A DNA stretch of 64,000 nucleotides, taken from Chloracidobacterium sp. (lineage in GTDB: Bacteria; Acidobacteriota; Blastocatellia; Chloracidobacteriales; Chloracidobacteriaceae). The notes below the pieces were generated by a model, which searched no databases, was not told the DNA's origin, and saw nothing but the letters and a program-made list of their open reading frames with translations. The stretch is taken from positions 1-64,000 of the forward strand of contig JANWUV010000004.1 of the NCBI GenBank assembly GCA_025057975.1. The letters run 5' to 3'. Shown here piece after piece: positions 1 through 64,000 of this stretch. Made by a program: the position numbers and the translations under genes. The number at the start of each line of letters is the position of its first letter. Position 1 is the first letter of the stretch.

Positions 1-240
1 AGGATCAAGCTTACCCGCCCGACGCCTGCTACCGCATCGGGCAGGGAACAGGCAGGATAGACAGACAGCACACACCTCTCGCGTGGAGCTATGGTTCAGT
101 TTGTCCGTTCGTGATGTGTCTTGAGACGAAGCGCAGCGTCGAGCGTCCGCAGGTTGTCTTTGATCGCTACGCCGGAAAAACCTGCGCTACACACAGGCTG
201 GAAAAGGAAAGTGGGAAGCGGCGACGCTCTTCTGTTCTTT
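1..240. other. Gene-free left edge
   Basis: I see no supportable gene, tRNA or clear terminator here. The stretch lies downstream of the AraC-type gene, which ends at 241 on the minus strand. The only open frames are short, lack family resemblance and are shadows of that gene's complementary strand. Confidence 0.5.
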
Positions 241-996
241 TTACTGTAGGGCGGAGTTTGTTCGGTACTCGGTTGCACAACACCCCGTGTAGCGCTTGAA
301 CGCCCGCGAAAAATAATCGCTGTCCGCAAAACCCACCCGCAACGCTATCTCCTTGACCGTACTCGTGTTGGATGCCATCAACAACTGCTTCGCCGCCTCC
401 AGCCGCGTCTGCTGCAACAACTGCCGAAACCGTACCCCCGCATGCCGATTCAACAACCGCGACAACTGCCCCGCCGACAAGTTCAGCCGCGCCGCCACCG
501 CCCGCAAGTTCAGCTTCGGATCGGCATAGTGCGCCGCCACCACCTTCATCACCCGATCCATCAAAAACGCCTCCGCCGGCGGCTCTAACTCCGCCGTCAG
601 CGGCAACGGAAACAGCTTCCGCAATCCCTGCGCCGCCACCCACACCTCATCAGGCGACGATGCGCTCAGCATAAAGTCCGCCGACACGGTATTTCGCACT
701 TCCAACGGCGCTCCGCCGCCCCCAAACTCGTGCGCCCGCCGCAGGAACACCAGACACGCCGCCGGTGCCACCCGCCGCAACTCGTTCACAATCCGCCGCC
801 GAATCGGGAACAGCGACACGCCGACAATGATGATCTGATACTTGCCCAACTCGGAAAGTCGCATGCCGGCTTCCTCAAGCGTATACGTCGCCGTCACCGG
901 CAGCCCATACTTCTCCACCGCTTTCGCCGCGTGGTTGAGTTCATCAATGACGGCGACACGGTATGCCGGCATTTGCCCATTCGTATAGGTCGTCAT
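241..996 (-). CDS. AraC-family transcriptional regulator
   Basis: A 251-residue protein. The C-terminal ~100 residues (about 147-246) form an AraC-type double helix-turn-helix: the stretch from LNLRAVAARLNLS to VKEIALRVGFADSDYFSRAF has the second-helix signature of the family. Residues ~10-125 look like a receiver-like alpha/beta fold (alternating hydrophobic strands such as YQIIIVGVSLF), but a clear phospho-acceptor Asp in the usual place is not obvious, so it may be an atypical receiver. The start is supported by a GGGGGG-rich ribosome site directly before the ATG. It faces no obvious target; the next gene downstream is beyond the window edge. Assignment to AraC is firm; the ligand or target is unknown. 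Confidence 0.85.
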   Translation of the reverse strand: MTTYTNGQMPAYRVAVIDELNHAAKAVEKYGLPVTATYTLEEAGMRLSELGKYQIIIVGVSLFPIRRRIVNELRRVAPAACLVFLRRAHEFGGGGAPLEVRNTVSADFMLSASSPDEVWVAAQGLRKLFPLPLTAELEPPAEAFLMDRVMKVVAAHYADPKLNLRAVAARLNLSAGQLSRLLNRHAGVRFRQLLQQTRLEAAKQLLMASNTSTVKEIALRVGFADSDYFSRAFKRYTGCCATEYRTNSALQ

Positions 997-1195
997 AACC
1001 CCCCTAAGGTGCTGCGCCTACTTCTGAGATCCCGATCCTTTCCTCAGCGGGAAGCCGGTTCACCGGTAAGCTGGAAAAACCCAACGACACTGGTGATGGT
1101 ACTCGATTCCAGTCGCCGGAGCAAGAAATTTCTGTGCCAAAGAACGAAATCAATTTTCGGGTGTCGTCTTCCGGTTGAACGACTCGCCCACGCGC

Positions 1196-3175
1196 TCACC
1201 GCGCAAAAGCCCGGTAGCGTCCCAGCGCCATCAACGGGAAATAGTGCCGGTAGAAGTGGTAGTTCATGTAGAAGTGATTTGGAAAACCCGTCCCGGTAAA
1301 CTGCGGTTCCGTCCAGCCACCGTCATCATTCTGGTGGGTGACAAGGTACTCGACGCCGCGTCGGACACAGTCGGATTTACCTTCGCCGCCGGCCATGAGC
1401 CCCATTAGCGCCCAAGCGGTCTGCGACGGCGTACTCTCACCGACGCCCATCAGCTTCCGGTCACCGTAGCTGGCGCAGGTCTCGCCCCACCCGCCGTCTT
1501 CATTCTGGCAAGAGTTGAGCCACTGCGTGCCGCGCATGATGAACGCTTCGCGCGGGTTCAAACCTAGCGCCGTTAGGCCGCAGATGACCATGTGCGTGCC
1601 GTAGATGTAATTGACGCCCCACCGTCCCCACCAGCAGCCTTCCGGCTCTTGCTTGCTCTTGATGAAGGCGACCGCACGCTCAATCTTCTCACGCGGTGCG
1701 GCGTAGCCAGTCACGCCAAGCATCTCCAGGATGTGTCCCGTCAAATCCGCCGTCGGCGGGTCAATCATGGCCTTGAGGTCGCCGTAAGGGATTTCGTTGA
1801 GAATCTCCAGATCATTGTCCACATCGAACGCGCCCCACCCGCCGTTTTTGCTCTGCATGGAGAGCGTCCACTCAATCGCTAGCTCGATGCGCCGCCGCTT
1901 TTCAGCTTCGTCCGGCAGCTTCAGCCGATGAAGCGCCATCGTCACCACAGCCGTGTCGTCTACATCGGGAAAGAAATCGTTCCAGAACTCAAACGCCCAA
2001 CCGCCGGCTGGGCCGGTCTTGTTTTTGAAGCGCCAGTCACCGTCGCGCAGGATTTGCTTGGAAAGCAGCCATTCCCCGGCTTTGACCAACGCCGGGTGGT
2101 CGTTCGGGAGGCCCGAATCCAGCAACGCCAAAATGGTCAGGCCCGTATCCCAGACGGGCGATACGCAGGGCTGTGTGTGAAATTCGTCCTCGGTCTCAAT
2201 ACAGAACCGTTCGACTGCCTCAATACCCTTCCGCATCACTGGGTGGTCGGGCGCGTAGCCACGACAGTACAGCCCCAGCAGTGAGTTGAGCATCGCTGGG
2301 ATAATGCCGCCCCAGTCGCCGCTTTCGTCCTGATGCTCAAGCGTCCAGCGTTCAGCCAGCGCCAGCGCTTCGGCTTTGCGCGGTGAAAAATCCAAGCGCT
2401 CCATCAGCTTGAGAACTTTGTCCAGACCGATGAACACACCACCGAGCGACCACATCCCGTCGGGATTAGGTAGCGCAAGGTCAGCGGCAGCGCGACCTTC
2501 GACGTACAACTCGTCCACGTCCCCGCCGGGAACCGTCGTGACCGGCTTTTTGTCGTAGACCAGTAGGAGCGGCACGGTAGAGCTGCGCGCCCAGCTGGCC
2601 AGTTCATAGATGGTGAACGGAAACCAGTCCGGCAGCAGCATGATCCATGGCGGGAGCGCCGGGCAGCCCTCCCACGGAAACGCGCCAAACAGCGCCAAAT
2701 GAATCTTGGTGAAGACGCGCGCTTTTGTAACGCCGCCGCGCGCCAGAATAAACGCCCGCGCCCGCACCATATGCGGCGCGTCAGGCGGGTCGCCCAGCAA
2801 TTTGAGCGCGAAATAGGCTTCAATGCTGGTGGAAAGCTCGCCGCCGTCGCCGTAGTAGAGTTCCCAGCCGCCGTGGTCGCGCTGCTGACGACGCAAATAC
2901 GTTCGGATTTTCGCCAACTGCCGCGTGCGGGTCTTGTCCGTGCCGAGGATTTTGTGAAGAAAGACGTATTCCGCTGTCAGCGTCACATTCGCTTCAAGCT
3001 CCGCCCACCAGTAACCTTCAGGGTACTGTTTCGAGAGCAAGTAGTCTTGGGCGCGGGCGATGGCAGCGTTGACGGCGGCGGCTGAGGCCGGAGCCGCTGG
3101 ACGAACGGTGCGCAGCGCAGGCGCGATGGGCGATTCGACAACGGGTTGAACAAAGCGAGGCGCAAATCCGGTCAT
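1196..3175 (-). CDS. shc: Squalene-hopene cyclase
   Basis: Cyclises squalene to hopene, the first committed step of hopanoid membrane lipids; it is a monotopic membrane enzyme. The 659-residue length is normal for the family. The catalytic DxDD motif is present as DVDDTA at residues 404-409, and several QW repeats (for example QDESGDWGG near 282-290, QNEDGGWGE, QNDDGGWTE near the C-terminus) are visible along the protein. The start has an AAAGGA ribosome site about 8 nt upstream. The gene diverges from ispH across a 226-bp spacer; IspH makes the isoprenoid precursors from which squalene derives, so the pairing is metabolically sensible. No squalene synthase gene is in the window. Confidence 0.97.
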   Translation of the reverse strand: MTGFAPRFVQPVVESPIAPALRTVRPAAPASAAAVNAAIARAQDYLLSKQYPEGYWWAELEANVTLTAEYVFLHKILGTDKTRTRQLAKIRTYLRRQQRDHGGWELYYGDGGELSTSIEAYFALKLLGDPPDAPHMVRARAFILARGGVTKARVFTKIHLALFGAFPWEGCPALPPWIMLLPDWFPFTIYELASWARSSTVPLLLVYDKKPVTTVPGGDVDELYVEGRAAADLALPNPDGMWSLGGVFIGLDKVLKLMERLDFSPRKAEALALAERWTLEHQDESGDWGGIIPAMLNSLLGLYCRGYAPDHPVMRKGIEAVERFCIETEDEFHTQPCVSPVWDTGLTILALLDSGLPNDHPALVKAGEWLLSKQILRDGDWRFKNKTGPAGGWAFEFWNDFFPDVDDTAVVTMALHRLKLPDEAEKRRRIELAIEWTLSMQSKNGGWGAFDVDNDLEILNEIPYGDLKAMIDPPTADLTGHILEMLGVTGYAAPREKIERAVAFIKSKQEPEGCWWGRWGVNYIYGTHMVICGLTALGLNPREAFIMRGTQWLNSCQNEDGGWGETCASYGDRKLMGVGESTPSQTAWALMGLMAGGEGKSDCVRRGVEYLVTHQNDDGGWTEPQFTGTGFPNHFYMNYHFYRHYFPLMALGRYRAFAR

Positions 3176-3401
3176 GTGGACGTTTTCCTTTAGGTTTTAG
3201 GCAAAGCTGATGGATTTTTGAGCGACGGTGAACCGTCGTTGCGAAGCCGCGAACTCTACACGAAAAACGGCGACTGCGCCTACCACACAAGGCTTGGCGA
3301 GGCCGTCCCAAGGAACGCATGGGCTTGGCGCGAAACAACGGCGCAGTGTAAGCTCGCGGTAAGGTCGTTGGTTTCACTTTTCCCGGATTAGGTGCTTCTC
3401 A
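3176..3401. promoter_or_regulatory. Divergent shc/ispH intergenic region
   Basis: This 226-bp spacer must hold promoters for shc (minus) and ispH (plus). It contains a small perfect hairpin, CGACGG-TGAA-CCGTCG, at 3223-3238 next to a TTTTT run. I cannot assign convincing -35/-10 boxes. Confidence 0.35.
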
Positions 3402-4601
3402 ATGGCGACGGCAAATGACGCAGCGACGGGGACCGCGCTCCGACAACATCCTTCCCGCAGTGGTTTTGGTTTGCGCGCCGAAGTTCACGACAACATCAAA
3501 AACGACTTCGACAGCCCGCTGGTGCAACGCATCAAGGCCGCCGGCGGGACACATCGCGTTGGACGGCTGACCTTTCGGCTCGCTCAGGAGTTTGGTTTTT
3601 GCTACGGCGTGGATCACGCGCTGGACTTGGCTTATGAAACGCACGTTCGGTTTCCCAACCGGCGCATCTATCTGACGGGCGAAATTATTCACAACCCGAC
3701 GGTCAACGAGCAGTTGGCCAAGATGGGCTATTGTTTCCTGCAGCCGGGCGATGAAGTCACCGCCGACGACATTGTGTTGATTCCGGCTTTCGGCGCGCCG
3801 ACCCACGAACTGGAACGCCTCAAAAACATCGGCTGTTTACTGGTGGATACGACGTGTGGCTCAGTCGTCCACGTCTGGAAACGGGTGGAAAAATACGCCC
3901 GCGAAGGTTTTACGGCGATCATTCACGGCAAGTACGATCACGAGGAAACCAAGGCGACGCGCTCCCGAACGACGCTGTACGAAGGCGGGAAGTTTTTGGT
4001 CATCCGTGATCGTGCTCAGGCGCAGGATGTGTGTGACTACATTGAAGGGCGCGGCGATCGCGCGGCGTTTTTGGCGAAGTACGCGCCGGTGGCGACGCCG
4101 GGGTTTGACCCCGACCGCGACTTGGAGCGCGTCGGTCTGGCCAATCAGACGACGATGCTTTCGAGCGAGTCGCTGGAAATCGCCGAGATGATTCGGCAGG
4201 CGATGCTGCGGCGTTACGGAGCCGAAGAACTCAAAGCCCGCTTCCGGTCGTTCGACACGATATGCAGCGCCACACAGGAGCGTCAGGACGCCATTCTCAA
4301 GCTGATTGAGGAGCCGCTGGATTTGGTCATCGTCGTCGGCGGCTACAACAGCAGCAATACGGAGCACCTGTGCGAAATCGCCTCGGAACGCTGGCCGACC
4401 TATCACATCAACGCGCCGGAGTGTTTGGTTTCATCCCGTGAGATTCGGCACAAGCCCGCTTTCAGCAAGCACGAGACGACTTCGTGGGATTGGCTGCCGG
4501 CCGGCGAAGTCACCATCGGCATTACCGCCGGTGCGTCAACGCCGAACAAAGTGGTCGGCGACTGCATCGAGCGCATTGCCCGTTTGGCGGGCGCGGCGTA
4601 G
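3402..4601 (+). CDS. ispH: 4-hydroxy-3-methylbut-2-enyl diphosphate reductase (IspH)
   Basis: Last enzyme of the MEP pathway: a 4Fe-4S protein that reduces HMBPP to IPP and DMAPP. The three cluster-ligand cysteines are visible at C67 (FGFCYGVDHAL), C152 (DTTCGSV) and C288 (DTICSATQERQ), each in its usual context. At 399 residues it is the long form seen in cyanobacteria and plastids rather than the ~310-residue enterobacterial form; the extra length is an N-terminal leader of ~55 residues and an insert before the third cysteine. The desaturase gene follows 14 bp downstream and is probably co-transcribed. As an Fe-S enzyme it depends on the SUF genes found a few kb away. Confidence 0.96.
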   Translation: MATANDAATGTALRQHPSRSGFGLRAEVHDNIKNDFDSPLVQRIKAAGGTHRVGRLTFRLAQEFGFCYGVDHALDLAYETHVRFPNRRIYLTGEIIHNPTVNEQLAKMGYCFLQPGDEVTADDIVLIPAFGAPTHELERLKNIGCLLVDTTCGSVVHVWKRVEKYAREGFTAIIHGKYDHEETKATRSRTTLYEGGKFLVIRDRAQAQDVCDYIEGRGDRAAFLAKYAPVATPGFDPDRDLERVGLANQTTMLSSESLEIAEMIRQAMLRRYGAEELKARFRSFDTICSATQERQDAILKLIEEPLDLVIVVGGYNSSNTEHLCEIASERWPTYHINAPECLVSSREIRHKPAFSKHETTSWDWLPAGEVTIGITAGASTPNKVVGDCIERIARLAGAA

Positions 4602-4615
4602 TGAGGGACGGTGCT

Positions 4616-5635
4616 ATGCTCGGCGGCGTCGGACAACAGGGCGAGGAATTTCGGCAGACGGTTAAGCATCCGCTGCTGTCGCCGGCGGTCGTCAAGCGGC
4701 TCTCTGTACTGTCGCCGTGGCGGGCGACAGCTTCGTTGGCGCTGGATTGGGGCGTCATTCTCGGTCTGGTCACGACGACGCTGTGGGTCAATCATCCCGC
4801 TCTGTGGTGCCTCGCGCCCTTTGGGATCGCCGCCGCGCAGCATGGTTTGGCGATTCTGGCGCACCAAGCGGCGCACTACCGCATGTTCCAGACGCGGTGG
4901 CTCAACGACGCGGTTGGGATGCTCTGCGCCGCGCCGCTGGGCGTTTCGATGCACACCTACCGCATCCTGCACCGCATCCACCACAACCACCTCTACACGC
5001 CGGCCGACCCGGACATGGCGCTGATGGCCGGTTATCCGCGTGGACGGTGGAAACTGGCGAAAAAGTTCATCAAAGACCTGTTGGGTGTCACGGCTGTCAA
5101 GAACTACCTGTACTTCTTCGGCAAGCCGCTGCGGAAAGCGACGCCGGACGGACCAGCTGTGCATATGTCCATGGTGGACGATACTTCGGAGGCGCTGCGG
5201 CGGGCGGCGCGCGCCGACCAGCGCCTTGTTGTCATTCTGCACATAGTTCTGCTTGGCGCGGCGGTCGCCACTGGTTGGTGGCCGACGTACTTCGTCCTGT
5301 GGCTACTACCGCTGGTGACGTTGCTTCAGTTTGTGCTGCGGCTGCGGGCGCTATGCGAGCATGGAGCGGTGACGGACACCTCGACGCCGCTGCGCGCGGC
5401 GCGGACGAATCTCGTGCCGTGGTACGTTCGCGTCTGGCTCTTCCCACACCAAATGCACTACCACATTGAGCATCACCTGTATCCGAGCATCCCGCACTAT
5501 CGGCTGCCGGAATGCCATGCGGCGCTGCGTGACATCGGCGCGCTTGACGACGCTGAAGTATCGGCGTCGCTGCGCGCAACGTGGCGCAAGTTTTTTGCCC
5601 CTGCTGCGCCGACGGCGACCAAGACGATGGCATAG
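4616..5635 (+). CDS. Fatty acid desaturase, membrane-bound
   Basis: A 339-residue integral-membrane di-iron desaturase. The three histidine boxes are clear: HQAAH at residues 83-87, HRIHH at 119-123 and HIEHH near residue 285. Hydrophobic segments before box 1 and between boxes 2 and 3 (VVILHIVLLGAAVATGWW, FVLWLLPLVTLLQFVL) fit the four-helix topology. The ATG at 4616 is chosen because the frame upstream overlaps ispH and looks non-coding; a GTGAGGG ribosome site precedes it. It likely introduces a double bond into lipid acyl chains, or acts on a carotenoid or sterol-like substrate; the sequence alone does not fix the substrate or position. Probably co-transcribed with ispH. Confidence 0.88.
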   Translation: MLGGVGQQGEEFRQTVKHPLLSPAVVKRLSVLSPWRATASLALDWGVILGLVTTTLWVNHPALWCLAPFGIAAAQHGLAILAHQAAHYRMFQTRWLNDAVGMLCAAPLGVSMHTYRILHRIHHNHLYTPADPDMALMAGYPRGRWKLAKKFIKDLLGVTAVKNYLYFFGKPLRKATPDGPAVHMSMVDDTSEALRRAARADQRLVVILHIVLLGAAVATGWWPTYFVLWLLPLVTLLQFVLRLRALCEHGAVTDTSTPLRAARTNLVPWYVRVWLFPHQMHYHIEHHLYPSIPHYRLPECHAALRDIGALDDAEVSASLRATWRKFFAPAAPTATKTMA

Positions 5636-5785
5636 TCATAACTCACGGCTTTGCCCCCTAGCGCGCAGCGGTATCCGGTCGGAAACGGCGTCAAGTGTTT
5701 AGCGTGCGGCGGCGTTCCCTTCGGAGACATCACGCCCACGCCATCGTCCGACGTTTTCACCAGTCTTCAGAGAGACCGCCCAAGT

Positions 5786-7348
5786 TCACTTCCTGCCTCC
5801 GGTTGACTTTCGAAAACCGCCGGCGAGAAACGCGGCGGCGACCTCGCGCGGCGTCCGCTTTTCGCCGTCCACGGCGTCGTTCAAACGCCGCATCGTGTCC
5901 GTGTCAATCACGCCGTCCAGCGCGCGAACGGCCTCCGCCAATTCCGGCGTCGCCTCCCACGCCGCCCGCCGAACAACGTACACCGCTTGGTAGGGCGGGA
6001 AATACCGACGGTCGTCTTCCAACGCGACCAAATCGAGCGCAGCGATCAAACCGTCGGTGGCGTTGCCGGCGATGATGTCGAGTTCACCCGCCGCCAGCGC
6101 CCGGTACGTCAGCGACAACTCCATTTCACGCGGCGTCTCGAAACGAAAACCATAGGCCGCACAAAATCCGGCGTAGCCGTCCGCCCGCGACATGAAATCC
6201 TGTCCAAAACCGGCTCGCCACCGGAGCGGCGCACGCGCCGCGTCGGAAATCGTCCGCAGGCTGTACTGCATCGCCGTTTGCCGCCGAACCAGAATGGCGA
6301 AGTCGTTCCGAAAACCAAGCGGCGGCCCGACGACCAAACCAAAGCGCGCTGCGTAGTCGCGCCGCACGCCTGCGTACACCGCCTGCGGATCGGTCAGCGG
6401 GCGTTCCCCCAGAATGGCCGTCCACGCCGTTCCAGTGTATTCGGGATACACGTCAATCGCGCCGGCCAACAACGACTCATGCGCCAAGTGGCCGCCCAAC
6501 TCGAAGCGCCGCTCAACGGCGACGCCCTGCGCTTCAAGCCGCTGCGCCAAAATCTCCGCCAGAATGACCGACTCGGTGAAATCCTTCGACCCAACCACAA
6601 CTGGGCGACGACTAACTTTGGCGACCGGTGAAGCGGCGCGGTAGCTCCACGCGACCGGTAAAAAAATCAACGCCAGTCCCGCTGCGGCTGCCAAACGTCT
6701 TGACGTTTGCGGCGCCGCCGGTGGCGGCGGTCGCCGCTCGAACGCGGCAAAGACGGCGTCCGCCAAAAGCGCCAGCAGCGCCGCCAAAACGCCGCCGGTG
6801 ACAAGCAGCCGATTGTCGTTCTGTCGCAACCCGCGAAAGATGAACGCGCCGAGACCGCCCGCACCGACGGCGGCCGCAATCGTCGCCGTTCCGACGGCGA
6901 GCGTGACGGCTGTTCGTACGCCGGCCAAGATGACGTTCGCCGCCAACGGCAACTCAACGTAGCGCAACCGTTGCCAACCGGTCAGTCCCAGCGCCTCGGC
7001 CGCCTCCCGCACGCTCGGCTCCACACCCAAGATACCGGTCGCCGTGTTGCGTACGATGGGCAGCAGCGCGTAGAGCGTCAGCGCCACGATCGCCGTTCGC
7101 GCGCCGATGCCGCCCAGCCACGGCAGCGGCAACAGCAGTCCGAACAGCGCCAGACTCGGCACGGTCTGCACAATGTTGACGACCATGAACACCGCGTTGC
7201 GCAGCTGCGGCCGCCGCGCCGCCGCAATCCCCAGCGGGACGCCGATCATGACCGCCAACACCGTCGCCGCAACGACCAACCACACGTGCTCACGCCACGC
7301 GACAAGCAGGCCTGTTCGGTTGTCAACGATGAAATCCCACCACGTCAT
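5786..7348 (-). CDS. ABC permease fused to substrate-binding domain (OpuB/OpuC or EgtU type)
   Basis: A 520-residue fusion. Residues ~1-215 are a BPD-type permease with several membrane helices and an EAA loop (VREAAEALGLTGWQRLRYVELPLA region). After a linker, residues ~245-520 form a type II periplasmic binding domain of the glycine-betaine/choline family, beginning VVVGSKDFTES and including GGHLAHESLLAGAIDVYPEYTG. The fused permease-binding-protein architecture is that of EgtU (ergothioneine) and some choline/betaine importers; aromatic-cage residues would be needed to separate these. The ATG overlaps the stop of the ATPase gene (TGATG); a GTG one codon upstream is an alternative start. It forms a complete importer with the preceding ATPase. 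Confidence 0.85.
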   Translation of the reverse strand: MTWWDFIVDNRTGLLVAWREHVWLVVAATVLAVMIGVPLGIAAARRPQLRNAVFMVVNIVQTVPSLALFGLLLPLPWLGGIGARTAIVALTLYALLPIVRNTATGILGVEPSVREAAEALGLTGWQRLRYVELPLAANVILAGVRTAVTLAVGTATIAAAVGAGGLGAFIFRGLRQNDNRLLVTGGVLAALLALLADAVFAAFERRPPPPAAPQTSRRLAAAAGLALIFLPVAWSYRAASPVAKVSRRPVVVGSKDFTESVILAEILAQRLEAQGVAVERRFELGGHLAHESLLAGAIDVYPEYTGTAWTAILGERPLTDPQAVYAGVRRDYAARFGLVVGPPLGFRNDFAILVRRQTAMQYSLRTISDAARAPLRWRAGFGQDFMSRADGYAGFCAAYGFRFETPREMELSLTYRALAAGELDIIAGNATDGLIAALDLVALEDDRRYFPPYQAVYVVRRAAWEATPELAEAVRALDGVIDTDTMRRLNDAVDGEKRTPREVAAAFLAGGFRKSTGGRK

Positions 7349-8136
7349 CACCGGCCGGCCGCCCGTACGTACGCCTGCACTTCCGGTACGTCAAGCTGCG
7401 GGAAATCGCCCGGCGTCGCGTCGGCGACAAGTTTTCCTTCCGCCAACAGGCAAATCCGCGTTCCGATCCGCAAGGCTTCCTGGAGGTCATGCGTCACAAA
7501 CAGGACGGTTTTGTTCAACGTGCGCGCTAAGTCCGCAAACTCCTGTTGCAACCGCGCCCGCACGACCGGATCAAGCGCGCCGAACGGTTCATCCAGCAGC
7601 AATAGCTCCGGATCAAGCGCCAACGCCCGCGCCACACCGACGCGCTGCCGTTCACCGCCTGATAGTTCCGCCGGGAAACGCTGCGCGTAGGCCGCCGGGT
7701 CAAGTCCGACCAATTCCAGCAACGCCGCCACCCGCGCTTGGCGCTCCGCCGCCGGACGCCCTTCCAATTCGAGCAGCAGGCCGACGTTGCGCGCGACGGT
7801 GCAATGCGGAAACAAGCCGGCGTCCTGCATTACGTAGCCAATGCGTCGCCGCAGCTGAATCAGATCCCATGCGGCCGTTGGCCGACCTGCAACCCACACT
7901 TCCCCAGCCGTTGGTTCAAGGAGGCGGTTGACAAGCTTGAGCAGTGAAGTTTTCCCACTCCCCGACGCGCCTAGCAACATGACGATTTCACCCCGGCTAA
8001 TCGTGAGACTCACGCCTCTAAGAACGCTGGTTTGTCCGCGCGTTAGGTGAACCTGGCGCATTTCGACCGGGGCTGGTTCAATCTCCGGCATCGCGGCGCG
8101 CGTGTTCTTGTTGGTGCTTGGCGCTTGGTGCGCCAC
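7348..8136 (-). CDS. ABC transporter ATP-binding protein (osmoprotectant/ergothioneine type)
   Basis: A 262-residue nucleotide-binding subunit. Walker A is GASGSGKT at ~56-63, the signature LSGGERQRV begins at ~158, Walker B is LLLLDEPFGALDP at ~178-190, and a switch His lies in LFVTHDLQEA. It lacks the C-terminal CBS pair found in full OpuCA proteins, so regulation by ionic strength through CBS domains is not expected. The start is a GTG; an ATG at 8091 (MPEIEPAPVEM) is an alternative, since the first ~15 residues are not family-like and the ribosome site is weak. The gene begins 33 bp after sufU on the same strand, so it may belong to the SUF transcript. Confidence 0.88.
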   Translation of the reverse strand: MAHQAPSTNKNTRAAMPEIEPAPVEMRQVHLTRGQTSVLRGVSLTISRGEIVMLLGASGSGKTSLLKLVNRLLEPTAGEVWVAGRPTAAWDLIQLRRRIGYVMQDAGLFPHCTVARNVGLLLELEGRPAAERQARVAALLELVGLDPAAYAQRFPAELSGGERQRVGVARALALDPELLLLDEPFGALDPVVRARLQQEFADLARTLNKTVLFVTHDLQEALRIGTRICLLAEGKLVADATPGDFPQLDVPEVQAYVRAAGR

Positions 8137-8169
8137 CGGTCCGTCATCTCACGGCGGCTTCGAAAGGCG

Positions 8170-8619
8170 CTATTCAGTCGAAGCGACGCCCTTGTTTTCC
8201 AGCGCGTTGCGCAGCGCGTGCCACGGCAGGCTAGCGCACTTGACGCGCACCGGGTAGTGACTGACGTTCTCAAACATTGTCAGCTTGCCAAGATGGTGTT
8301 CCTCGCGCGCTGGGTCGAGTTCACCCTTGACCAGCCGGTGAAACTCGTCGAAGAGCTGCTCTGCCTCAGCGCGTTTCTTGCCCTTCACGCTGGTGGTCAT
8401 CATCGAGGCCGACGCCATGCAAATCGCGCACCCGCTCCCCTGAAACGCCACATCCTCCAACGTTTCGTCGTCGCCGACCTTCACGTACACCGTCACCCGG
8501 TCGCCGCAGAGCGGGTTCGCGCCCTCACACTTGTAGTCGGCGTTTTCAATCGGCCGAAAGTTCTTCGGGTGCTTGCTGAGGTAAATAATCTGTTCGCCGT
8601 AAAGACTCTTGTTGCTCAT
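8170..8619 (-). CDS. sufU: SufU-type Fe-S assembly sulfur-transfer protein
   Basis: A 149-residue SufU/NifU-N family protein, which receives sulfur from SufS and passes it to the SufBCD scaffold. The zinc-site residues are in place: C38 and D40 (NPLCGD), C64 (GSGCAIC) and C128 (VKCASLPW). The typical SufU insertion between the second and third cysteine regions (KGKKRAEAEQLFDEFH) is present, separating it from IscU. The start at 8619 (MSNKSLYGEQ) is chosen by homology; the longer open frame overlaps sufS. It lies 13 bp after sufS. Confidence 0.93.
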   Translation of the reverse strand: MSNKSLYGEQIIYLSKHPKNFRPIENADYKCEGANPLCGDRVTVYVKVGDDETLEDVAFQGSGCAICMASASMMTTSVKGKKRAEAEQLFDEFHRLVKGELDPAREEHHLGKLTMFENVSHYPVRVKCASLPWHALRNALENKGVASTE

Positions 8620-8632
8620 GGCTGGTTGACGC

Positions 8633-9886
8633 CTACACGGCAAAGACGGCGATGGCTTTCTCAATCGCCGCACCGAGGGCTTCAATCTCCGACGGCAGGT
8701 TGTAGAACGCAAACGACGCGCGCGCCGTCGCCGGCACGCCGTAGCGCGCCATCACCGGCTGGGCGCAGTGATGGCCGGCGCGGATGGCGACGCCCTCCTG
8801 ATCGAGCAGCGTTCCAATGTCGTGCGGATGAATCCCGTCAACCACAAACGACACAATCGCCGCCTTCCGCCGCGCCGTTCCAATAATCCTAACGCCGGGG
8901 ATGGCGGACAGTCGCGCCGTCGCTTGCTCCAGCAGTTCGTGCTCGTAGGCGGCGATAGCTTCCAACCCGATGTTGCGCAGATACTCAAGCGCCGTCCCAA
9001 GCCCAATGACTTCGGCGATGGGCGGCGTCCCGGCTTCAAACTTGTGTGGAATCGGCGCGTACGTCGTCTTCTCGAACGTGACGCTTTCGATCATGTCGCC
9101 GCCGCCGAGAAAAGGATTCATCCGCTCAAGCCATGCCGCCTTGCCGTAGAGGACGCCGACGCCCGTCGGGCCGCAGGCCTTATGGCCGGAAAACACGTAG
9201 AAATCACAGTCCAGCGCCTGTACGTCCACCGGCATGTGCGGGGCCGCCTGTGCGCCATCCACCAGCACCGGTACGCCGTGGGCGTGCGCCAGTCGGATGA
9301 TCTCCTCGACCGGGTGAATCGTCCCCAGCGCGTTGGAAACATGCCCGACCGCCACCAGTTTCGTCCGGTCGGTGAGCAGCTTTTCGTAGGCTTCCAGAAT
9401 CAACTCGCCCCGGTCGTCCACGGGGATGACGCGCAGCCGTGCGCCCTTTTCTTCGCACAACATCTGCCACGGCACGATGTTGGCATGGTGTTCGGTCGCC
9501 GAGATGATGATCTCGTCGCCTTCGCCGACAAATTTCCGCCCATAGCCGTGCGCCACCAAGTTGATGCCCTCGGTTGTGCCCTTTGTGAAAATGATTTGGC
9601 GCGTCTCCGGCGCGTTGAGGAGTTGCGCCGCCGTCCGCCGCGTCGCCTCGTACGCCCGCGTCGCCTCGGCGGACAGCAGGTGAATGCTGCGCCGAACGGT
9701 CGAGTACTCCTCCGTATAGAACCGATGCATCCGGTCAATGACGACCTGCGGCTTCTGGCTAGTCGCCGCGTTGTCGAGATACACCAGCGGACGACCGTTG
9801 ATCGTGCGCCGAAGCGTTGGAAAATCCGCCCGCAGCGCCACGGCGTCGAGAGTCGCAGCCGTCGCCGGTACCGCCTGAGCCGTCAT
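8633..9886 (-). CDS. sufS: Cysteine desulfurase SufS
   Basis: A PLP-dependent group II cysteine desulfurase of 417 residues, supplying persulfide sulfur for Fe-S clusters. The PLP lysine is K236 in SGHKACGPTG, and the catalytic cysteine is C374 in RAGHHCAQP, the short-loop context of SufS rather than IscS. The N-terminal VYLDNAATSQKP and TEHHANIVPW motifs are canonical. It overlaps sufD by an ATGA, so translation is coupled. Confidence 0.96.
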   Translation of the reverse strand: MTAQAVPATAATLDAVALRADFPTLRRTINGRPLVYLDNAATSQKPQVVIDRMHRFYTEEYSTVRRSIHLLSAEATRAYEATRRTAAQLLNAPETRQIIFTKGTTEGINLVAHGYGRKFVGEGDEIIISATEHHANIVPWQMLCEEKGARLRVIPVDDRGELILEAYEKLLTDRTKLVAVGHVSNALGTIHPVEEIIRLAHAHGVPVLVDGAQAAPHMPVDVQALDCDFYVFSGHKACGPTGVGVLYGKAAWLERMNPFLGGGDMIESVTFEKTTYAPIPHKFEAGTPPIAEVIGLGTALEYLRNIGLEAIAAYEHELLEQATARLSAIPGVRIIGTARRKAAIVSFVVDGIHPHDIGTLLDQEGVAIRAGHHCAQPVMARYGVPATARASFAFYNLPSEIEALGAAIEKAIAVFAV

Positions 9887-11219
9887 ATCGCAGTTTCTCC
9901 GTGAGACGATGAGGATGATTCGACGCGGGCCGCCAACGCGCCGTCGAGTCGAACCCGAAGTGAGGGGACAGGGAGTTTTTCGCTGACTTCCCGCGCAAAG
10001 CCGAATGTCAGCAGCCGCCGCGCCTCGGCGGCCGGCAAACCACGGCTGCGCAGGTAGAAAATCTCGTCTTGGTCAAGTTGCCCGACCGTCGCGCCGTGGC
10101 CGCATTTGACATCGTCGGCGAAAATCTCCAGTTGCGGTTTCGTGTCGGCACGCGCCGTCCTTGAAAGCAACAAATTTTTGTTGGTTGTGATGGCATTGGT
10201 GCGCTGTGCGCCGTGTCGGACAAGTACGCGCCCGTCGAAGACGCCATGCGCCTGACCGTCAAACACGCCCTTGTAGAGAACCTCACTCGTGCAGTCCGGT
10301 ACGGCGTGATCCACCACGACATGCGTATCGGCCAGTTGACGGCCGGCAATGGCCTGCAACCCGTACAGTCGGCACTCGCCACCTTCGTCTGTAAACCGGG
10401 CATGGATCTCCTGTCGTGAAAGCAGCCCGCCCAAAGCATGGGCGTGGTTTGTGAAGGATGCGCCGCGTCCGACAACCGCCCGCAAGTCGGCGATGTGATA
10501 GGCGTGCGCGCCCTCGGTCTGAATCTTGATGTGCGTCAGATGCGCGCCCTGTCCAAGCTGAACGTCCGTTACGGCGTTGGTCAAATACGGGTGCGCGCCA
10601 AAACGTCCCTCTTCGTCGCACAGCACGGTGTGAATTTCAGCCACCGTCGCAATCGCGGCCGCATCCAGTTCAATCACGACGCGCGGATGCGTCATCGTGA
10701 AGTCGAGCGTCGGCGCAGTGACAAAAAACACGCCGATGGGCGGCGCAACGGCCTTGCCGCGCGGGACACGAATCACCAGTGCCTCCTGCACAAACGCCGT
10801 GTTGAGCGCCCGAAACGGCGTGTCCCCCACCGTCGCCGGTTGGAAATCGTCGTTCAACCGTCCGACTTCAACACCCGCCGGTAAGCCGCTCAGGTCGGAA
10901 AGCGACGCCTGAAACACGCCGTTGACAAACACTAGGCGCGTCGTCGCAGACTCGTCGAAGAACGGAATGCCCTGCCGTAGCAGGGCGGGGTCTAGACCAT
11001 CCGCCGTCGCCAGCTGGAAGGGCTGCTTGGTCAGTGGGGCTAGGTTGGTATAGCGCCACGCCTCTTCCTTAACCGTGGGAATGCCCATCCGCTCAAAAGC
11101 AGCGAAAGCCGCACTACGCCAATCCGCCGCCGGCGTGCCGGCAAGCGACGTGGTGGACAACGCCGCGAAAGCGGCGGCGAATGGATTGAACGCTCTAGCG
11201 GTTTCCGCTTTCATCGCCG

Positions 11220-11223
<4 letters not shown>
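9883..11223 (-). CDS. sufD: Fe-S cluster assembly protein SufD
   Basis: A 446-residue SufB/SufD-family beta-helix protein. It pairs with SufB to form the SufBC2D scaffold. The C-terminal core is the most conserved part ([21 protein letters not shown] region, then [21 protein letters not shown] and FYLRSRGL). ATGA overlaps join it to sufC upstream and sufS downstream. The N-terminal ~100 residues are the variable SufD-type region ([12 protein letters not shown]). Confidence 0.94.
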
Positions 11224-11993
<770 letters not shown>

Positions 11994-12054
11994 GGCATAC
12001 CCCTTAGTCTTTCGTCTCTTGCCGAGCTGTTGAGCCTCACACTGAGCGACGCTG

Positions 12055-13491
12055 CTACCCGACTGAGTTTTCTAACTTCAGGCCAAGCAACCGCTGCGCC
12101 TCGACGGCGAACTCCATCGGCAGCTCGCGGATGACTTCCTTGCAGAAGCCGCTGATGATCATCGAGATGGCGTCTTCCTGTGGAATGCCGCGCTGCATGA
12201 AGTAGAAAATCTGCTCCTCGCTGATTTTTGAGGTCGTGGCTTCGTGCTCGACCTTGGCGGTGTTGTTCTGAACCTCGATATATGGGAAAGTGTTTGCCCC
12301 GCAGTCATGACCGATGAGCATTGAGTCGCACTGCGTGTAGTTCCGGGCGTTGTCAGCGCTAGGCAGAATCTTGACCAGCCCACGGTAGCTGTTGTTCGAC
12401 TTGCCGGCCGAGATGCCCTTCGACACGATCCGCGACCGCGTGTTTTTGCCGATGTGGATCATCTTCGTGCCGGTGTCAGCCTGCTGCCGGTGGTTGGTCA
12501 GCGCCACCGAGTAGAACTCGCCCACTGAGTTGTCACCGATCAGGATGCAGCTTGGGTACTTCCACGTAATCGCCGAGCCGGTTTCAACCTGCGTCCACGA
12601 AATCTTCGAGTTGCGCCCCAAGCATTTGCCGCGCTTGGTGACGAAGTTGTAGATGCCGCCGCGCCCTTCCGCGTCACCGGCATACCAGTTTTGAACCGTC
12701 GAGTACTTGATTTCGGCGTCATCGAGCGCAATCAGCTCAACCACGGCGGCATGGAGCTGGTTCTTGTCGTACTTCGGCGCAGTGCAGCCTTCCAGATACG
12801 ACACCGACGCGCCTTCCTCGCAGATGATGAGCGTCCGCTCGAACTGTCCCGACTCTGCGTTGTTGATGCGGAAATAGCTCGACAACTCCATCGGGCACTG
12901 CACGCCCTTCGGCACAAAGACAAACGACCCGTCGCTAAACACGGCCGAGTTAAGCGCCGCAAAGTAGTTGTCGTTGATGGGCACAACCGTCCCAAGGTAC
13001 TTCCGGACAAGCTCCGGGTGCTCCTTCACCGCTTCGGAGAACGAGCAAAAAATGACCCCGTGTTCGCGGAGCTTTTCTTTGTAAGTGGTCGCTACTGAAA
13101 CACTGTCGAAGATGGCGTCCACGGCGACGTTCGCCAGCAGCTTTTGCTCATGGAGCGGAATGCCGAGCTTTTCAAAGGTTTCGAGCAGTTCCGGATCCAC
13201 CTCGTCGAGGCTGTTGAGCTTCTTCTTCGGCTTCGGCGCGGAATAGTAAATGATGTCCTGATAGTCAATCGGCGGGTAGGTGACGTTCTGCCAGGTTGGC
13301 TCCGTCATCTTTAGCCACTGCCGATAGGCCTTGAGCCGGAACTCCAGCATAAAGGCCGGCTCTTCCTTCTTGGCGGAAATGAGCCGAATGATGTCTTCGT
13401 TGAGGCCGCGCGGGACGACATCTGACTCGATGTCAGTTGTAAAGCCGTACTTGTATTCCTGCGCAGCCAAAGTCGCAGCAAGGGCGCTCAT
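12055..13491 (-). CDS. sufB: Fe-S cluster assembly protein SufB
   Basis: Core scaffold subunit, 478 residues, the usual length for the long SufB form. Recognisable blocks include the N-terminal [18 protein letters not shown], the central [18 protein letters not shown] and the C-terminal [28 protein letters not shown], the last carrying conserved residues implicated in nascent cluster binding. A GAGGAAGGAA ribosome site lies just before the ATG. It is the first structural gene after the Rrf2 regulator, with 76 bp between. Confidence 0.97.
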
Positions 13492-13567
13492 TGTTAGGTT
13501 CCTTCCTCAGTCCTTCCCAAAAGAATCTTCAGCGAACGTCACAGGTTTCGCCAGCCCACCGTCGGCG

Positions 13568-14059
13568 TCACACCGAGATTGCCCCGGTCGGCATCGCCCC
13601 ACTCGGCGCGGCGCGCTGCAACTGAAACAACCGCCGACTCACTTCGCCTTCGTGATGGACGAGCTGGGCGAGAGTGATTTGGCTGAGCACCTGCTTGACA
13701 GTTTCGTTTAGAATTTGCAGCACAGGACGAATACCGCAATCGGCGTTGTGGACGCACACTTCCTGAATACCGGAAAAGTTCTTGCAATGCTCTTCCAGGT
13801 CGGCGTGTTCAAACACGCTGATAATCTCACTGACGGTAATCTGGGTGGCCGGGCGCGCCAGCATGTAGCCGCCCTTGATCCCGCGCGCGGACTTCACGAT
13901 GCCGGCATTGCTCAGCAACCAGAGAATTTTTCCCGCGTTGGCCGTTGAAATCCCTTCCCGCTCGCCGATCTGCTTGAGGGTCAGCCCCTGCCCTTCCGGC
14001 TGGCGGGCGAGTTGAATGAGGCAGCGGAGTCCGTATTCTTCTTGCGCCGTGATTCGCAT
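13568..14059 (-). CDS. Rrf2-family Fe-S-sensing regulator of the suf operon
   Basis: A 163-residue Rrf2/IscR-type protein: winged HTH at ~1-80 (LTLKQIGEREGISTANAGKIL, then SARGIKGGYMLARP wing) and three cysteines at C92, C102 and C108 (x9 then x5 spacing), which fit a 2Fe-2S or 4Fe-4S ligand set although the first spacing is longer than IscR's x5. Being first in the suf run, it probably represses suf when cluster supply is adequate. The C-terminal ~35 residues beyond the cysteines are longer than in E. coli IscR. SufR proper (DeoR-like) is a different family and does not fit. Confidence 0.9.
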   Translation of the reverse strand: MRITAQEEYGLRCLIQLARQPEGQGLTLKQIGEREGISTANAGKILWLLSNAGIVKSARGIKGGYMLARPATQITVSEIISVFEHADLEEHCKNFSGIQEVCVHNADCGIRPVLQILNETVKQVLSQITLAQLVHHEGEVSRRLFQLQRAAPSGAMPTGAISV

Positions 14060-14080
14060 CGGTGTGAAACTCGACTGTCG

Positions 14081-14101
14081 CCAAGGCGGTTCGAACCTTG
14101 G
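14081..14101. promoter_or_regulatory. Inverted repeat in rrf2-suf leader
   Basis: A 21-bp inverted repeat with arms CCAAGG and CCTTGG and an inner palindrome GGTTCGAACC (14088-14097), ending 22 bp before the Rrf2 start codon. It could be an operator for Rrf2 autoregulation or a small leader hairpin. Further upstream, on the minus strand, TTGACG followed by AT-rich DNA (14130-14155) is a possible promoter. This is a position-based inference. Confidence 0.35.
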
Positions 14102-14201
14102 TGGGTTCTTGTGCTTTCCACCTTACTGAATACTTTACTTTTTCGTCAACAATCTCCGCCCGGCTCTTGCCGAACGGCGGAGGCAGGTTGGGTGGCGGAC
14201 G

Positions 14202-14804
14202 GTGAAACCAAAGGCGAAGACGACTGAATCAGAAGCGCTTGAGTTGAAGCGGCGGGTGGGTGAGAACTTAGAGCTGCTGCGCCGCCAACGTGGGCTAAGC
14301 CTTGAACGACTTGCTGCGCGGGCCGGGGTGAGCCGGGCAATGCTAGGCCAGATTGAGGCTGGCGAAAGCGCCCCAACTATCGCCGTATTATGGAAGATTG
14401 CGCGTGGATTGGGTGTCCGGTTCGCCGACCTGCTGGGCGATGAGCCGGAGCAGGCGGTCGTCATCCTACCGCAGGCGTCGTCCAAGGTGCTGCGGTCGCA
14501 GGATGGACGCTTTGAAAGCCGCGCCTTGTTTCCCTTTGACCGGGAGCGACGAGCGGAGTTTTACGAACTGCGGTTGAAAGTAGGCTGCGTCGAACAGGCA
14601 GAGCCGCACCCCGAAGGTACGTACGAAAATCTGGTCGTGCAGCAGGGCTGCTTGGAACTGACGATTGGCGACCGTCCTCCGGTGAGACTTCCCGCCGGCG
14701 ACGCCGTGTACTTCCGCGCCGACGTGCCGCACGTGTATGCCAATCCGGGCGAAGAGGAAGTGCTGGCGTATCTTGTCATGACGTACGCCGGCTCGCGTCT
14801 GTAG
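14202..14804 (+). CDS. XRE-family HTH regulator with C-terminal cupin domain
   Basis: A 200-residue two-domain regulator. Residues ~19-73 are an XRE/Cro HTH (LELLRRQRGLSLERLAARAGVSRAMLGQIEAGESAPTIAVLWKIA region), and ~115-195 form a cupin barrel with the HPEGTYENLVV and AGDAVYFRADVPHVYANPG motifs. Proteins of this build usually sense a small molecule or metal-bound ligand. The start is GTG. It is transcribed away from the suf regulator and is followed by a long non-coding region, so it looks monocistronic. Target genes are unknown. Confidence 0.88.
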   Translation: MKPKAKTTESEALELKRRVGENLELLRRQRGLSLERLAARAGVSRAMLGQIEAGESAPTIAVLWKIARGLGVRFADLLGDEPEQAVVILPQASSKVLRSQDGRFESRALFPFDRERRAEFYELRLKVGCVEQAEPHPEGTYENLVVQQGCLELTIGDRPPVRLPAGDAVYFRADVPHVYANPGEEEVLAYLVMTYAGSRL

Positions 14805-15474
14805 CGCCGAGGCGACGCGCCCGTGCGGCTCCGCAGCGCCGCTCCGCTGGCTGCGCCGGAAAAGATGGAACTCTTCGTGCGCGATGCCCGCGCCGACAAC
14901 GTCCTTGAAGCTACGGTTGCAGGTGATAGGTGCGCAGGCGAGGTATACTCGTTTGAGCCTACTTTCAGCATCAACCGCATTTTTGGGATTTGTCGCCTAG
15001 CACGGCTGGAGCAGGCGTAGCCGCGCCCGGCGCTTTTGCATACTTACTTTGCATACTTGCTTGGTGCACGCGATTAGTCGGTCTCCGGCAACAATAGAGG
15101 GCTTCAGCGCGCCTGGAGAACTGGCGTCTGCTAGAGCAATATGAGACCTGCTCCGCCAAGCGGTCAAAAATCACCGTTCGGGCAACGCCATTCAAAACCG
15201 CCTGATTCGAACGTCGGAGAAGGCGCTTGCTTTACCCCGACCTTGCCGCTCACCGCAACCGAGGCTCAGACAACGCCCAGCTGGGGCACGGACGCCCCGC
15301 CGTCATAACCGGGCGTCCAAAGCCGCCGCTTCTGGGTTTTCGCTCATCCCCGACATTGGTATAGTCGTCGGTTGAGTCAGGCGTGTCCACGCCGTGCGTC
15401 GGCGGATCAGTCGTCGCCGGAAACCGCCGCTTGCGGGGAAAAATCGCGGCAATCTTGCAGGGGTGACGTGATTG
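14805..15474. other. Gene-free region of about 670 bp
   Basis: I find no convincing gene. A short near-direct repeat (TGCATACTTACTT / TGCATACTTGCTT) lies around 15035-15061. A GGGGC-ACGGAC-GCCCC hairpin is at about 15283-15298 without a T tract. Open frames on either strand are short and arginine- or cysteine-rich without recognisable motifs. The region presumably holds the promoter for the long plus-strand run starting at 15475. Confidence 0.4.
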
Positions 15475-16032
15475 ATGGTGGGCGCTTACATTGTTCTATG
15501 CGCTTGGTTGTGGTCGCCGGTCGCCTCTCCGGCGCCGAACGCGGCCGCCGCCTCCAGTGCTCAGTCTCTGCAACAACCGACCCGGCCGCCGGAGACGGAC
15601 GAGCCGGATGCGGCGGAGGACCCGCGCGACTTCGGCACACGCGATCCGCTGTTGGAGAAACGCGCGCGGAAAAACATTGAAGTTGCTGAGTTTTACGCCC
15701 GACAGAAAAACTTCCGGGCCTCGATCAACCGCCTGACGGAAATTTACGAGGTGTATCCGCAGTTCACCCGTTTTGACAAAATTCTCTTCCTGCTTGGCAA
15801 ATACCATCTCGGCCAACGCCGGCTGTTGGAAGAAGAGGCGAAACGCCTGTCCAAGCAACGGCAGCTGCAGGAAGCGCAGCGCAAAACTGAAGAGGCGAAT
15901 GCCAACCAAGCGGAGGCCCGGCGCTACTTTGTCGAACTCATCGAGCGGTTTCCCGAAAGCGATCTGGTCAAAGACGCCCGGAAGGAGCTGGATCGGTTGG
16001 CCGCGCCGACCGGTCAGCGCTCGCCGTCATGA
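15475..16032 (+). CDS. BamD-like TPR outer-membrane protein
   Basis: A 185-residue exported protein. A hydrophobic N-terminus (VGAYIVLCAWLWSPVASPA) is a signal peptide, followed by a Pro/Glu-rich linker and TPR-like helices from ~55 on (KNIEVAEFYARQKNFRASINRLTEIYEVYPQF and a later RYFVELIERFPES). The pattern resembles BamD/YfiO, the TPR lipoprotein of the beta-barrel assembly complex, but the protein is shorter and I see no standard lipobox Cys after the signal, so the assignment is tentative. The ATG at 15475 is preferred over the TTG at 15472; AGGGG lies upstream. Confidence 0.6.
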   Translation: MVGAYIVLCAWLWSPVASPAPNAAAASSAQSLQQPTRPPETDEPDAAEDPRDFGTRDPLLEKRARKNIEVAEFYARQKNFRASINRLTEIYEVYPQFTRFDKILFLLGKYHLGQRRLLEEEAKRLSKQRQLQEAQRKTEEANANQAEARRYFVELIERFPESDLVKDARKELDRLAAPTGQRSPS

Positions 16033-16065
16033 CCAAGCCAGTCCCTTTAGTTCCAACGCCAGACC

Positions 16066-17100
16066 ATGCTTGAAATTCTTCAGCTTCGGCCGCAGGCCGG
16101 CGTGCCGGGCGGCCTAATCGTCATTGATTGCCGTGGATTTGACGCGACGGACTATGCGGCCTGTGATGTATTGTTCGGCGAGACGCCGGCCCGCATCGTC
16201 AGCGCCTCACCGGATCGGGTTCTGGTGACGGTTCCCAGCGAACTGAGCGAACGGGACCGACTGGCCGGTATACAACTGCTGTCGGCCGGCAAAGTCAGCG
16301 CCCGCGTACCGTTTCTGGTCGCCGAACTTCTGGCGGACAATCTCCATCCAGTCGCCAACCCTGCCTATGATCCTGAAACTGGGACAATTTTCACCACGAT
16401 TTCCGGGTCGCGCGGCAAGAAGGTCGAGGTCTCCGTCTGGCGGATTGGGCCGGACGGTAAGGCGACGCCGTTTCTGGACAACATCATGAACCCGACCGGC
16501 CTCGCTTTCGACCGTGATGGGACGCTTTATATCACGAGCCGTCACAACGGTGTCTTGTACCGGGTGTCGTCCTTCGGCGAGGTCGTCCCCTTTGCTGAGA
16601 ATCTAGGAATTGCGACGGGGCTGGCAATTGACCGCACCGGCAACCTCTTTGTCGGCGATCGGCAGGGAACAATCTACCGGGTGACGCCATTGGGTGACGT
16701 GACGCCCTACGCGCGACTAGAGCCGAGCATGGCGGCCTACCACTTGGCTTTCTCGCCGGACGGCAACCTCTATGTCACCGCCCCGACTGCAGCCGGGACG
16801 CGCGAGGCGGTCTATCGTGTGACGCCGACTGGCAAAGTCGAGCCGTGGTTTGTGGGTTTAGGCCGCCCGCAAGGGCTGGCCTTCGACCAAGCCGGCAACG
16901 CTTACGTCTGCGCCAGCATGGACGGACTGCGAGGCGTAATCAAAATCGCGCCGGACGCGCAGGACGCCGAGTTGTTCATCGCCGGTATGCGCCTCGTTGG
17001 CTTGGCGTTTGACGACCGGGGCGCGGCGATTTTGGCGTCCAATCACGAAATCTATCGCGTTTCGGTTGGGGTCATTGGCTATAACCCTACCCGAGCCTGA
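16066..17100 (+). CDS. IPT/TIG domain plus NHL/SMP-30-like beta-propeller protein
   Basis: A 344-residue protein without an evident signal peptide. Residues ~1-85 resemble an IPT/TIG immunoglobulin-like domain (LRPQAGVPGGLIVIDCRGFD, then VLVTVPSE). Residues ~95-335 form repeated NHL/gluconolactonase-type blades, each with the pattern GLAFDRDGTLYI, GLAIDRTGNLFVGD, LAFSPDGNLYV, GLAFDQAGNAYV. Such propellers act in protein-protein contact or as lactonase/lyase enzymes; catalytic metal ligands are not evident, so no reaction is assigned. It sits 33 bp after the BamD-like gene. Confidence 0.75.
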   Translation: MLEILQLRPQAGVPGGLIVIDCRGFDATDYAACDVLFGETPARIVSASPDRVLVTVPSELSERDRLAGIQLLSAGKVSARVPFLVAELLADNLHPVANPAYDPETGTIFTTISGSRGKKVEVSVWRIGPDGKATPFLDNIMNPTGLAFDRDGTLYITSRHNGVLYRVSSFGEVVPFAENLGIATGLAIDRTGNLFVGDRQGTIYRVTPLGDVTPYARLEPSMAAYHLAFSPDGNLYVTAPTAAGTREAVYRVTPTGKVEPWFVGLGRPQGLAFDQAGNAYVCASMDGLRGVIKIAPDAQDAELFIAGMRLVGLAFDDRGAAILASNHEIYRVSVGVIGYNPTRA

Positions 17101-17124
17101 CCCTGACGTTTTCAGAGAGGCCGC

Positions 17125-17835
17125 ATGCGGGACATCCACCTTGGCAATATCGTCCTTGGCTTTGTCGCGTTTCTTTTTTCGCTTTGCGTCCATGAATTCG
17201 CCCACGCTTGGACAAGCGAACGCTTCGGCGACGATACAGGACGCTACCAGGGCCGCGTCACGCTCGACCCACGAGCGCACATTGATCCCATCGGTTCGAT
17301 TTTGTTCCCGTTAATCGGCTTGCTTACTGGCGGGTTCATTTTCGGCTGGGCAAAGCCGGTCGAAGTCAATCCTAGTCGCTGGAAGAACAAGGTCGTAGCG
17401 AACATCACCGTTTCGGCCGCCGGTCCCATCAGCAACCTGTTATTGGCGCTGGGCGCAACGCTGACGGTCAAACTGCTACTGGTCGGCGTCGGCATGAGTC
17501 GAGAAGACGTATTTGGCTTTTTCATGGGCGCGGATTTGTCCGACGCCGGGGCGTTGTTTGGGTTCGCCGAACCTGTGCTGACCTTTTTGTGGATGATGAT
17601 CGTCATCAACCTGCTGCTCGCCGTCTTCAATATGATCCCCATTCCGCCCCTGGACGGCAGTCATATTCTGTCGAGTCTGCTGAGCGTGGTGAGTGTTCCG
17701 CTGATGGAGGCGTACGAAAGCTTGCGCCCGTACGGCTTTCTCCTGCTGCTTATCGCGTCGTTTACGGGACTGCTGGCGCTGATCTACCGGCCTATCGTGA
17801 AGCTGTTTCTAGGGCTGCTGGTCAGTTTGTTGTGA
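17125..17835 (+). CDS. Site-2 protease family (M50) membrane metalloprotease
   Basis: A 236-residue polytopic protein of the YwhC/Rv-type S2P group without PDZ domain. The zinc motif HEFAH is at 23-27 in the first helix, and the third ligand motif NMIPIPPLDG ends at G178 in a later helix. Hydrophobic stretches at ~8-22, 55-75, 98-120, 150-170 and 205-232 are consistent with about six membrane segments. The physiological substrate is unknown; the small PDZ-less group is common and need not be a sigma-factor pathway protease. Confidence 0.9.
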   Translation: MRDIHLGNIVLGFVAFLFSLCVHEFAHAWTSERFGDDTGRYQGRVTLDPRAHIDPIGSILFPLIGLLTGGFIFGWAKPVEVNPSRWKNKVVANITVSAAGPISNLLLALGATLTVKLLLVGVGMSREDVFGFFMGADLSDAGALFGFAEPVLTFLWMMIVINLLLAVFNMIPIPPLDGSHILSSLLSVVSVPLMEAYESLRPYGFLLLLIASFTGLLALIYRPIVKLFLGLLVSLL

Positions 17836-17872
17836 AGCTGGGCGCGCCGTCCAGCGCCGCCGCGAAGTTGCC

Positions 17873-18664
17873 ATGTTGTCGCCGACCACTCCGCCGGTTT
17901 CCCAAACGCTGTTCGCCGGGGCGTCACCGGACGCCGCTCCGGGCGATTACCACGTCCGGCTGGAGGTGTTTGAGGGGCCGCTAGACCTGCTGCTGCATCT
18001 CATTAAGCGGCATGAACTCGACATCACCGACATTCCTATTGCACGCATCACAGCGGAGTATCTGGCCTACATTCAGGCGCTCCGCGACTTGGATTTTGAT
18101 GTCGCCGGGGAGTTTCTGGTCATGGCGGCGACGCTCATTCACATCAAGTCACGGATGCTCTTACCCGCGACGGCTGAGGCGACAACCGAAGCGGCGGCTG
18201 AAGACCCCCGGGCCGAGTTGGTGCGGCAGCTTTTGGAGCACCAGCGGTATCGGGCGGCGGCGCAGGTGTTGTGGACGCGCTATGAGGTGGAACAGGGGGT
18301 TTACACGCGGCCAGTCCAGGAGTCGCCAGCCGGTGAGGTCAGCGTCACGGTTTTTGATCTGTTGGAGACTTTCAAGCGCCTGCTCGACCGCCGCCGCCAG
18401 CGGCTCGAACTGGCGATTGCGCACGAGACGATGACGCAGGCGCGCAAGTTGGCGGAGTTGCGCGCCCTGCTGGAGACGCAGCCGCGCCTCAACGCCACCC
18501 GACTCTTTGAAGCCGCTCGCAGCAAACGGGAAATGGTTTGCCTGTTTTTGGCCATCTTGGAACTGCTCCGCGAAGGGGTGGTGCGCTTTATTCAGACGGA
18601 AACGTTTGGCGACATCCACCTTGAGCGCCTGTCGCCTCCCGTGGAGACGCCCGTCGCACTATGA
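17873..18664 (+). CDS. scpA: Segregation and condensation protein A (kleisin)
   Basis: A 263-residue kleisin that bridges SMC heads in the bacterial condensin complex. The N-terminal hallmark FEGPLDLLLHLIKRHELDITDIPIARITAEYL begins near residue 31, and the C-terminal winged-helix region (FLAILELLREGVVRFIQTETFGDIHL) closes the protein. It overlaps scpB by ATGA, the usual arrangement. Confidence 0.95.
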   Translation: MLSPTTPPVSQTLFAGASPDAAPGDYHVRLEVFEGPLDLLLHLIKRHELDITDIPIARITAEYLAYIQALRDLDFDVAGEFLVMAATLIHIKSRMLLPATAEATTEAAAEDPRAELVRQLLEHQRYRAAAQVLWTRYEVEQGVYTRPVQESPAGEVSVTVFDLLETFKRLLDRRRQRLELAIAHETMTQARKLAELRALLETQPRLNATRLFEAARSKREMVCLFLAILELLREGVVRFIQTETFGDIHLERLSPPVETPVAL

Positions 18665-19194
18665 CGCTCGATACGCTGAAAGCCATTTTGGAGACCTTGA
18701 TCTTCGTCGCTGAAGAGCCGTTGACGCGCAAGCAGATGACGGAGTTGTTGCCTGAAGTCTCGCCGGAGATGATCGAGACGGCGCTGGCGGCGCTGGTCGC
18801 CGATTATGCACACCGTGGTCTAGAACTGCGTGAGATTGCAGGCGGTTGGCAAATGGCGACGCGCCCTGAATTGAGTGAATATGTTCGGCGCTACCACCGC
18901 GCGCGGCCGGCGGCGCGCCTGTCGCTGGCCGCGCTGGAAACCTTGGCCGTCATCGCCTATAAGCAACCCATCACCGTACCTGAAATCCTTGAAATTCGCG
19001 GCGTCAGCTCGTCATCGGCCATCAAAACCCTGCTTGACCGGAAACTCATCGTTCCGAAGGGTCGCAAGGAGTGTGTGGGGCGGCCAATCTTGTACGGTAC
19101 GTCGAAGGAGTTTCTCATCCAGTTCGGCCTCAAGGACTTGAGCGTGCTGCCCAATCTGGAGGATTTAGCGGAGCTGGACGCCCCGACAACATGA
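18661..19194 (+). CDS. scpB: Segregation and condensation protein B
   Basis: A 177-residue ScpB with two winged-helix domains. Typical motifs are LETLIFVAEEPLT at the N-terminus and LETLAVIAYKQPITVPEILEIRGV in the second domain. It dimerises and binds ScpA of the SMC-ScpAB complex. The start overlaps the scpA stop codon. Confidence 0.95.
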   Translation: MTLDTLKAILETLIFVAEEPLTRKQMTELLPEVSPEMIETALAALVADYAHRGLELREIAGGWQMATRPELSEYVRRYHRARPAARLSLAALETLAVIAYKQPITVPEILEIRGVSSSSAIKTLLDRKLIVPKGRKECVGRPILYGTSKEFLIQFGLKDLSVLPNLEDLAELDAPTT

Positions 19195-19293
19195 GCGCGT
19201 TGCGGCGTTGCCGGTGGTTGATGAACCCCGTCCCGTGCGCGGGTGACATTAGAGGGCGATGCTGGAGCAGGAGTCCTAAAGAAGGAGTCAGCG

Positions 19294-19872
19294 ATGTCTG
19301 AAAAACGACTGTTAATGACGGTCTTGATGTCGCCGGATATGGCGAACTTTTCCGGCCACGTCCACGGCGGCGCCATGCTGCGATTGCTCGACCAAGTCGC
19401 CTACGCCTGCGCTTCGCGGTACTCCGGCAGCTACGTTGTGACGGTTTCCGTGGATCAGGTGATCTTCCGTGAGCCAGTTCACGTTGGTGAGTTGGTCACA
19501 TTTCGGGCGTCGGTCAACTATACGGGGACAACCTCCATGGAGGTTGGCATCCGGGTGGAGGCAGAAAACATCCAGAAACGCACGTCGCGGCATGTCATAA
19601 CGTGCTACTTCACAATGGTGGCTGTGGACGAGCAGGGGCGGCCGCGGCGGATTCCGCCGGTGACGCTAGAAAACGATGACGACCGGCGGCGGTGGGCGGC
19701 TGCACAACTCCGGCGGCGGTATCGCAAGGAAATCGAACGACACAGCTTGGAGATCCGCCAGCATCCGCAGAAATTTATGCAGGAAATCATGGAGTCCCAC
19801 GCCGGCGCCCGGCATGCCACTGAACGGCTGGGAAGCCCGGAAGAGGCGACCACGGCGGCTACAGATGCGTAA
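19294..19872 (+). CDS. Acyl-CoA thioesterase, hotdog fold (YciA/BACH type)
   Basis: A 192-residue hotdog-fold thioesterase that hydrolyses acyl-CoA to free acid and CoA. The conserved N-terminal block MSPDMANFSGHVHGGAMLRLLD matches the YciA/acyl-CoA hydrolase group, followed by the strand VTVSVDQVIFREPVHVGE. The C-terminal ~50 residues (from RRRWAAAQLRRRY) are a charged helical extension. The ATG at 19294 is preceded by AAGGAG at good spacing. Confidence 0.88.
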   Translation: MSEKRLLMTVLMSPDMANFSGHVHGGAMLRLLDQVAYACASRYSGSYVVTVSVDQVIFREPVHVGELVTFRASVNYTGTTSMEVGIRVEAENIQKRTSRHVITCYFTMVAVDEQGRPRRIPPVTLENDDDRRRWAAAQLRRRYRKEIERHSLEIRQHPQKFMQEIMESHAGARHATERLGSPEEATTAATDA

Positions 19873-19878
19873 CGAGCT

Positions 19879-20823
19879 ATGCTGGAACGATTGCAGAAAA
19901 TCATCGCGGCGGCCGGTTTGGCGTCGCGGCGGCAGGCGGAAACGTGGATTCGGGAAGGCCTTGTGACGGTCAACGGACAGGTCGTGAACACCTTGGGCGC
20001 GAAAGCCGACCCTGACCAGGATGCCATCAAGGTGCGCGGCAAGCTTATCAACCCTCGACTGGCGCGGCGCAAACTGGTGTATTACCTCCTCAACAAGCCG
20101 AAGGGGTATCTGTCTAGCCTCTCCGATCCACAAAACCGCCCACTGGTCACGGCGCTGTTGCCGAAGGGTGCGCCGCGCGTCCATCCGGTCGGGCGGTTGG
20201 ATTTCAATACGGAGGGGTTGTTGATTCTGACCAACGACGGCGAACTGACCTATCGCGTGACCAAGGCCGGGGAGCACTGTCCGAAGGTCTATCACGTTAA
20301 GGTCAAAGGAACGCCCGGCCCTGACCAACTGGAGCGGCTGCGACGCGGCATGATGATTGACGGCGAATTCCACCGGATCGCTCACCTAACGCCGCTGGAG
20401 CAAACCGACGGCAACAACGCTTGGTTTGAACTCGTCCTACATGAGGGCAAAAACAACCAGATTCGGAAAATGTTCGACGCTATCGGCCATTCGGTGCTGA
20501 AGCTCCGGCGGGTGGCGATTGGCCACCTGACGGATGCCGGTCTGCCGGTCGGCGCAGTGCGGGAGTTGACCGCCGCCGAAGTGCGCCGCTTTTTCTCAGA
20601 CCGCAAAATAGCGCCGCGCGTGACAGCGGGCACCCTTAGCAAGCCGCAGCCGACTGGTGAAGCCAAAGTACACCAGCGCCGCCGGTTGGCGGCGACCGTC
20701 GGCAACGCGGCTACTGCTGCGCCGTCGGCTCAGGCCGTCGCCAAGTCGGCCGCCGGACGCGCCCGCGCGACGCCGGCGCGCCCATCCAAGGCCGCAGCGC
20801 GCGCCGTTCGGAGACCGTCATGA
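19879..20823 (+). CDS. Pseudouridine synthase, RluB/RsuA family
   Basis: A 314-residue rRNA pseudouridine synthase. The N-terminal S4 RNA-binding domain (MLERLQKIIAAAGLASRRQAE) covers ~1-60; the catalytic Asp is in VGRLDFNTEGLLILTNDG near residue 100; and the NNQIRKMFDAIGHSVLKLRR motif follows. It most resembles RluB, which modifies 23S rRNA, rather than the shorter RsuA. The last ~75 residues are Ala/Arg/Pro-rich and low-complexity, a common tail in high-GC bacteria. It overlaps the phosphofructokinase gene by ATGA. Confidence 0.9.
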   Translation: MLERLQKIIAAAGLASRRQAETWIREGLVTVNGQVVNTLGAKADPDQDAIKVRGKLINPRLARRKLVYYLLNKPKGYLSSLSDPQNRPLVTALLPKGAPRVHPVGRLDFNTEGLLILTNDGELTYRVTKAGEHCPKVYHVKVKGTPGPDQLERLRRGMMIDGEFHRIAHLTPLEQTDGNNAWFELVLHEGKNNQIRKMFDAIGHSVLKLRRVAIGHLTDAGLPVGAVRELTAAEVRRFFSDRKIAPRVTAGTLSKPQPTGEAKVHQRRRLAATVGNAATAAPSAQAVAKSAAGRARATPARPSKAAARAVRRPS

Positions 20824-22163
20824 CGTTGCCGAAGCCTGAAGATTTGGTCATCCGGTCGTTGGGTGAATGTCGTTTCCCGTCGCCGCTGCAACTGGGCGCG
20901 GCGGTCGGCGAATACCACGGCGAGTTCATGTCGGACGCCGCTCGGATTCGCTTTCATGTCGAGCTGGACAGCCTTGACGCCCGCCCGGACGACCTGTTTT
21001 TTGAACGCGCCGGGCCGCGTGAGCGGCTGTTTTTCGACCCAACCAAGGTCAAGGCGGCGATTGTGACCTGCGGCGGTTTGTGTCCGGGTCTCAACAACGT
21101 CATTCGGTCGGTGTTTTTGACGCTCAAGTACAACTACGGCGTCCCGGAGGTGTACGGCGTTCGGTACGGCTACCGTGGCTTAAATCCGGCGTACGGCGAC
21201 GGCTTCGTCCTGCTCAAGCATGAAATGATCGAAAACATCCATCTACAAGGCGGGACGTTCCTTGGTTCGTCGCGCGGGCCGCAGCCGGTGGACGTTATGC
21301 TCGACACGCTGACTGTCCGGGGGATTGACATGTTGTTTTGCGTCGGCGGCGACGGAACGCAGCGGGGCGCAGAGGCTCTTGCGCGCGCCGCCCGCGAACG
21401 CGGCCGTCCGCTGGCGGTGGTTGGCATCCCCAAAACAATTGACAACGACATCCCCTATGTCTTTCGGTCGTTCGGCTACGGAACGGCGGTTGAGAAGGCG
21501 CGGGAAGTCATTGCGGGCGCGCATGCCGAGGCGAAAGGCGCGCCAAACGGCGTGGTCATCGTCAAGCTGATGGGACGCAATGCGGGTTTCATTGCGGCGG
21601 GCGCGACAACGGCTAGTCAGGAGGTCAACTTCGCGCTGATCCCTGAACTCCCATTTGATCTCGAACCGCCGAATGGCTTTCTAGCCCATCTGGAGCGGCG
21701 CATCCTCAGCCGCGGCCATGCCGTTGTAGTCGTCGCCGAAGGCGCCGGGCAGCATCTTTTCGGTGATTTACCAGTGGAACGGGACGCTTCGGGGAACATC
21801 AAGCACCATGACATCGGCGTGTACCTGCGCGACCGCATTACGGCGTACTTTCGCGAGCGCCGGATTGAGGCCAACGTCCGGTACATTGATCCGAGCTACA
21901 TCATTCGGAGCGTCCCCGCCAACTGCGATGACGCGCAGCTTAGCGACCGTTTCGCCCGCTACGCCGTACATGCCGCCATGGCCGGCAAGACGGATTTGCT
22001 CATCGGTTACTGGCATGGGACGTTCGTGCATGTGCCGATGCCGTTGGTCACCAGTCAGAGGAAGCAACTCTCGCCGAAGAGCAGTTTGTGGCTTTCGGTG
22101 CTGGCGACGACAGGGCAGCCGCCTCTGATGGTGAACACACCGCCGCCATCCTCTGCGTTATGA
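20820..22163 (+). CDS. 6-phosphofructokinase
   Basis: A 447-residue phosphofructokinase of the larger clade. It phosphorylates fructose 6-phosphate in glycolysis. The nucleotide-site motif is VGGDGTQRGA and the catalytic motif is PKTIDNDI. The Gly in GGDGT predicts ATP rather than pyrophosphate use (PPi enzymes carry GGDD), although the Lys in PKTIDND is shared with PPi types; this mixed pattern is known in the trypanosomatid-like ATP-dependent group. Translation appears coupled to the neighbours at both ends by ATGA overlaps. Confidence 0.92.
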   Translation: MTLPKPEDLVIRSLGECRFPSPLQLGAAVGEYHGEFMSDAARIRFHVELDSLDARPDDLFFERAGPRERLFFDPTKVKAAIVTCGGLCPGLNNVIRSVFLTLKYNYGVPEVYGVRYGYRGLNPAYGDGFVLLKHEMIENIHLQGGTFLGSSRGPQPVDVMLDTLTVRGIDMLFCVGGDGTQRGAEALARAARERGRPLAVVGIPKTIDNDIPYVFRSFGYGTAVEKAREVIAGAHAEAKGAPNGVVIVKLMGRNAGFIAAGATTASQEVNFALIPELPFDLEPPNGFLAHLERRILSRGHAVVVVAEGAGQHLFGDLPVERDASGNIKHHDIGVYLRDRITAYFRERRIEANVRYIDPSYIIRSVPANCDDAQLSDRFARYAVHAAMAGKTDLLIGYWHGTFVHVPMPLVTSQRKQLSPKSSLWLSVLATTGQPPLMVNTPPPSSAL

Positions 22164-23080
22164 GCGACAACCCGTTGGCTGTTACGTTCGCTGGTTTACA
22201 CTTCAAGAATCCGGTTATTCCGGCGAGCGGCACGTTTGGCTACGGGCTGGAATTTCTGCCGTTTTTCGACCTTTCGCGGTTGGGCGGCTTTTGCACGAAG
22301 GGGCTTTCGCCGCAGCCGCTCCGGGGGAATCCGCCGCCCCGCATTGTGGAAACGCCGGCGGGGATGCTCAACGCGATTGGGTTGCAGAACATTGGCGTGC
22401 GGGCGTTTGTCGCAGAAAAGCTGCCTGCGTTGCGTGCCTACGATACGCATATCATCGCCAACATCTTCGGCTTTTCCATCGAGGATTTTCTGGAGGTCGT
22501 GACGGTGCTCAACGACGCCGACGGCGTGGCGGCGTATGAACTGAACATTTCCTGCCCGAACGTCAAGGAAGGCGGGACGCAGTTCGGGAACGATCCACGT
22601 TTGGCGGCGCAGGTGACGGAAGCGGTGAAGCGCGCGGCGACGCGGCCGGTCATCGTGAAGTTGTCCCCGAACGCGCCGAGCATTGTCGAGGTGGCGCGTG
22701 CGGTTGAGCAGGCCGGCGCGGACGCCCTCTCGCTGGTCAATACGTTTGTCGGATTGGCGATAGACGTTTACACGCACCGGCCGCGACTGGCGTACACGAC
22801 GGGCGGGCTTTCAGGGCCGGCGATTCGGCCGCTGGCCGTCCGCATGGTGTACGAGGTGTCGCAGGTTGTACGCATTCCGCGCATCGGGATGGGCGGGATC
22901 ACGAACTGGATGGACGCCTTGGAGTTTATTCTGGCGGGCGCGACGGCGGTGCAGCTTGGGACGATTAACTACACCGAGCCGTGCGCCGCGTTGCACGTCA
23001 TTGAAGGGCTGGAGACCTACTGCCGCGAGCGCGACACGACGATTGCGGCGCTGGTGGGAGCGTTCAAGCCGCAGACGTGA
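22160..23080 (+). CDS. pyrD: Dihydroorotate dehydrogenase, class 1B
   Basis: A 306-residue FMN enzyme of pyrimidine synthesis. Recognisable motifs are NPVIPASGTFGYG, the FMN/substrate stretch YELNISCPNVKEGG, and GMGGITNWMDALEFILAGATAVQLG near the C-terminus. Class 1B enzymes normally partner with the PyrK electron-transfer subunit; no pyrK is in the window. The ATG at 22160 overlaps the upstream stop codon. Confidence 0.93.
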   Translation: MSDNPLAVTFAGLHFKNPVIPASGTFGYGLEFLPFFDLSRLGGFCTKGLSPQPLRGNPPPRIVETPAGMLNAIGLQNIGVRAFVAEKLPALRAYDTHIIANIFGFSIEDFLEVVTVLNDADGVAAYELNISCPNVKEGGTQFGNDPRLAAQVTEAVKRAATRPVIVKLSPNAPSIVEVARAVEQAGADALSLVNTFVGLAIDVYTHRPRLAYTTGGLSGPAIRPLAVRMVYEVSQVVRIPRIGMGGITNWMDALEFILAGATAVQLGTINYTEPCAALHVIEGLETYCRERDTTIAALVGAFKPQT

Positions 23081-23104
23081 CGCCCGGCGGGTTTGGTCGG
23101 CAGA

Positions 23105-23133
23105 TTGATTTTATACCGGCCGGCCGGTACAGT
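23105..23133 (+). promoter_or_regulatory. tetR promoter with perfect 16-bp palindromic operator
   Basis: A 16-bp perfect palindrome, TACCGGCCGGCCGGTA (23114-23129), lies between a TTGATT (-35-like, 23105-23110) and TACAGT (-10-like, 23128-23133), spaced 17 bp, and ends 11 bp before the TetR start codon. This is the classic layout of a TetR autorepressor operator. The palindrome is seen directly; its role is inferred. Confidence 0.7.
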
Positions 23134-23140
23134 GCGCGCC

Positions 23141-23782
23141 ATGCGCAACCCCACCGCCAAAGCCGCCGCTGTGACGCCTTCGACGCGCGATGAACTGCTG
23201 CGCGCCGCCGTCCGCGTGGTGGCGACCGACGGCTTGCCCAAGCTGACCCTTGAAACGGTGGCTCGCGCGGCCGGCGTCAGCAAGGGCGGGTTGCTGTATC
23301 ACTTTCCGACGAAGGACGCGCTCATTCAGGCGCTCATTGAAACATTCATCGCCGAATGGGATCGCGCGACGGCGCTGGAGTACGCCCGCGACCCCGAACC
23401 GAACAAACCGGGGCGGTGGCTGCGCGCGTACGTCCGGGCGTCCTTCGCCGACTTTGACCCCGACGAGATGCTGACGCTTGGCTTGGCGCAGGGTGACATG
23501 GCGGGTTTTGTCGCTGCGCTGGCGGTCAACCCGGAGCTTCTGGCGTTGATTCGCGCGGCGTACGAGCGTTGGCATCGGTTGCTGATTTCCGACGGCCTGG
23601 ATGACGCGACGGCGACGGCGGTTCGGTTCGCCGCCGACGGCATTTACTTTGCGGAAGGTTTTGGTTTGGCGCCGCCGACCGGTGAGACGCGGCGGCGCGT
23701 GCGCGATTTGATCCTGCGCTGGATTGACCTTGCGGTATGCGGGGCGGACGCCTCGGCGCAGCGCGACGGCTCGGCGGGATGA
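23141..23782 (+). CDS. TetR-family transcriptional repressor
   Basis: A 213-residue TetR protein. The N-terminal HTH is clear (TRDELLRAAVRVVATDGLPKLTLETVARAAGVSKGGLLYHFPTKDALI); the C-terminal ligand domain resembles the TetR_C group often next to efflux pumps. The ATG at 23141 is chosen because upstream codons run into the operator. It is followed, with ATGA overlap, by an efflux membrane-fusion gene whose RND partner is broken, so the regulator now controls an incomplete pump. Confidence 0.92.
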   Translation: MRNPTAKAAAVTPSTRDELLRAAVRVVATDGLPKLTLETVARAAGVSKGGLLYHFPTKDALIQALIETFIAEWDRATALEYARDPEPNKPGRWLRAYVRASFADFDPDEMLTLGLAQGDMAGFVAALAVNPELLALIRAAYERWHRLLISDGLDDATATAVRFAADGIYFAEGFGLAPPTGETRRRVRDLILRWIDLAVCGADASAQRDGSAG

Positions 23783-25119
23783 GGGCGATAATGGCGCGGT
23801 TTGCGTTTCATCAGCGATGGTGGCGGGCGCTCCGTCCGGCCGTCTGGACGGTGCAGTTGGCATGCCTGACGCTCCCGTTGTGGACGGCGGCAGGGTGTCG
23901 GTCGGCGGTCAAAACCGCTGAGGCGACGGCGGCGGCTTCCGGGCCGGTTCCAGTGAAGACGGTCGCCGTCGCCGTCCGGCGTCGTCCGCAGTTCATCGCG
24001 GCGGCGGGGACGGTCACAGCGGCCCGCCGCGCCGCCGTAGCGCCGAATGCGCCGGGGCGCGTGGTGGAGACGCCGGTGACGACCGGCGCGTTTGTCGAGG
24101 CGGGGAGCGTCTTGGCGCGACTCGACGACCGCGAGGCGCACCAACGGCTGGAGCAGGCGCGGGCGGCGCTTGCCCAAGCGGAAGCCGCCGACGCCCAACT
24201 GCGGGCGCGATTCAGCCTTGAGCAAGGCGCTTTCGATCCTCAAAGGCTTCCCGAAGCGGAAGCGGCGCAAGCCGACCTCACGGCGGCTGAAGCCGACGCG
24301 CAGCTTGCAGCGGCGACCCTCAGCCGCTACGAACGCCTCGCCCGCAACGACAACATCACCCGCGCCATGCTTGATGAAGCCCGCGCCAACGCCGAAAAAA
24401 CGCAGGCGGTTTTGCGCGCCGCGCGTCGTCGGTATGAAGCGACGCTCCGTGGGCTTCAGGCGGAATACATCGGCTTGCGTGCGGCCGCCGCGCGCGTGGC
24501 TGATGCGCGGGCGGCGGTCGCCTTGGCGGAAAGGGCTGTGGACGACATGACCGTTCGCGCGCCGTTCGCCGGTTATGTCGCCGAGCGGTTCGTCAATGTC
24601 GGCGAATACGCGACGCCGGATCGCCCGGCGGTCGAATTGGTCGCGCTGGATCAGCTCAAGCTGGAACTCCGGCTGCCGGAGACGGACGCCGCCAAAGTTC
24701 GTCGCGGACAAGAGGTGGAAGCCGCTACGGACGCCCATCCGGGGTTCGTGATTCGCGGGAAGGTGACAGCCATCCGCCCTCTCGTGGACGCGGCCGCCCG
24801 TCGGCTGGCGGTTGAGGTCGCCGCGCCCAACCCGGAGCGAAAATTGCGTCCGGGCATGTTTGTCACGGCGCGCTTGCTGCTGGATGAAGCGTCACTGCGC
24901 CTCCTGATTCCACGCACCGCCGTTTTCCAGCACGCCATACTAGGCACAGCGGCGGTCTATGTCGTCGAGAACAACCGTGCCTGCCTGCGCCTCGTCCAGA
25001 CGGATGAAACCGTTGAAAACGAAGTGTTTGTTCGGCAGGGACTCAAAGAAGGAGAAAAGATCGTTGTCTCAAATTTGGAAAAGATACGGGACGGAGAAAA
25101 TGTTATTCCAGCGGATTAG
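23779..25119 (+). CDS. RND efflux membrane-fusion protein (HlyD/AcrA family)
   Basis: A 446-residue periplasmic adaptor. It begins with a probable lipoprotein signal ending TAAGC, then a barrel-sandwich half (FIAAAGTVTAARRAAVAPNAPGRVVE), a long alpha-helical hairpin (~115-240), the second lipoyl half (VRAPFAGYVAERFVNVGEYATPDRP) and the beta-barrel/MP domains. The adaptor would link an inner-membrane RND pump to a TolC channel. The ATG at 23779 overlaps the TetR stop. Its expected partner, the RND gene at 26988, is a pseudogene and is now separated from it by an inverted AT-rich gene, so this adaptor may be non-functional or work with another pump. Confidence 0.9.
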   Translation: MRAIMARFAFHQRWWRALRPAVWTVQLACLTLPLWTAAGCRSAVKTAEATAAASGPVPVKTVAVAVRRRPQFIAAAGTVTAARRAAVAPNAPGRVVETPVTTGAFVEAGSVLARLDDREAHQRLEQARAALAQAEAADAQLRARFSLEQGAFDPQRLPEAEAAQADLTAAEADAQLAAATLSRYERLARNDNITRAMLDEARANAEKTQAVLRAARRRYEATLRGLQAEYIGLRAAAARVADARAAVALAERAVDDMTVRAPFAGYVAERFVNVGEYATPDRPAVELVALDQLKLELRLPETDAAKVRRGQEVEAATDAHPGFVIRGKVTAIRPLVDAAARRLAVEVAAPNPERKLRPGMFVTARLLLDEASLRLLIPRTAVFQHAILGTAAVYVVENNRACLRLVQTDETVENEVFVRQGLKEGEKIVVSNLEKIRDGENVIPAD

Positions 25120-25125
25120 GAACGA

Positions 25126-26958
25126 CTACGGCCTTTTCCTTCTCCTCAATCCACCGGCAAAGCCTTTTTCTTTGTCAATCAGCTCTATTTCGGTCAGTGG
25201 AGGAGCAAACGATAGATTACCTGAGTAACAGGGCAACGGTCCGTAACCACAGGTTGAGTTGACGGGTTGATGGAAAATGATGCCGTTGATGTTCACCATT
25301 TCAAAGCGACGAACCAATGAGGAAGTGTCCGGTACAATAAAAAGACTGGGGTGGTGACAATAGAACAGGCTAAAACATATGTAGTAAGTGATGAAGATGA
25401 TGACTTTGCTTGCGTATGTAAGGATCAGAAGCAGATTGGTATAACGACTCCGGAATCCAATATCAAGAACGGCCAAAAGTACGAGTAAAACGAATTGCGT
25501 CAGAGCAAGTTTGGTGCTCCCATTTGTCAAGTCGGAAAATGAAGATGAGGCAATGATTGTAAGCAAGGACTGCTTGACGCCCATCTTGGATAAGGCAAAA
25601 TGGACGACCATGACAAGACCTGAAAAGTAGAACAAAATAAATCGCGGTGCAGGCGCTGTTAGAAATGCGTACAGCACACCGAGGAAGGCGAACATTGTTA
25701 CGGCAAACAGCGCGGAGTATGCTCTGAGAAATTTCCTCTGATGGACAACGACCGCAATAAAAAGTGTCGCTGTGAAGATGTATGTTAAGTAAAGTGCAGA
25801 TTTACCTGTGTAACGCCGAAGCCAAGGTAGAATCCAGTTGGTATCCGTGCGGTATGCTGGAAGGTTTAGAGTGTCCCAGCGACCGTAATCAATAATGTGC
25901 TGAACCAATTCTTGAGAGACATCCGTGCCAATGTACCAAGGAACGGAAATATGCAGGAAGCTGGATGGGTAAAACGGACAACCGGAAGTGATGATTCCGG
26001 CTATCATTCTCGGCATAACCAGTAGGACGGAAATAAAGCCAAGCTTAAGGTAATGACCAGCCGTGTGAAAGCGGTAAGACTTAACCAGTAAGTAAACACC
26101 GAGTAGAAAAATTGGCGCTCCAGTGAGTTTCAAGCCCAGCGAGCCAATGCCAAGAAGCAGCGCCGACCAGAGAAAAGGGCAACCTGACGCCGCCTCGGTC
26201 GCAGCGGGTGTATCCTTTGACGGATTGTCGAAGTACTTCATGACACAGAAGACGGTCATCCCGATCAGGACATTGAGCGCCATCTCGACCGCCGTGACTT
26301 CGATGTGTACGTGTATGTTCGGAATGGTCAGTAAGAAGTACGAAGCTAAGCACAGCTCACTTGGATCTTCAAGTAAAACCGACAAACTCCTCAGCAACTG
26401 ACAGAACGAGATGAAAACCGAAAAACCTCCTACAATCAAACTTGAGTGAATCCTAAGAAAATCTTCAAACAATGGAGGTAAAGCAAACCAAGCCGACTGA
26501 TGACCTAGTTGGAGTAAGACAAATGCAAGACCCTTCACCAAACCGTAGTCGTGTAGGTACTTGGCAATTTGAACATGATAAATTGCCATATCGGAGAGAT
26601 TGCTATATGGAACATTGATGACGAAAAATGAAATGACTGAAGAGATAACTATGTATTTCAGGTTTCCTAATACGGAATAAAGCAGCAGATACAGTTTATC
26701 CTTAGGAAAGAACGATCCAAAATAAACTCCGATGAATATCATAAACGCAATGATGTGATAAAATCTAAGCGGCATAAAAACTGAACATGTCAAGGCTATA
26801 TCGGCTATGATGACAACCCCAAGAAAGCTGGATACGAACGGCTGTCTTTTGAAAAACTCAATAGACTCGCTTTTTGTTAGAAAAACCGAAATAGCGGCTA
26901 TGCCGTACAGCGATCCAAGAATGAAAATGAAGAGCCAGACGATAAAACAGAGTAGCAT
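25126..26958 (-). CDS. Polytopic membrane protein, GT-C/LIC_10190-like, AT-rich
   Basis: A 610-residue integral membrane protein with roughly 12-14 hydrophobic segments from the N-terminus to ~residue 530, then a soluble tail. Landmarks are DMAIYHVQIAKYLHDYGLVKGLAF, a Trp-Phe-rich stretch (HQSAWFALPPLFED), GCPFYPSSF, and a Cys-containing end (CGYGPLPCYSGN). These resemble the LIC_10190 family of predicted membrane glycosyltransferase-like proteins; I recall that family from memory and cannot confirm it here. Base use differs strongly from the neighbours: bases 25441-25500 contain 25 G+C of 60. The gene runs antisense between the adaptor (7 bp from its stop) and the broken RND gene, so it is probably a horizontal acquisition. 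Confidence 0.7.
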   Translation of the reverse strand: MLLCFIVWLFIFILGSLYGIAAISVFLTKSESIEFFKRQPFVSSFLGVVIIADIALTCSVFMPLRFYHIIAFMIFIGVYFGSFFPKDKLYLLLYSVLGNLKYIVISSVISFFVINVPYSNLSDMAIYHVQIAKYLHDYGLVKGLAFVLLQLGHQSAWFALPPLFEDFLRIHSSLIVGGFSVFISFCQLLRSLSVLLEDPSELCLASYFLLTIPNIHVHIEVTAVEMALNVLIGMTVFCVMKYFDNPSKDTPAATEAASGCPFLWSALLLGIGSLGLKLTGAPIFLLGVYLLVKSYRFHTAGHYLKLGFISVLLVMPRMIAGIITSGCPFYPSSFLHISVPWYIGTDVSQELVQHIIDYGRWDTLNLPAYRTDTNWILPWLRRYTGKSALYLTYIFTATLFIAVVVHQRKFLRAYSALFAVTMFAFLGVLYAFLTAPAPRFILFYFSGLVMVVHFALSKMGVKQSLLTIIASSSFSDLTNGSTKLALTQFVLLVLLAVLDIGFRSRYTNLLLILTYASKVIIFITYYICFSLFYCHHPSLFIVPDTSSLVRRFEMVNINGIIFHQPVNSTCGYGPLPCYSGNLSFAPPLTEIELIDKEKGFAGGLRRRKRP

Positions 26959-26987
26959 ATGATTCTTAAGAGTCCTGAAGATAATGC

Positions 26988-28105
26988 ATGCAACGTTTAG
27001 CTGAAATTTGTATTCAACGCCCGGTTTTCGCCACCATGCTGATTATGGCGATTACTGTCGCCGGTTTTTTGGCTATACGACGCTGGGTGTAGACCAATTT
27101 CCCAATGTTGATTTTCCGGTAGTCACGGTTGTGGTCGCCAATCCCGGCGCTTCGGCAGCGGACATCGAGCGCGACATTACCGAAAAAGTTGAGGCGGCGG
27201 TTAAAGCCATCAGCGGCGTCAAGGAAATCCGCTCCTCGTCGGTGGAAGGCATTTCGCAGGTCAACATTCAGTTTTCGCTCAACAAAGACTTTGACGTTGC
27301 CGCGCAAGAAGTCAGGGACAAAGTCAACCTCGTCATCCCGGAGCTGCCCCGAACCATCGAGCCGCCGACCGTCCAGAAGTTTGAAACCAACGCCGCGCCG
27401 GTCATTCGGTTGGCGGTGGCATCGCCGTGCCCGCTCGTTGAAACGACGCGCATCGCGCGTCGCAGCGTCAAGGAACAACTTGAGACGCTTGACGGCGTCG
27501 GGCGAGTCTCGCTGCTGGGGGGCGCGCGGCGCGAAATCCGCGTCATGCTTGACCCGCTGCGCCTGCGGGCGTACGCGCTGACGCCGGCTGAAATCGCGTC
27601 CGCCGTCCAGCGCCGGAATCAGGACGCCCCCGCCGGAACACTGGAGCAGGGCGCGCGCGTGACCGCGCTCCGCACGCCGGGCAAGCTGAACGACGCCGCC
27701 TCACTGTACCAACTGCCAATCGCCTACCGTAACGCCGATCCTATCTACCTGAGCGACGTAGCGCAAATCGAAGACGCCGCACAGTCGCCTCGGACCATCA
27801 CTGCGCTGGATGGGCGTTCGGCGGTCATCGTGCAGGTGTCAAAGCGCGCCGGCGGCAACGCCGTGGCGCTGGCGGCGCTAAAACTAGCCGACATTCGCGC
27901 GAACCTGCCGCCGGATGTAACCCTGACCGAGGTCGGCGACAAGCCAGTTTTTTGCAGAAGCGACTGTTGATGATGTCAGAACACATCCAAATTGAGGGTG
28001 GCTCGCTGGACTGCCCAGCCGTTTTGTTTTCCTGCGGCGGTTGGGTAACGCTCATGGCAGCGCTCGTCATTTCCTAACATTCGGCCATTGGCGCATTCAG
28101 TGTGG
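26988..28105 (+). pseudogene. RND efflux pump (AcrB/HAE1-type) remnant, frameshifted and truncated
   Basis: The translation begins [18 protein letters not shown], the first-helix start of an RND pump, but the frame breaks in a T6 run at 27065-27070: one more T would restore [20 protein letters not shown], which continues intact in the next frame to ~27945. A second frame change at the T6 run at 27951-27956 precedes AEATVDDVRTH, and traces of the next helices (LMAALVIS, then SAIGAFSV) follow with further stops to about 28105. Only ~370 of an expected ~1050 codons remain. One frameshift could be a sequencing error, but the loss of two thirds of the gene cannot. Confidence 0.85.
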
Positions 28106-28227
28106 ATAGCGGCGTCAGAGGAGTTTCGGTGGTGACGGTGCGTTGGCTCTGTGGTACTGTGGCCGCCCTGCGCGTCGCCAATGTGGTGTGTTTGGTCTAC
28201 CGTCCCAACGTTTGAGGAGGGCTAGCG

Positions 28228-28740
28228 ATGAAGTGTCCTGCCTGTGGTTTTGAAAACCTGCCCGGCGCAGAAATCTGCGAAGCATGCGGTTCGGACTTGA
28301 CAGCCGTTGAAATCGGCGAGCCGGAGCTCCCGATTCAACAGACGCTCGCTGAAGATACGATTGAGCATTTGTTTCCCTACCCGCCAATTACGGTTGAAGT
28401 CGGTACGTCCATCGCCGCTACGCTGCGCGCCATGCAGGAGAAGCGGTTTGGATGTGCGATGGTGACGCGCAACGGAAAGCTGGTTGGCATCGTCACCGAA
28501 CGGGATATGCTCTACAAGGTCGCCAATCGCATTACGGAACTGGAAGCGACGCCGGTGGACGTAATTATGACGCCCAATCCAGGCGTGGTACGACACGGGG
28601 ATACGCTCGCCAAGGCCCTCAACCTGATGGCGATGCACAAGTACCGGCACATCCCGATTGTGGACGACGAAGAAAAGCCAATTGGCTTTCTCTCATCGAA
28701 GGGCATTTTCAAATACCTCTGTCAGCACGCGCTCTCATAG
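28228..28740 (+). CDS. Zinc-ribbon and CBS-pair protein
   Basis: A 170-residue soluble protein. Residues 3-20 form a zinc ribbon (C3, C6, C17, C20 in MKCPACGFEN and ICEACG). Two CBS motifs follow: one ending in GKLVGIVTERDMLYKV (~55-110) and one covering VDVIMTPNPGVVRHGDTLAKAL to IPIVDDEEKPIGFLSSKGI (~110-165). CBS pairs bind adenine nucleotides such as AMP, ATP or SAM, so this may be a small energy sensor. A GAGGAGGG ribosome site lies just before the ATG. It stands alone between the efflux remnant and convergent minus-strand genes. Confidence 0.88.
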   Translation: MKCPACGFENLPGAEICEACGSDLTAVEIGEPELPIQQTLAEDTIEHLFPYPPITVEVGTSIAATLRAMQEKRFGCAMVTRNGKLVGIVTERDMLYKVANRITELEATPVDVIMTPNPGVVRHGDTLAKALNLMAMHKYRHIPIVDDEEKPIGFLSSKGIFKYLCQHALS

Positions 28741-28843
28741 CGCCGATCCGAAATCAGCCAGCGGCGCGGAGAGCCAGTACCACAGCCCACACGAATCGGG
28801 CGATGGTTCTTTGCCTACTCTCCCAGCCAGCAGTGGATAGGTC

Positions 28844-29695
28844 TTAGGAAGCTGGCTTCCGGGGACGTAACGCCTCCATCATTGCCCGCAGTTGGTCGGG
28901 CGGCAGCAGCGTCAGGGCATTGAAGGACTGTCCCATTAGCCATTCGCCGCCGTCTATCGTGACGCACTCACCGTTGATATAACTCGCCGCATCGCTGACC
29001 AAGTACGCCGCCAGATTGGCCAACTCGGCCGGCTCGCCGAACCTCCCGGTCGGATTGCGCCGTTTTCCTTCCTCTTCCATCCCCGGCAACATCAACCGCG
29101 ACCAGGCACCCTCGGTTGGAAACGGCCCTGGCGCAATGGCGTTCACCCGAATCCGCCAGCGACCCCATTCGACGGCCAGCGCCCGCGTCATCGCCAGAAC
29201 GCCGGCTTTGGCGCAGACGGACGGCACGACGTAGGCCGCGCCCGTCCAAGCGTATGTGGCGACGATGTTAAGAATGCAGCCGCCGTTCCCCTGCGCAATC
29301 ATGTGTTTGCCGACGGCCGACGTACAGTGAAACGTCCCGTTGAGCACAATCCCAACGACTGCATTGAAGGCGTTGGGTGACAGCGTTTCAGTCGGCGCCA
29401 AGAAGTTGCCGGCGGCGTTGTTGACCAAGACATGGACCGCGCCAAAGCGCGTCACAACCTCCTCGACGGCAGTGTTGACGCGCGCCGCATCGCGTACGTC
29501 AGCCGTCACAGCCAAGGCTTCCCCGCCGCTGCTTTCAATCGTCTGCACAACCTCCGCCAACGGCTCAGGACGCCGCCCTAAAACAGCGATGCGCGCCCCC
29601 AGTTCAGCGAACCGCAGCGCCATGGCGCGTCCCAAACCCGTGCCGCCGCCTGTCACCAAGATCACTTTGCCCGCCAAAAAGCCTTTTTCAAACAT
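28844..29695 (-). CDS. SDR oxidoreductase, 2,4-dienoyl-CoA reductase-like
   Basis: A 283-residue short-chain dehydrogenase. The dinucleotide motif is VTGGGTGLGRA at ~15-25 and NNAAGNF follows near 90. The active-site region reads PSVCAKAGVLAMTRALAVEWG, with Ser and Lys but no Tyr at the usual YxxxK place, as in the peroxisomal/mitochondrial 2,4-dienoyl-CoA reductase branch (also FabG-like SDRs labelled as such). It would help degrade unsaturated fatty acids. It follows the aldehyde dehydrogenase gene on the same strand, separated by a strong hairpin. Confidence 0.8.
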   Translation of the reverse strand: MFEKGFLAGKVILVTGGGTGLGRAMALRFAELGARIAVLGRRPEPLAEVVQTIESSGGEALAVTADVRDAARVNTAVEEVVTRFGAVHVLVNNAAGNFLAPTETLSPNAFNAVVGIVLNGTFHCTSAVGKHMIAQGNGGCILNIVATYAWTGAAYVVPSVCAKAGVLAMTRALAVEWGRWRIRVNAIAPGPFPTEGAWSRLMLPGMEEEGKRRNPTGRFGEPAELANLAAYLVSDAASYINGECVTIDGGEWLMGQSFNALTLLPPDQLRAMMEALRPRKPAS

Positions 29696-29718
29696 CGCAA
29701 AACCTCATCCAAACCAAA

Positions 29719-29742
29719 GGGACGCGCTCACAGGCGCGTCCC
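29719..29742 (-). terminator. Hairpin between aldehyde dehydrogenase and SDR genes
   Basis: A perfect 9-bp stem, GGGACGCGC and GCGCGTCCC, with a 6-nt loop lies in the 81-bp gap. On the minus strand the stem is followed by TTTGGTTTGG, a weak T-rich tail, so it may be a partial terminator or an attenuator. Confidence 0.5.
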
Positions 29743-29776
29743 GGAAGCAGTCCAAAGACAACATGCGCCAGCCCGA

Positions 29777-31279
29777 CTACCCCAGCCTGACGCAAACCGA
29801 TTTGGTCTGGGTGTAGGCGTCGAGCACTGCGCCGCCCATCTCGCGGCCCCAGCCAGACTGCTTATAGCCCCCAAAAGGCAGCGCAGCGTCAAAAACGTTG
29901 TAGCAGTTGATCCATACTGTCCCGGCTTTGATTTCCGCCGCTAACGCATGAGCCTTGCTGATGTCGCGCGTCCAAATGCCGGCGCCAAGACCATAGATTG
30001 TGTTGTTGGCGCGCGCGCTAACTTCACGAATGTCCGAGAACTTCATCGCCGCGACAACCGGGCCAAAGATTTCCTCCTGACAGACCTTCATATCGTCGGT
30101 TACGTCGGTTAGCACCGTCGGCGCGACAAAGTAGCCCTTCTCGCCAATTTGCGAACCGCCGACTACAGCTTTGGCGCCGTCTTTGAGACCGGCGTCAATG
30201 TAGCCCATCACGCGCCGGAGCTGCGTTTCCGACACAAGCGGCCCCATCTGCGTCGCCGGGTCAAAGCCCTCGCCAACGCGGATTCGCTTAGCGATTTCGC
30301 TGACGCCCGCCACTACATCGTCGAAAATGTCGTCTTCGACAAAAAGCCGCGAACCGGCTACACAACACTGTCCATGGTTGAAGAATATTGCGTTGGCCGC
30401 GCCTTCAATGGCGACCGACAAATCGGCGTCTTTGAAAACAATGTTGGGCGATTTGCCGCCCAGCTCAAGCGTGACCTTTTTGAGGTTGCCCGCGGCTGCC
30501 TGCACGATGAGCTTGCCGACTTCGGTTGAGCCGGTAAACGCCACCTTGTCCACATCGGGATGCGCCGCCAGCGCCGCGCCGGCCGTTTCACCATACCCAG
30601 GTACGATGTTGACCACGCCCGGCGGGAAACCGGCCTCTAGAATCAGTTCGCCCAGCCGCAGCGCCGACAGTGGCGTTTCCTCCGCTGGCTTGAGCACCAC
30701 CGTGCAACCGGTCGCCAGCGCCGGCCCCAACTTCCATGCCGCCATCAGCAACGGAAAGTTCCACGGAATGATCTGCCCAACAACGCCGACCGGTTCGCGC
30801 AGGGTGTACGCCAGATATTGCCCGCCGGGGACGGAAAGTGGGATCGTCTCGCCTTCAATCTTGGTAGCCCAACCGGCCATGTAGCGGAATAAATCCACGG
30901 CCAACGGTACGTCGGCGGCGCGTGAGACCGTCAGCGGTTTGCCGTTGTCGAGGGTCTCCAGTTGGGCGAACTCTTCCAGATGCTGTTCGACCAGATCGGC
31001 CAGCTTCCACAGCAGCCGTCCGCGCTCTGAGGGCGTCATTTTGCGCCACGGCCCTTCCTCAAACGCGCGGCGCGCGGCCTTCACCGCCAAGTCAATATCT
31101 TCGGCGTTGCCTTCGGCGACATGCGCAATAACTTCGCCGTTCGCCGGGTTATAGACCTTGAAGACTTGCCCGCGCTTGGCTTCAACCCACTGGCCGTCAA
31201 TTAGCAGGCGGCGCGTTTGGGCGACGAACGACTTGACTTCGGGGGCGACTTCGTATGTCGCTGTGGCCGGTGCACTCAT
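29777..31279 (-). CDS. NAD(P)-dependent aldehyde dehydrogenase
   Basis: A 500-residue aldehyde dehydrogenase of the class 1/2 type, oxidising aldehydes to acids. The catalytic Cys lies in [11 protein letters not shown], the general-base Glu in [10 protein letters not shown], and the cofactor loop is [17 protein letters not shown] and the C-terminal [11 protein letters not shown] are also standard. The ATG at 31279 is chosen because a clear AAGGAG precedes it and the 45 residues upstream have no family match. Substrate cannot be predicted. Confidence 0.95.
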
Positions 31280-31432
31280 ACACAATGCTCCTTGCTCGTT
31301 AGTTCCAGGGGGATGGATGGAGGATGGAACGACAGGGTACGAAACCTTACACTGTCCCAGCTGGCTTGCAAAGGCCCCAAACACGAGCACGGAGTCACTC
31401 ATAACGCGGCGCATTGCAGCGTTACAGTTGCG

Positions 31433-32446
31433 TCATGGCGTCGCCGGGCGTCGGTTATCGCCACACTCCTCAATCACTTCAGTGCTGTGTTTTGAGCCCG
31501 TGAAAACGCTGAGACACGCTTGCAGGTCGGACGGGAGCGGGGAAGTGAACCGCATCGGTCGTCCCGACACCGGATGAACAAAGGCAAGCTGCGCGGCATG
31601 GAGAAACTGCCGTCCAAGGCCCATCACCGCCCGCCGCTGCGCTGCGTCACGCAGTTGCTGGTCGCGTCCCTGTCCGTATAACGGGTCGCCGATCACCGGA
31701 TGCCGAATGTGCGCGCAATGCACGCGAATCTGGTGTGTCCGCCCAGTTTCAATTTGGACGTCAAGCAACGTAACCACGCCCAACCGTCGCAGGACGGTAT
31801 AACGCGACCGCGCTGGTCGTCCGGCCGGGTCAACGGTCATTTTGAGACGGTTGTTGCGGTCGCGAGCAATGGGCGCGTCAATAACGCCCGCACCGACGAC
31901 ATCGCCGTGAACCAGCGCCACGTAACGTTTCTCCACGGTTCGCGCACGAAACTGTCCGGCCAAGTGTTCGAGCGCCGCGTCAGTTTTTGCCACAACTATG
32001 ACGCCGGAAGTATCCCGGTCAAGGCGATGAACAATCCCCGGACGGAACGCCACGCCGCCCGGAAGCCGACCGCCAAAGTGAAATGCTAGCGCATTGGCGA
32101 GCGTCCCTCCGCCGACACCGGCCGCCGGGTGAACGACCTGACCGGCTGGCTTGTCAATCACGATGACAGCTTCGTCCTCAAATAAAATCGTCAGCGGCAA
32201 GTCCTCTGGCTGAAGGTCAGTCGTCACTGGCGCCGGAATGTCGGCGTCAATATCGTCGCCCGCCACAACCCGATAGCTGGCGCGCGCCAGGCGTCCATTG
32301 ACTCGTACTTCGCCATCGGCGATAGCCCGCTGAATGCGGGACCGACTAACATTCAGCCGTTCGGCCAGAAACACGTCGAGCCGCAGACCGGCCGCCGCCG
32401 GCGGAACCTGGAGTGCGTCGGTGTCAAGCGCAGCGCGGTTGTCCAT
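31433..32446 (-). CDS. Ribosomal large-subunit pseudouridine synthase, RluD family
   Basis: A 337-residue enzyme converting uridines of 23S rRNA to pseudouridine. Residues ~20-80 are an S4 domain (LRLDVFLAERLNVSRSRIQRAI), and the catalytic motif is HRLDRDTSGVIVVAKTD. GRTHQIRVHCAHIRHPVIGDPLYG is the family's C-terminal signature. The ATG at 32446 lies inside the window where the upstream gene ends, overlapping it slightly beyond its stop region; a longer in-frame extension has no family resemblance. Confidence 0.94.
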   Translation of the reverse strand: MDNRAALDTDALQVPPAAAGLRLDVFLAERLNVSRSRIQRAIADGEVRVNGRLARASYRVVAGDDIDADIPAPVTTDLQPEDLPLTILFEDEAVIVIDKPAGQVVHPAAGVGGGTLANALAFHFGGRLPGGVAFRPGIVHRLDRDTSGVIVVAKTDAALEHLAGQFRARTVEKRYVALVHGDVVGAGVIDAPIARDRNNRLKMTVDPAGRPARSRYTVLRRLGVVTLLDVQIETGRTHQIRVHCAHIRHPVIGDPLYGQGRDQQLRDAAQRRAVMGLGRQFLHAAQLAFVHPVSGRPMRFTSPLPSDLQACLSVFTGSKHSTEVIEECGDNRRPATP

Positions 32447-32454
32447 CGAGCAAC

Positions 32455-33681
32455 TTACAGACTTGCGCCTGGCAGCAGGGCCGTAATCGCCTGAAACGTC
32501 TTGGTCAACCACTCGCCAAGTTGTTCCGTGGGGAGGTCGTTGCCGTACGACAGATAATAAACCGTACCGTTGGGCGTCGGCTTACACTCGCCGCCGAGGC
32601 TTTTGGTGCGTTCCTCCCGCAGTAGTGGGGATTCGGCGATTTCGTACAAATCCACCGAGGTAATCAGGTCATAGACCGGCTTGCGCCGCAAGATGATGAC
32701 CACGGGGAACGTCCGCGCCATGCCCAACGAGCGAAAAGCAAGGTCATAACGGTGCATCAGGTAGTCTTCTTGATTGCTGTGTTCTTCCGTGACCTTGACC
32801 TTCCTCGGATCCAGTCCCTGCACAAACTGCTGGATGATCTTTTTGCGCTCATTGAACAGCTTGAAATACTGCACCGCCGTCAACCGTTTGACGGTCGGCG
32901 ATGGCGGCGGAACGAGCGACGGCACGGCCGAGGGCGTCAGGTTGCGCCCCGGAGGATTAGACAGCGCAGGTTCATTTTTGGTCGGCGCCGGCAGGCGAGT
33001 ACTGCTTTTTTCGCCCAAATCAAGAATGAACCCGACATCATCATTAGGTGCCGACGCCGGCGGCGACGGGAGACGCGGGCTAACCGCGCCAGCCGGTCCT
33101 GGTGAAACCACGGTCGCCGAAGGGTCGAAGCGTGATGTCGCCGGGGACGACACGACCGTTGTCACCGGCGACAGCCCCTCTTGGGAGGCGCCGGATGTCA
33201 CCGTAGCGGGCGATGACGGGATGGAGGCGTCCACCGGCGAGGATGGAGCGACGGCTTCCGTCGCAGCCGGCGTCACCACCACCGTTGGTGGAATGAAGAT
33301 GTCCGCTGGTGGAGACGCCGACGGCGCTACCACTACCGTCGGCGGAATGAAGGTGTCCAGTTCGGTGGGCGGCGGGCTGAGCGGTGCGGCGTCCGGCGCC
33401 CGCCTCAGTGATTTCAGGGTCGGTGGGTCTTCGATAGCGGGGGCTGCCCAAGCCGACGGTACCGGTTCGCTCACCGGCGCGCTTTCCACCGCCGGAAGCT
33501 GCGGCGCAAACAGTCGCGCCTGCTCCTCTTCGCTCATCTTGACGGTCAGTTCCGCGTCCACAGGCGCAGCGGCAGGCGGCGCAGCCGCCAGTTCCAGCGC
33601 TGGCGTCAGCGGCAGACCGTGGTAGGGACAAAACCGCTTGCCGTCATCCCATAGAGTTTCGCACTTTGGACAAGCCTTCAT
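32455..33681 (-). CDS. Zinc-ribbon protein with Pro/Val-rich repeats, unknown function
   Basis: A 408-residue protein that I do not recognise as a family. The N-terminus carries CPKC (3 residues into the chain) and FCPYHG, giving a probable zinc ribbon. The middle (~40-265) is Pro/Ser/Thr/Val-rich and includes a repeated FIPPTVVV motif (DTFIPPTVVVAPSA, DIFIPPTVVVTPAA). The C-terminal ~140 residues form a globular domain (RLTAVQYFKLFNERKKIIQQFV, then HRYDLAFRSLGMARTFPVVIIL). Layout suggests a signalling or scaffolding protein with a flexible linker. It precedes rluD-like on the same strand. Confidence 0.7.
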   Translation of the reverse strand: MKACPKCETLWDDGKRFCPYHGLPLTPALELAAAPPAAAPVDAELTVKMSEEEQARLFAPQLPAVESAPVSEPVPSAWAAPAIEDPPTLKSLRRAPDAAPLSPPPTELDTFIPPTVVVAPSASPPADIFIPPTVVVTPAATEAVAPSSPVDASIPSSPATVTSGASQEGLSPVTTVVSSPATSRFDPSATVVSPGPAGAVSPRLPSPPASAPNDDVGFILDLGEKSSTRLPAPTKNEPALSNPPGRNLTPSAVPSLVPPPSPTVKRLTAVQYFKLFNERKKIIQQFVQGLDPRKVKVTEEHSNQEDYLMHRYDLAFRSLGMARTFPVVIILRRKPVYDLITSVDLYEIAESPLLREERTKSLGGECKPTPNGTVYYLSYGNDLPTEQLGEWLTKTFQAITALLPGASL

Positions 33682-33757
33682 GACCAGGACCGCCTCCGCA
33701 TCCAACACGCGCTATGCTGAGTGCGGGCGGAGCAGCGACGGTGAAAGGACCCCTCAC

Positions 33758-34282
33758 TCAGCAAGCCGGTATGCGCGCCAGTGTCGCGTCAAGCGGCGGA
33801 TGATTCGGCACAAAATCGCAGAGGTAACGTTCAACGACACAACCGCCGCCGTCAATCAAAAACTGCGCCGGTAAGGGAACACCCAGCGCCGCACCCGTGC
33901 CGTACCTCTTGAACACCGTCCAGTCCGGGTCGCTCAGAAACGGGTAAGGCAACGCCAAGTCTTCGGCAATCAGCTTTGACGTGGCGACATCCGTGGTGCT
34001 GACGACCACCACTTCCGCCCCCTTGGCTTGAAATTCCGCATATCGTTCACGCAACTCGACCAGTCGCGGATAGCAGAATGGTCAGATGAAGCCGCGATCC
34101 ACAATGCGCGTCAGGTAAAGCAGACACCAACGCGGCGCGACTGCCGACAACGTAAACGGCTGCCCTGCAACGTCCGGCAGGGTAAAGTCAGGGGCCACAG
34201 TCCCGACTGCAACCTGCGACCGACTTGGATAGGGAATAAAGTTGCCCTTGAACGGCAATTCCAGAATCTTGGCAATGTTCAT
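33758..34282 (-). CDS. Selenocysteine-containing peroxiredoxin-like/redoxin protein
   Basis: Read through an in-frame UGA (34084-34082) this is one 174-residue thioredoxin-fold AhpC/TSA-type protein with selenocysteine at residue 67. The N-terminal half has the family motif VGTVAPDFTLPDVAGQPFTL; then RIVDRGFI-U-PFCYPRLVELRERYAEFQAKGAEVVVVS continues without break, placing the UGA where the catalytic Cys of the CPxC motif belongs. The C-terminal half holds PYPFLSDPDWTVFKRYG and PAQFLIDGGG, again peroxiredoxin-like. A hairpin follows the UGA at 20 nt. It probably reduces peroxides or disulfides. If Sec were not inserted, the gene would be cut into two useless pieces. Confidence 0.85.
34050..34068 (-). 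promoter_or_regulatory. Candidate bacterial SECIS hairpin (redoxin gene)
   Basis: On the minus strand CGCGACT-GGTCG-AGTTGCG folds into a 7-bp stem (one G-U pair) with a 5-nt loop GGUCG, and the loop begins 20 nt after the UGA. The E. coli fdhF SECIS also carries GGUC in its apical loop at a similar distance. It supports selenocysteine insertion at 34084-34082. Confidence 0.75.
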
Positions 34283-34326
34283 CGTTCGTCCTCAAGGCCG
34301 CGGCTTCGACCGGCGCGGCGGTTTTA

Positions 34327-34794
34327 TCAGATTTCTTCCGGCTTAAAGCCACGGGTTTTTTTGTCTTTGTAAGCTTCGCCGTACATTTTGAGCCGTGTCC
34401 GCAGGCTTGCCAGACGCTCGCCGTAGTTGGGGTAGCGCCGGATGAGCTTTTCCAAATTGACCATGTACCACGGGCCGAACAGCTCGCGCAGCTCCGGCAA
34501 AAACGGCTCCAGTTTGGCGAAGACAGCGAAGCACTCCGTATTGGCGTCAAAAAACAGCGCCTCATCTAGCGCGCCGTGGTTGACCAACGCCGCCGCCATG
34601 TCCCAGTAAGTTGTCACCTGCCGCCAGTACGCACCGTGAACAGGATTGCGCTTGTCGAAAAGCAGGTCTTTGATGTCTTGGGCGGATTCGGGAAAGAACT
34701 TGAAGGCGACAAAATCACGCGCTTCGCGCATCACCGGCTCGCGGCGGAGTTCGTACAGCTTTAGGATGAGATGGGCGTCTTCGTGCGTGGCCAT
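34327..34794 (-). CDS. Conserved hypothetical soluble protein
   Basis: A 155-residue, mostly helical, charged protein that I do not recognise. Typical stretches are ARDFVAFKFFPESAQDIKDLLF, TTYWDMAAALVNHG and PFLPELRELFGPWYMVNLEKLI. There is no signal peptide or membrane segment. Its codon use matches the neighbours, so it is likely a real gene. The ATG at 34794 follows an AGAGG ribosome site. It sits 44 bp before the selenocysteine redoxin on the same strand and may be co-transcribed with it. Confidence 0.65.
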   Translation of the reverse strand: MATHEDAHLILKLYELRREPVMREARDFVAFKFFPESAQDIKDLLFDKRNPVHGAYWRQVTTYWDMAAALVNHGALDEALFFDANTECFAVFAKLEPFLPELRELFGPWYMVNLEKLIRRYPNYGERLASLRTRLKMYGEAYKDKKTRGFKPEEI

Positions 34795-35026
34795 GCAACA
34801 TAGCCTCTTTTCTTGTTTTGGGAATCCACCTTGCTGACTGGTCGGCACTATAGCGCAAGCACGGCGGCCGATGAAAAGGTGTCTACGGCCAGGCAAAGCG
34901 GCTCCCATGCCGGTTAGCGACGGCGGCGGCGAGGCGTCGCAGCCAATGTTCGCGGCCTGCCAAGTGGATGTTGCGCGTGAACCTTCTCGGAAACCGCTCC
35001 AACGCTTGCGAGCGACCTGCATAGGA

Positions 35027-36184
35027 CTACTCGCGCGCACGCACCGTAATTTCCAACACCCATCCTTCCACCGCTGTCGAGACGCGCGCGCGAATCTGCG
35101 CCGCACATTCCGTCACCCGCGCCGCTGGAACAACAACCACCACGCGCTCGCCGCCGACCCGCACCGTACCGCCAAACGCGCGAGCGACGGCGGTCGCCTG
35201 CCCTATAGCACGTGCCCGATCCGCGACGACTAGCCGCAACGTCACTGGCGCAGTGTTTTCAGCCTCAGCGGACGAAGAACCTGCGCGGGCAGCGGCGGAT
35301 TCATCGGGTTTCCAAGCGTGCGGCGCAGCAGGGGCGTAAGCGTCAGCCGCTTCTTCCTGGTCTTCCTTGTGAGCTTCCGGTAGCGCGCTGGATGCGCCGG
35401 CCGGCGCGGAAGCCGGCGACTTACTCTGACGGGCGAGATCACGTCCGGTGCGCAGCCGCATCCCTTCCGCCACGCCAGCCGATGACGGCGCAGCCGCTGG
35501 CGATGGAGCGGGTTCAGCTTGGCCGAGTACAGCCGGCGGACGGGATGTACGTTCCAAAGGGGCTTCGGGGGCGACCGCCGCCGGTGTCGGTTGCGCTGCA
35601 TCCACTCGTGGTTTTTCGGGCGCATCCTTCCTCTTTGGAGTGTCATTCGGCGCGCGCTCAACCGGCGTACGCTCGGCTGAGGGTGGGGCGGCGGGAGCGG
35701 CAGGTGCGACCGGGCCGCCGGCCGGTTCCACCCGCGCTGGCGGTTGTGGCCGCCTTGATTGCGCCACTTCGTCGGACGCCGACGGACGAAACATCCACCA
35801 CAAACTTCCACCGACAAGCAACGCCAGACAGGCCGCCGCCCCAAGCGCCCAGGCCGGCGACCGAAAGGCAAAGCGCCAACTCGCCCGCCAATCCGACCAC
35901 CACCGCTTGACCGCCGAACCTGCCGCCGCCGGACGCCGGCCGGCGCGCGCCAAAATCGCCTCGGCCGACGGCCATTCCGCTGGCTCCGGCACTTCCCAGT
36001 CCGTCCCGTGCAGCCAAGCCCGCGCCGTCCGCAACTCTTCCAGCGCAGCGCGCGCAACGGCTGAACGCGCCAGCAAGTCTTCCACCTCCCGCCGACGCGC
36101 AGCAGGCAAAACACCATCGAGGTAGTCCTCAAACTCGCCGTAAAGCGGGTGGTCGAGCTTGGTTTCCTCCGGCAAAGACGGCAT
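35027..36184 (-). CDS. Membrane-anchored anti-sigma-like protein with C-terminal domain
   Basis: A 385-residue single-pass protein. Residues ~10-60 (FEDYLDGVLPAARRREVEDLLARSAVARAALEELRTARAWL) have the helical look of an anti-sigma zinc-finger domain, but the HxxxCxxC ligands are absent. A transmembrane helix lies at ~112-130 (AWALGAAACLALLVGGSLWWMF). A long Pro/Ala-rich periplasmic linker follows, then a C-terminal domain of ~75 residues (TLRLVVADRARAIGQATAVARAFGGTVRVGGERVVVVVPAA). No sigma factor gene is next to it. The start has an AGAGAGGA ribosome site. Confidence 0.6.
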   Translation of the reverse strand: MPSLPEETKLDHPLYGEFEDYLDGVLPAARRREVEDLLARSAVARAALEELRTARAWLHGTDWEVPEPAEWPSAEAILARAGRRPAAAGSAVKRWWSDWRASWRFAFRSPAWALGAAACLALLVGGSLWWMFRPSASDEVAQSRRPQPPARVEPAGGPVAPAAPAAPPSAERTPVERAPNDTPKRKDAPEKPRVDAAQPTPAAVAPEAPLERTSRPPAVLGQAEPAPSPAAAPSSAGVAEGMRLRTGRDLARQSKSPASAPAGASSALPEAHKEDQEEAADAYAPAAPHAWKPDESAAARAGSSSAEAENTAPVTLRLVVADRARAIGQATAVARAFGGTVRVGGERVVVVVPAARVTECAAQIRARVSTAVEGWVLEITVRARE

Positions 36185-36383
36185 GACGAATCCTCTCTGC
36201 GGGCTACACTCTACAAGCCGTAGTCGTCGCCGCCCCCGAAAGGTTCCGGGGCATGATCAACCCAACATGGTTCACAAACCTTGGCGTACTCAGCCCACGG
36301 ATGTTACTAAGCACGAACAATTCCACGCCCGCGTTCCAGCGGATTTCTCTTCGCCGGGTGAAGCGCGGCGGATTTATACCACG
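36185..36383. promoter_or_regulatory. Divergent intergenic region, anti-sigma-like gene / xdhC
   Basis: About 200 bp between divergently transcribed genes. It probably contains both promoters; I cannot identify boxes with confidence. The open frame running through it on the plus strand looks non-coding. Confidence 0.3.
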
Positions 36384-37523
36384 ATGAACGAACTTGACGC
36401 GCTGCTTGCCGCACTCCATCGCTTCACCTCAGCCGGGCGCCGGACGGCGCTTGCCACGGTGGTGAGCGTCAGCGGTTCCGCCTACCGGCGGCCCGGCGCG
36501 CGGATGCTCATTACTGAAACCGGCGAAACGGCCGGCAACGTCAGCGGCGGCTGCCTCGAACAGGACCTGATCAAACGGGCGCAGGCGGTGATCCTGACCG
36601 AGAGGCCGCAACTGGTGACGTATGATACGCGCGATGTCGCCGCCGATGCGACGTGGGGCGTCGGCCTCGGCTGTGAAAGCGAGACGCTCATTTACGTCGA
36701 GCCGTTTCATCCCGACACCCGCCATCACCCACTTGACCTGTTGGCGCTGGCCGCCGCAACGGGCGAAGACGCTGCGCTGGCGCACGTCTTCCGCGCCGCG
36801 GGTGAGTTAGCCGGATGGTGCGGCTTCCGACTGTTGCGTATAGCCGCTACACCACAGGCGGAAGGCGGCTTGGCGGAAGAGGCCGACTGGCTGCGGCATC
36901 TGCAGGTCGAGTTGCAAACATGCTTGACCGAGCGCCGCTCGCGCCAGACAACCTTTCGGTCGGCAAGCGGCAGCCTGGAGGCGTTCATTGAATTCCTACC
37001 GCCGCCGCTTCAGTTGGTGATTTTTGGCGCAGGCGACGACGCCATCCCGCTCGCGCAAATGGCCACCCAACTCGGCTGGCGCGTCACTGTCGCCGACTGG
37101 CGACCTGCTCTTGCTGCGTCGGAACGCTTCCCCACCGCCCGGCAAGTCCTGACGCTGAAAACCCCTGATGAACTGCCGGTGAAGGCGACGGATTGCGTCG
37201 TTGTGATGACGCACCACTACCCAAGCGACAAGGCCATCGTCCGCCGTCTGGCGGCCATCCAGCCACGCTATGTCGGGCTGCTGGGACCGCGCCGCCGAAC
37301 GGCGCGTATCCTCAAGGAACTGGCGGAGGAGGGCGTCGCCGTTCCTGATCAGGTTGTCGCCGACTGGCGTTTTCCGGTCGGCCTCGACTTAGGCGCAGAG
37401 ACCCCAGCCGAGATTGCGACAGCCATCGTCGCGGAAATCCTAGCCGTCACGCGGCGGCGCAGCGGAATGGCTTTGCGCGACCGGCCGACGCCCATTCACG
37501 AACCGATCCCCACATCGCCATGA
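36384..37523 (+). CDS. XdhC/CoxI family molybdoenzyme maturation protein
   Basis: A 379-residue XdhC-type protein, which binds molybdenum cofactor, promotes its sulfuration and delivers it to xanthine-dehydrogenase-like hydroxylases. The N-terminal XdhC_CoxI domain has TVVSVSGSAYRRPGARMLI and GNVSGGCLEQDLIKRA; the C-terminal Rossmann domain has LVIFGAGDDAIPLAQMA and YVGLLGPRRR. The ATG at 36384 is the first that matches the family start. It overlaps the mocA-like gene by ATGA. No molybdenum hydroxylase gene is in the window. Confidence 0.9.
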   Translation: MNELDALLAALHRFTSAGRRTALATVVSVSGSAYRRPGARMLITETGETAGNVSGGCLEQDLIKRAQAVILTERPQLVTYDTRDVAADATWGVGLGCESETLIYVEPFHPDTRHHPLDLLALAAATGEDAALAHVFRAAGELAGWCGFRLLRIAATPQAEGGLAEEADWLRHLQVELQTCLTERRSRQTTFRSASGSLEAFIEFLPPPLQLVIFGAGDDAIPLAQMATQLGWRVTVADWRPALAASERFPTARQVLTLKTPDELPVKATDCVVVMTHHYPSDKAIVRRLAAIQPRYVGLLGPRRRTARILKELAEEGVAVPDQVVADWRFPVGLDLGAETPAEIATAIVAEILAVTRRRSGMALRDRPTPIHEPIPTSP

Positions 37524-38167
37524 CCCCATCCGCAACGGCGTTCCCTTGTGCAGCTGTGCTGTTGGCGGCTGGTGCAGCGCGGCGGATGGGCGGGCGGCCC
37601 AAACTCCTGCTGCCGATTGCCGGCGAATCGCTGCTGCGCCGTGCCGTACGCTTGGCGCGGCAGGTACAGGCTGACCCAATCATTGTCGTCCTCGGTTGTC
37701 ACGCCGAGCCATACTGTGCGGAGTTGGCGGGTTTGACGGTCACGCTTGTCCACAACCCGGACTGGAGGGATGGGCTAGGTGGTTCCCTGCGCTGCGGCGT
37801 CGCGGCGTTGCCAACCGACTGGCCTCCCCAAGCCCTGTTTTTTGTCCTGACCCCTGATCAACCACTGGTTTCAGCCAAACAACTTTTAGCGCTACGGCGT
37901 CTGTTAGAGGCCCATCCCAGCGCCACGGCGGCCGCCTGCGCCTACGCTGGGACGGTTGGTGTTCCAGCCCTGTTCCGCTACGTTTGGCGGGCGCGATTGG
38001 CGACGGCGCACGGCGAGGTCGGCGCACGGCGCTACTTGGCGGCGTATCAGGGGGAAGTGGCGACGTTGTCCTTCCCCGACGGCGCATGCGACATTGACAC
38101 CGAAGAAGATTACAGGGCGGCGCTCAACCGCCTCTCTGCGCTTTGGCATGGCCCAACCAACACCTAA
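37520..38167 (+). CDS. Nucleotidyltransferase, MocA/MobA-like
   Basis: A 215-residue NTP-transferase. The nucleotide-binding loop is VLLAAGAARRMGGRPKLLLP, the family signature. MocA adds CMP to molybdopterin for the hydroxylase-type cofactor, and the overlap with xdhC supports that role over MobA (GMP addition) or a sugar nucleotidyltransferase. The NPDWRDGLGGSL and DQPLVS motifs are also MocA-like. Its 3' end overlaps the next gene by 20 bp. Confidence 0.88.
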   Translation: MTPSATAFPCAAVLLAAGAARRMGGRPKLLLPIAGESLLRRAVRLARQVQADPIIVVLGCHAEPYCAELAGLTVTLVHNPDWRDGLGGSLRCGVAALPTDWPPQALFFVLTPDQPLVSAKQLLALRRLLEAHPSATAAACAYAGTVGVPALFRYVWRARLATAHGEVGARRYLAAYQGEVATLSFPDGACDIDTEEDYRAALNRLSALWHGPTNT

Positions 38168-39770
38168 CCCGGCGTCTCTCCAGCCCGGACTGGTCATCGG
38201 CGGTTACCGACTCGAAGCGCCGTTGGCCGCCGACATCGGCGACGCCGCGTGGCGTGCGCAGAGTTTGGCGGATCACGTCATCGTCCGGCTGGATGTGTTT
38301 TACGCGACGCCAGCGACCAGTCCGCTGACTCGGACAGCCTTTGCGTTGGCTAAGCTGCCGCCCCATCCCCACGTCGCCCCGGTACTGGATGTCGTCTCCT
38401 TAGGTGAGCAGACCTTTCTTGTGACGCCGTACGTTCCCAGTACGCTGGCCGACCTGCCCTGCCCCCTTGAGCCGCCCGAAGTCGTTGCCTATGGACAAGC
38501 CCTGCTGGCGGCGCTCCAGTTTCTTCACGACCACCATGTTGTCCACGGCGCGCTGACGCCCCGAAGCGTCGGGTTGGAAGCAGGTCAAGTCAGCGTGCGC
38601 GGCTACGGCCTTATGACGGAGCGTCCGCGTCCGGCCGGCGCTTTGGCTTACACCTCGCCGTGGGCGCTGGAAAACCCACCGACGCCGCGCGACGACCTCT
38701 GGGCGGCGGGCGTCATCCTGTTCGAGTTGTTGAGCGGCGACCTGCCTTTTCCGCACCATGACCCGGCCGAACTGCGGCTGGCGATTCGGACGCTCTGCCC
38801 CGATCCCTTGCCGGGGACGGTTCCGGCGCGTCTGCGGCACATTGTCGCGCATGCGCTCGAACGCCATGAACGGCGGTGCTACGCCTCAGCCGAAGCCATG
38901 CGCGAAGAACTCGCCGCCTGCGCCGATGAGCTGACGCAGGACGCCGCGCGTCGGTCGTCCGGCTCATGGCGGTCACTGCCCGTAGAACCAGTCGCACTGC
39001 CGCCGCACCACACCGGACGGTGGGCGCTTGTTGGCATTGCGCTTATCAGCCTGCTCATGCTTAGCGGCGTTTGGCTGACCATTCGGCATTTTGAAGGCAA
39101 AGACCAGTGGCGCATGACGGCGCGGGAAACCGTCGTCGCGCCAAGCGGCGGTGATTTTTCCACCATCACCGCCGCTGTGAACGCCGCCCGCATCGACGCC
39201 CGTATTCTGGTGCGGCCGGGCATCTACCGTGAAACCGTCACGCTGACCAGAAACATTGAAATCGTCGCCGACGGACCACCGGACAGCGTCGTGCTGGAAA
39301 GCGACGCCGGGCCGTGCCTGCGCCAGCGGCTTGGCTCGCAGGTCGTTCGCGGGTTGACGTTGCGCAGTACAGAACATCCAGCTGTTCACCTCGATGGGGG
39401 GGCGCTGACGCTGGAAGACTGCCGAATCACCGCTGCTCAGGCCGACGGCGTCATGGTCAGCGGCCATGCGGCGCGGCTAACGCTGCGACGCAGCCGTGTC
39501 CACAGCGGCGGCGGCCACGGACTGACCGCGACTGCCGGCGCGCAGGTTGAGCTGGTCGAGTGTGACATCGCCGATCAGGCCGGCGACGGCGTACGGCTGG
39601 ACAACCAAGCTCGACTCATGGCACGTGACAGCCGTTTTGTAGGCAACCGGCAAACCGGCGTCCACGCGCTGGGGAACGCCGCAGCTTGGCTGGACCGCTG
39701 CGTCTTGGAACGCAACGGCCGGGCGATGTTTGGTAATGTGCAGGTTGCGCCGTCAGTCGAACCGCGCTGA
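38148..39770 (+). CDS. Pseudokinase-transmembrane-parallel beta-helix fusion protein
   Basis: A 540-residue fusion. Residues ~15-262 have an eukaryotic-like Ser/Thr kinase fold, with helices and landmarks such as FLHDHHVVHGALTPRSVGLE and DDLWAAGVILFELLSGDLPF. The catalytic residues are lost: HRD is HGA at 133-135, the following Lys and Asn are Thr and Ser, DFG is GYG at 152-154, and the VAIK Lys is Arg47. A transmembrane helix is at ~293-312 (WALVGIALISLLMLSGVWL). Residues ~330-535 form a right-handed beta-helix/CASH domain (DFSTITAAVNAAR, then repeated GV-x-N units), outside the membrane. It likely binds rather than phosphorylates. Confidence 0.85.
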   Translation: MAQPTPNPASLQPGLVIGGYRLEAPLAADIGDAAWRAQSLADHVIVRLDVFYATPATSPLTRTAFALAKLPPHPHVAPVLDVVSLGEQTFLVTPYVPSTLADLPCPLEPPEVVAYGQALLAALQFLHDHHVVHGALTPRSVGLEAGQVSVRGYGLMTERPRPAGALAYTSPWALENPPTPRDDLWAAGVILFELLSGDLPFPHHDPAELRLAIRTLCPDPLPGTVPARLRHIVAHALERHERRCYASAEAMREELAACADELTQDAARRSSGSWRSLPVEPVALPPHHTGRWALVGIALISLLMLSGVWLTIRHFEGKDQWRMTARETVVAPSGGDFSTITAAVNAARIDARILVRPGIYRETVTLTRNIEIVADGPPDSVVLESDAGPCLRQRLGSQVVRGLTLRSTEHPAVHLDGGALTLEDCRITAAQADGVMVSGHAARLTLRRSRVHSGGGHGLTATAGAQVELVECDIADQAGDGVRLDNQARLMARDSRFVGNRQTGVHALGNAAAWLDRCVLERNGRAMFGNVQVAPSVEPR

Positions 39771-39832
39771 AATAGCGCTGCGCCGACGCGCTGACTTTGG
39801 ATCCAAGACGGGCAGGGCCGCCCGCATACCCT

Positions 39833-40612
39833 ATGGCTCTCAACGAAATTTCCTTAGCCGGCAAAGTCGCCATCGTTACTGGCGGCGGACGCGGCATCGG
39901 TAAATCCATTACGAAACACTTTGTCGCAGCCGGAGCAAATGTCGTCATCGCCAGCCGCAAGCTCGATGTGTTGAAGGCGACGGCGGCCGAACTCGCCGAC
40001 GCGCCGGGACGCATTCACTGCGTCGCCTGCAACGTCGGGCGCAAGGAAGACATAGAAAACCTTGTGGCGGAGACGGAAAGCACGTTTGGCCCAGTGGATA
40101 TCCTGGTCAACAACAGCGCCACGAACATTGGGCAAGGGCCGTCGCTCGATGTGACCGACGAGATGCTTGACAAGATGGTAGATGTCAACGTGAAGTCGGC
40201 GCTGCGGCTCATCCGACTGACTGTTCCCAAAATGATTGAGCGCGGGACGGGCGGGGCGATTATCAACGTGGTATCCATCTCTGGCATGCAACCGCAGTAT
40301 CAGGGGTTGCTCTACAGTTTTACCAAGGCCGGTCTGCTGATGATGACGCGCAACTGGGCGCAGGAGTTCAGCCCGTACGGCGTGCGCGTCAATGCGCTTG
40401 CGCCGGGTCTAGTCCGCACCGACTTCAGTGAGTTTTTTTGGAAGAACGAAGCCCTCATGCAACGACTAGGGACAACGCAGCCCATTCCGCGCATCGGTGA
40501 GCCGGACGAGATTGGTTTCGCCGCATTGTTTTTGGCCTCGGACAAGGCGTCGTATATGACGGGCCAAGTACTGACGATTGACGGCGGGGCGCTGATTCAA
40601 CGGGTGCTGTAG
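39833..40612 (+). CDS. SDR-family oxidoreductase, FabG-like
   Basis: A 259-residue short-chain dehydrogenase. The cofactor motif is [10 protein letters not shown] near residues 15-24; NNSATN stands for the NNAG motif; and the catalytic Tyr/Lys are in YSFTKAG. It ends DGGALIQ. The substrate cannot be told from sequence; related proteins are often annotated as 3-oxoacyl-ACP reductase or glucose dehydrogenase-like. The ATG at 39833 is the family start. It is followed by galK after 2 bp. Confidence 0.88.
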
Positions 40613-40614
40613 GG

Positions 40615-41760
40615 GTGGCGTCACCGGCGGATGTGTTCAAGGCGCGTTTTGGCTTGATAGGACGGCTCTTTTCCGCGCCGGGGCGCGTCAATCTCATCGG
40701 CGAGCATGTGGACTACAACGACGGCGTGGTCTTGCCGGTAGCCATTGACCGGCGAACGCACGTTTGGGCGAGTCCGCGCCGCGACCGGCGGTTGCATGTC
40801 ATCGCCTACGACTTGGGCGAAGAAGCCGAGCTTGATTTGGACGCGCCGGTACGCCGTACCGGGACGTGGCGCGACTATATCGCCGGTACGGCTTTCCATC
40901 TTGAGCAGTCCGGTTTTCGGTTGGTAGGGGCAAACCTGCTGGTAACAAGCGACGTTCCGGTGGGCGCAGGGCTGTCGTCTTCGGCGGCGCTGGAGATCGC
41001 GGTTGGGTTTGCATTGTTGGCGACGGCCGGGCGCGAAGTTGACCGTCTGGCGCTGGCGCGCGCCGGACAGGCCGCCGAGCATGATTTTGTCGGGACCCAC
41101 TGTGGGCTGATGGATCAGTTTGTCGCAGCACACGCACGCGCCGGCTGCGCCGTCCGATTAGATTGCCGGACGAACGCCGCTGACTTCGTGCCGGTGGACA
41201 CGACGCAGTGCGCGGTAGTGGTGGCGGATACGGGCGTTCGTCACCGGCTGGCGGCGTCGGCGTACAACACACGGCGGCGGGAATGCGAGGCGGCGCTGAC
41301 AGCGCTCCGACGCAAGCGTCCGGCGCTTGCCGCCTTGCGCGATGTGACGCCAGGCGAGCTGGACGCGACGACGGACGAACTGGATGTGGTGTTGGCGCGG
41401 CGCGTCCGGCATGTCGTCACGGAAATTGCGCGAGTGGAGGCGTTCGCACAGGCGTTGGCGGCCGGCGATTGGACGCAAGCCGGCGCGTTGCTGACGGCTT
41501 CCCATCGGTCGCTGAAGGAAGACTACGAGGTGAGCTGCCGGGAACTGGACGCGCTAGCGGCGGCGGCGCAGGCCGTTGCAGGCTGCTACGGCGCGCGGAT
41601 GACGGGCGGCGGGTTCGGCGGCTGTACGGTGAACCTTGTTGCGCCCGCCGCGCTGGAGAGGTTTTTGCATGAAGTTCCGGCCGCGTATGAACGTGCGACC
41701 GGGCAGGCGGCACGAGTGTGGGTCGTTACGCCAAGCGACGGCGTTGGTGAAGGCTGGTAA
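40615..41760 (+). CDS. galK: Galactokinase
   Basis: A 381-residue GHMP kinase that phosphorylates galactose at C1 in the Leloir pathway. Motif 1 is GRVNLIGEHVDYNDG, the galactokinase signature; motif 2 is VPVGAGLSSSAALE; motif 3 is MTGGGFGGCTVNLV. The start is GTG, immediately after the SDR stop codon. The GH27 alpha-galactosidase-type enzyme encoded ~8 kb away could supply galactose, but no galT or galE is present here. Confidence 0.95.
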   Translation: MASPADVFKARFGLIGRLFSAPGRVNLIGEHVDYNDGVVLPVAIDRRTHVWASPRRDRRLHVIAYDLGEEAELDLDAPVRRTGTWRDYIAGTAFHLEQSGFRLVGANLLVTSDVPVGAGLSSSAALEIAVGFALLATAGREVDRLALARAGQAAEHDFVGTHCGLMDQFVAAHARAGCAVRLDCRTNAADFVPVDTTQCAVVVADTGVRHRLAASAYNTRRRECEAALTALRRKRPALAALRDVTPGELDATTDELDVVLARRVRHVVTEIARVEAFAQALAAGDWTQAGALLTASHRSLKEDYEVSCRELDALAAAAQAVAGCYGARMTGGGFGGCTVNLVAPAALERFLHEVPAAYERATGQAARVWVVTPSDGVGEGW

Positions 41761-42280
41761 GTCCGAAATCCTCACCTTGGGAGGGCCTTTTCCACAAACG
41801 AGGCAGTGACAGACGTTTTGATACCGATCCGACGCTCTATCACCGCTGTGTCTTCCCGGAGCACTTCCGAAGGGAATGGCGCCATGGCCGCGGCGTAGCG
41901 CAGTGAGCATCGCGACCTACTCCCACCTTGCGGAGCGGACGGTAGACGACAGCCCAGTGTGGAACGCCGCTGGCGCGCACCACTTGGTGCACCCCTGCAA
42001 TCCACCCCCGCAGTCGGCGCAAGCAGGCGACAAACTGCCATCCCCGACGGATAGAGCCGGGGGCAGGACGGCTTTGCACCGTGTAGGGCTGTTTGCCTAA
42101 CGCACGGCGGCCGCTTCTCGCCGCCTCCAGCGAGTTGACGGCTAGGCTTTCTCGGAAAAAGGATTGGGTAAAACATCGCCGCTGCGTCACTGTTTGTTTC
42201 GGCACTTCCGTGCGCTAAACGCCTAGGTAGCTTACGACCCGTTGCCGCCGCAAATGTGCTCCTGAAGCGAAACCACACCG
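41761..42280. other. Gene-free region of about 520 bp between galK and the efflux operon
   Basis: Neither strand encodes a recognisable protein; a 168-codon minus-strand frame has erratic composition and no motifs. Small palindromes occur (GCACCA-CT-TGGTGC around 41978-41991). Its composition does not differ clearly from the rest. It could be a degenerate element, a structured RNA or simply a promoter region for the tripartite pump; I cannot decide. Confidence 0.4.
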
Positions 42281-43570
42281 ATGCCCTACGCCCGGATCAT
42301 TTGCCGCCTACTGCTCTTGATCGCTGTAGCGCTGTTCTGGACGCCTCCTGCAACGTATGCCCAAGCCGCTAGCCCCATGGCCGTGACGGTCGAGCAGGCC
42401 GTCGCCGAAACACTCCAACGTAACCTCAACTTGCTGGCTGAACGCTACGAAATCCCCCGCGCCGAAGCCGAAGTTATCGCCGCCCGCCTGCGCCCCAACC
42501 CTGTTCTCAGCCTTGGCGGCGACCACCTTGACCTGCTCGGCACAGGCTACAATGCTATCAACAACGCCGGCCCGGCCGAGTACTCCGCTCGTGTTGACTG
42601 GCCGCTGGAACGCCCCTCCAAACGCCGCGCCCGCATTAGCGCCGCCGAGTACGCCCGCGCCGCCGCCGAATACCGCCTGCAAGACGCCATGCGGCGACTG
42701 GCGCTTGAGGCCCAACTGGCCTTCGTCGAACTGCAAGCCGCCAAGGAAAGCCTTGCGCTCGCCCGCGCCAACCAGCAAACCTTTGAGGAACTCGTCGCCG
42801 TCAACGCCGCCCGCGTTCGCGCTGGCGACCTTGCGCCCATCGAACTGGTTCGCACGCGCGTCTCCGCCGTCCAACTCACACAAGCCGTCACCCAAGCCGA
42901 GACCCGGTGGCGTGTCGCACAAAACCGGCTTCAAACCCTAATGGGGCGCGCCGAGGCGCTCGATGTCTTTGAGGCCGTCGGCGACATGCGCCGCGATCCG
43001 CCGCCGCCCAGCCTGTCGCCCCTGCTCGCTAAAGCTCTTGACCAACGACCGGACCTGCGCGCGCTCCGCGCCGACCAAGCCCGGACGCTGGCCGACCTCA
43101 AACTGCAAATCGCGCAAGGCAAGATTGAGTACACCGTCGGCGTTGAGTACCGCCGGCAGCAGGGTCTCGCCGGGACGGGCAACTCGCTGGGCCTGTTTCT
43201 GTCGCTTCCGCTGACGATTTACGACCGCAACCAAGGCGGGATTGCCCGCGCCCAAGCCGAGGTTCACCAGACCGAACGCCGCATCGCCGCCCTCGAACGT
43301 GAACTGCGCGCCGAACTGGAAGCCGCCTACCTGCAATGCCGCGCCGCCGACGCAGTACTCAAGAGCTATGAGGGCGGCCTGCTTGAACAAGCGCGCGACG
43401 TGCTGGAAGTCACCGAGTACGCCTACCGACGCGGCGAGGCCAGCTTCGTCGAATTCCTTGACGCCCAGCGCACCTACAACGAAACCATGCAAGGCTACAT
43501 TGACGCGCGGGCGGAGTACGCCCGCCTGCGTTTCACGCTTGACCGTCTGGCTGCGGAGGCGCTGCCATGA
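42281..43570 (+). CDS. TolC-family outer-membrane factor (CzcC-like)
   Basis: A 429-residue outer-membrane channel of the metal-efflux type. A signal peptide covers ~1-30 (IICRLLLLIAVALFWTPPATYAQA). Two long helical repeats follow (VIAARLRPNPVLSLGGDHLDL; AEYARLRFTLDRLA at the end), typical of CzcC/CusC. It forms the first gene of an ATGA-linked three-gene operon and would provide the exit duct of the pump. Confidence 0.88.
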   Translation: MPYARIICRLLLLIAVALFWTPPATYAQAASPMAVTVEQAVAETLQRNLNLLAERYEIPRAEAEVIAARLRPNPVLSLGGDHLDLLGTGYNAINNAGPAEYSARVDWPLERPSKRRARISAAEYARAAAEYRLQDAMRRLALEAQLAFVELQAAKESLALARANQQTFEELVAVNAARVRAGDLAPIELVRTRVSAVQLTQAVTQAETRWRVAQNRLQTLMGRAEALDVFEAVGDMRRDPPPPSLSPLLAKALDQRPDLRALRADQARTLADLKLQIAQGKIEYTVGVEYRRQQGLAGTGNSLGLFLSLPLTIYDRNQGGIARAQAEVHQTERRIAALERELRAELEAAYLQCRAADAVLKSYEGGLLEQARDVLEVTEYAYRRGEASFVEFLDAQRTYNETMQGYIDARAEYARLRFTLDRLAAEALP

Positions 43571-44736
43571 CCAACCGCAAAGCGCTTGCACCGCTTCTCG
43601 GCCTGTTGTGCCTCATCGCCCACGGTTGCCACACATCGCCGCCCACGCCGTCGCGCGCCGCGTCGGACAAAGCCCCCGAATGGCTGCGCGAAGTGCGCGT
43701 TGAACCGGTTACGCTGTCGCCCGTTCCCCGCGACGAAGTCATTGCGCCGGGCAAAGTCGAACTTGATCCAAACCGCATCGCGCGCGTCATGCTGCCGCTG
43801 CCGGGCCGCATCACCGACGTACGAGTGCGTGTCGGCGACGCGGTACGCGCCGGACAACCGCTGGTGACGCTTGAAAGCCCAGACGTAGCCGAAGCCGTCG
43901 GCGCGCTACGCCAAGCCGAGGCCACGCTCGTGCAGGCGCGCGCCGGTCTGGCGCAGGCCGAAGCCGCCCTTGCCAAGGCTGAACAGGACGCCGAACGCGC
44001 CAAAGACCTCTATGAACATCGCGCCATTGCCCAGAAGGAAGTTCTCGCCGCCGACAACGTCGTGGTGCAGTCGCGCGCGGCGGTCGAACAGGCGCGCGCC
44101 GTCGTGGCGCAAGCTGAGGCTGGCCGCGAACAGGTGCGCCGCCGCCTCGAAACCCTTGGGCTGGACGCCGGCGGGCGCGAGCAGCGCATCACTGTGCGCG
44201 CGCCGCTCACCGGCAAGGTGCTGGAACTCGCCGTCGTGCCGGGCGAGTACCGGACGGACACCTCGGTGTCGTTGATGACCGTCGCCGACCTAAGCCGGCT
44301 GGTCGTGACGGCCAATGTCCCAGAAGCGAACCTCTATCTGGTGCAGGTTGGCGAGCGGGTGGATGTTGAGCTGACGGCGTTTCCTAACCGGCGTTTTACG
44401 GGGCGCGTCGTCCGCATCGCCGACACGATTGATCCGCAAACGCGAACAGCCCGCGTTATCGTCGAACTGACGGCAGGCGCCCAACAGCTGCGGCCAGATA
44501 TGTTCGCTCGCCTGCGCCTCGCCGACGAGCCGACGCCCCTGCCTGTTGTGCCGAAATCGGCCGTCGTCGAACGCGAGGGTGTCACTGGCGTGTTCGTCGA
44601 GCGCGAACCGGGTAAGTTCGACTGGCGGCCGGTGCGCGTCGGCGTCACGACCGGCGACCGCGTCGCCATTCTCGAAGGGCTGACAGCGAATGAGCGTGTG
44701 GTCGTGGGCGGGACGATGCTGCTTTACCGAAACTGA
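43567..44736 (+). CDS. Efflux membrane-fusion protein (CzcB-like)
   Basis: A 389-residue periplasmic adaptor. A signal ends in a possible lipobox (LIAHGC), the barrel-sandwich strand is VMLPLPGRITDVRVRVGDAVRAGQPLVTLESPD, a helical hairpin lies at ~115-200, and the beta-barrel strand VVTANVPEANLYLVQVGERVDVELTAFP follows. It joins the RND pump to the outer-membrane factor. The gene overlaps the CzcC-like gene by ATGA and is 45 bp upstream of the pump gene. Confidence 0.9.
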   Translation: MTNRKALAPLLGLLCLIAHGCHTSPPTPSRAASDKAPEWLREVRVEPVTLSPVPRDEVIAPGKVELDPNRIARVMLPLPGRITDVRVRVGDAVRAGQPLVTLESPDVAEAVGALRQAEATLVQARAGLAQAEAALAKAEQDAERAKDLYEHRAIAQKEVLAADNVVVQSRAAVEQARAVVAQAEAGREQVRRRLETLGLDAGGREQRITVRAPLTGKVLELAVVPGEYRTDTSVSLMTVADLSRLVVTANVPEANLYLVQVGERVDVELTAFPNRRFTGRVVRIADTIDPQTRTARVIVELTAGAQQLRPDMFARLRLADEPTPLPVVPKSAVVEREGVTGVFVEREPGKFDWRPVRVGVTTGDRVAILEGLTANERVVVGGTMLLYRN

Positions 44737-44781
44737 CTGCCCAACAACGAATTGCTTCTCAAGCGGAGTGAGGCGGCGGCA

Positions 44782-47700
44782 ATGATTGAACTTCCGAATC
44801 TGGCGCTGCGCCACCGTCCGGCCGTACTGGCGATAGCGCTGTTGCTGGTCGGCGCAGGTGTCTGGGCTTTTCAAAACCTCAAAGTTGAAGCCTACCCGGA
44901 CATTTCCGACACCGGCGTGGTTGTTATTACCCAGTTTCCGGGCAACGCCGCCGAAGAAGTCGAGCAACAAGTCACCATCCCCATCGAACGCGCCCTGAAC
45001 AACACGCCCAAGGTCATCGGGCGGCGGTCGCGGACGATTTTTGGTCTCTCGGTTGTCGAGCTGACCTTTGAAGACGGTGTGGACGACTATTTTGCCCGGC
45101 AACTCGTACTGGAGCGACTGCGCGACGCTGAGCTTCCGGAGGGGGTCCAACCCGGACTCGGGCCGCTTACTTCCGGCATCGGCGAAATGTACCGCTACCG
45201 ATTGGACGGCCCGCGGCTCTCGGAAATGAAGCTGCGCGAAATTCAGGACTGGGTGGTGTTGCCGCGCTTGCTCCAAGTGCCCGGCGTGGCGGATGTGGCC
45301 ACCTTCGGCGGGTTGGTCAAGACCTATCTCGTAGAACTCGACCCGCTCAAGCTTGAAAAGTTTGCGCTCACGGCTAAGCAGGTCGCTGACGCCATCAGCG
45401 CCAACAACCGCAACGCGGGCGGCGGAGTCGTGGACAATCAGCAGCAAAGCCTCGTCGTGCGCGGCGTCGGACTGGTGCGCTCACGGCAGGACATTGAACG
45501 CATCGTTATCGGCGCGTTCAACGGCGTCCCGCTGTTTGTCCGCGATGTGGCGCAAGTCAGCGTCGCGCCGGCGCTGCAAACCGGCGTGTTCGGCTATAAC
45601 GACGTATCGGGCGGCGTCGAGGGCATTGTCCTACTGCGTCGCTGGGAAAACCCAAGCGACACGCTGGCGGCCCTCAAGGAAGCCATCGCCGAACTCAACG
45701 CGCAACTGGCGCCGCAGGGCGTTCAACTCGTGACAGTGTATGACCGAGGGGAACTGGTTGCCAACACGCTGCGCACTGTATCGCGGACGCTCATCGAGGG
45801 TCTCATCATCGTTATGCTGGTGCTGTTTTTCTTTCTAGGCGACGTACGGGCGGCGCTCCTGACGGCCGTCACCATCCCGTTGTCGCTGCTCTTCGCTTTC
45901 CTGTGCCTGAAACTGGTTGGTATTCCGGCCAACCTGCTGAGTCTGGGGGCGCTCGACTTCGGCATCATCGTGGACGGAACGCTTGTCATGGTAGAGCACA
46001 TTGTTCACTGGCTGGTGGGCGACGCCGACCGACGGCGGAGCGTTTTCGAGACGGTCCGCCGCGCCGCGCTCGGCATTGAGCGGCCGGTCTTTTTCTCGCT
46101 GGTAATTCTGATTTGCGCCTATTTGCCGCTGTTCACGATGGAGCGGGTGGAGTATCGGCTGTTCGGCCCAATGGCCTTCACGGTCTGTAGCGCCCTGCTG
46201 GGGGCGCTCATCCTGTCGCTGACGCTGACGCCTGTGCTGGCGAGTTACTGGTTTGCGCGCGGCGCGCGCGCATGGGAGAACCCGGCCGTCGAATGGTTGC
46301 GGCGCGGCTACGCCGCTGCCTTGAAGGCGACACTGGCGCGGCCACGCCTGACGTTAGCGGTTGCGGCGGCGGTTGTGGCGGCTGGTCTTGGGATTGGTAT
46401 GCGACTTGGGACGGAATTTCTGCCGCAACTCGATGAGGGGGTGATCTGGATTCGCGCCAACCTGCCGCCCGGCATTTCGCTGACGGAATCGGCCCGGACA
46501 GCAAGCCGCATGCGCGATATTATTCGGGAATTTCCTGAAGTGTCGCTGGTCATTTCCCAAAGCGGTCGCAACGACGACGGGACGGACCCCTTCGGCCCAA
46601 ACCGCAACGAACTGTTGGTCAACTTACATCCGTATGAAACGTGGCGGTCCGGGCGCACCAAGGCACAGTTGGTGGCCGAGATGTCGCAGCGGCTGGAGGC
46701 CGCCATTCCCGGCGCGACGTTCAACTTCACGCAGCCGATCATTGACACCTCCACCGAGATGGCGACCGGCTCCAGCGCCGATTTGGCCGTCATCATTCGC
46801 GGTCCCGACCTCAAGCAACTGCGCGCGCTGGCCAAGGACGCGCTGGACGTGATTCGGCGAGTTCCGGGCGCGGCGGACAGTTCCATCGAACAGGAAGCCG
46901 ATCAGCCGCAACTGCGCCTGCGCATCAATCGGGAGGAAGTGGCGCGGTATGGCGTCAACGTCGCCGACGTACAGGACTTGATTGAACTTGCCATCGGCGG
47001 GCGGACAGTCGGCGCGGTGTTTGAGGGCGAGCGACGGTTCGACATCGTGGCGCGCTATCTGCCCGATGCCCGCGCGAACGCAGCGACCATCGGCAAGCTG
47101 CTGGTCCCGACGGCTGACGGGGGGCGTGTGCCGCTGGCGCAACTGGCGGAAATCGCCGTGGTTGACGGCGCGAGCATCATCGCTCGACGTGAAAATCAAC
47201 GGCAAATCACGGTACGGACGAATATCCGCGGGCGTGATCAGGGCGGGTTCGTCGCCGAGGCGCAAAAGGCTTTCGCCAAAAGCATTGCCTTGCCGGAAGG
47301 CTACACGGTCGAGTGGGGTGGACAGTTTGAGAACCTGACACGGGCGCGGGCGCGGTTGACCATCGTCTTGCCGGTGACGCTGGCGATCATCTTCGGCCTA
47401 CTGTTTCTGACGTTCGGCCGGGCGCGCGACGCGCTCATCGTGCTGGCGAGCGTTCCTTTCGCGCTGGTCGGCGGGCTGGTTGCGCTATGGCTGCGCAACA
47501 TCAACCTAAGCGTTTCGGCGGCGGTGGGTTTTATTTCGCTTTTCGGCGTAGCGGTTATGAGCGGCGTCTTGGTCGTGTCGGAAATCAACCGCCTGCGTGA
47601 AGCCGAAGGCTTGGCGATGGATGACGCCGTCTTCACCGGCGCATGCAATCAGATGCGGCCTGTGCTGATGATGCTCATTGTGGCGCTGCTGGGGATGATT

Positions 47701-47883
47701 CCCGCTGCGCGAGCCGTCGGGATTGGATCGGATGTGCAGCGCCCATTAGCGACGGTCGTTGTCGGCGGTCTGTTTTCGGCGCTGGTGCTGACGTTGCTGG
47801 CGCTGCCGAGCCTTTACGTCGTTGTCGCCGGCAAGCGGCGGACAGCTCCATCGCCGCTAGAGGCAACAACGCCGCCAGTATAA
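44782..47883 (+). CDS. Heavy-metal RND efflux pump (CzcA-like)
   Basis: A 1033-residue inner-membrane proton/metal antiporter with the usual 12-helix RND layout. The helix-4 signature DFGIIVDG (residues 392-399) with Glu405 is that of HME-RND pumps for divalent metals (Zn, Co, Cd, Ni); monovalent Cu/Ag pumps read differently. N-terminal YPDISDTGVVVITQFPGNAAEEVE and periplasmic GTDPFGPNRNELLVNL are canonical. The ATG at 44782 (MIELPNLALRHRP) has a GGAGTGAGG ribosome site; the TTG at 44752 is less likely. It ends the czcCBA-type operon. Confidence 0.94.
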   Translation: MIELPNLALRHRPAVLAIALLLVGAGVWAFQNLKVEAYPDISDTGVVVITQFPGNAAEEVEQQVTIPIERALNNTPKVIGRRSRTIFGLSVVELTFEDGVDDYFARQLVLERLRDAELPEGVQPGLGPLTSGIGEMYRYRLDGPRLSEMKLREIQDWVVLPRLLQVPGVADVATFGGLVKTYLVELDPLKLEKFALTAKQVADAISANNRNAGGGVVDNQQQSLVVRGVGLVRSRQDIERIVIGAFNGVPLFVRDVAQVSVAPALQTGVFGYNDVSGGVEGIVLLRRWENPSDTLAALKEAIAELNAQLAPQGVQLVTVYDRGELVANTLRTVSRTLIEGLIIVMLVLFFFLGDVRAALLTAVTIPLSLLFAFLCLKLVGIPANLLSLGALDFGIIVDGTLVMVEHIVHWLVGDADRRRSVFETVRRAALGIERPVFFSLVILICAYLPLFTMERVEYRLFGPMAFTVCSALLGALILSLTLTPVLASYWFARGARAWENPAVEWLRRGYAAALKATLARPRLTLAVAAAVVAAGLGIGMRLGTEFLPQLDEGVIWIRANLPPGISLTESARTASRMRDIIREFPEVSLVISQSGRNDDGTDPFGPNRNELLVNLHPYETWRSGRTKAQLVAEMSQRLEAAIPGATFNFTQPIIDTSTEMATGSSADLAVIIRGPDLKQLRALAKDALDVIRRVPGAADSSIEQEADQPQLRLRINREEVARYGVNVADVQDLIELAIGGRTVGAVFEGERRFDIVARYLPDARANAATIGKLLVPTADGGRVPLAQLAEIAVVDGASIIARRENQRQITVRTNIRGRDQGGFVAEAQKAFAKSIALPEGYTVEWGGQFENLTRARARLTIVLPVTLAIIFGLLFLTFGRARDALIVLASVPFALVGGLVALWLRNINLSVSAAVGFISLFGVAVMSGVLVVSEINRLREAEGLAMDDAVFTGACNQMRPVLMMLIVALLGMIPAARAVGIGSDVQRPLATVVVGGLFSALVLTLLALPSLYVVVAGKRRTAPSPLEATTPPV

Positions 47884-48013
47884 CGACTGGAACGAGTCGC
47901 CGCGTAGTTGAGCCATGCCCTGTGAAGCGCGTCAATGGCTTGGCGCGCGGGATGACCCAGCGGCTGAAGAAGCCTTACCGACTAACGACCATCGTGCGTG
48001 TCTGGAAAGTAAG

Positions 48014-49261
48014 TCAGTTGCTGGGTAACACGACGAGCGTTGGGCAACGCGCCAGCCATTCAACCGCCAGCGTCGCTCCCATCGCCAGTAGTACAGTGAC
48101 GGCGATGAGACCGTCCATCGCCGCCCACTGCGCGCCGACGCCGCCCAGCGCGGCTCCAATCACTGCGCCGACGCCTAACAGCACCGAATAGACGCCCATC
48201 GTCGCACCGCGCCCAGCCTGCTCTCCGACCGCCTCCGCCAAAAGCGCCAGCGCCGTTGGCGTAAAACCGCTTTCGACCATGATGGCCAGCGCCGTGCCGC
48301 CGCCGATGAGCCACCGAACAGCCGGTGGTTGATCGCCAGCGTGATTGAGCGCGTAAAAGCCAAGACAAGCGAGGAAAAGTCCGCCCAGCGCCATACGCAG
48401 TACTGTGACGCGCCGAAACCGGTGCAGGACGAAGCTCCAGCCGGCGACGCCCGTTCCAAAAACCAGCGCGTAACCAAACAGCGCCCATCCGACGCCGTCG
48501 GGATTGTCGGAGAAGACGCCAGTAAGAAACTGTCCGCGTCGCTCCGGCAGCGTCAGCAAAAACGGTAGCGTTGACCCCAACCAAACGCCGACCATCGCGT
48601 TGACGCAGACCCAAGCCGGCGCGAGGCGACGCAACATAGGCGAAGCTAATGCGCCACGTAACCCCGCCCAGGCGTTTGTCGGCCGTCCTCGTCCCTGTGC
48701 GCCATAAAGGAACAAGCCCGCCGCAACAATGTACAACCCAGCGACCGCTGAAAATCCCCAGACGCCAACGGTGCGCCACAGAAAACCAGCGAAGACGCCG
48801 CCAAAGGCAAGGCCGCCCAGCAGGGAAATCTCAAAGAAGCTCATGGTCTTGCCACGTCGAACATCATCCGTCGCCGTCGCTTCCGTCAGAAACGCCAGAA
48901 CGGAAGGCGTCGTCGCCGCGACAGACAAGCCCTCTAAGGCGCGCGCGAGAAAAAACACGGCGACCAGTCCGCTCAACCCAAACAACTGGACAGCGAACGC
49001 GCCGAGTAGCGCACCGAATGTCATCATCGTACGTGGCGTCCGAGCGTCGGCTAGCATTCCCATCGGGAGCGCACCGACCAGTTCCGCGCCAAAAGCGACC
49101 GCTGTCAGCGCCCCGACGATTCCAGCGTTGTAGGCGGATCCCTGAGCGACAAGCGCCGCCAAGTACAAACCAATCAAGACGCCTCCGGTCGCGCCGGCGA
49201 TGCGCATCAGGGCGTTCCCAAGCAAGACGGCAGCCAGGGCGGAGGCAGGCGGTTTCGTCAT
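48014..49261 (-). CDS. MFS transporter
   Basis: A 415-residue major-facilitator protein with about 12 hydrophobic segments. The loop-2/3 motif GMLADARTPRTMM (G-x-x-x-D-R-like) is visible near residues 73-85. Substrate is not predictable; weak resemblance to drug/sugar exporters of the DHA1 type is possible. The start overlaps the DinB-like stop codon (ATGA), so it is the second gene of a two-gene minus-strand unit. Confidence 0.85.
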   Translation of the reverse strand: MTKPPASALAAVLLGNALMRIAGATGGVLIGLYLAALVAQGSAYNAGIVGALTAVAFGAELVGALPMGMLADARTPRTMMTFGALLGAFAVQLFGLSGLVAVFFLARALEGLSVAATTPSVLAFLTEATATDDVRRGKTMSFFEISLLGGLAFGGVFAGFLWRTVGVWGFSAVAGLYIVAAGLFLYGAQGRGRPTNAWAGLRGALASPMLRRLAPAWVCVNAMVGVWLGSTLPFLLTLPERRGQFLTGVFSDNPDGVGWALFGYALVFGTGVAGWSFVLHRFRRVTVLRMALGGLFLACLGFYALNHAGDQPPAVRWLIGGGTALAIMVESGFTPTALALLAEAVGEQAGRGATMGVYSVLLGVGAVIGAALGGVGAQWAAMDGLIAVTVLLAMGATLAVEWLARCPTLVVLPSN

Positions 49262-49803
49262 GCCGGCGCACTTAGTCCCGTGCGAATGAAGCCAAGGTGC
49301 ATGTCCGTGTGCCGGACGTACAACGCAAAGATTTCAGCGACGGTCGCCGTTCCCCACGGGACGGGGATCGGCAGGGCGAGTTGATCATCGGTAAGCCGTT
49401 CAAGCAGGGCGAGGGTCTGAGCGCGTACGGCGCGGGCCATCGCCGCCAGTTCTTCAAAGGTTTTGTCGCGTTGTTTCAGAATCCACTGATCGTTGAGCGC
49501 GTGAACCGCCGCCATTGCTTCTTCACGTGAACGGTTTGGAGCGGCGGTCAGCGGCGGCGTAGCGACGGGTGGTTCGGCCAAAGCTTGTTCAATCGTTTGG
49601 TTGAAATACTGCTCGACGCCGATCAGGTGTGCAAAGTGATCACAGGGCGTCCAGCGGATGTCGGGATTGGCGCGACTGGGTTTGAGTGGACGGAGACGCT
49701 GGTCGGTGGGGAGTGCCGTGAGTTCAGCAAGGGCGGTTTCCAGACTTTGCTTCAGCGAGGCAGTCAGGGCGGCGCGCGACAAGTCAGACAGAGGTGTACC
49801 CAT
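49258..49803 (-). CDS. DinB-family protein
   Basis: A 181-residue four-helix-bundle protein of the DinB/DUF664-like superfamily. The metal-ligand histidines appear in PCDHFAHLIGVEQYF and VRHTDMHLGFIR. Members include thiol-dependent transferases and metal-binding proteins of unknown role; the catalytic partner is not known here. It is translationally coupled to the MFS gene. Confidence 0.75.
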   Translation of the reverse strand: MGTPLSDLSRAALTASLKQSLETALAELTALPTDQRLRPLKPSRANPDIRWTPCDHFAHLIGVEQYFNQTIEQALAEPPVATPPLTAAPNRSREEAMAAVHALNDQWILKQRDKTFEELAAMARAVRAQTLALLERLTDDQLALPIPVPWGTATVAEIFALYVRHTDMHLGFIRTGLSAPA

Positions 49804-49899
49804 AAGTGTCAGGTTTCCGGCATCGTGGAGTTCGGAGACGGCGACGCCATCGTAGTGGGTGCCCGCCAGTTTGTGGAGGGCGTTCGCGCTTGCGGTGAT

Positions 49900-51489
49900 T
49901 TAGGACTTTGGCGCGGCTTTGCGTTGCGGCGGGCGTCCCGGACGCGGCGGCCTGATGAGGATAAGACGCGCCCCGTGCGGAGGGACAAGCGCCGCAAACA
50001 TTTGGTCGAAAACGCCAACGTCGCGCCGTTGCCAGACATCGCGGACGGCGCAGCGGCCACGTAGCCCCAAATCGCTCCATTTGGCCGTCACGGTTTGCCT
50101 CTCCTCGCTGCGATTGAACAAACCAACGGCCAACCGACCGTCCGCCAGCGGACGCGCCCAGACTTCCGTCCCGTCGGCGGCGGCATCCCGGCGCGTCGCC
50201 GCAACGCCCAACTCGTCTTGGTCAATGGCGATCACTTCGGGATTGGTCAACAGCCGGCGCGTGAATTCATTGAGCTGCGTCAGGTCGCAGCCCAGCATTA
50301 GCGGCGCGGCCAGCAGCGCCCACAGGGTCACATGCGTAATTTGCTCATCCGGTGTCAACCGCGTTGGGCGCGTCTGTTCGCCCCAGCCGACGACGCCGAC
50401 CACCAGCATATCAGGATCGTTCCAACCGCCGGGACCGGCAAAGCGCGCCAGCGGCGAGTGCTGAAACCCAATCGCCGAAACGCTGGCCCACGTGTCTTCG
50501 ATATCACTGGTTGTCCGCCAGAGGTTACCCCTGATTGCCGGATTGCGCGCCCATGTCCAAACTTCGCCCATGCCATATTGACAGATGGCATAAACGATGT
50601 CGCGGTCGGTTTTGTCGAGCGCCGCCCGCATCACGGCGTACGGCCGCTGCAACGCTTCCGGCGTCTTCTGACGGGCGATGCCTTCATAGGAACACCAGTC
50701 ATGCTTGAGGTAATCCACACCCCACTTGGCGTAGAGCTGGGCGTCGGCCTCTTCGTGTCGCCAGCTTCCAACGTAGCGCCCACAGGTGAACGGCCCCGGT
50801 GAGGTGTAAATGCCAAACAACAAACCCTTTGCGTGCAGAAAGTCGCCCAGCGCCGCCATGTCCGGGAAACGCTCATTGGGCTGCATCGTTCCGTCCGGCG
50901 TACGTCGTCCCTGCCAGCCGTCGTCAATGCACACATAGCGGTACCCGCATGCTGCCAAGCCGGTTTGTTCAAGGGCTTCCGCCGCTGCGCGCACCTTGGC
51001 GTCGGAGACGCTCGTTCCCCAAACGTTCCACGAGTTCCAGCCCATCGGCGGCGTCAGCGCCAGTTTGTTCTTCCCGGTGACAATCCGCAGGGTCGCCCGC
51101 GCCGCGCCGTACCGGTTGCGCACCGTGACGACAACCGGCGTCGTGCCTTCCTTGGCGACCTTGCCGCGAATTATTCCAGTCGCCGCATCGAAGCTCAGGC
51201 CCTCAGGGAGATTTGTCGCCGTGTAGGTCAACGGCGCGGCACCAGTCGCCGGAATGCGGTAGATAAACTCGTGGCCGGGCGTTGTTCCAACCACGCGCGG
51301 GCCGTTGATGCGTGGCGTCGGTTCGTCGTTGGCCGCGATGTCGGGATAGCTTGGCTCCACGGCGGCTTTCACCGGTATTTCCGGCGTCGGCAGCTGCTCC
51401 ACCGCCAGTAGGGCGCGTTGAGCCTTCGGCCCTGGCGTCGCCCCCAAACTCAGCAGACACAAGCCGGTGAATATACAAAGCCTTCTCAC
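49900..51489 (-). CDS. Glycoside hydrolase family 27, alpha-galactosidase-like
   Basis: A 529-residue secreted enzyme. The GTG at 51489 is chosen because a good signal peptide starts there (RRLCIFTGLCLLSLGATPGPKAQRA) after a GGAAGG ribosome site; a longer frame upstream looks non-coding. Residues ~55-140 are an Ig-like He_PIG-type domain (YTATNLPEGLSFDAATGIIRGKV); the catalytic barrel begins at LTPPMGWNSWN (~146). The nucleophile is D264 in YLKHDWC and the acid/base is D329 in TTSDIED, both canonical for GH27. It would release alpha-galactosyl (or alpha-N-acetylgalactosaminyl) groups in the periplasm or outside. Confidence 0.92.
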   Translation of the reverse strand: MRRLCIFTGLCLLSLGATPGPKAQRALLAVEQLPTPEIPVKAAVEPSYPDIAANDEPTPRINGPRVVGTTPGHEFIYRIPATGAAPLTYTATNLPEGLSFDAATGIIRGKVAKEGTTPVVVTVRNRYGAARATLRIVTGKNKLALTPPMGWNSWNVWGTSVSDAKVRAAAEALEQTGLAACGYRYVCIDDGWQGRRTPDGTMQPNERFPDMAALGDFLHAKGLLFGIYTSPGPFTCGRYVGSWRHEEADAQLYAKWGVDYLKHDWCSYEGIARQKTPEALQRPYAVMRAALDKTDRDIVYAICQYGMGEVWTWARNPAIRGNLWRTTSDIEDTWASVSAIGFQHSPLARFAGPGGWNDPDMLVVGVVGWGEQTRPTRLTPDEQITHVTLWALLAAPLMLGCDLTQLNEFTRRLLTNPEVIAIDQDELGVAATRRDAAADGTEVWARPLADGRLAVGLFNRSEERQTVTAKWSDLGLRGRCAVRDVWQRRDVGVFDQMFAALVPPHGARLILIRPPRPGRPPQRKAAPKS

Positions 51490-51822
51490 AAGCACGACCT
51501 TCCGAATGACCGGAAAAATCCTGATAGGTGCAGACTTTACCCACCCAAAGCGAGAGACGCCAATGCGCCGACCGACTTGGCGCAGGGTTGCCGGGGTTGG
51601 GCGGATGCGAAGCGGTGTGTGCAGACACCTGACCAAAGGTGGACAAGCCTGAGAAACGGGTTCAGAATACCGCCCATACTTCTCCGGCCGCCGCGCCACT
51701 GAACGGCGTCAAGATGGCGTCGCAGAAGCCGGGCGTCCTGGCGCGGAAGTTGTACGGCACATGTCGGGCGGGTACGCGCTGACGGTGGAGGCATAGGTTG
51801 GGTGCAGAGGCAGAGGAAAACG
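51490..51822. other. Intergenic region between GH27 and a small plus-strand gene
   Basis: About 330 bp holding presumed promoters on both strands. The longest frames within are shadows or the non-coding upstream extension of the GH27 frame. I see no tRNA, hairpin with T tract or repeat of note. Confidence 0.35.
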
Positions 51823-52035
51823 ATGGAAGACTTGGCGCGATTGAAAGCAAAGCAACAGGCGCGGCCGGCGGCGACGCGCGTCGAAGCGGAACGTCGGGCG
51901 CAGCTGACCGTGGAAGCCCAAACCGAGGCGGAACGCCGAGCAAAAGAGGCGCTGATGGCGCAGTTGGCTCGACTTCGCGCCCAACTAGGATTGCCGCCGG
52001 AGGCCGACCAACACGAGTCGCCGTTGACAATCTGA
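51823..52035 (+). CDS. Small coiled-coil protein, unknown function
   Basis: A 70-residue, highly charged Ala/Arg/Glu-rich helical protein (MEDLARLKAKQQARPAATRV...RLRAQLGLPPEA). The whole chain looks coiled-coil. The ATG follows a GAGGAAAA ribosome site; a GTG at 51802 is an alternative. It converges with ligA on the opposite strand (gap 12 bp). Composition-biased frames arise easily in high-GC DNA, so the call is uncertain. Confidence 0.45.
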   Translation: MEDLARLKAKQQARPAATRVEAERRAQLTVEAQTEAERRAKEALMAQLARLRAQLGLPPEADQHESPLTI

Positions 52036-52047
52036 ATCCCGGCCACG

Positions 52048-54455
<2,408 letters not shown>

Positions 54456-54495
54456 AACCGCCCCTCCCCTGACCTCACGTGGGACGCTGATTGTA

Positions 54496-55389
54496 CTACA
54501 CCAGCGCCATTGGCTTAGGCTGCTTCGGATCGCTGTAGTCGTAAAAACCACGTCCGGTTTTGCGTCCCAGCCAGCCGGCCGCCACCATGCGCGTCAGCAA
54601 CGGCGGCGGCGCAAAGCGCCGTTCCCGAAACGCTTCGTACATGGCGTTGGCGACGCTGAGCAGGACATCCAGCCCCACCAAATCGTTGAGCATGAGTGGT
54701 CCCATTGGATGTCCGGCACCCAACTTCATTGCCTGATCAATGTCGGTAATGGAGCCGACGCCCTCTTCCAGCGCTCGAATGGCGTCAAGCGAGTAGGGCA
54801 CCAGCAGACGATTGACAATAAAGCCGGTCTTGTCGGTCGCCTGCACCGGCGTCTTGCCGATAGCCCGCGCAAAGGCCGTGACCTGCTCGACGACGGCGGC
54901 GTCCGTCAGAAACGACCGGACGACCTCCACAAGCGCCATCCGAGGGACGGGATTGAAAAAATGCAGCCCGACGAAGCGGGCCTGCCGCGCAGGTGAGACG
55001 ACGCTGGCCATGTGCGTAATCGAAAGCGACGACGTGTTGCTGGCGAAAATTGTCTCCGGGCGACACAACTCGTCTAGACGGCGGAAAAGCGCCTGTTTGG
55101 TGTTGAGGTCTTCGACGACGGCCTCAATAACCAAATCGCAGTTCGCCAGCGCCGAAAGCTCCGTCGTTCCACGCAGCCGTTGCTGCGCCGCGTCTTTGTC
55201 GGCGTCGGCGATGACGCCTTTTTCAACCAACTTCGACAACGCCGAAACGATGGTCGTGAAGCCGCGTTGTAGGCGGTCATCGTCCGCCTCGACTACAACC
55301 ACTTCGTAACCGGCTTGCAGAATCGTTTGTGTAATGCCGGCGCCCATCGTGCCGCAGCCGACGACGCCGATTTTGCGAAACTCCGTCAT
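54496..55389 (-). CDS. 3-hydroxybutyryl-CoA dehydrogenase (HBD/PaaH family)
   Basis: A 297-residue NAD(P)-dependent 3-hydroxyacyl-CoA dehydrogenase, oxidising or reducing 3-hydroxybutyryl-CoA. The dinucleotide motif is GVVGCGTMGAGI at ~8-19; the active-site His lies in ARFVGLHFFNPVPRMALVEVV; the C-terminal helical domain (GAGHPMGPLMLNDLVGLDVLL) follows. The ATG at 55389 is chosen by family start and a GAAAGGAA ribosome site. It diverges from queF over 75 bp. Confidence 0.95.
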   Translation of the reverse strand: MTEFRKIGVVGCGTMGAGITQTILQAGYEVVVVEADDDRLQRGFTTIVSALSKLVEKGVIADADKDAAQQRLRGTTELSALANCDLVIEAVVEDLNTKQALFRRLDELCRPETIFASNTSSLSITHMASVVSPARQARFVGLHFFNPVPRMALVEVVRSFLTDAAVVEQVTAFARAIGKTPVQATDKTGFIVNRLLVPYSLDAIRALEEGVGSITDIDQAMKLGAGHPMGPLMLNDLVGLDVLLSVANAMYEAFRERRFAPPPLLTRMVAAGWLGRKTGRGFYDYSDPKQPKPMALV

Positions 55390-55464
55390 GTGGAATGATT
55401 CCTTTCGATGCAATATACCGACTGATTGCCGTAAAAGCCGCTGTCGGTTTGGTCCCCGATTGCT

Positions 55465-55923
55465 ATGGCCAAACTCGATTCCACTGAAATGAGGTCCAAA
55501 CGCTTTATGGGCGCTTATACCGATGAACACGCCAAGAAGGGACTCGACGCCCCCTTGCCGGCCATCGAGTGCTGGGCCAATCAGTTTCCGAACTACCGAA
55601 TTACGATTCGCATCCCAGAGTTTACGTCCGTGTGTCCGCTTACGGAGCAGCCGGATTTTGGGACGGTGACGATTACGTACGTTCCCCGCGACCGCTGTCT
55701 GGAGCTGAAGTCACTGAAGCTTTACATCCAAGCCTACCGGCAGCTTGGGATTTTTTACGAAAACGCGATTAATCGCATTCTGCGCGATGTGGTGGCCGCC
55801 TGCGACCCCATAGAGTGCACCGTCACCGGCGATTTCAGGCCGCGCGGCGGCATCAGCTCGTTGATCGAAGTGACCTACAAGGCGACGCCAACTTCTCAGA
55901 CCCAAGGAGGACCTAACCAATGA
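55465..55923 (+). CDS. queF: NADPH-dependent preQ0 reductase QueF
   Basis: A 152-residue type I QueF, which reduces the nitrile of preQ0 to preQ1 in queuosine synthesis. The catalytic Cys is C57 and the proton donor D64 in FTSVCPLTEQPDFGT; the substrate-specificity Glu is in LELKSLKLY. Its length is right for the unimodular form. The start codon of the class II aldolase overlaps its stop (ATGA). No other queuosine genes are in the window. Confidence 0.95.
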   Translation: MAKLDSTEMRSKRFMGAYTDEHAKKGLDAPLPAIECWANQFPNYRITIRIPEFTSVCPLTEQPDFGTVTITYVPRDRCLELKSLKLYIQAYRQLGIFYENAINRILRDVVAACDPIECTVTGDFRPRGGISSLIEVTYKATPTSQTQGGPNQ

Positions 55924-56687
55924 CCGCCCCCGCCCCACAAAGCGTTCGGGAACGTGTCTCACCGGAAGAATGGCAGGCGCGGGTTGACTTGGCGGCGATG
56001 TACCGCCTGACCGCGCTCTTCGGCTGGGACGACCTCGTGTTTACGCACATTTCCATGCGCGTACCGGGCGAAGACCATCACTTCCTCATCAACCCCTACG
56101 GCCTGTTGTTTGAGGAGGTGACGGCTTCCAACTTAGTCAAGATTGATCTAGACGGGCGCATCGTGATGGAGACGCCTTACCGCATCAATCCGGCCGGTTT
56201 TACAATTCACGGCGCCATTCACGCGGCGCGTGAAGACGCCAAGTGCGTTTTTCACACCCATACGCCGCACGGGATCGCCGTCGCTGCTCAAGCCGACGGC
56301 CTGCTGCCTATTTCCCAGCAGTCGTTGTTCGCCCTTGCCACGATTGGGTATCACGACTACGAGGGCGTGGCGCTCAACGAAGACGAAAAGCCGCGTCTCG
56401 TCGCCGACCTGGGTGACAAGCAAATTCTCATCCTGCGCAATCACGGTCTGCTGACGGTCGGCCGGACGGCTGCTGAAGCCTTCCTGCTGATGTACATTGT
56501 GGAGAGCGCTTGCCGCATCCAGATTCTTGCGCAGTCCGGCAGCAAGTCGCTGGTGACAATCCCCGCACCAATTCTGCACGGCATTCGCGCACAGGCGGCG
56601 CAGGTGACCCATGGCTTGGGCGCGGATTTGGTCTGGCCAGGCTTGCTGCGCAAGCTTGATCGGTTGGACGACTCATACCGCACATGA
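55920..56687 (+). CDS. Class II aldolase/adducin-family protein
   Basis: A 255-residue zinc-dependent aldolase/epimerase superfamily member. Zinc ligands lie in KCVFHTHTPHG and the later LRNHGLLTVG; GYHDYEGVAL is in between. Relatives include fuculose-phosphate aldolase and ribulose-5-phosphate 4-epimerase, but the adducin-like N-terminal region (YRLTALFGWDDLVFTHISMRVPG) points to the group without assigned substrate. The overlap with queF suggests co-expression rather than shared function. Confidence 0.85.
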   Translation: MTAPAPQSVRERVSPEEWQARVDLAAMYRLTALFGWDDLVFTHISMRVPGEDHHFLINPYGLLFEEVTASNLVKIDLDGRIVMETPYRINPAGFTIHGAIHAAREDAKCVFHTHTPHGIAVAAQADGLLPISQQSLFALATIGYHDYEGVALNEDEKPRLVADLGDKQILILRNHGLLTVGRTAAEAFLLMYIVESACRIQILAQSGSKSLVTIPAPILHGIRAQAAQVTHGLGADLVWPGLLRKLDRLDDSYRT

Positions 56688-57031
56688 CGCAAGGTAGAGG
56701 ACGGCGAGCTTCTCCAGAGACCCTGAAGCTTTGCGCAAAGGCTTCAACATCGGGTCGGACAAAGCAAAGTGGCTTGTGCGTGTGATTCGCTGTCATATAT
56801 CAGTGCCATCATGACGCGATTTGAAGGGATCGGAACAAGGCGGCTAAAGAATAAAGCACAATGTTCCTTTCTCGCAGGCACAGTTAGTTCACTTTCCGAG
56901 AGGAGGCGCTGGTGGTTTCTATGTGTTGGCGTGTGGCAGGGCCACCGCCGCACACCAGATCACTTGACGTTGCTTCACCAACGACAGCAAATGCGTTTGA
57001 GCCTTTTAGTGAAAAACCCGGCAAGAGAGGA
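56688..57031. other. Intergenic region before plsY
   Basis: About 340 bp without a supportable gene. A GAAGC-TTTGCGCAAAG-GCTTC hairpin at 56725-56745 may terminate the aldolase transcript, though no T tract follows. The promoter for plsY is presumably in the AT-richer stretch at ~56790-56890. Confidence 0.4.
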
Positions 57032-57694
57032 ATGACCATGGTGGCGTCGTGGCTTATTGCACTAACCGCAGCCTATCTCATCGGCGGCGTGCCTTTTGGC
57101 TTCCTCATTGCCAAAGCCGTCACTGGGGAAGACGTGCGGGCGTCGGGGTCAGGAAGCACTGGGGCGACAAACGTTGTCCGCAAAGCAGGTTTGGCTGCTG
57201 GGCTGGCGACCTACGCGCTGGATGTCGCTAAGGGCAGTGCGGCGTTGTGGACGGCTGCCCACCTGCTGGAACCGGCGTCGCGCCAGGCGCTGGGCGCAGC
57301 GGGCTTAGCCGCCGTCGTCGGTCATATATTCCCTGTGTACCTTGGGTTTCGCGGCGGCAAGGGCGTCGCCGTCGGCGTCGGGGTCTTTCTTGTGCTATCG
57401 CCGCTCGCCACGCTGACAGCGCTGGTTGTCTGGGGCGTAACGTTTGTCCTGACGCGCACCGTGTCGCTCGGTTCGTTGCTCGGTGTGCTAACGTTGCCGC
57501 TTGGCGTTTGGGTGTGGGACGGCCAGTGGCTGGGTTATCCCCGTCAAGTTTGGCTGCCGACGCTTGTCTGGGCCGTTGTCATCGGTCTGGTCATTATTGC
57601 GCGCCACAGCGGCAACTTGCGGCGGTTATACCACGGAACGGAAGCTGCTTTTGGCCGGCCGCGTTTGCACCTGACGCCGCCGCGCGATTCGTGA
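57032..57694 (+). CDS. plsY: Acyl-phosphate glycerol-3-phosphate acyltransferase PlsY
   Basis: A 220-residue membrane enzyme making lysophosphatidic acid, the first step of phospholipid synthesis. Hallmarks are GSGSTGATNVVR (motif 1, ~36-47) and FRGGKGVAVG (motif 2), with hydrophobic helices between; the third motif is near HSGNLRRL. AGAGAGG lies just before the ATG. It is followed 4 bp later by the hybrid kinase. Confidence 0.93.
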   Translation: MTMVASWLIALTAAYLIGGVPFGFLIAKAVTGEDVRASGSGSTGATNVVRKAGLAAGLATYALDVAKGSAALWTAAHLLEPASRQALGAAGLAAVVGHIFPVYLGFRGGKGVAVGVGVFLVLSPLATLTALVVWGVTFVLTRTVSLGSLLGVLTLPLGVWVWDGQWLGYPRQVWLPTLVWAVVIGLVIIARHSGNLRRLYHGTEAAFGRPRLHLTPPRDS

Positions 57695-57698
57695 GCCT

Positions 57699-58910
57699 AT
57701 GTCAAATACCGTACTCATCGTGGACGACGAAGCGACGTTTCGTCTGGTGTTCAAGAAAATCTTGGCCAAAGCCGGTTACAACGTTCTGGAAGCCGCCGAC
57801 GGCGAGGCCGGGCTGTGTCAAGCCGACGCGGTCTTGCCGGGCGTGATTTTGCTCGACTGGATCATGCCCGGCCTTGACGGCCCGGAAGTCTGTCGCCGCA
57901 TTCGTGCCAACGCCAAGCTCAGCGAAAGCCAGATCATTATGCTGTCGTCGCGCAGCGAACTTGACGATCGCGTCCAAGGGCTGGAAGCCGGCGCGGATGA
58001 TTATCTGGTCAAACCCTGTGAAACGAAGGAACTGCTGGCGCGGGTCCGCAGTGCGATGCGCATCCACGAACTCAAGCATCAACTTCGTGAGAAGGCGATG
58101 CAGCTTCAGGAGACCGTCGCCAAGCTCGAAGAACTGGCGCACCAGCGCGAGGAGTTTACGGCCGTCCTTGTCCACGACATCCGCTCGCCGCTGGCAACTG
58201 TCTATGGCGCGTTGGAACTGACCGAACTGCGCGCTGAAGAAGCTGGGATTCTAGACGACAATCTGCGTTCCATTTTTCAGCACGGCTACCGCACTCTTGA
58301 CCACATCACAAAACTCGTCAACGAAGTTCTAGACTTTTCCAAAGTGGAAGCTGGCGGCGCGACGCTCGACCTTGACTGGGTTCCTATCGCCGAGCTTGTT
58401 CAGGACGCCGCCGCGCAAATTTCACTCAGCGCTGAACGCAAGGGTCTTAAGCTGCGCGTGGACTGTCCGCCGGATTTACCCAAACTGTTGCTAGACCGGG
58501 ACAAGATGCTGCGCGCCGTCGGCAATCTGCTCTCCAACGCCGTTAAGTTCACTCCCGAAGGCGGCACGGTGACCTTGCGCGCTGAGCGCTTTGAAGGCAC
58601 GGGTCTCAATGCCGGCAAGGCCTTTGTCGCCATTCACGTTGAAGACACCGGCCCCGGCATTCCCGCAAAGGATTTACCGTACATTTTCAATCCCTACTAC
58701 CAAGCCCGGCGACGCACGCGCCAGTTGGGGACGGGACTGGGCCTCGCCATTGTGCAGCGCATCACCGCCGCGCACGGCGGTCAAGCGACTGTGCAGAGCA
58801 CGGAAGGCGTCGGTACGGCGTTCACCCTCACGCTGCCGGTAACACTGGCTTGCGCGTTAGAGGAGCGTCCTCAGCCGCCTGTGCGTGGCGACGACACGGC
58901 GGCCGATTGA
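57699..58910 (+). CDS. Receiver-first hybrid histidine kinase
   Basis: A 403-residue soluble protein. The N-terminal receiver (1-120) has the phospho-acceptor D53 in LLDWIMPG and K105 in LVKPCE. A coiled-coil leads to a HisKA domain with H159 (HDIRSPL), and a HATPase_c domain follows (N box NLLSNAVKFTPEGG, G1 DTGPGIPA, G2 GTGLGLAI). The order receiver-kinase, without membrane sensor, suggests control by phosphorelay from another kinase or by protein partners. It sits directly after plsY, and its stop overlaps a TTGACA box used perhaps by the met operon. No cognate regulator is adjacent. Confidence 0.92.
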   Translation: MSNTVLIVDDEATFRLVFKKILAKAGYNVLEAADGEAGLCQADAVLPGVILLDWIMPGLDGPEVCRRIRANAKLSESQIIMLSSRSELDDRVQGLEAGADDYLVKPCETKELLARVRSAMRIHELKHQLREKAMQLQETVAKLEELAHQREEFTAVLVHDIRSPLATVYGALELTELRAEEAGILDDNLRSIFQHGYRTLDHITKLVNEVLDFSKVEAGGATLDLDWVPIAELVQDAAAQISLSAERKGLKLRVDCPPDLPKLLLDRDKMLRAVGNLLSNAVKFTPEGGTVTLRAERFEGTGLNAGKAFVAIHVEDTGPGIPAKDLPYIFNPYYQARRRTRQLGTGLGLAIVQRITAAHGGQATVQSTEGVGTAFTLTLPVTLACALEERPQPPVRGDDTAAD

Positions 58911-58936
58911 CAACATCCTCCGTTATCGTCAATGAT
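58907..58936 (+). promoter_or_regulatory. Possible promoter of the met operon
   Basis: TTGACA (58907-58912), spaced 18 bp from AATGAT (58931-58936), would start transcription near 58943, upstream of the riboswitch at 58970. The -35 match is perfect, the -10 is weak (4 of 6). Right at this place an inverted repeat TCCGTTAT/ATAACGGA (58919-58926 and 58946-58953) may instead terminate the upstream kinase gene. Confidence 0.35.
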
Positions 58937-58969
58937 TCGTCCGTCATAACGGATGCTTTGACAACCTGA

Positions 58970-60435
<1,466 letters not shown>

Positions 60436-60457
60436 GTCTCTCCAAGCTTCGTCGGCG

Positions 60458-60508
60458 GAGGCGCTCCACATGACGGTTCGGGCTGAGAGATATCCGTCCC
60501 AGCGCCTC
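60458..60508 (+). promoter_or_regulatory. Structured leader between metY and metX
   Basis: GAGGCGCT (60458-60465) pairs perfectly with AGCGCCTC (60501-60508); inside, GACGG (60472-60476) pairs with CCGTC (60494-60498), leaving a 17-nt apical loop. The two-level hairpin lies in the 135-bp metY-metX gap, about 60 nt before the metX start. It may be a terminator, processing site or attenuator. Confidence 0.45.
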
Positions 60509-60570
60509 ACGTCGGCGATTGTTTTTCGGTGTCCGGCCGGCGCAGATGTTTTGCCTCAGCGTCCGGCTAG

Positions 60571-61653
60571 ATGAAACCGGCGCTTGCCATGGCGGCCCTA
60601 GAACCCACCATCGAACGGGATGTGACGCTTGAAGAACGTCCGTTCCGACTGGAAACAGGCGGCGAACTGCCGGAAGCCACCCTGCGGTGCGCCGTGTACG
60701 GCCGCCTGGAAGCTGCGCCGGGCGGCGTCATTCTAGTCTGTCACGCCTTGACCGGTTCAGCGCGGATCGCCGATTGGTGGCCAGCCCTTGTTGGGCCGGG
60801 GCGGCCGTTAGACCCGACGCGCTATGCGATTGTCGGCGTCAACGTACTGGGTTCGTGCTACGGCTCGACTGGCCCGCGCACTGTCAATCCGGTGACAGGG
60901 CGACCCTATGGCGCGCGCTTTCCGCTGGTCACGATGGGCGACATGGTGCGCGCCCAACGGCTGGCTTTGCGGGCGTTGGGCGTCACGCGGTTGACGGCCG
61001 TGATTGGCGGCTCGATCGGCGGCATGCAGGCGTTGCGTTGGGCGACGGACTTTCCCGACGATCTTGACCTGTGCCTTGCCATCGGCGCGACCCCCTTACC
61101 CGCGATGGGCCTGGCGCTCAATCACCTTCAGCGCCAAGCCATCATGCAGGACCCGGCTTGGCGGGACGGGGACGGCTGCGCCCAACCGACGGCCGGCCTC
61201 GCGCTGGCGCGCGCCATCGCTATGTGCAGTTACAAGTCGGCGGCGCTGTTTGATGAGCGATTCGGTCGGCGTCCAAATCGGTCGGGCGAGGACCCACGGG
61301 CGACGTTGCATGGGCGCTACGATGTGGCGGGCTACCTAGATCACCAAGGCGAAAAGTTTGTCCGTCGCTTTGACGCCAACAGCTACTTGGTTTTGAGCAA
61401 AGCGATGGATACGTTTGACCTAACCGACGCTGAGTTAGCGCGCATTCGGGCGCACGTATGGCTTGTCGGCTTGTCATCCGACTGGCTGTTTCCGGCGGCG
61501 GACGTGCGCGCCCTCGCGGCGCGCATGCGGGCGGTCAATGTCGCTGTCGAGTATGCTGAAATCATCACTAGCCACGGCCATGACGGTTTTTTGGCTGAAC
61601 CCGATGCCGTCGCCCCCCTCTTACAGGCATCGCTTGAGAAGCTGCACGCATGA
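60571..61653 (+). CDS. metX: Homoserine O-acetyltransferase
   Basis: A 360-residue alpha/beta-hydrolase-fold acyltransferase activating homoserine with acetyl-CoA. The nucleophile Ser is S148 in GGSIGGMQALRW; Asp lies in LSSDWLFPAADVR and His in TSHGHDGFL near the C-terminus. GSCYGSTGPRTVNP is the conserved loop. Acetyl versus succinyl preference is inferred from the MetY partner. It overlaps the aspartokinase gene by ATGA. Confidence 0.94.
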   Translation: MKPALAMAALEPTIERDVTLEERPFRLETGGELPEATLRCAVYGRLEAAPGGVILVCHALTGSARIADWWPALVGPGRPLDPTRYAIVGVNVLGSCYGSTGPRTVNPVTGRPYGARFPLVTMGDMVRAQRLALRALGVTRLTAVIGGSIGGMQALRWATDFPDDLDLCLAIGATPLPAMGLALNHLQRQAIMQDPAWRDGDGCAQPTAGLALARAIAMCSYKSAALFDERFGRRPNRSGEDPRATLHGRYDVAGYLDHQGEKFVRRFDANSYLVLSKAMDTFDLTDAELARIRAHVWLVGLSSDWLFPAADVRALAARMRAVNVAVEYAEIITSHGHDGFLAEPDAVAPLLQASLEKLHA

Positions 61654-63062
61654 ATCCCAACCATCATCCAGTTTCCACAGCGCCGTCGGACGCCGACCTG
61701 CGTCCGACAGTGATGAAGTTTGGCGGTACGTCGGTGCAGGACGCGGACGCCTTTGCGCGCGTCGCCGCCATTGTGCGCCGCGAACAAGCCCGACGGCCGG
61801 TCGTCGTTGTATCGGCGCCGGCCGGCGTAACGGACGCCTTGCTGAAGGCGGTCAAACTGGCGCTCGAACAAGATACGACGACGGCGCTGGACTCCCTTGA
61901 GCCGCAGTTTGCGCGGTACAGCGACATCGCGGAGCGGCTGACCAGCGGCGCACCGTATGGTGATTTCGTTGAGGTTCTCTACGCCGCCCGCGAGCGTATG
62001 GCGCAGGCGTTTGAGATTATGCGCGCTTATCCGGGCGTTGTCCCGCCGTTACGCGATGAAGTCGTGTCGTACGGTGAACGGTTGTCGGCGACGTTGTTGG
62101 CCGCTGTCATCGCCGCCGCCGGCGCGGCATGTCAGGCGGTGGACGCCCGGACGTGCATCGTGACGGATGATGTCTATGGGCGCGCGCGACCGCGTTGGGA
62201 GGATACCATTGCACGGACGCGCGCGACGCTCCGGCCGGTGTTGGCGGAAGGCGTTATTCCGGTGTTGGGCGGTTTTATCGGCGCGACGCTCGACGGCGCA
62301 ACAACGACCCTGGGACGGGGCGGCTCGGACTACTCGGCGACCTTGATCGGCGCGGCGCTTGAGGCGCGTGAGGTTCAAATCTGGACCGACGTGGCCGGCA
62401 TTTACTCGGCCGACCCGCGCCTTGCGCCCGACGCGCGCCGGTTGGACCATTTGGCTTACGGGGAAGCGACGGATTTGGCGCTGTACGGCGCGAAGGTGCT
62501 CCATCCGCGGACGATTGAGCCAGTGGAGCGGCTTCGGATTCCGGTGAGCATCCGCAACTCGTACGACCCGGAGGCGGGCTATTCAATGATTACGCCGGAT
62601 TCCGGCGCGCCGGCTGGAGCGATTCTGGCGGTGACGCATCGCACCGGTATGGCGGCCGTCCATGTTCGTTTGGCGGGCGCACAACTGGCGGCGGGAGCGC
62701 TGGAAGAACTGGCTCGGACGCTCAACGCTCATGGCGTGTTGGTGGAGCATTTGGCCGCGTCGCGGATGGGGCTGACGGCGACGGTGGAAGACGGCGACGC
62801 CTTGGACGCCGCCTGCCGTGACTTACGCGGTATGGGCGAAGTTCAGGTCAGACCGCAGCGAGCCTTGCTCTGCGTGGTGGGAAACTTCGGAGATGACGCC
62901 ACGGAACTGCATCCGACGCTAAGTGAAATCCTTGCCGATTTTCGGGTGACGCCGCTACTGCCGCATCCGTCGGCGCACTCGCGGTTGTTTCTAATGGCCG
63001 AAGCCGACGCCCCGACGGCGGTACGGCGGCTGCACGCACGGCTTATTGAAAATTCCCCCTAA
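61650..63062 (+). CDS. Aspartokinase
   Basis: A 470-residue monofunctional aspartate kinase, the first step from aspartate toward homoserine, methionine, threonine and lysine. The ATP-site motif KFGGTSV is at ~23-29; TLGRGGSDYSATLIGAAL is the substrate-binding block; two ACT domains fill ~300-470. Location behind metX and under a SAM-II riboswitch suggests this copy is tuned to methionine need, like the LysC/AK-III type, though ACT ligand cannot be read from sequence. Confidence 0.94.
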   Translation: MNPNHHPVSTAPSDADLRPTVMKFGGTSVQDADAFARVAAIVRREQARRPVVVVSAPAGVTDALLKAVKLALEQDTTTALDSLEPQFARYSDIAERLTSGAPYGDFVEVLYAARERMAQAFEIMRAYPGVVPPLRDEVVSYGERLSATLLAAVIAAAGAACQAVDARTCIVTDDVYGRARPRWEDTIARTRATLRPVLAEGVIPVLGGFIGATLDGATTTLGRGGSDYSATLIGAALEAREVQIWTDVAGIYSADPRLAPDARRLDHLAYGEATDLALYGAKVLHPRTIEPVERLRIPVSIRNSYDPEAGYSMITPDSGAPAGAILAVTHRTGMAAVHVRLAGAQLAAGALEELARTLNAHGVLVEHLAASRMGLTATVEDGDALDAACRDLRGMGEVQVRPQRALLCVVGNFGDDATELHPTLSEILADFRVTPLLPHPSAHSRLFLMAEADAPTAVRRLHARLIENSP

Positions 63063-63171
63063 GCGTGTAGAGTTCGCCGCATGGTTATTTTGGTCGAAGC
63101 GACGCGCCGGCAAAGCTGAACCTTGCCGAACGGCGATAAAGCCGCCGCCTATGTGAGGAGAACTATGACCG

Positions 63172-63903
63172 ATGGCTGAACTTTCTGACGCCAGTCTCCT
63201 TGTCCGGTCGTTTATGCGAGCGTATCGCTACACGGTGTCGAGTTGGCGGCCGGCACATCTAAGCAAGCCGCTGACCGCGTGCAAGGTCGGTCTGGTGACG
63301 ACGGCGGCCTTTCACCTGCCGACGCAGCCTACCTTTGATCTCAGATTGGCGGGCGATCCGTCGTTTCGGGTGATTCCAACGGATGTCGATTTGGCGACGC
63401 TTAGGGTGGGGCATGTGAGTCCGTCGTTTGACCATACGGGCATTGAACGCGATCCGAACTTGGCGCTGCCGATCACGCGCTTTCAGGAGCTCGTCGCCGA
63501 GGGGGTAGTGGGGCGGTTGAATGAGCGGGCGTGGTCGTTCTGCGGCTCGATTCCCAAGCCCGGCGAACTCATCAATCGAACCGCCCCGGAAGCGGCGCGT
63601 CAGGCGCGGGCGGACGGGGTGGAGGTCGCCCTGCTGACGCCTGTCTGACCGATGTGCAATCAGTCGGTCGGACTGATTCAAGCTGCCTTTGAGAATGAAG
63701 GGATCGTGACGGTTTCGATTTCGCTGTACCGTTTTGTGACGGAGAAAGTGCGCCCGCCGCGTGCGCTCTGGGTACCGTTTCCCCTGGGGTATCCCTTGGG
63801 TGAGCCGCATAACGCGGCGCTTCAGCGGCGGGTGATTCTGGCGGCGCTGGATTTGTTGACGACGGAGGAGCCGTTGCCGGTCATCCGTGATTTTCAGCCA
63901 TGA
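63172..63903 (+). CDS. Stand-alone GrdB-like selenoprotein (glycine/betaine/proline reductase B family)
   Basis: Read through a UGA at 63646-63648 this is a 243-residue protein with selenocysteine at residue 159. The sequence AEVALLTPV-U-PMCNQSVGLIQ is the UxxC active-site block of the GrdB/PrdB family, and FHLPTQPTFDLRLAGDPSFRVIP, then HVSPSFDHTGIERDPNLALPI, fit the family N-terminal half. Classical GrdB is ~430 residues and works with GrdA and GrdE; this shorter form has no such partners nearby, so its substrate is unknown. GAGGAG lies upstream; the nearer ATG at 63165 is out of frame. A SECIS-like hairpin follows the UGA. The next gene overlaps by ATGA. Confidence 0.88.
63658..63678 (+). 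promoter_or_regulatory. Candidate bacterial SECIS hairpin (GrdB-like gene)
   Basis: AATCAGTC-GGTCG-GACTGATT folds into a perfect 8-bp stem with a GGUCG loop; the loop begins 17 nt after the UGA, within the distance used by bacterial SelB. The loop is identical to that in the redoxin gene at 34050-34068. Confidence 0.8.
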
Positions 63904-64000
63904 CCGACGTGCCGCGCCTGCTGGTGGGGACGGTGGCGATGCGTCCCTACGTGTTTGTGTTTTTGCTGGCCTATCTGTTTTTGGCGGTGTCGCGGATGGG
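63900..64000 (+). CDS. N-terminal part of a membrane protein (cut by window end)
   Basis: Starting with ATGA overlap on the selenoprotein stop, the frame reads MTDVPRLLVGTVAMRPYVF then a hydrophobic segment (FVFLLAYLFLAVSRMG) and runs off the window. The RPYVF-FL-YL pattern recalls the carotenoid-biosynthesis/DUF422 family, but 33 residues are too few to decide. Translation would be coupled to the selenoprotein. Confidence 0.5.
   Translation, partial: MTDVPRLLVGTVAMRPYVFVFLLAYLFLAVSRM

Follow-up and report, generated by a model that had tools for sequence, protein, structure and literature searches.

A peroxiredoxin-like gene of Chloracidobacterium with an in-frame UGA very probably encodes a UxxC selenoprotein

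Results

The window, by which we mean the whole analysed stretch of 64,000 nucleotides, belongs to contig JANWUV010000004.1 of a member of Chloracidobacterium, a genus of phototrophic life. On its minus strand, positions 33758-34282 hold a peroxiredoxin-like (Prx-like) gene in one reading frame, which consists of 66 codons (34282-34085), a TGA (34084-34082) and 107 further codons with the terminal stop (34081-33758). The TGA at 34084-34082 is the single stop between the ATG at 34282 and the terminal stop, itself a TGA (33760-33758); an earlier note on this DNA had described two in-phase minus-strand frames split by one TGA, and its coordinates are exact. An AGGA at 34289-34292, six bases 5' of the ATG on the same strand, is a candidate ribosome-binding site by sequence reading. 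When the UGA is taken as selenocysteine (Sec, U), the read-through protein has 174 residues (MNIAK...DRGFI-U67-PF-C70-YPRLVELRERY...), and the translation together with the structure model places at 34073-34084 the redox motif U67-P68-F69-C70, which the earlier note had named as UPFC. The two neighbouring genes also lie on the minus strand and occupy the same place in all seven genomes of the genus: upstream is a gene for a DUF4760 protein (34327-34794), and downstream a gene (32455-33681) that starts at the Met of MKACPKCETLW, of which the first 111 residues were used. The upstream neighbour matches PF15956 with 89.9 bits and is about 90-94% identical in the six other genomes of the genus.

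The Pfam family AhpC-TSA (PF00578) matches the read-through protein at residues 26-150, spanning the UGA, with 85.4 bits against a gathering cut-off of 26, and all seven orthologues match it as well; Redoxin likewise matches across the UGA (56.7 bits). The AhpC/TSA-type fold that had been proposed for the joined frames is supported. The best NCBIfam match is ResA, at 43.7 bits and below its cut-off of 170, and the best PDB sequence match is also named ResA. In an AlphaFold2 prediction that used the window protein and three orthologues (pLDDT 82.6, pTM 0.82; the five models scored 82.6, 80.0, 67.4, 49.9 and 44.2), a helix comprising residues 70-79 starts at Cys70. The 50 matches listed by a Foldseek comparison with the PDB are peroxiredoxins and proteins of the AhpE, PrxQ/BCP and ResA types.

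A search of the family covered 10 genomes, including six further genomes of the same genus and three of other genera. Each of the six contains a full-length orthologue of 83-86% identity with one internal stop, the same TGA, so that codon 67 is TGA in seven of seven genomes, which argues against a sequencing error; six of the seven genes end in TGA and one in TAA. In the three genomes of other genera, the matches were only of 4.1e-13 or weaker. The gene represents a divergent branch for which no orthologues outside the genus were found. When the 21 genome pairs were pooled, pN/pS was 0.149 before the UGA (pS 0.585, pN 0.087) and 0.155 after it (pS 0.563, pN 0.087); purifying selection is equal on either side of the UGA. 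This equality and the retention of TGA in all seven genomes agree with the earlier view that the gene is not a pseudogene, and a TGC or TGT at 34084-34082, which would have spoken against a selenoprotein, is not what the relatives have: they too carry TGA there.

A wider search, through 297 genomes of the phylum, gave matches at E <= 1e-12 in 41, including four of the genus. Some matches came without a locus; the comparison comprised 49 loci, 23 from the family search and 26 from the phylum search. In the column of residue 67, these loci have U (14), C (5), T (27), S (1) or a gap (2), and W in none. All 14 U rows read W-U-P-x-C (e.g., FYRGYWUPFC and SRSADWUPYC) and four of the five C rows read W-C-P-x-C (e.g., SRSVDWCPYC and FYRGGWCPFC), the fifth, L035, being of the AhpC type (FTFVCP). 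Rows with T belong to TPxC peroxiredoxins, in which Thr aligns with Sec67 and the peroxidatic Cys with Cys70. The in-frame UGA is accordingly conserved and faces U or C in homologues, as expected of a selenoprotein gene; of the TxxC pattern of classical peroxiredoxins, only the Cys is present, with Sec at the position of Thr. The earlier note had placed the UGA at the catalytic Cys position and had suggested an alignment of homologues to see Cys there. For the CxxC relatives this holds: 5 of the 49 loci, all from relatives of 31-46% identity, have Cys at that position; it does not hold for the TPxC peroxiredoxins (27 of 49), in which the peroxidatic Cys corresponds to Cys70, and no Cys orthologue was found among the seven genomes of the genus.

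In a tree of 56 rows, which covers loci of this phylum only and in which long branches were flagged, a TPxC-type group of 31 rows lies on one side of a branch with support 100/99, and the U label requires five changes. The seven rows of the genus form a group (99/98) that joins L048_U at 95/85, and we are unsure of the exact sister of this group because the join was flagged as possible long-branch attraction. The TGA at W-U-P-x-C in AhpC/TSA-like genes of other genera of the phylum occurs at loci L044, L046, L047, L048, L050, L052, L055, L056, L058, L063, L065, L066, L070 and L071. Of these 14 U loci, 13 allow a hairpin with another loop to be drawn downstream of the UGA, as chosen by script and without a shuffle control; L047 escaped the pattern used by the script.

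Downstream of the UGA, the transcript of the window gene can form a SECIS-like hairpin, CGCGACU-GGUCG-AGUUGCG, of seven pairs (34050-34068, minus strand; loop 34061-34057), which starts 13 bases past the UGA and whose GGUCG loop starts 20 bases past it. For bacterial SECIS elements, a distance of 16-37 nt between the UGA and the apical loop is given in a passage of PMC10778597, and small loops with guanosine are described in a passage of PMC1088965; the hairpin, in frame and with a small G-containing loop at 20 nt on a 7-pair stem, has these features, and its folding energy alone is not significant. The minimum-free-energy structure of a 45-base stretch includes the hairpin at an ordinary energy (z -0.96, with 29 of 200 shuffles folding as well), and the centroid structure of this stretch differs from it. 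Across the seven genomes of the genus, no invariant stretch of the gene reaches 10 bases except one of 20 bases over the hairpin. Codons 72-77 are six consecutive invariant codons; when codon invariance was permuted within degeneracy classes, 7 of 20000 permutations gave such a run. The control, a neighbouring gene that is more conserved (invariant columns 66% vs 57%), shows unbroken invariance over 17 and 12 bases and over a run of five codons, and for this reason the 20-base run alone is suggestive, being neither proof nor extraordinary. The invariance of the hairpin among the seven orthologues means that there is no covariation within the selenoprotein gene, and an Rfam scan of the window gave no family at the gathering score. 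On its two strands together the window has 279 GGTCG sites, and a 7-pair stem (G-U allowed) occurs at only two of them, each just after one of two UGAs.

The second of these UGAs (63646-63648, plus strand) lies in another selenoprotein candidate, at TPV-U-PMC, and supports the SECIS assignment. This gene is PrdB-like by a match below the cut-off (119.8 of 300 bits), its TGA is present in seven of seven genomes, and its hairpin AUCAGUC-GGUCG-GACUGAU (63659-63677, plus strand) has the same loop, 17 bases past the UGA, on a different stem; here too, the hairpin is covered by the single invariant stretch of 10 bases or more, which is 26 bases long. In a joint alignment of the hairpins of both genes (14 rows, eight of them distinct), which is a comparison of two unrelated genes and in effect two observations, 56 of 56 cells pair and five of the seven pairs change on both sides, and versions slid along the sequence have 20-36% paired cells; of five measures, two (pairs changed on both sides and additional kinds of pair) are no higher than in shuffles (179 and 498 of 500). 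A covariance model built from this alignment was used to score 150 of the first-look candidates in each genome (5725 in the own genome and 6217, 6063 and 6624 in the others). In the own genome it gave 12 matches at E <= 10, led by the two UGA sites with 39.1 and 39.7 bits, scores that are high by construction because the model was trained on the orthologues themselves; the next match has 19.9 bits, and of the other ten, eight lack a TGA 2-23 bases upstream and two have a TGA in an unconvincing frame. At E <= 0.2, each of three more genomes of the genus, G001, G005 and G006, gave the two orthologous sites; the search of these three also gave two weak matches, and both lack such a TGA.

The genome (3.52 Mb) contains tRNA-Sec, SelA, SelB and SelD, the set required of a bacterium with selenoproteins. 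The tRNA-Sec scores 64 bits (cut-off 47) and is called by ARAGORN as tRNA-SeC with anticodon tca, a call that counts because one tRNA-Leu also passes the tRNA-Sec model (47.8 vs 47). SelA (527 bits), SelB (359.7 bits) and SelD (385.1 bits, without an internal stop) exceed their curated cut-offs, on which we relied because weak matches at E <= 0.001 occur in control genomes too. The absence of selenocysteine machinery, which the earlier note had held would refute its reading, is thus contradicted by the genome.

Discussion

We consider it very probable, judging from sequence, that the UGA at 34084-34082 is read as Sec and that the gene encodes a functional selenoprotein. The computed evidence comprises the conservation of the UGA and of the frame, selection on both sides, the hairpin, the machinery, the fold family and the exchange of U and C at the site; with TGA in all seven genomes, the Sec machinery in place and U or C in the relatives' column, the selenoprotein gene postulated in the earlier note has stood up well. 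We infer the insertion of Sec itself, the binding of SelB, the catalytic cycle and the substrate. SelB with Sec-tRNA(UCA) would bind the hairpin at 34068-34050, and the UGA would be decoded as Sec, yielding the 174-residue protein of Prx-like/ResA fold in which Sec67-x-x-Cys70 would act as a redox pair of the thioredoxin type. In this scheme, a disulfide or a peroxide would be attacked by the selenolate of Sec67, resolution by Cys70 would give a selenenyl sulfide, and this bond would be reduced by a thioredoxin-like partner.

In TPxC peroxiredoxins, Thr takes the place of Sec67 and the peroxidatic Cys that of Cys70, which points to a Prx-like UxxC redox protein, most likely a member of a published selenoprotein kind that appears here as a divergent, genus-wide branch. 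Table 1 of PMC13188914 lists a "Prx-like thiol:disulfide oxidoreductase" (PF00578) with UxxC/UxxU and a "Redoxin family protein" (PF08534) with UxxC, and names WP_010940744.1 as one of the Prx-like UxxC proteins; the Sargasso Sea survey includes a "Prx-like protein" with UXXC in place of TXXU (PMC1088965). The window protein shares with these, as far as their published descriptions go, the AhpC/TSA domain, an active-site UxxC that replaces the TxxU of Sec peroxiredoxins and an in-frame SECIS-like hairpin after the UGA, and its U67-P-F-C70 aligns with the UPxC/CPxC of relatives; it differs in the motif context, LTRIVDRGFI-UPFC, the published members being compared by domain and motif description. 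The UxxC/CxxC proteins of the phylum resemble it in having U or C at the position of residue 67, the same domain in the four that were scanned and drawable hairpins in 13 of the 13 that were folded, but they are 31-46% identical, have W-U-P-x-C where the window protein has I-U-P-F-C, and have the GGUCG loop in 0 of 13. PrxQ/BCP and AhpE peroxiredoxins share the fold (3.6e-13 to 7.9e-11 among the matches listed), but they are TPxC proteins, with Thr where the window protein has Sec, and the TPxC rows lie across the branch supported at 100/99. The SelL-related redox protein NF040769 matches across the active site with 39.8 bits, but the window protein is far below the curated cut-off of 120 bits and so falls outside this family. 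The papers listed in literature searches for this genus are on ergothioneine and its relatives, and among the titles listed, those from more general searches included, none concerns a selenoprotein of Chloracidobacterium.

As for the substrate, we lean slightly towards disulfides rather than peroxides as the main one. It is nonetheless quite possible that the selenoprotein is chiefly a peroxidase, with Sec67 peroxidatic or with Cys70 acting as in TxxC peroxiredoxins, instead of a thiol:disulfide oxidoreductase, a reading that is compatible with Sec read-through. The Pfam family, the fold matches to 1-Cys and PrxQ peroxiredoxins and the position of Cys70, where TPxC proteins have their peroxidatic Cys, would favour a peroxidase; against this, ResA types match about equally well, in the NCBIfam search, as the best PDB sequence match and among the fold-match chains, and the published UxxC kind is called a thiol:disulfide oxidoreductase in Table 1 of PMC13188914.

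Very improbable, by comparison, is a true stop at the UGA, whether in a pseudogene or in a gene for a 66-residue protein followed by a separate gene from an internal codon. Translation table 11 does split the locus into frames of 66 and 98 amino acids, and this standard-code reading cuts the gene in two with loss of the active site; selection, however, is equal on both sides in seven genomes that differ by 14-17% in protein and all retain the same TGA, and one AhpC/TSA match spans the UGA; a stop would also sever the active-site motif. More improbable still is that a suppressor or near-cognate read-through inserts another residue, such as Trp or Cys: the frame is open whatever residue sits at position 67, but the Sec machinery is complete, including a UCA tRNA-Sec, the same GGUCG loop follows both UGAs, and W is found at this column in 0 of the 49 relatives' loci. 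Reading the UGA as Sec would add a divergent, genus-wide Prx-like selenoprotein.

With two unrelated genes that have one common SECIS loop, recognition by SelB in this phylum becomes directly testable. A more doubtful idea is that the whole Sec machinery is kept for as few as two proteins, the genus-restricted UxxC Prx-like protein and the PrdB-like protein, both through a GGUCG-loop SECIS on unrelated stems; in four genomes of the genus, the hairpin model gives no strong sites beyond these two, but it scored 150 of some 6000 candidates per genome, and selenoproteins with other loops would escape it. If true, a two-gene selenoproteome would be a minimal natural test of what SelB requires.

The window was also searched for UGA-bridged frames by other means. 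At the thresholds used, a search by codon usage did not return the selenoprotein gene; a search for UGA-bridged frames that the window has in common with two relatives, for each of which about 120 kb was used, recovered the site at 34084. The latter search also gave two minus-strand sites at which a relative has Arg, and plus-strand UGA sites at 31575-32331 and 34443, which were rejected as antisense because they lie opposite long minus-strand frames; those at 32130 and 34443 have TGA in one relative too. The gene at 63646 was missed by this search because the stretches of the relatives do not contain it. The frame of this PrdB-like gene extends over about 63169-63903 on the plus strand, and the TGA at 63901-63903 is probably its true stop.
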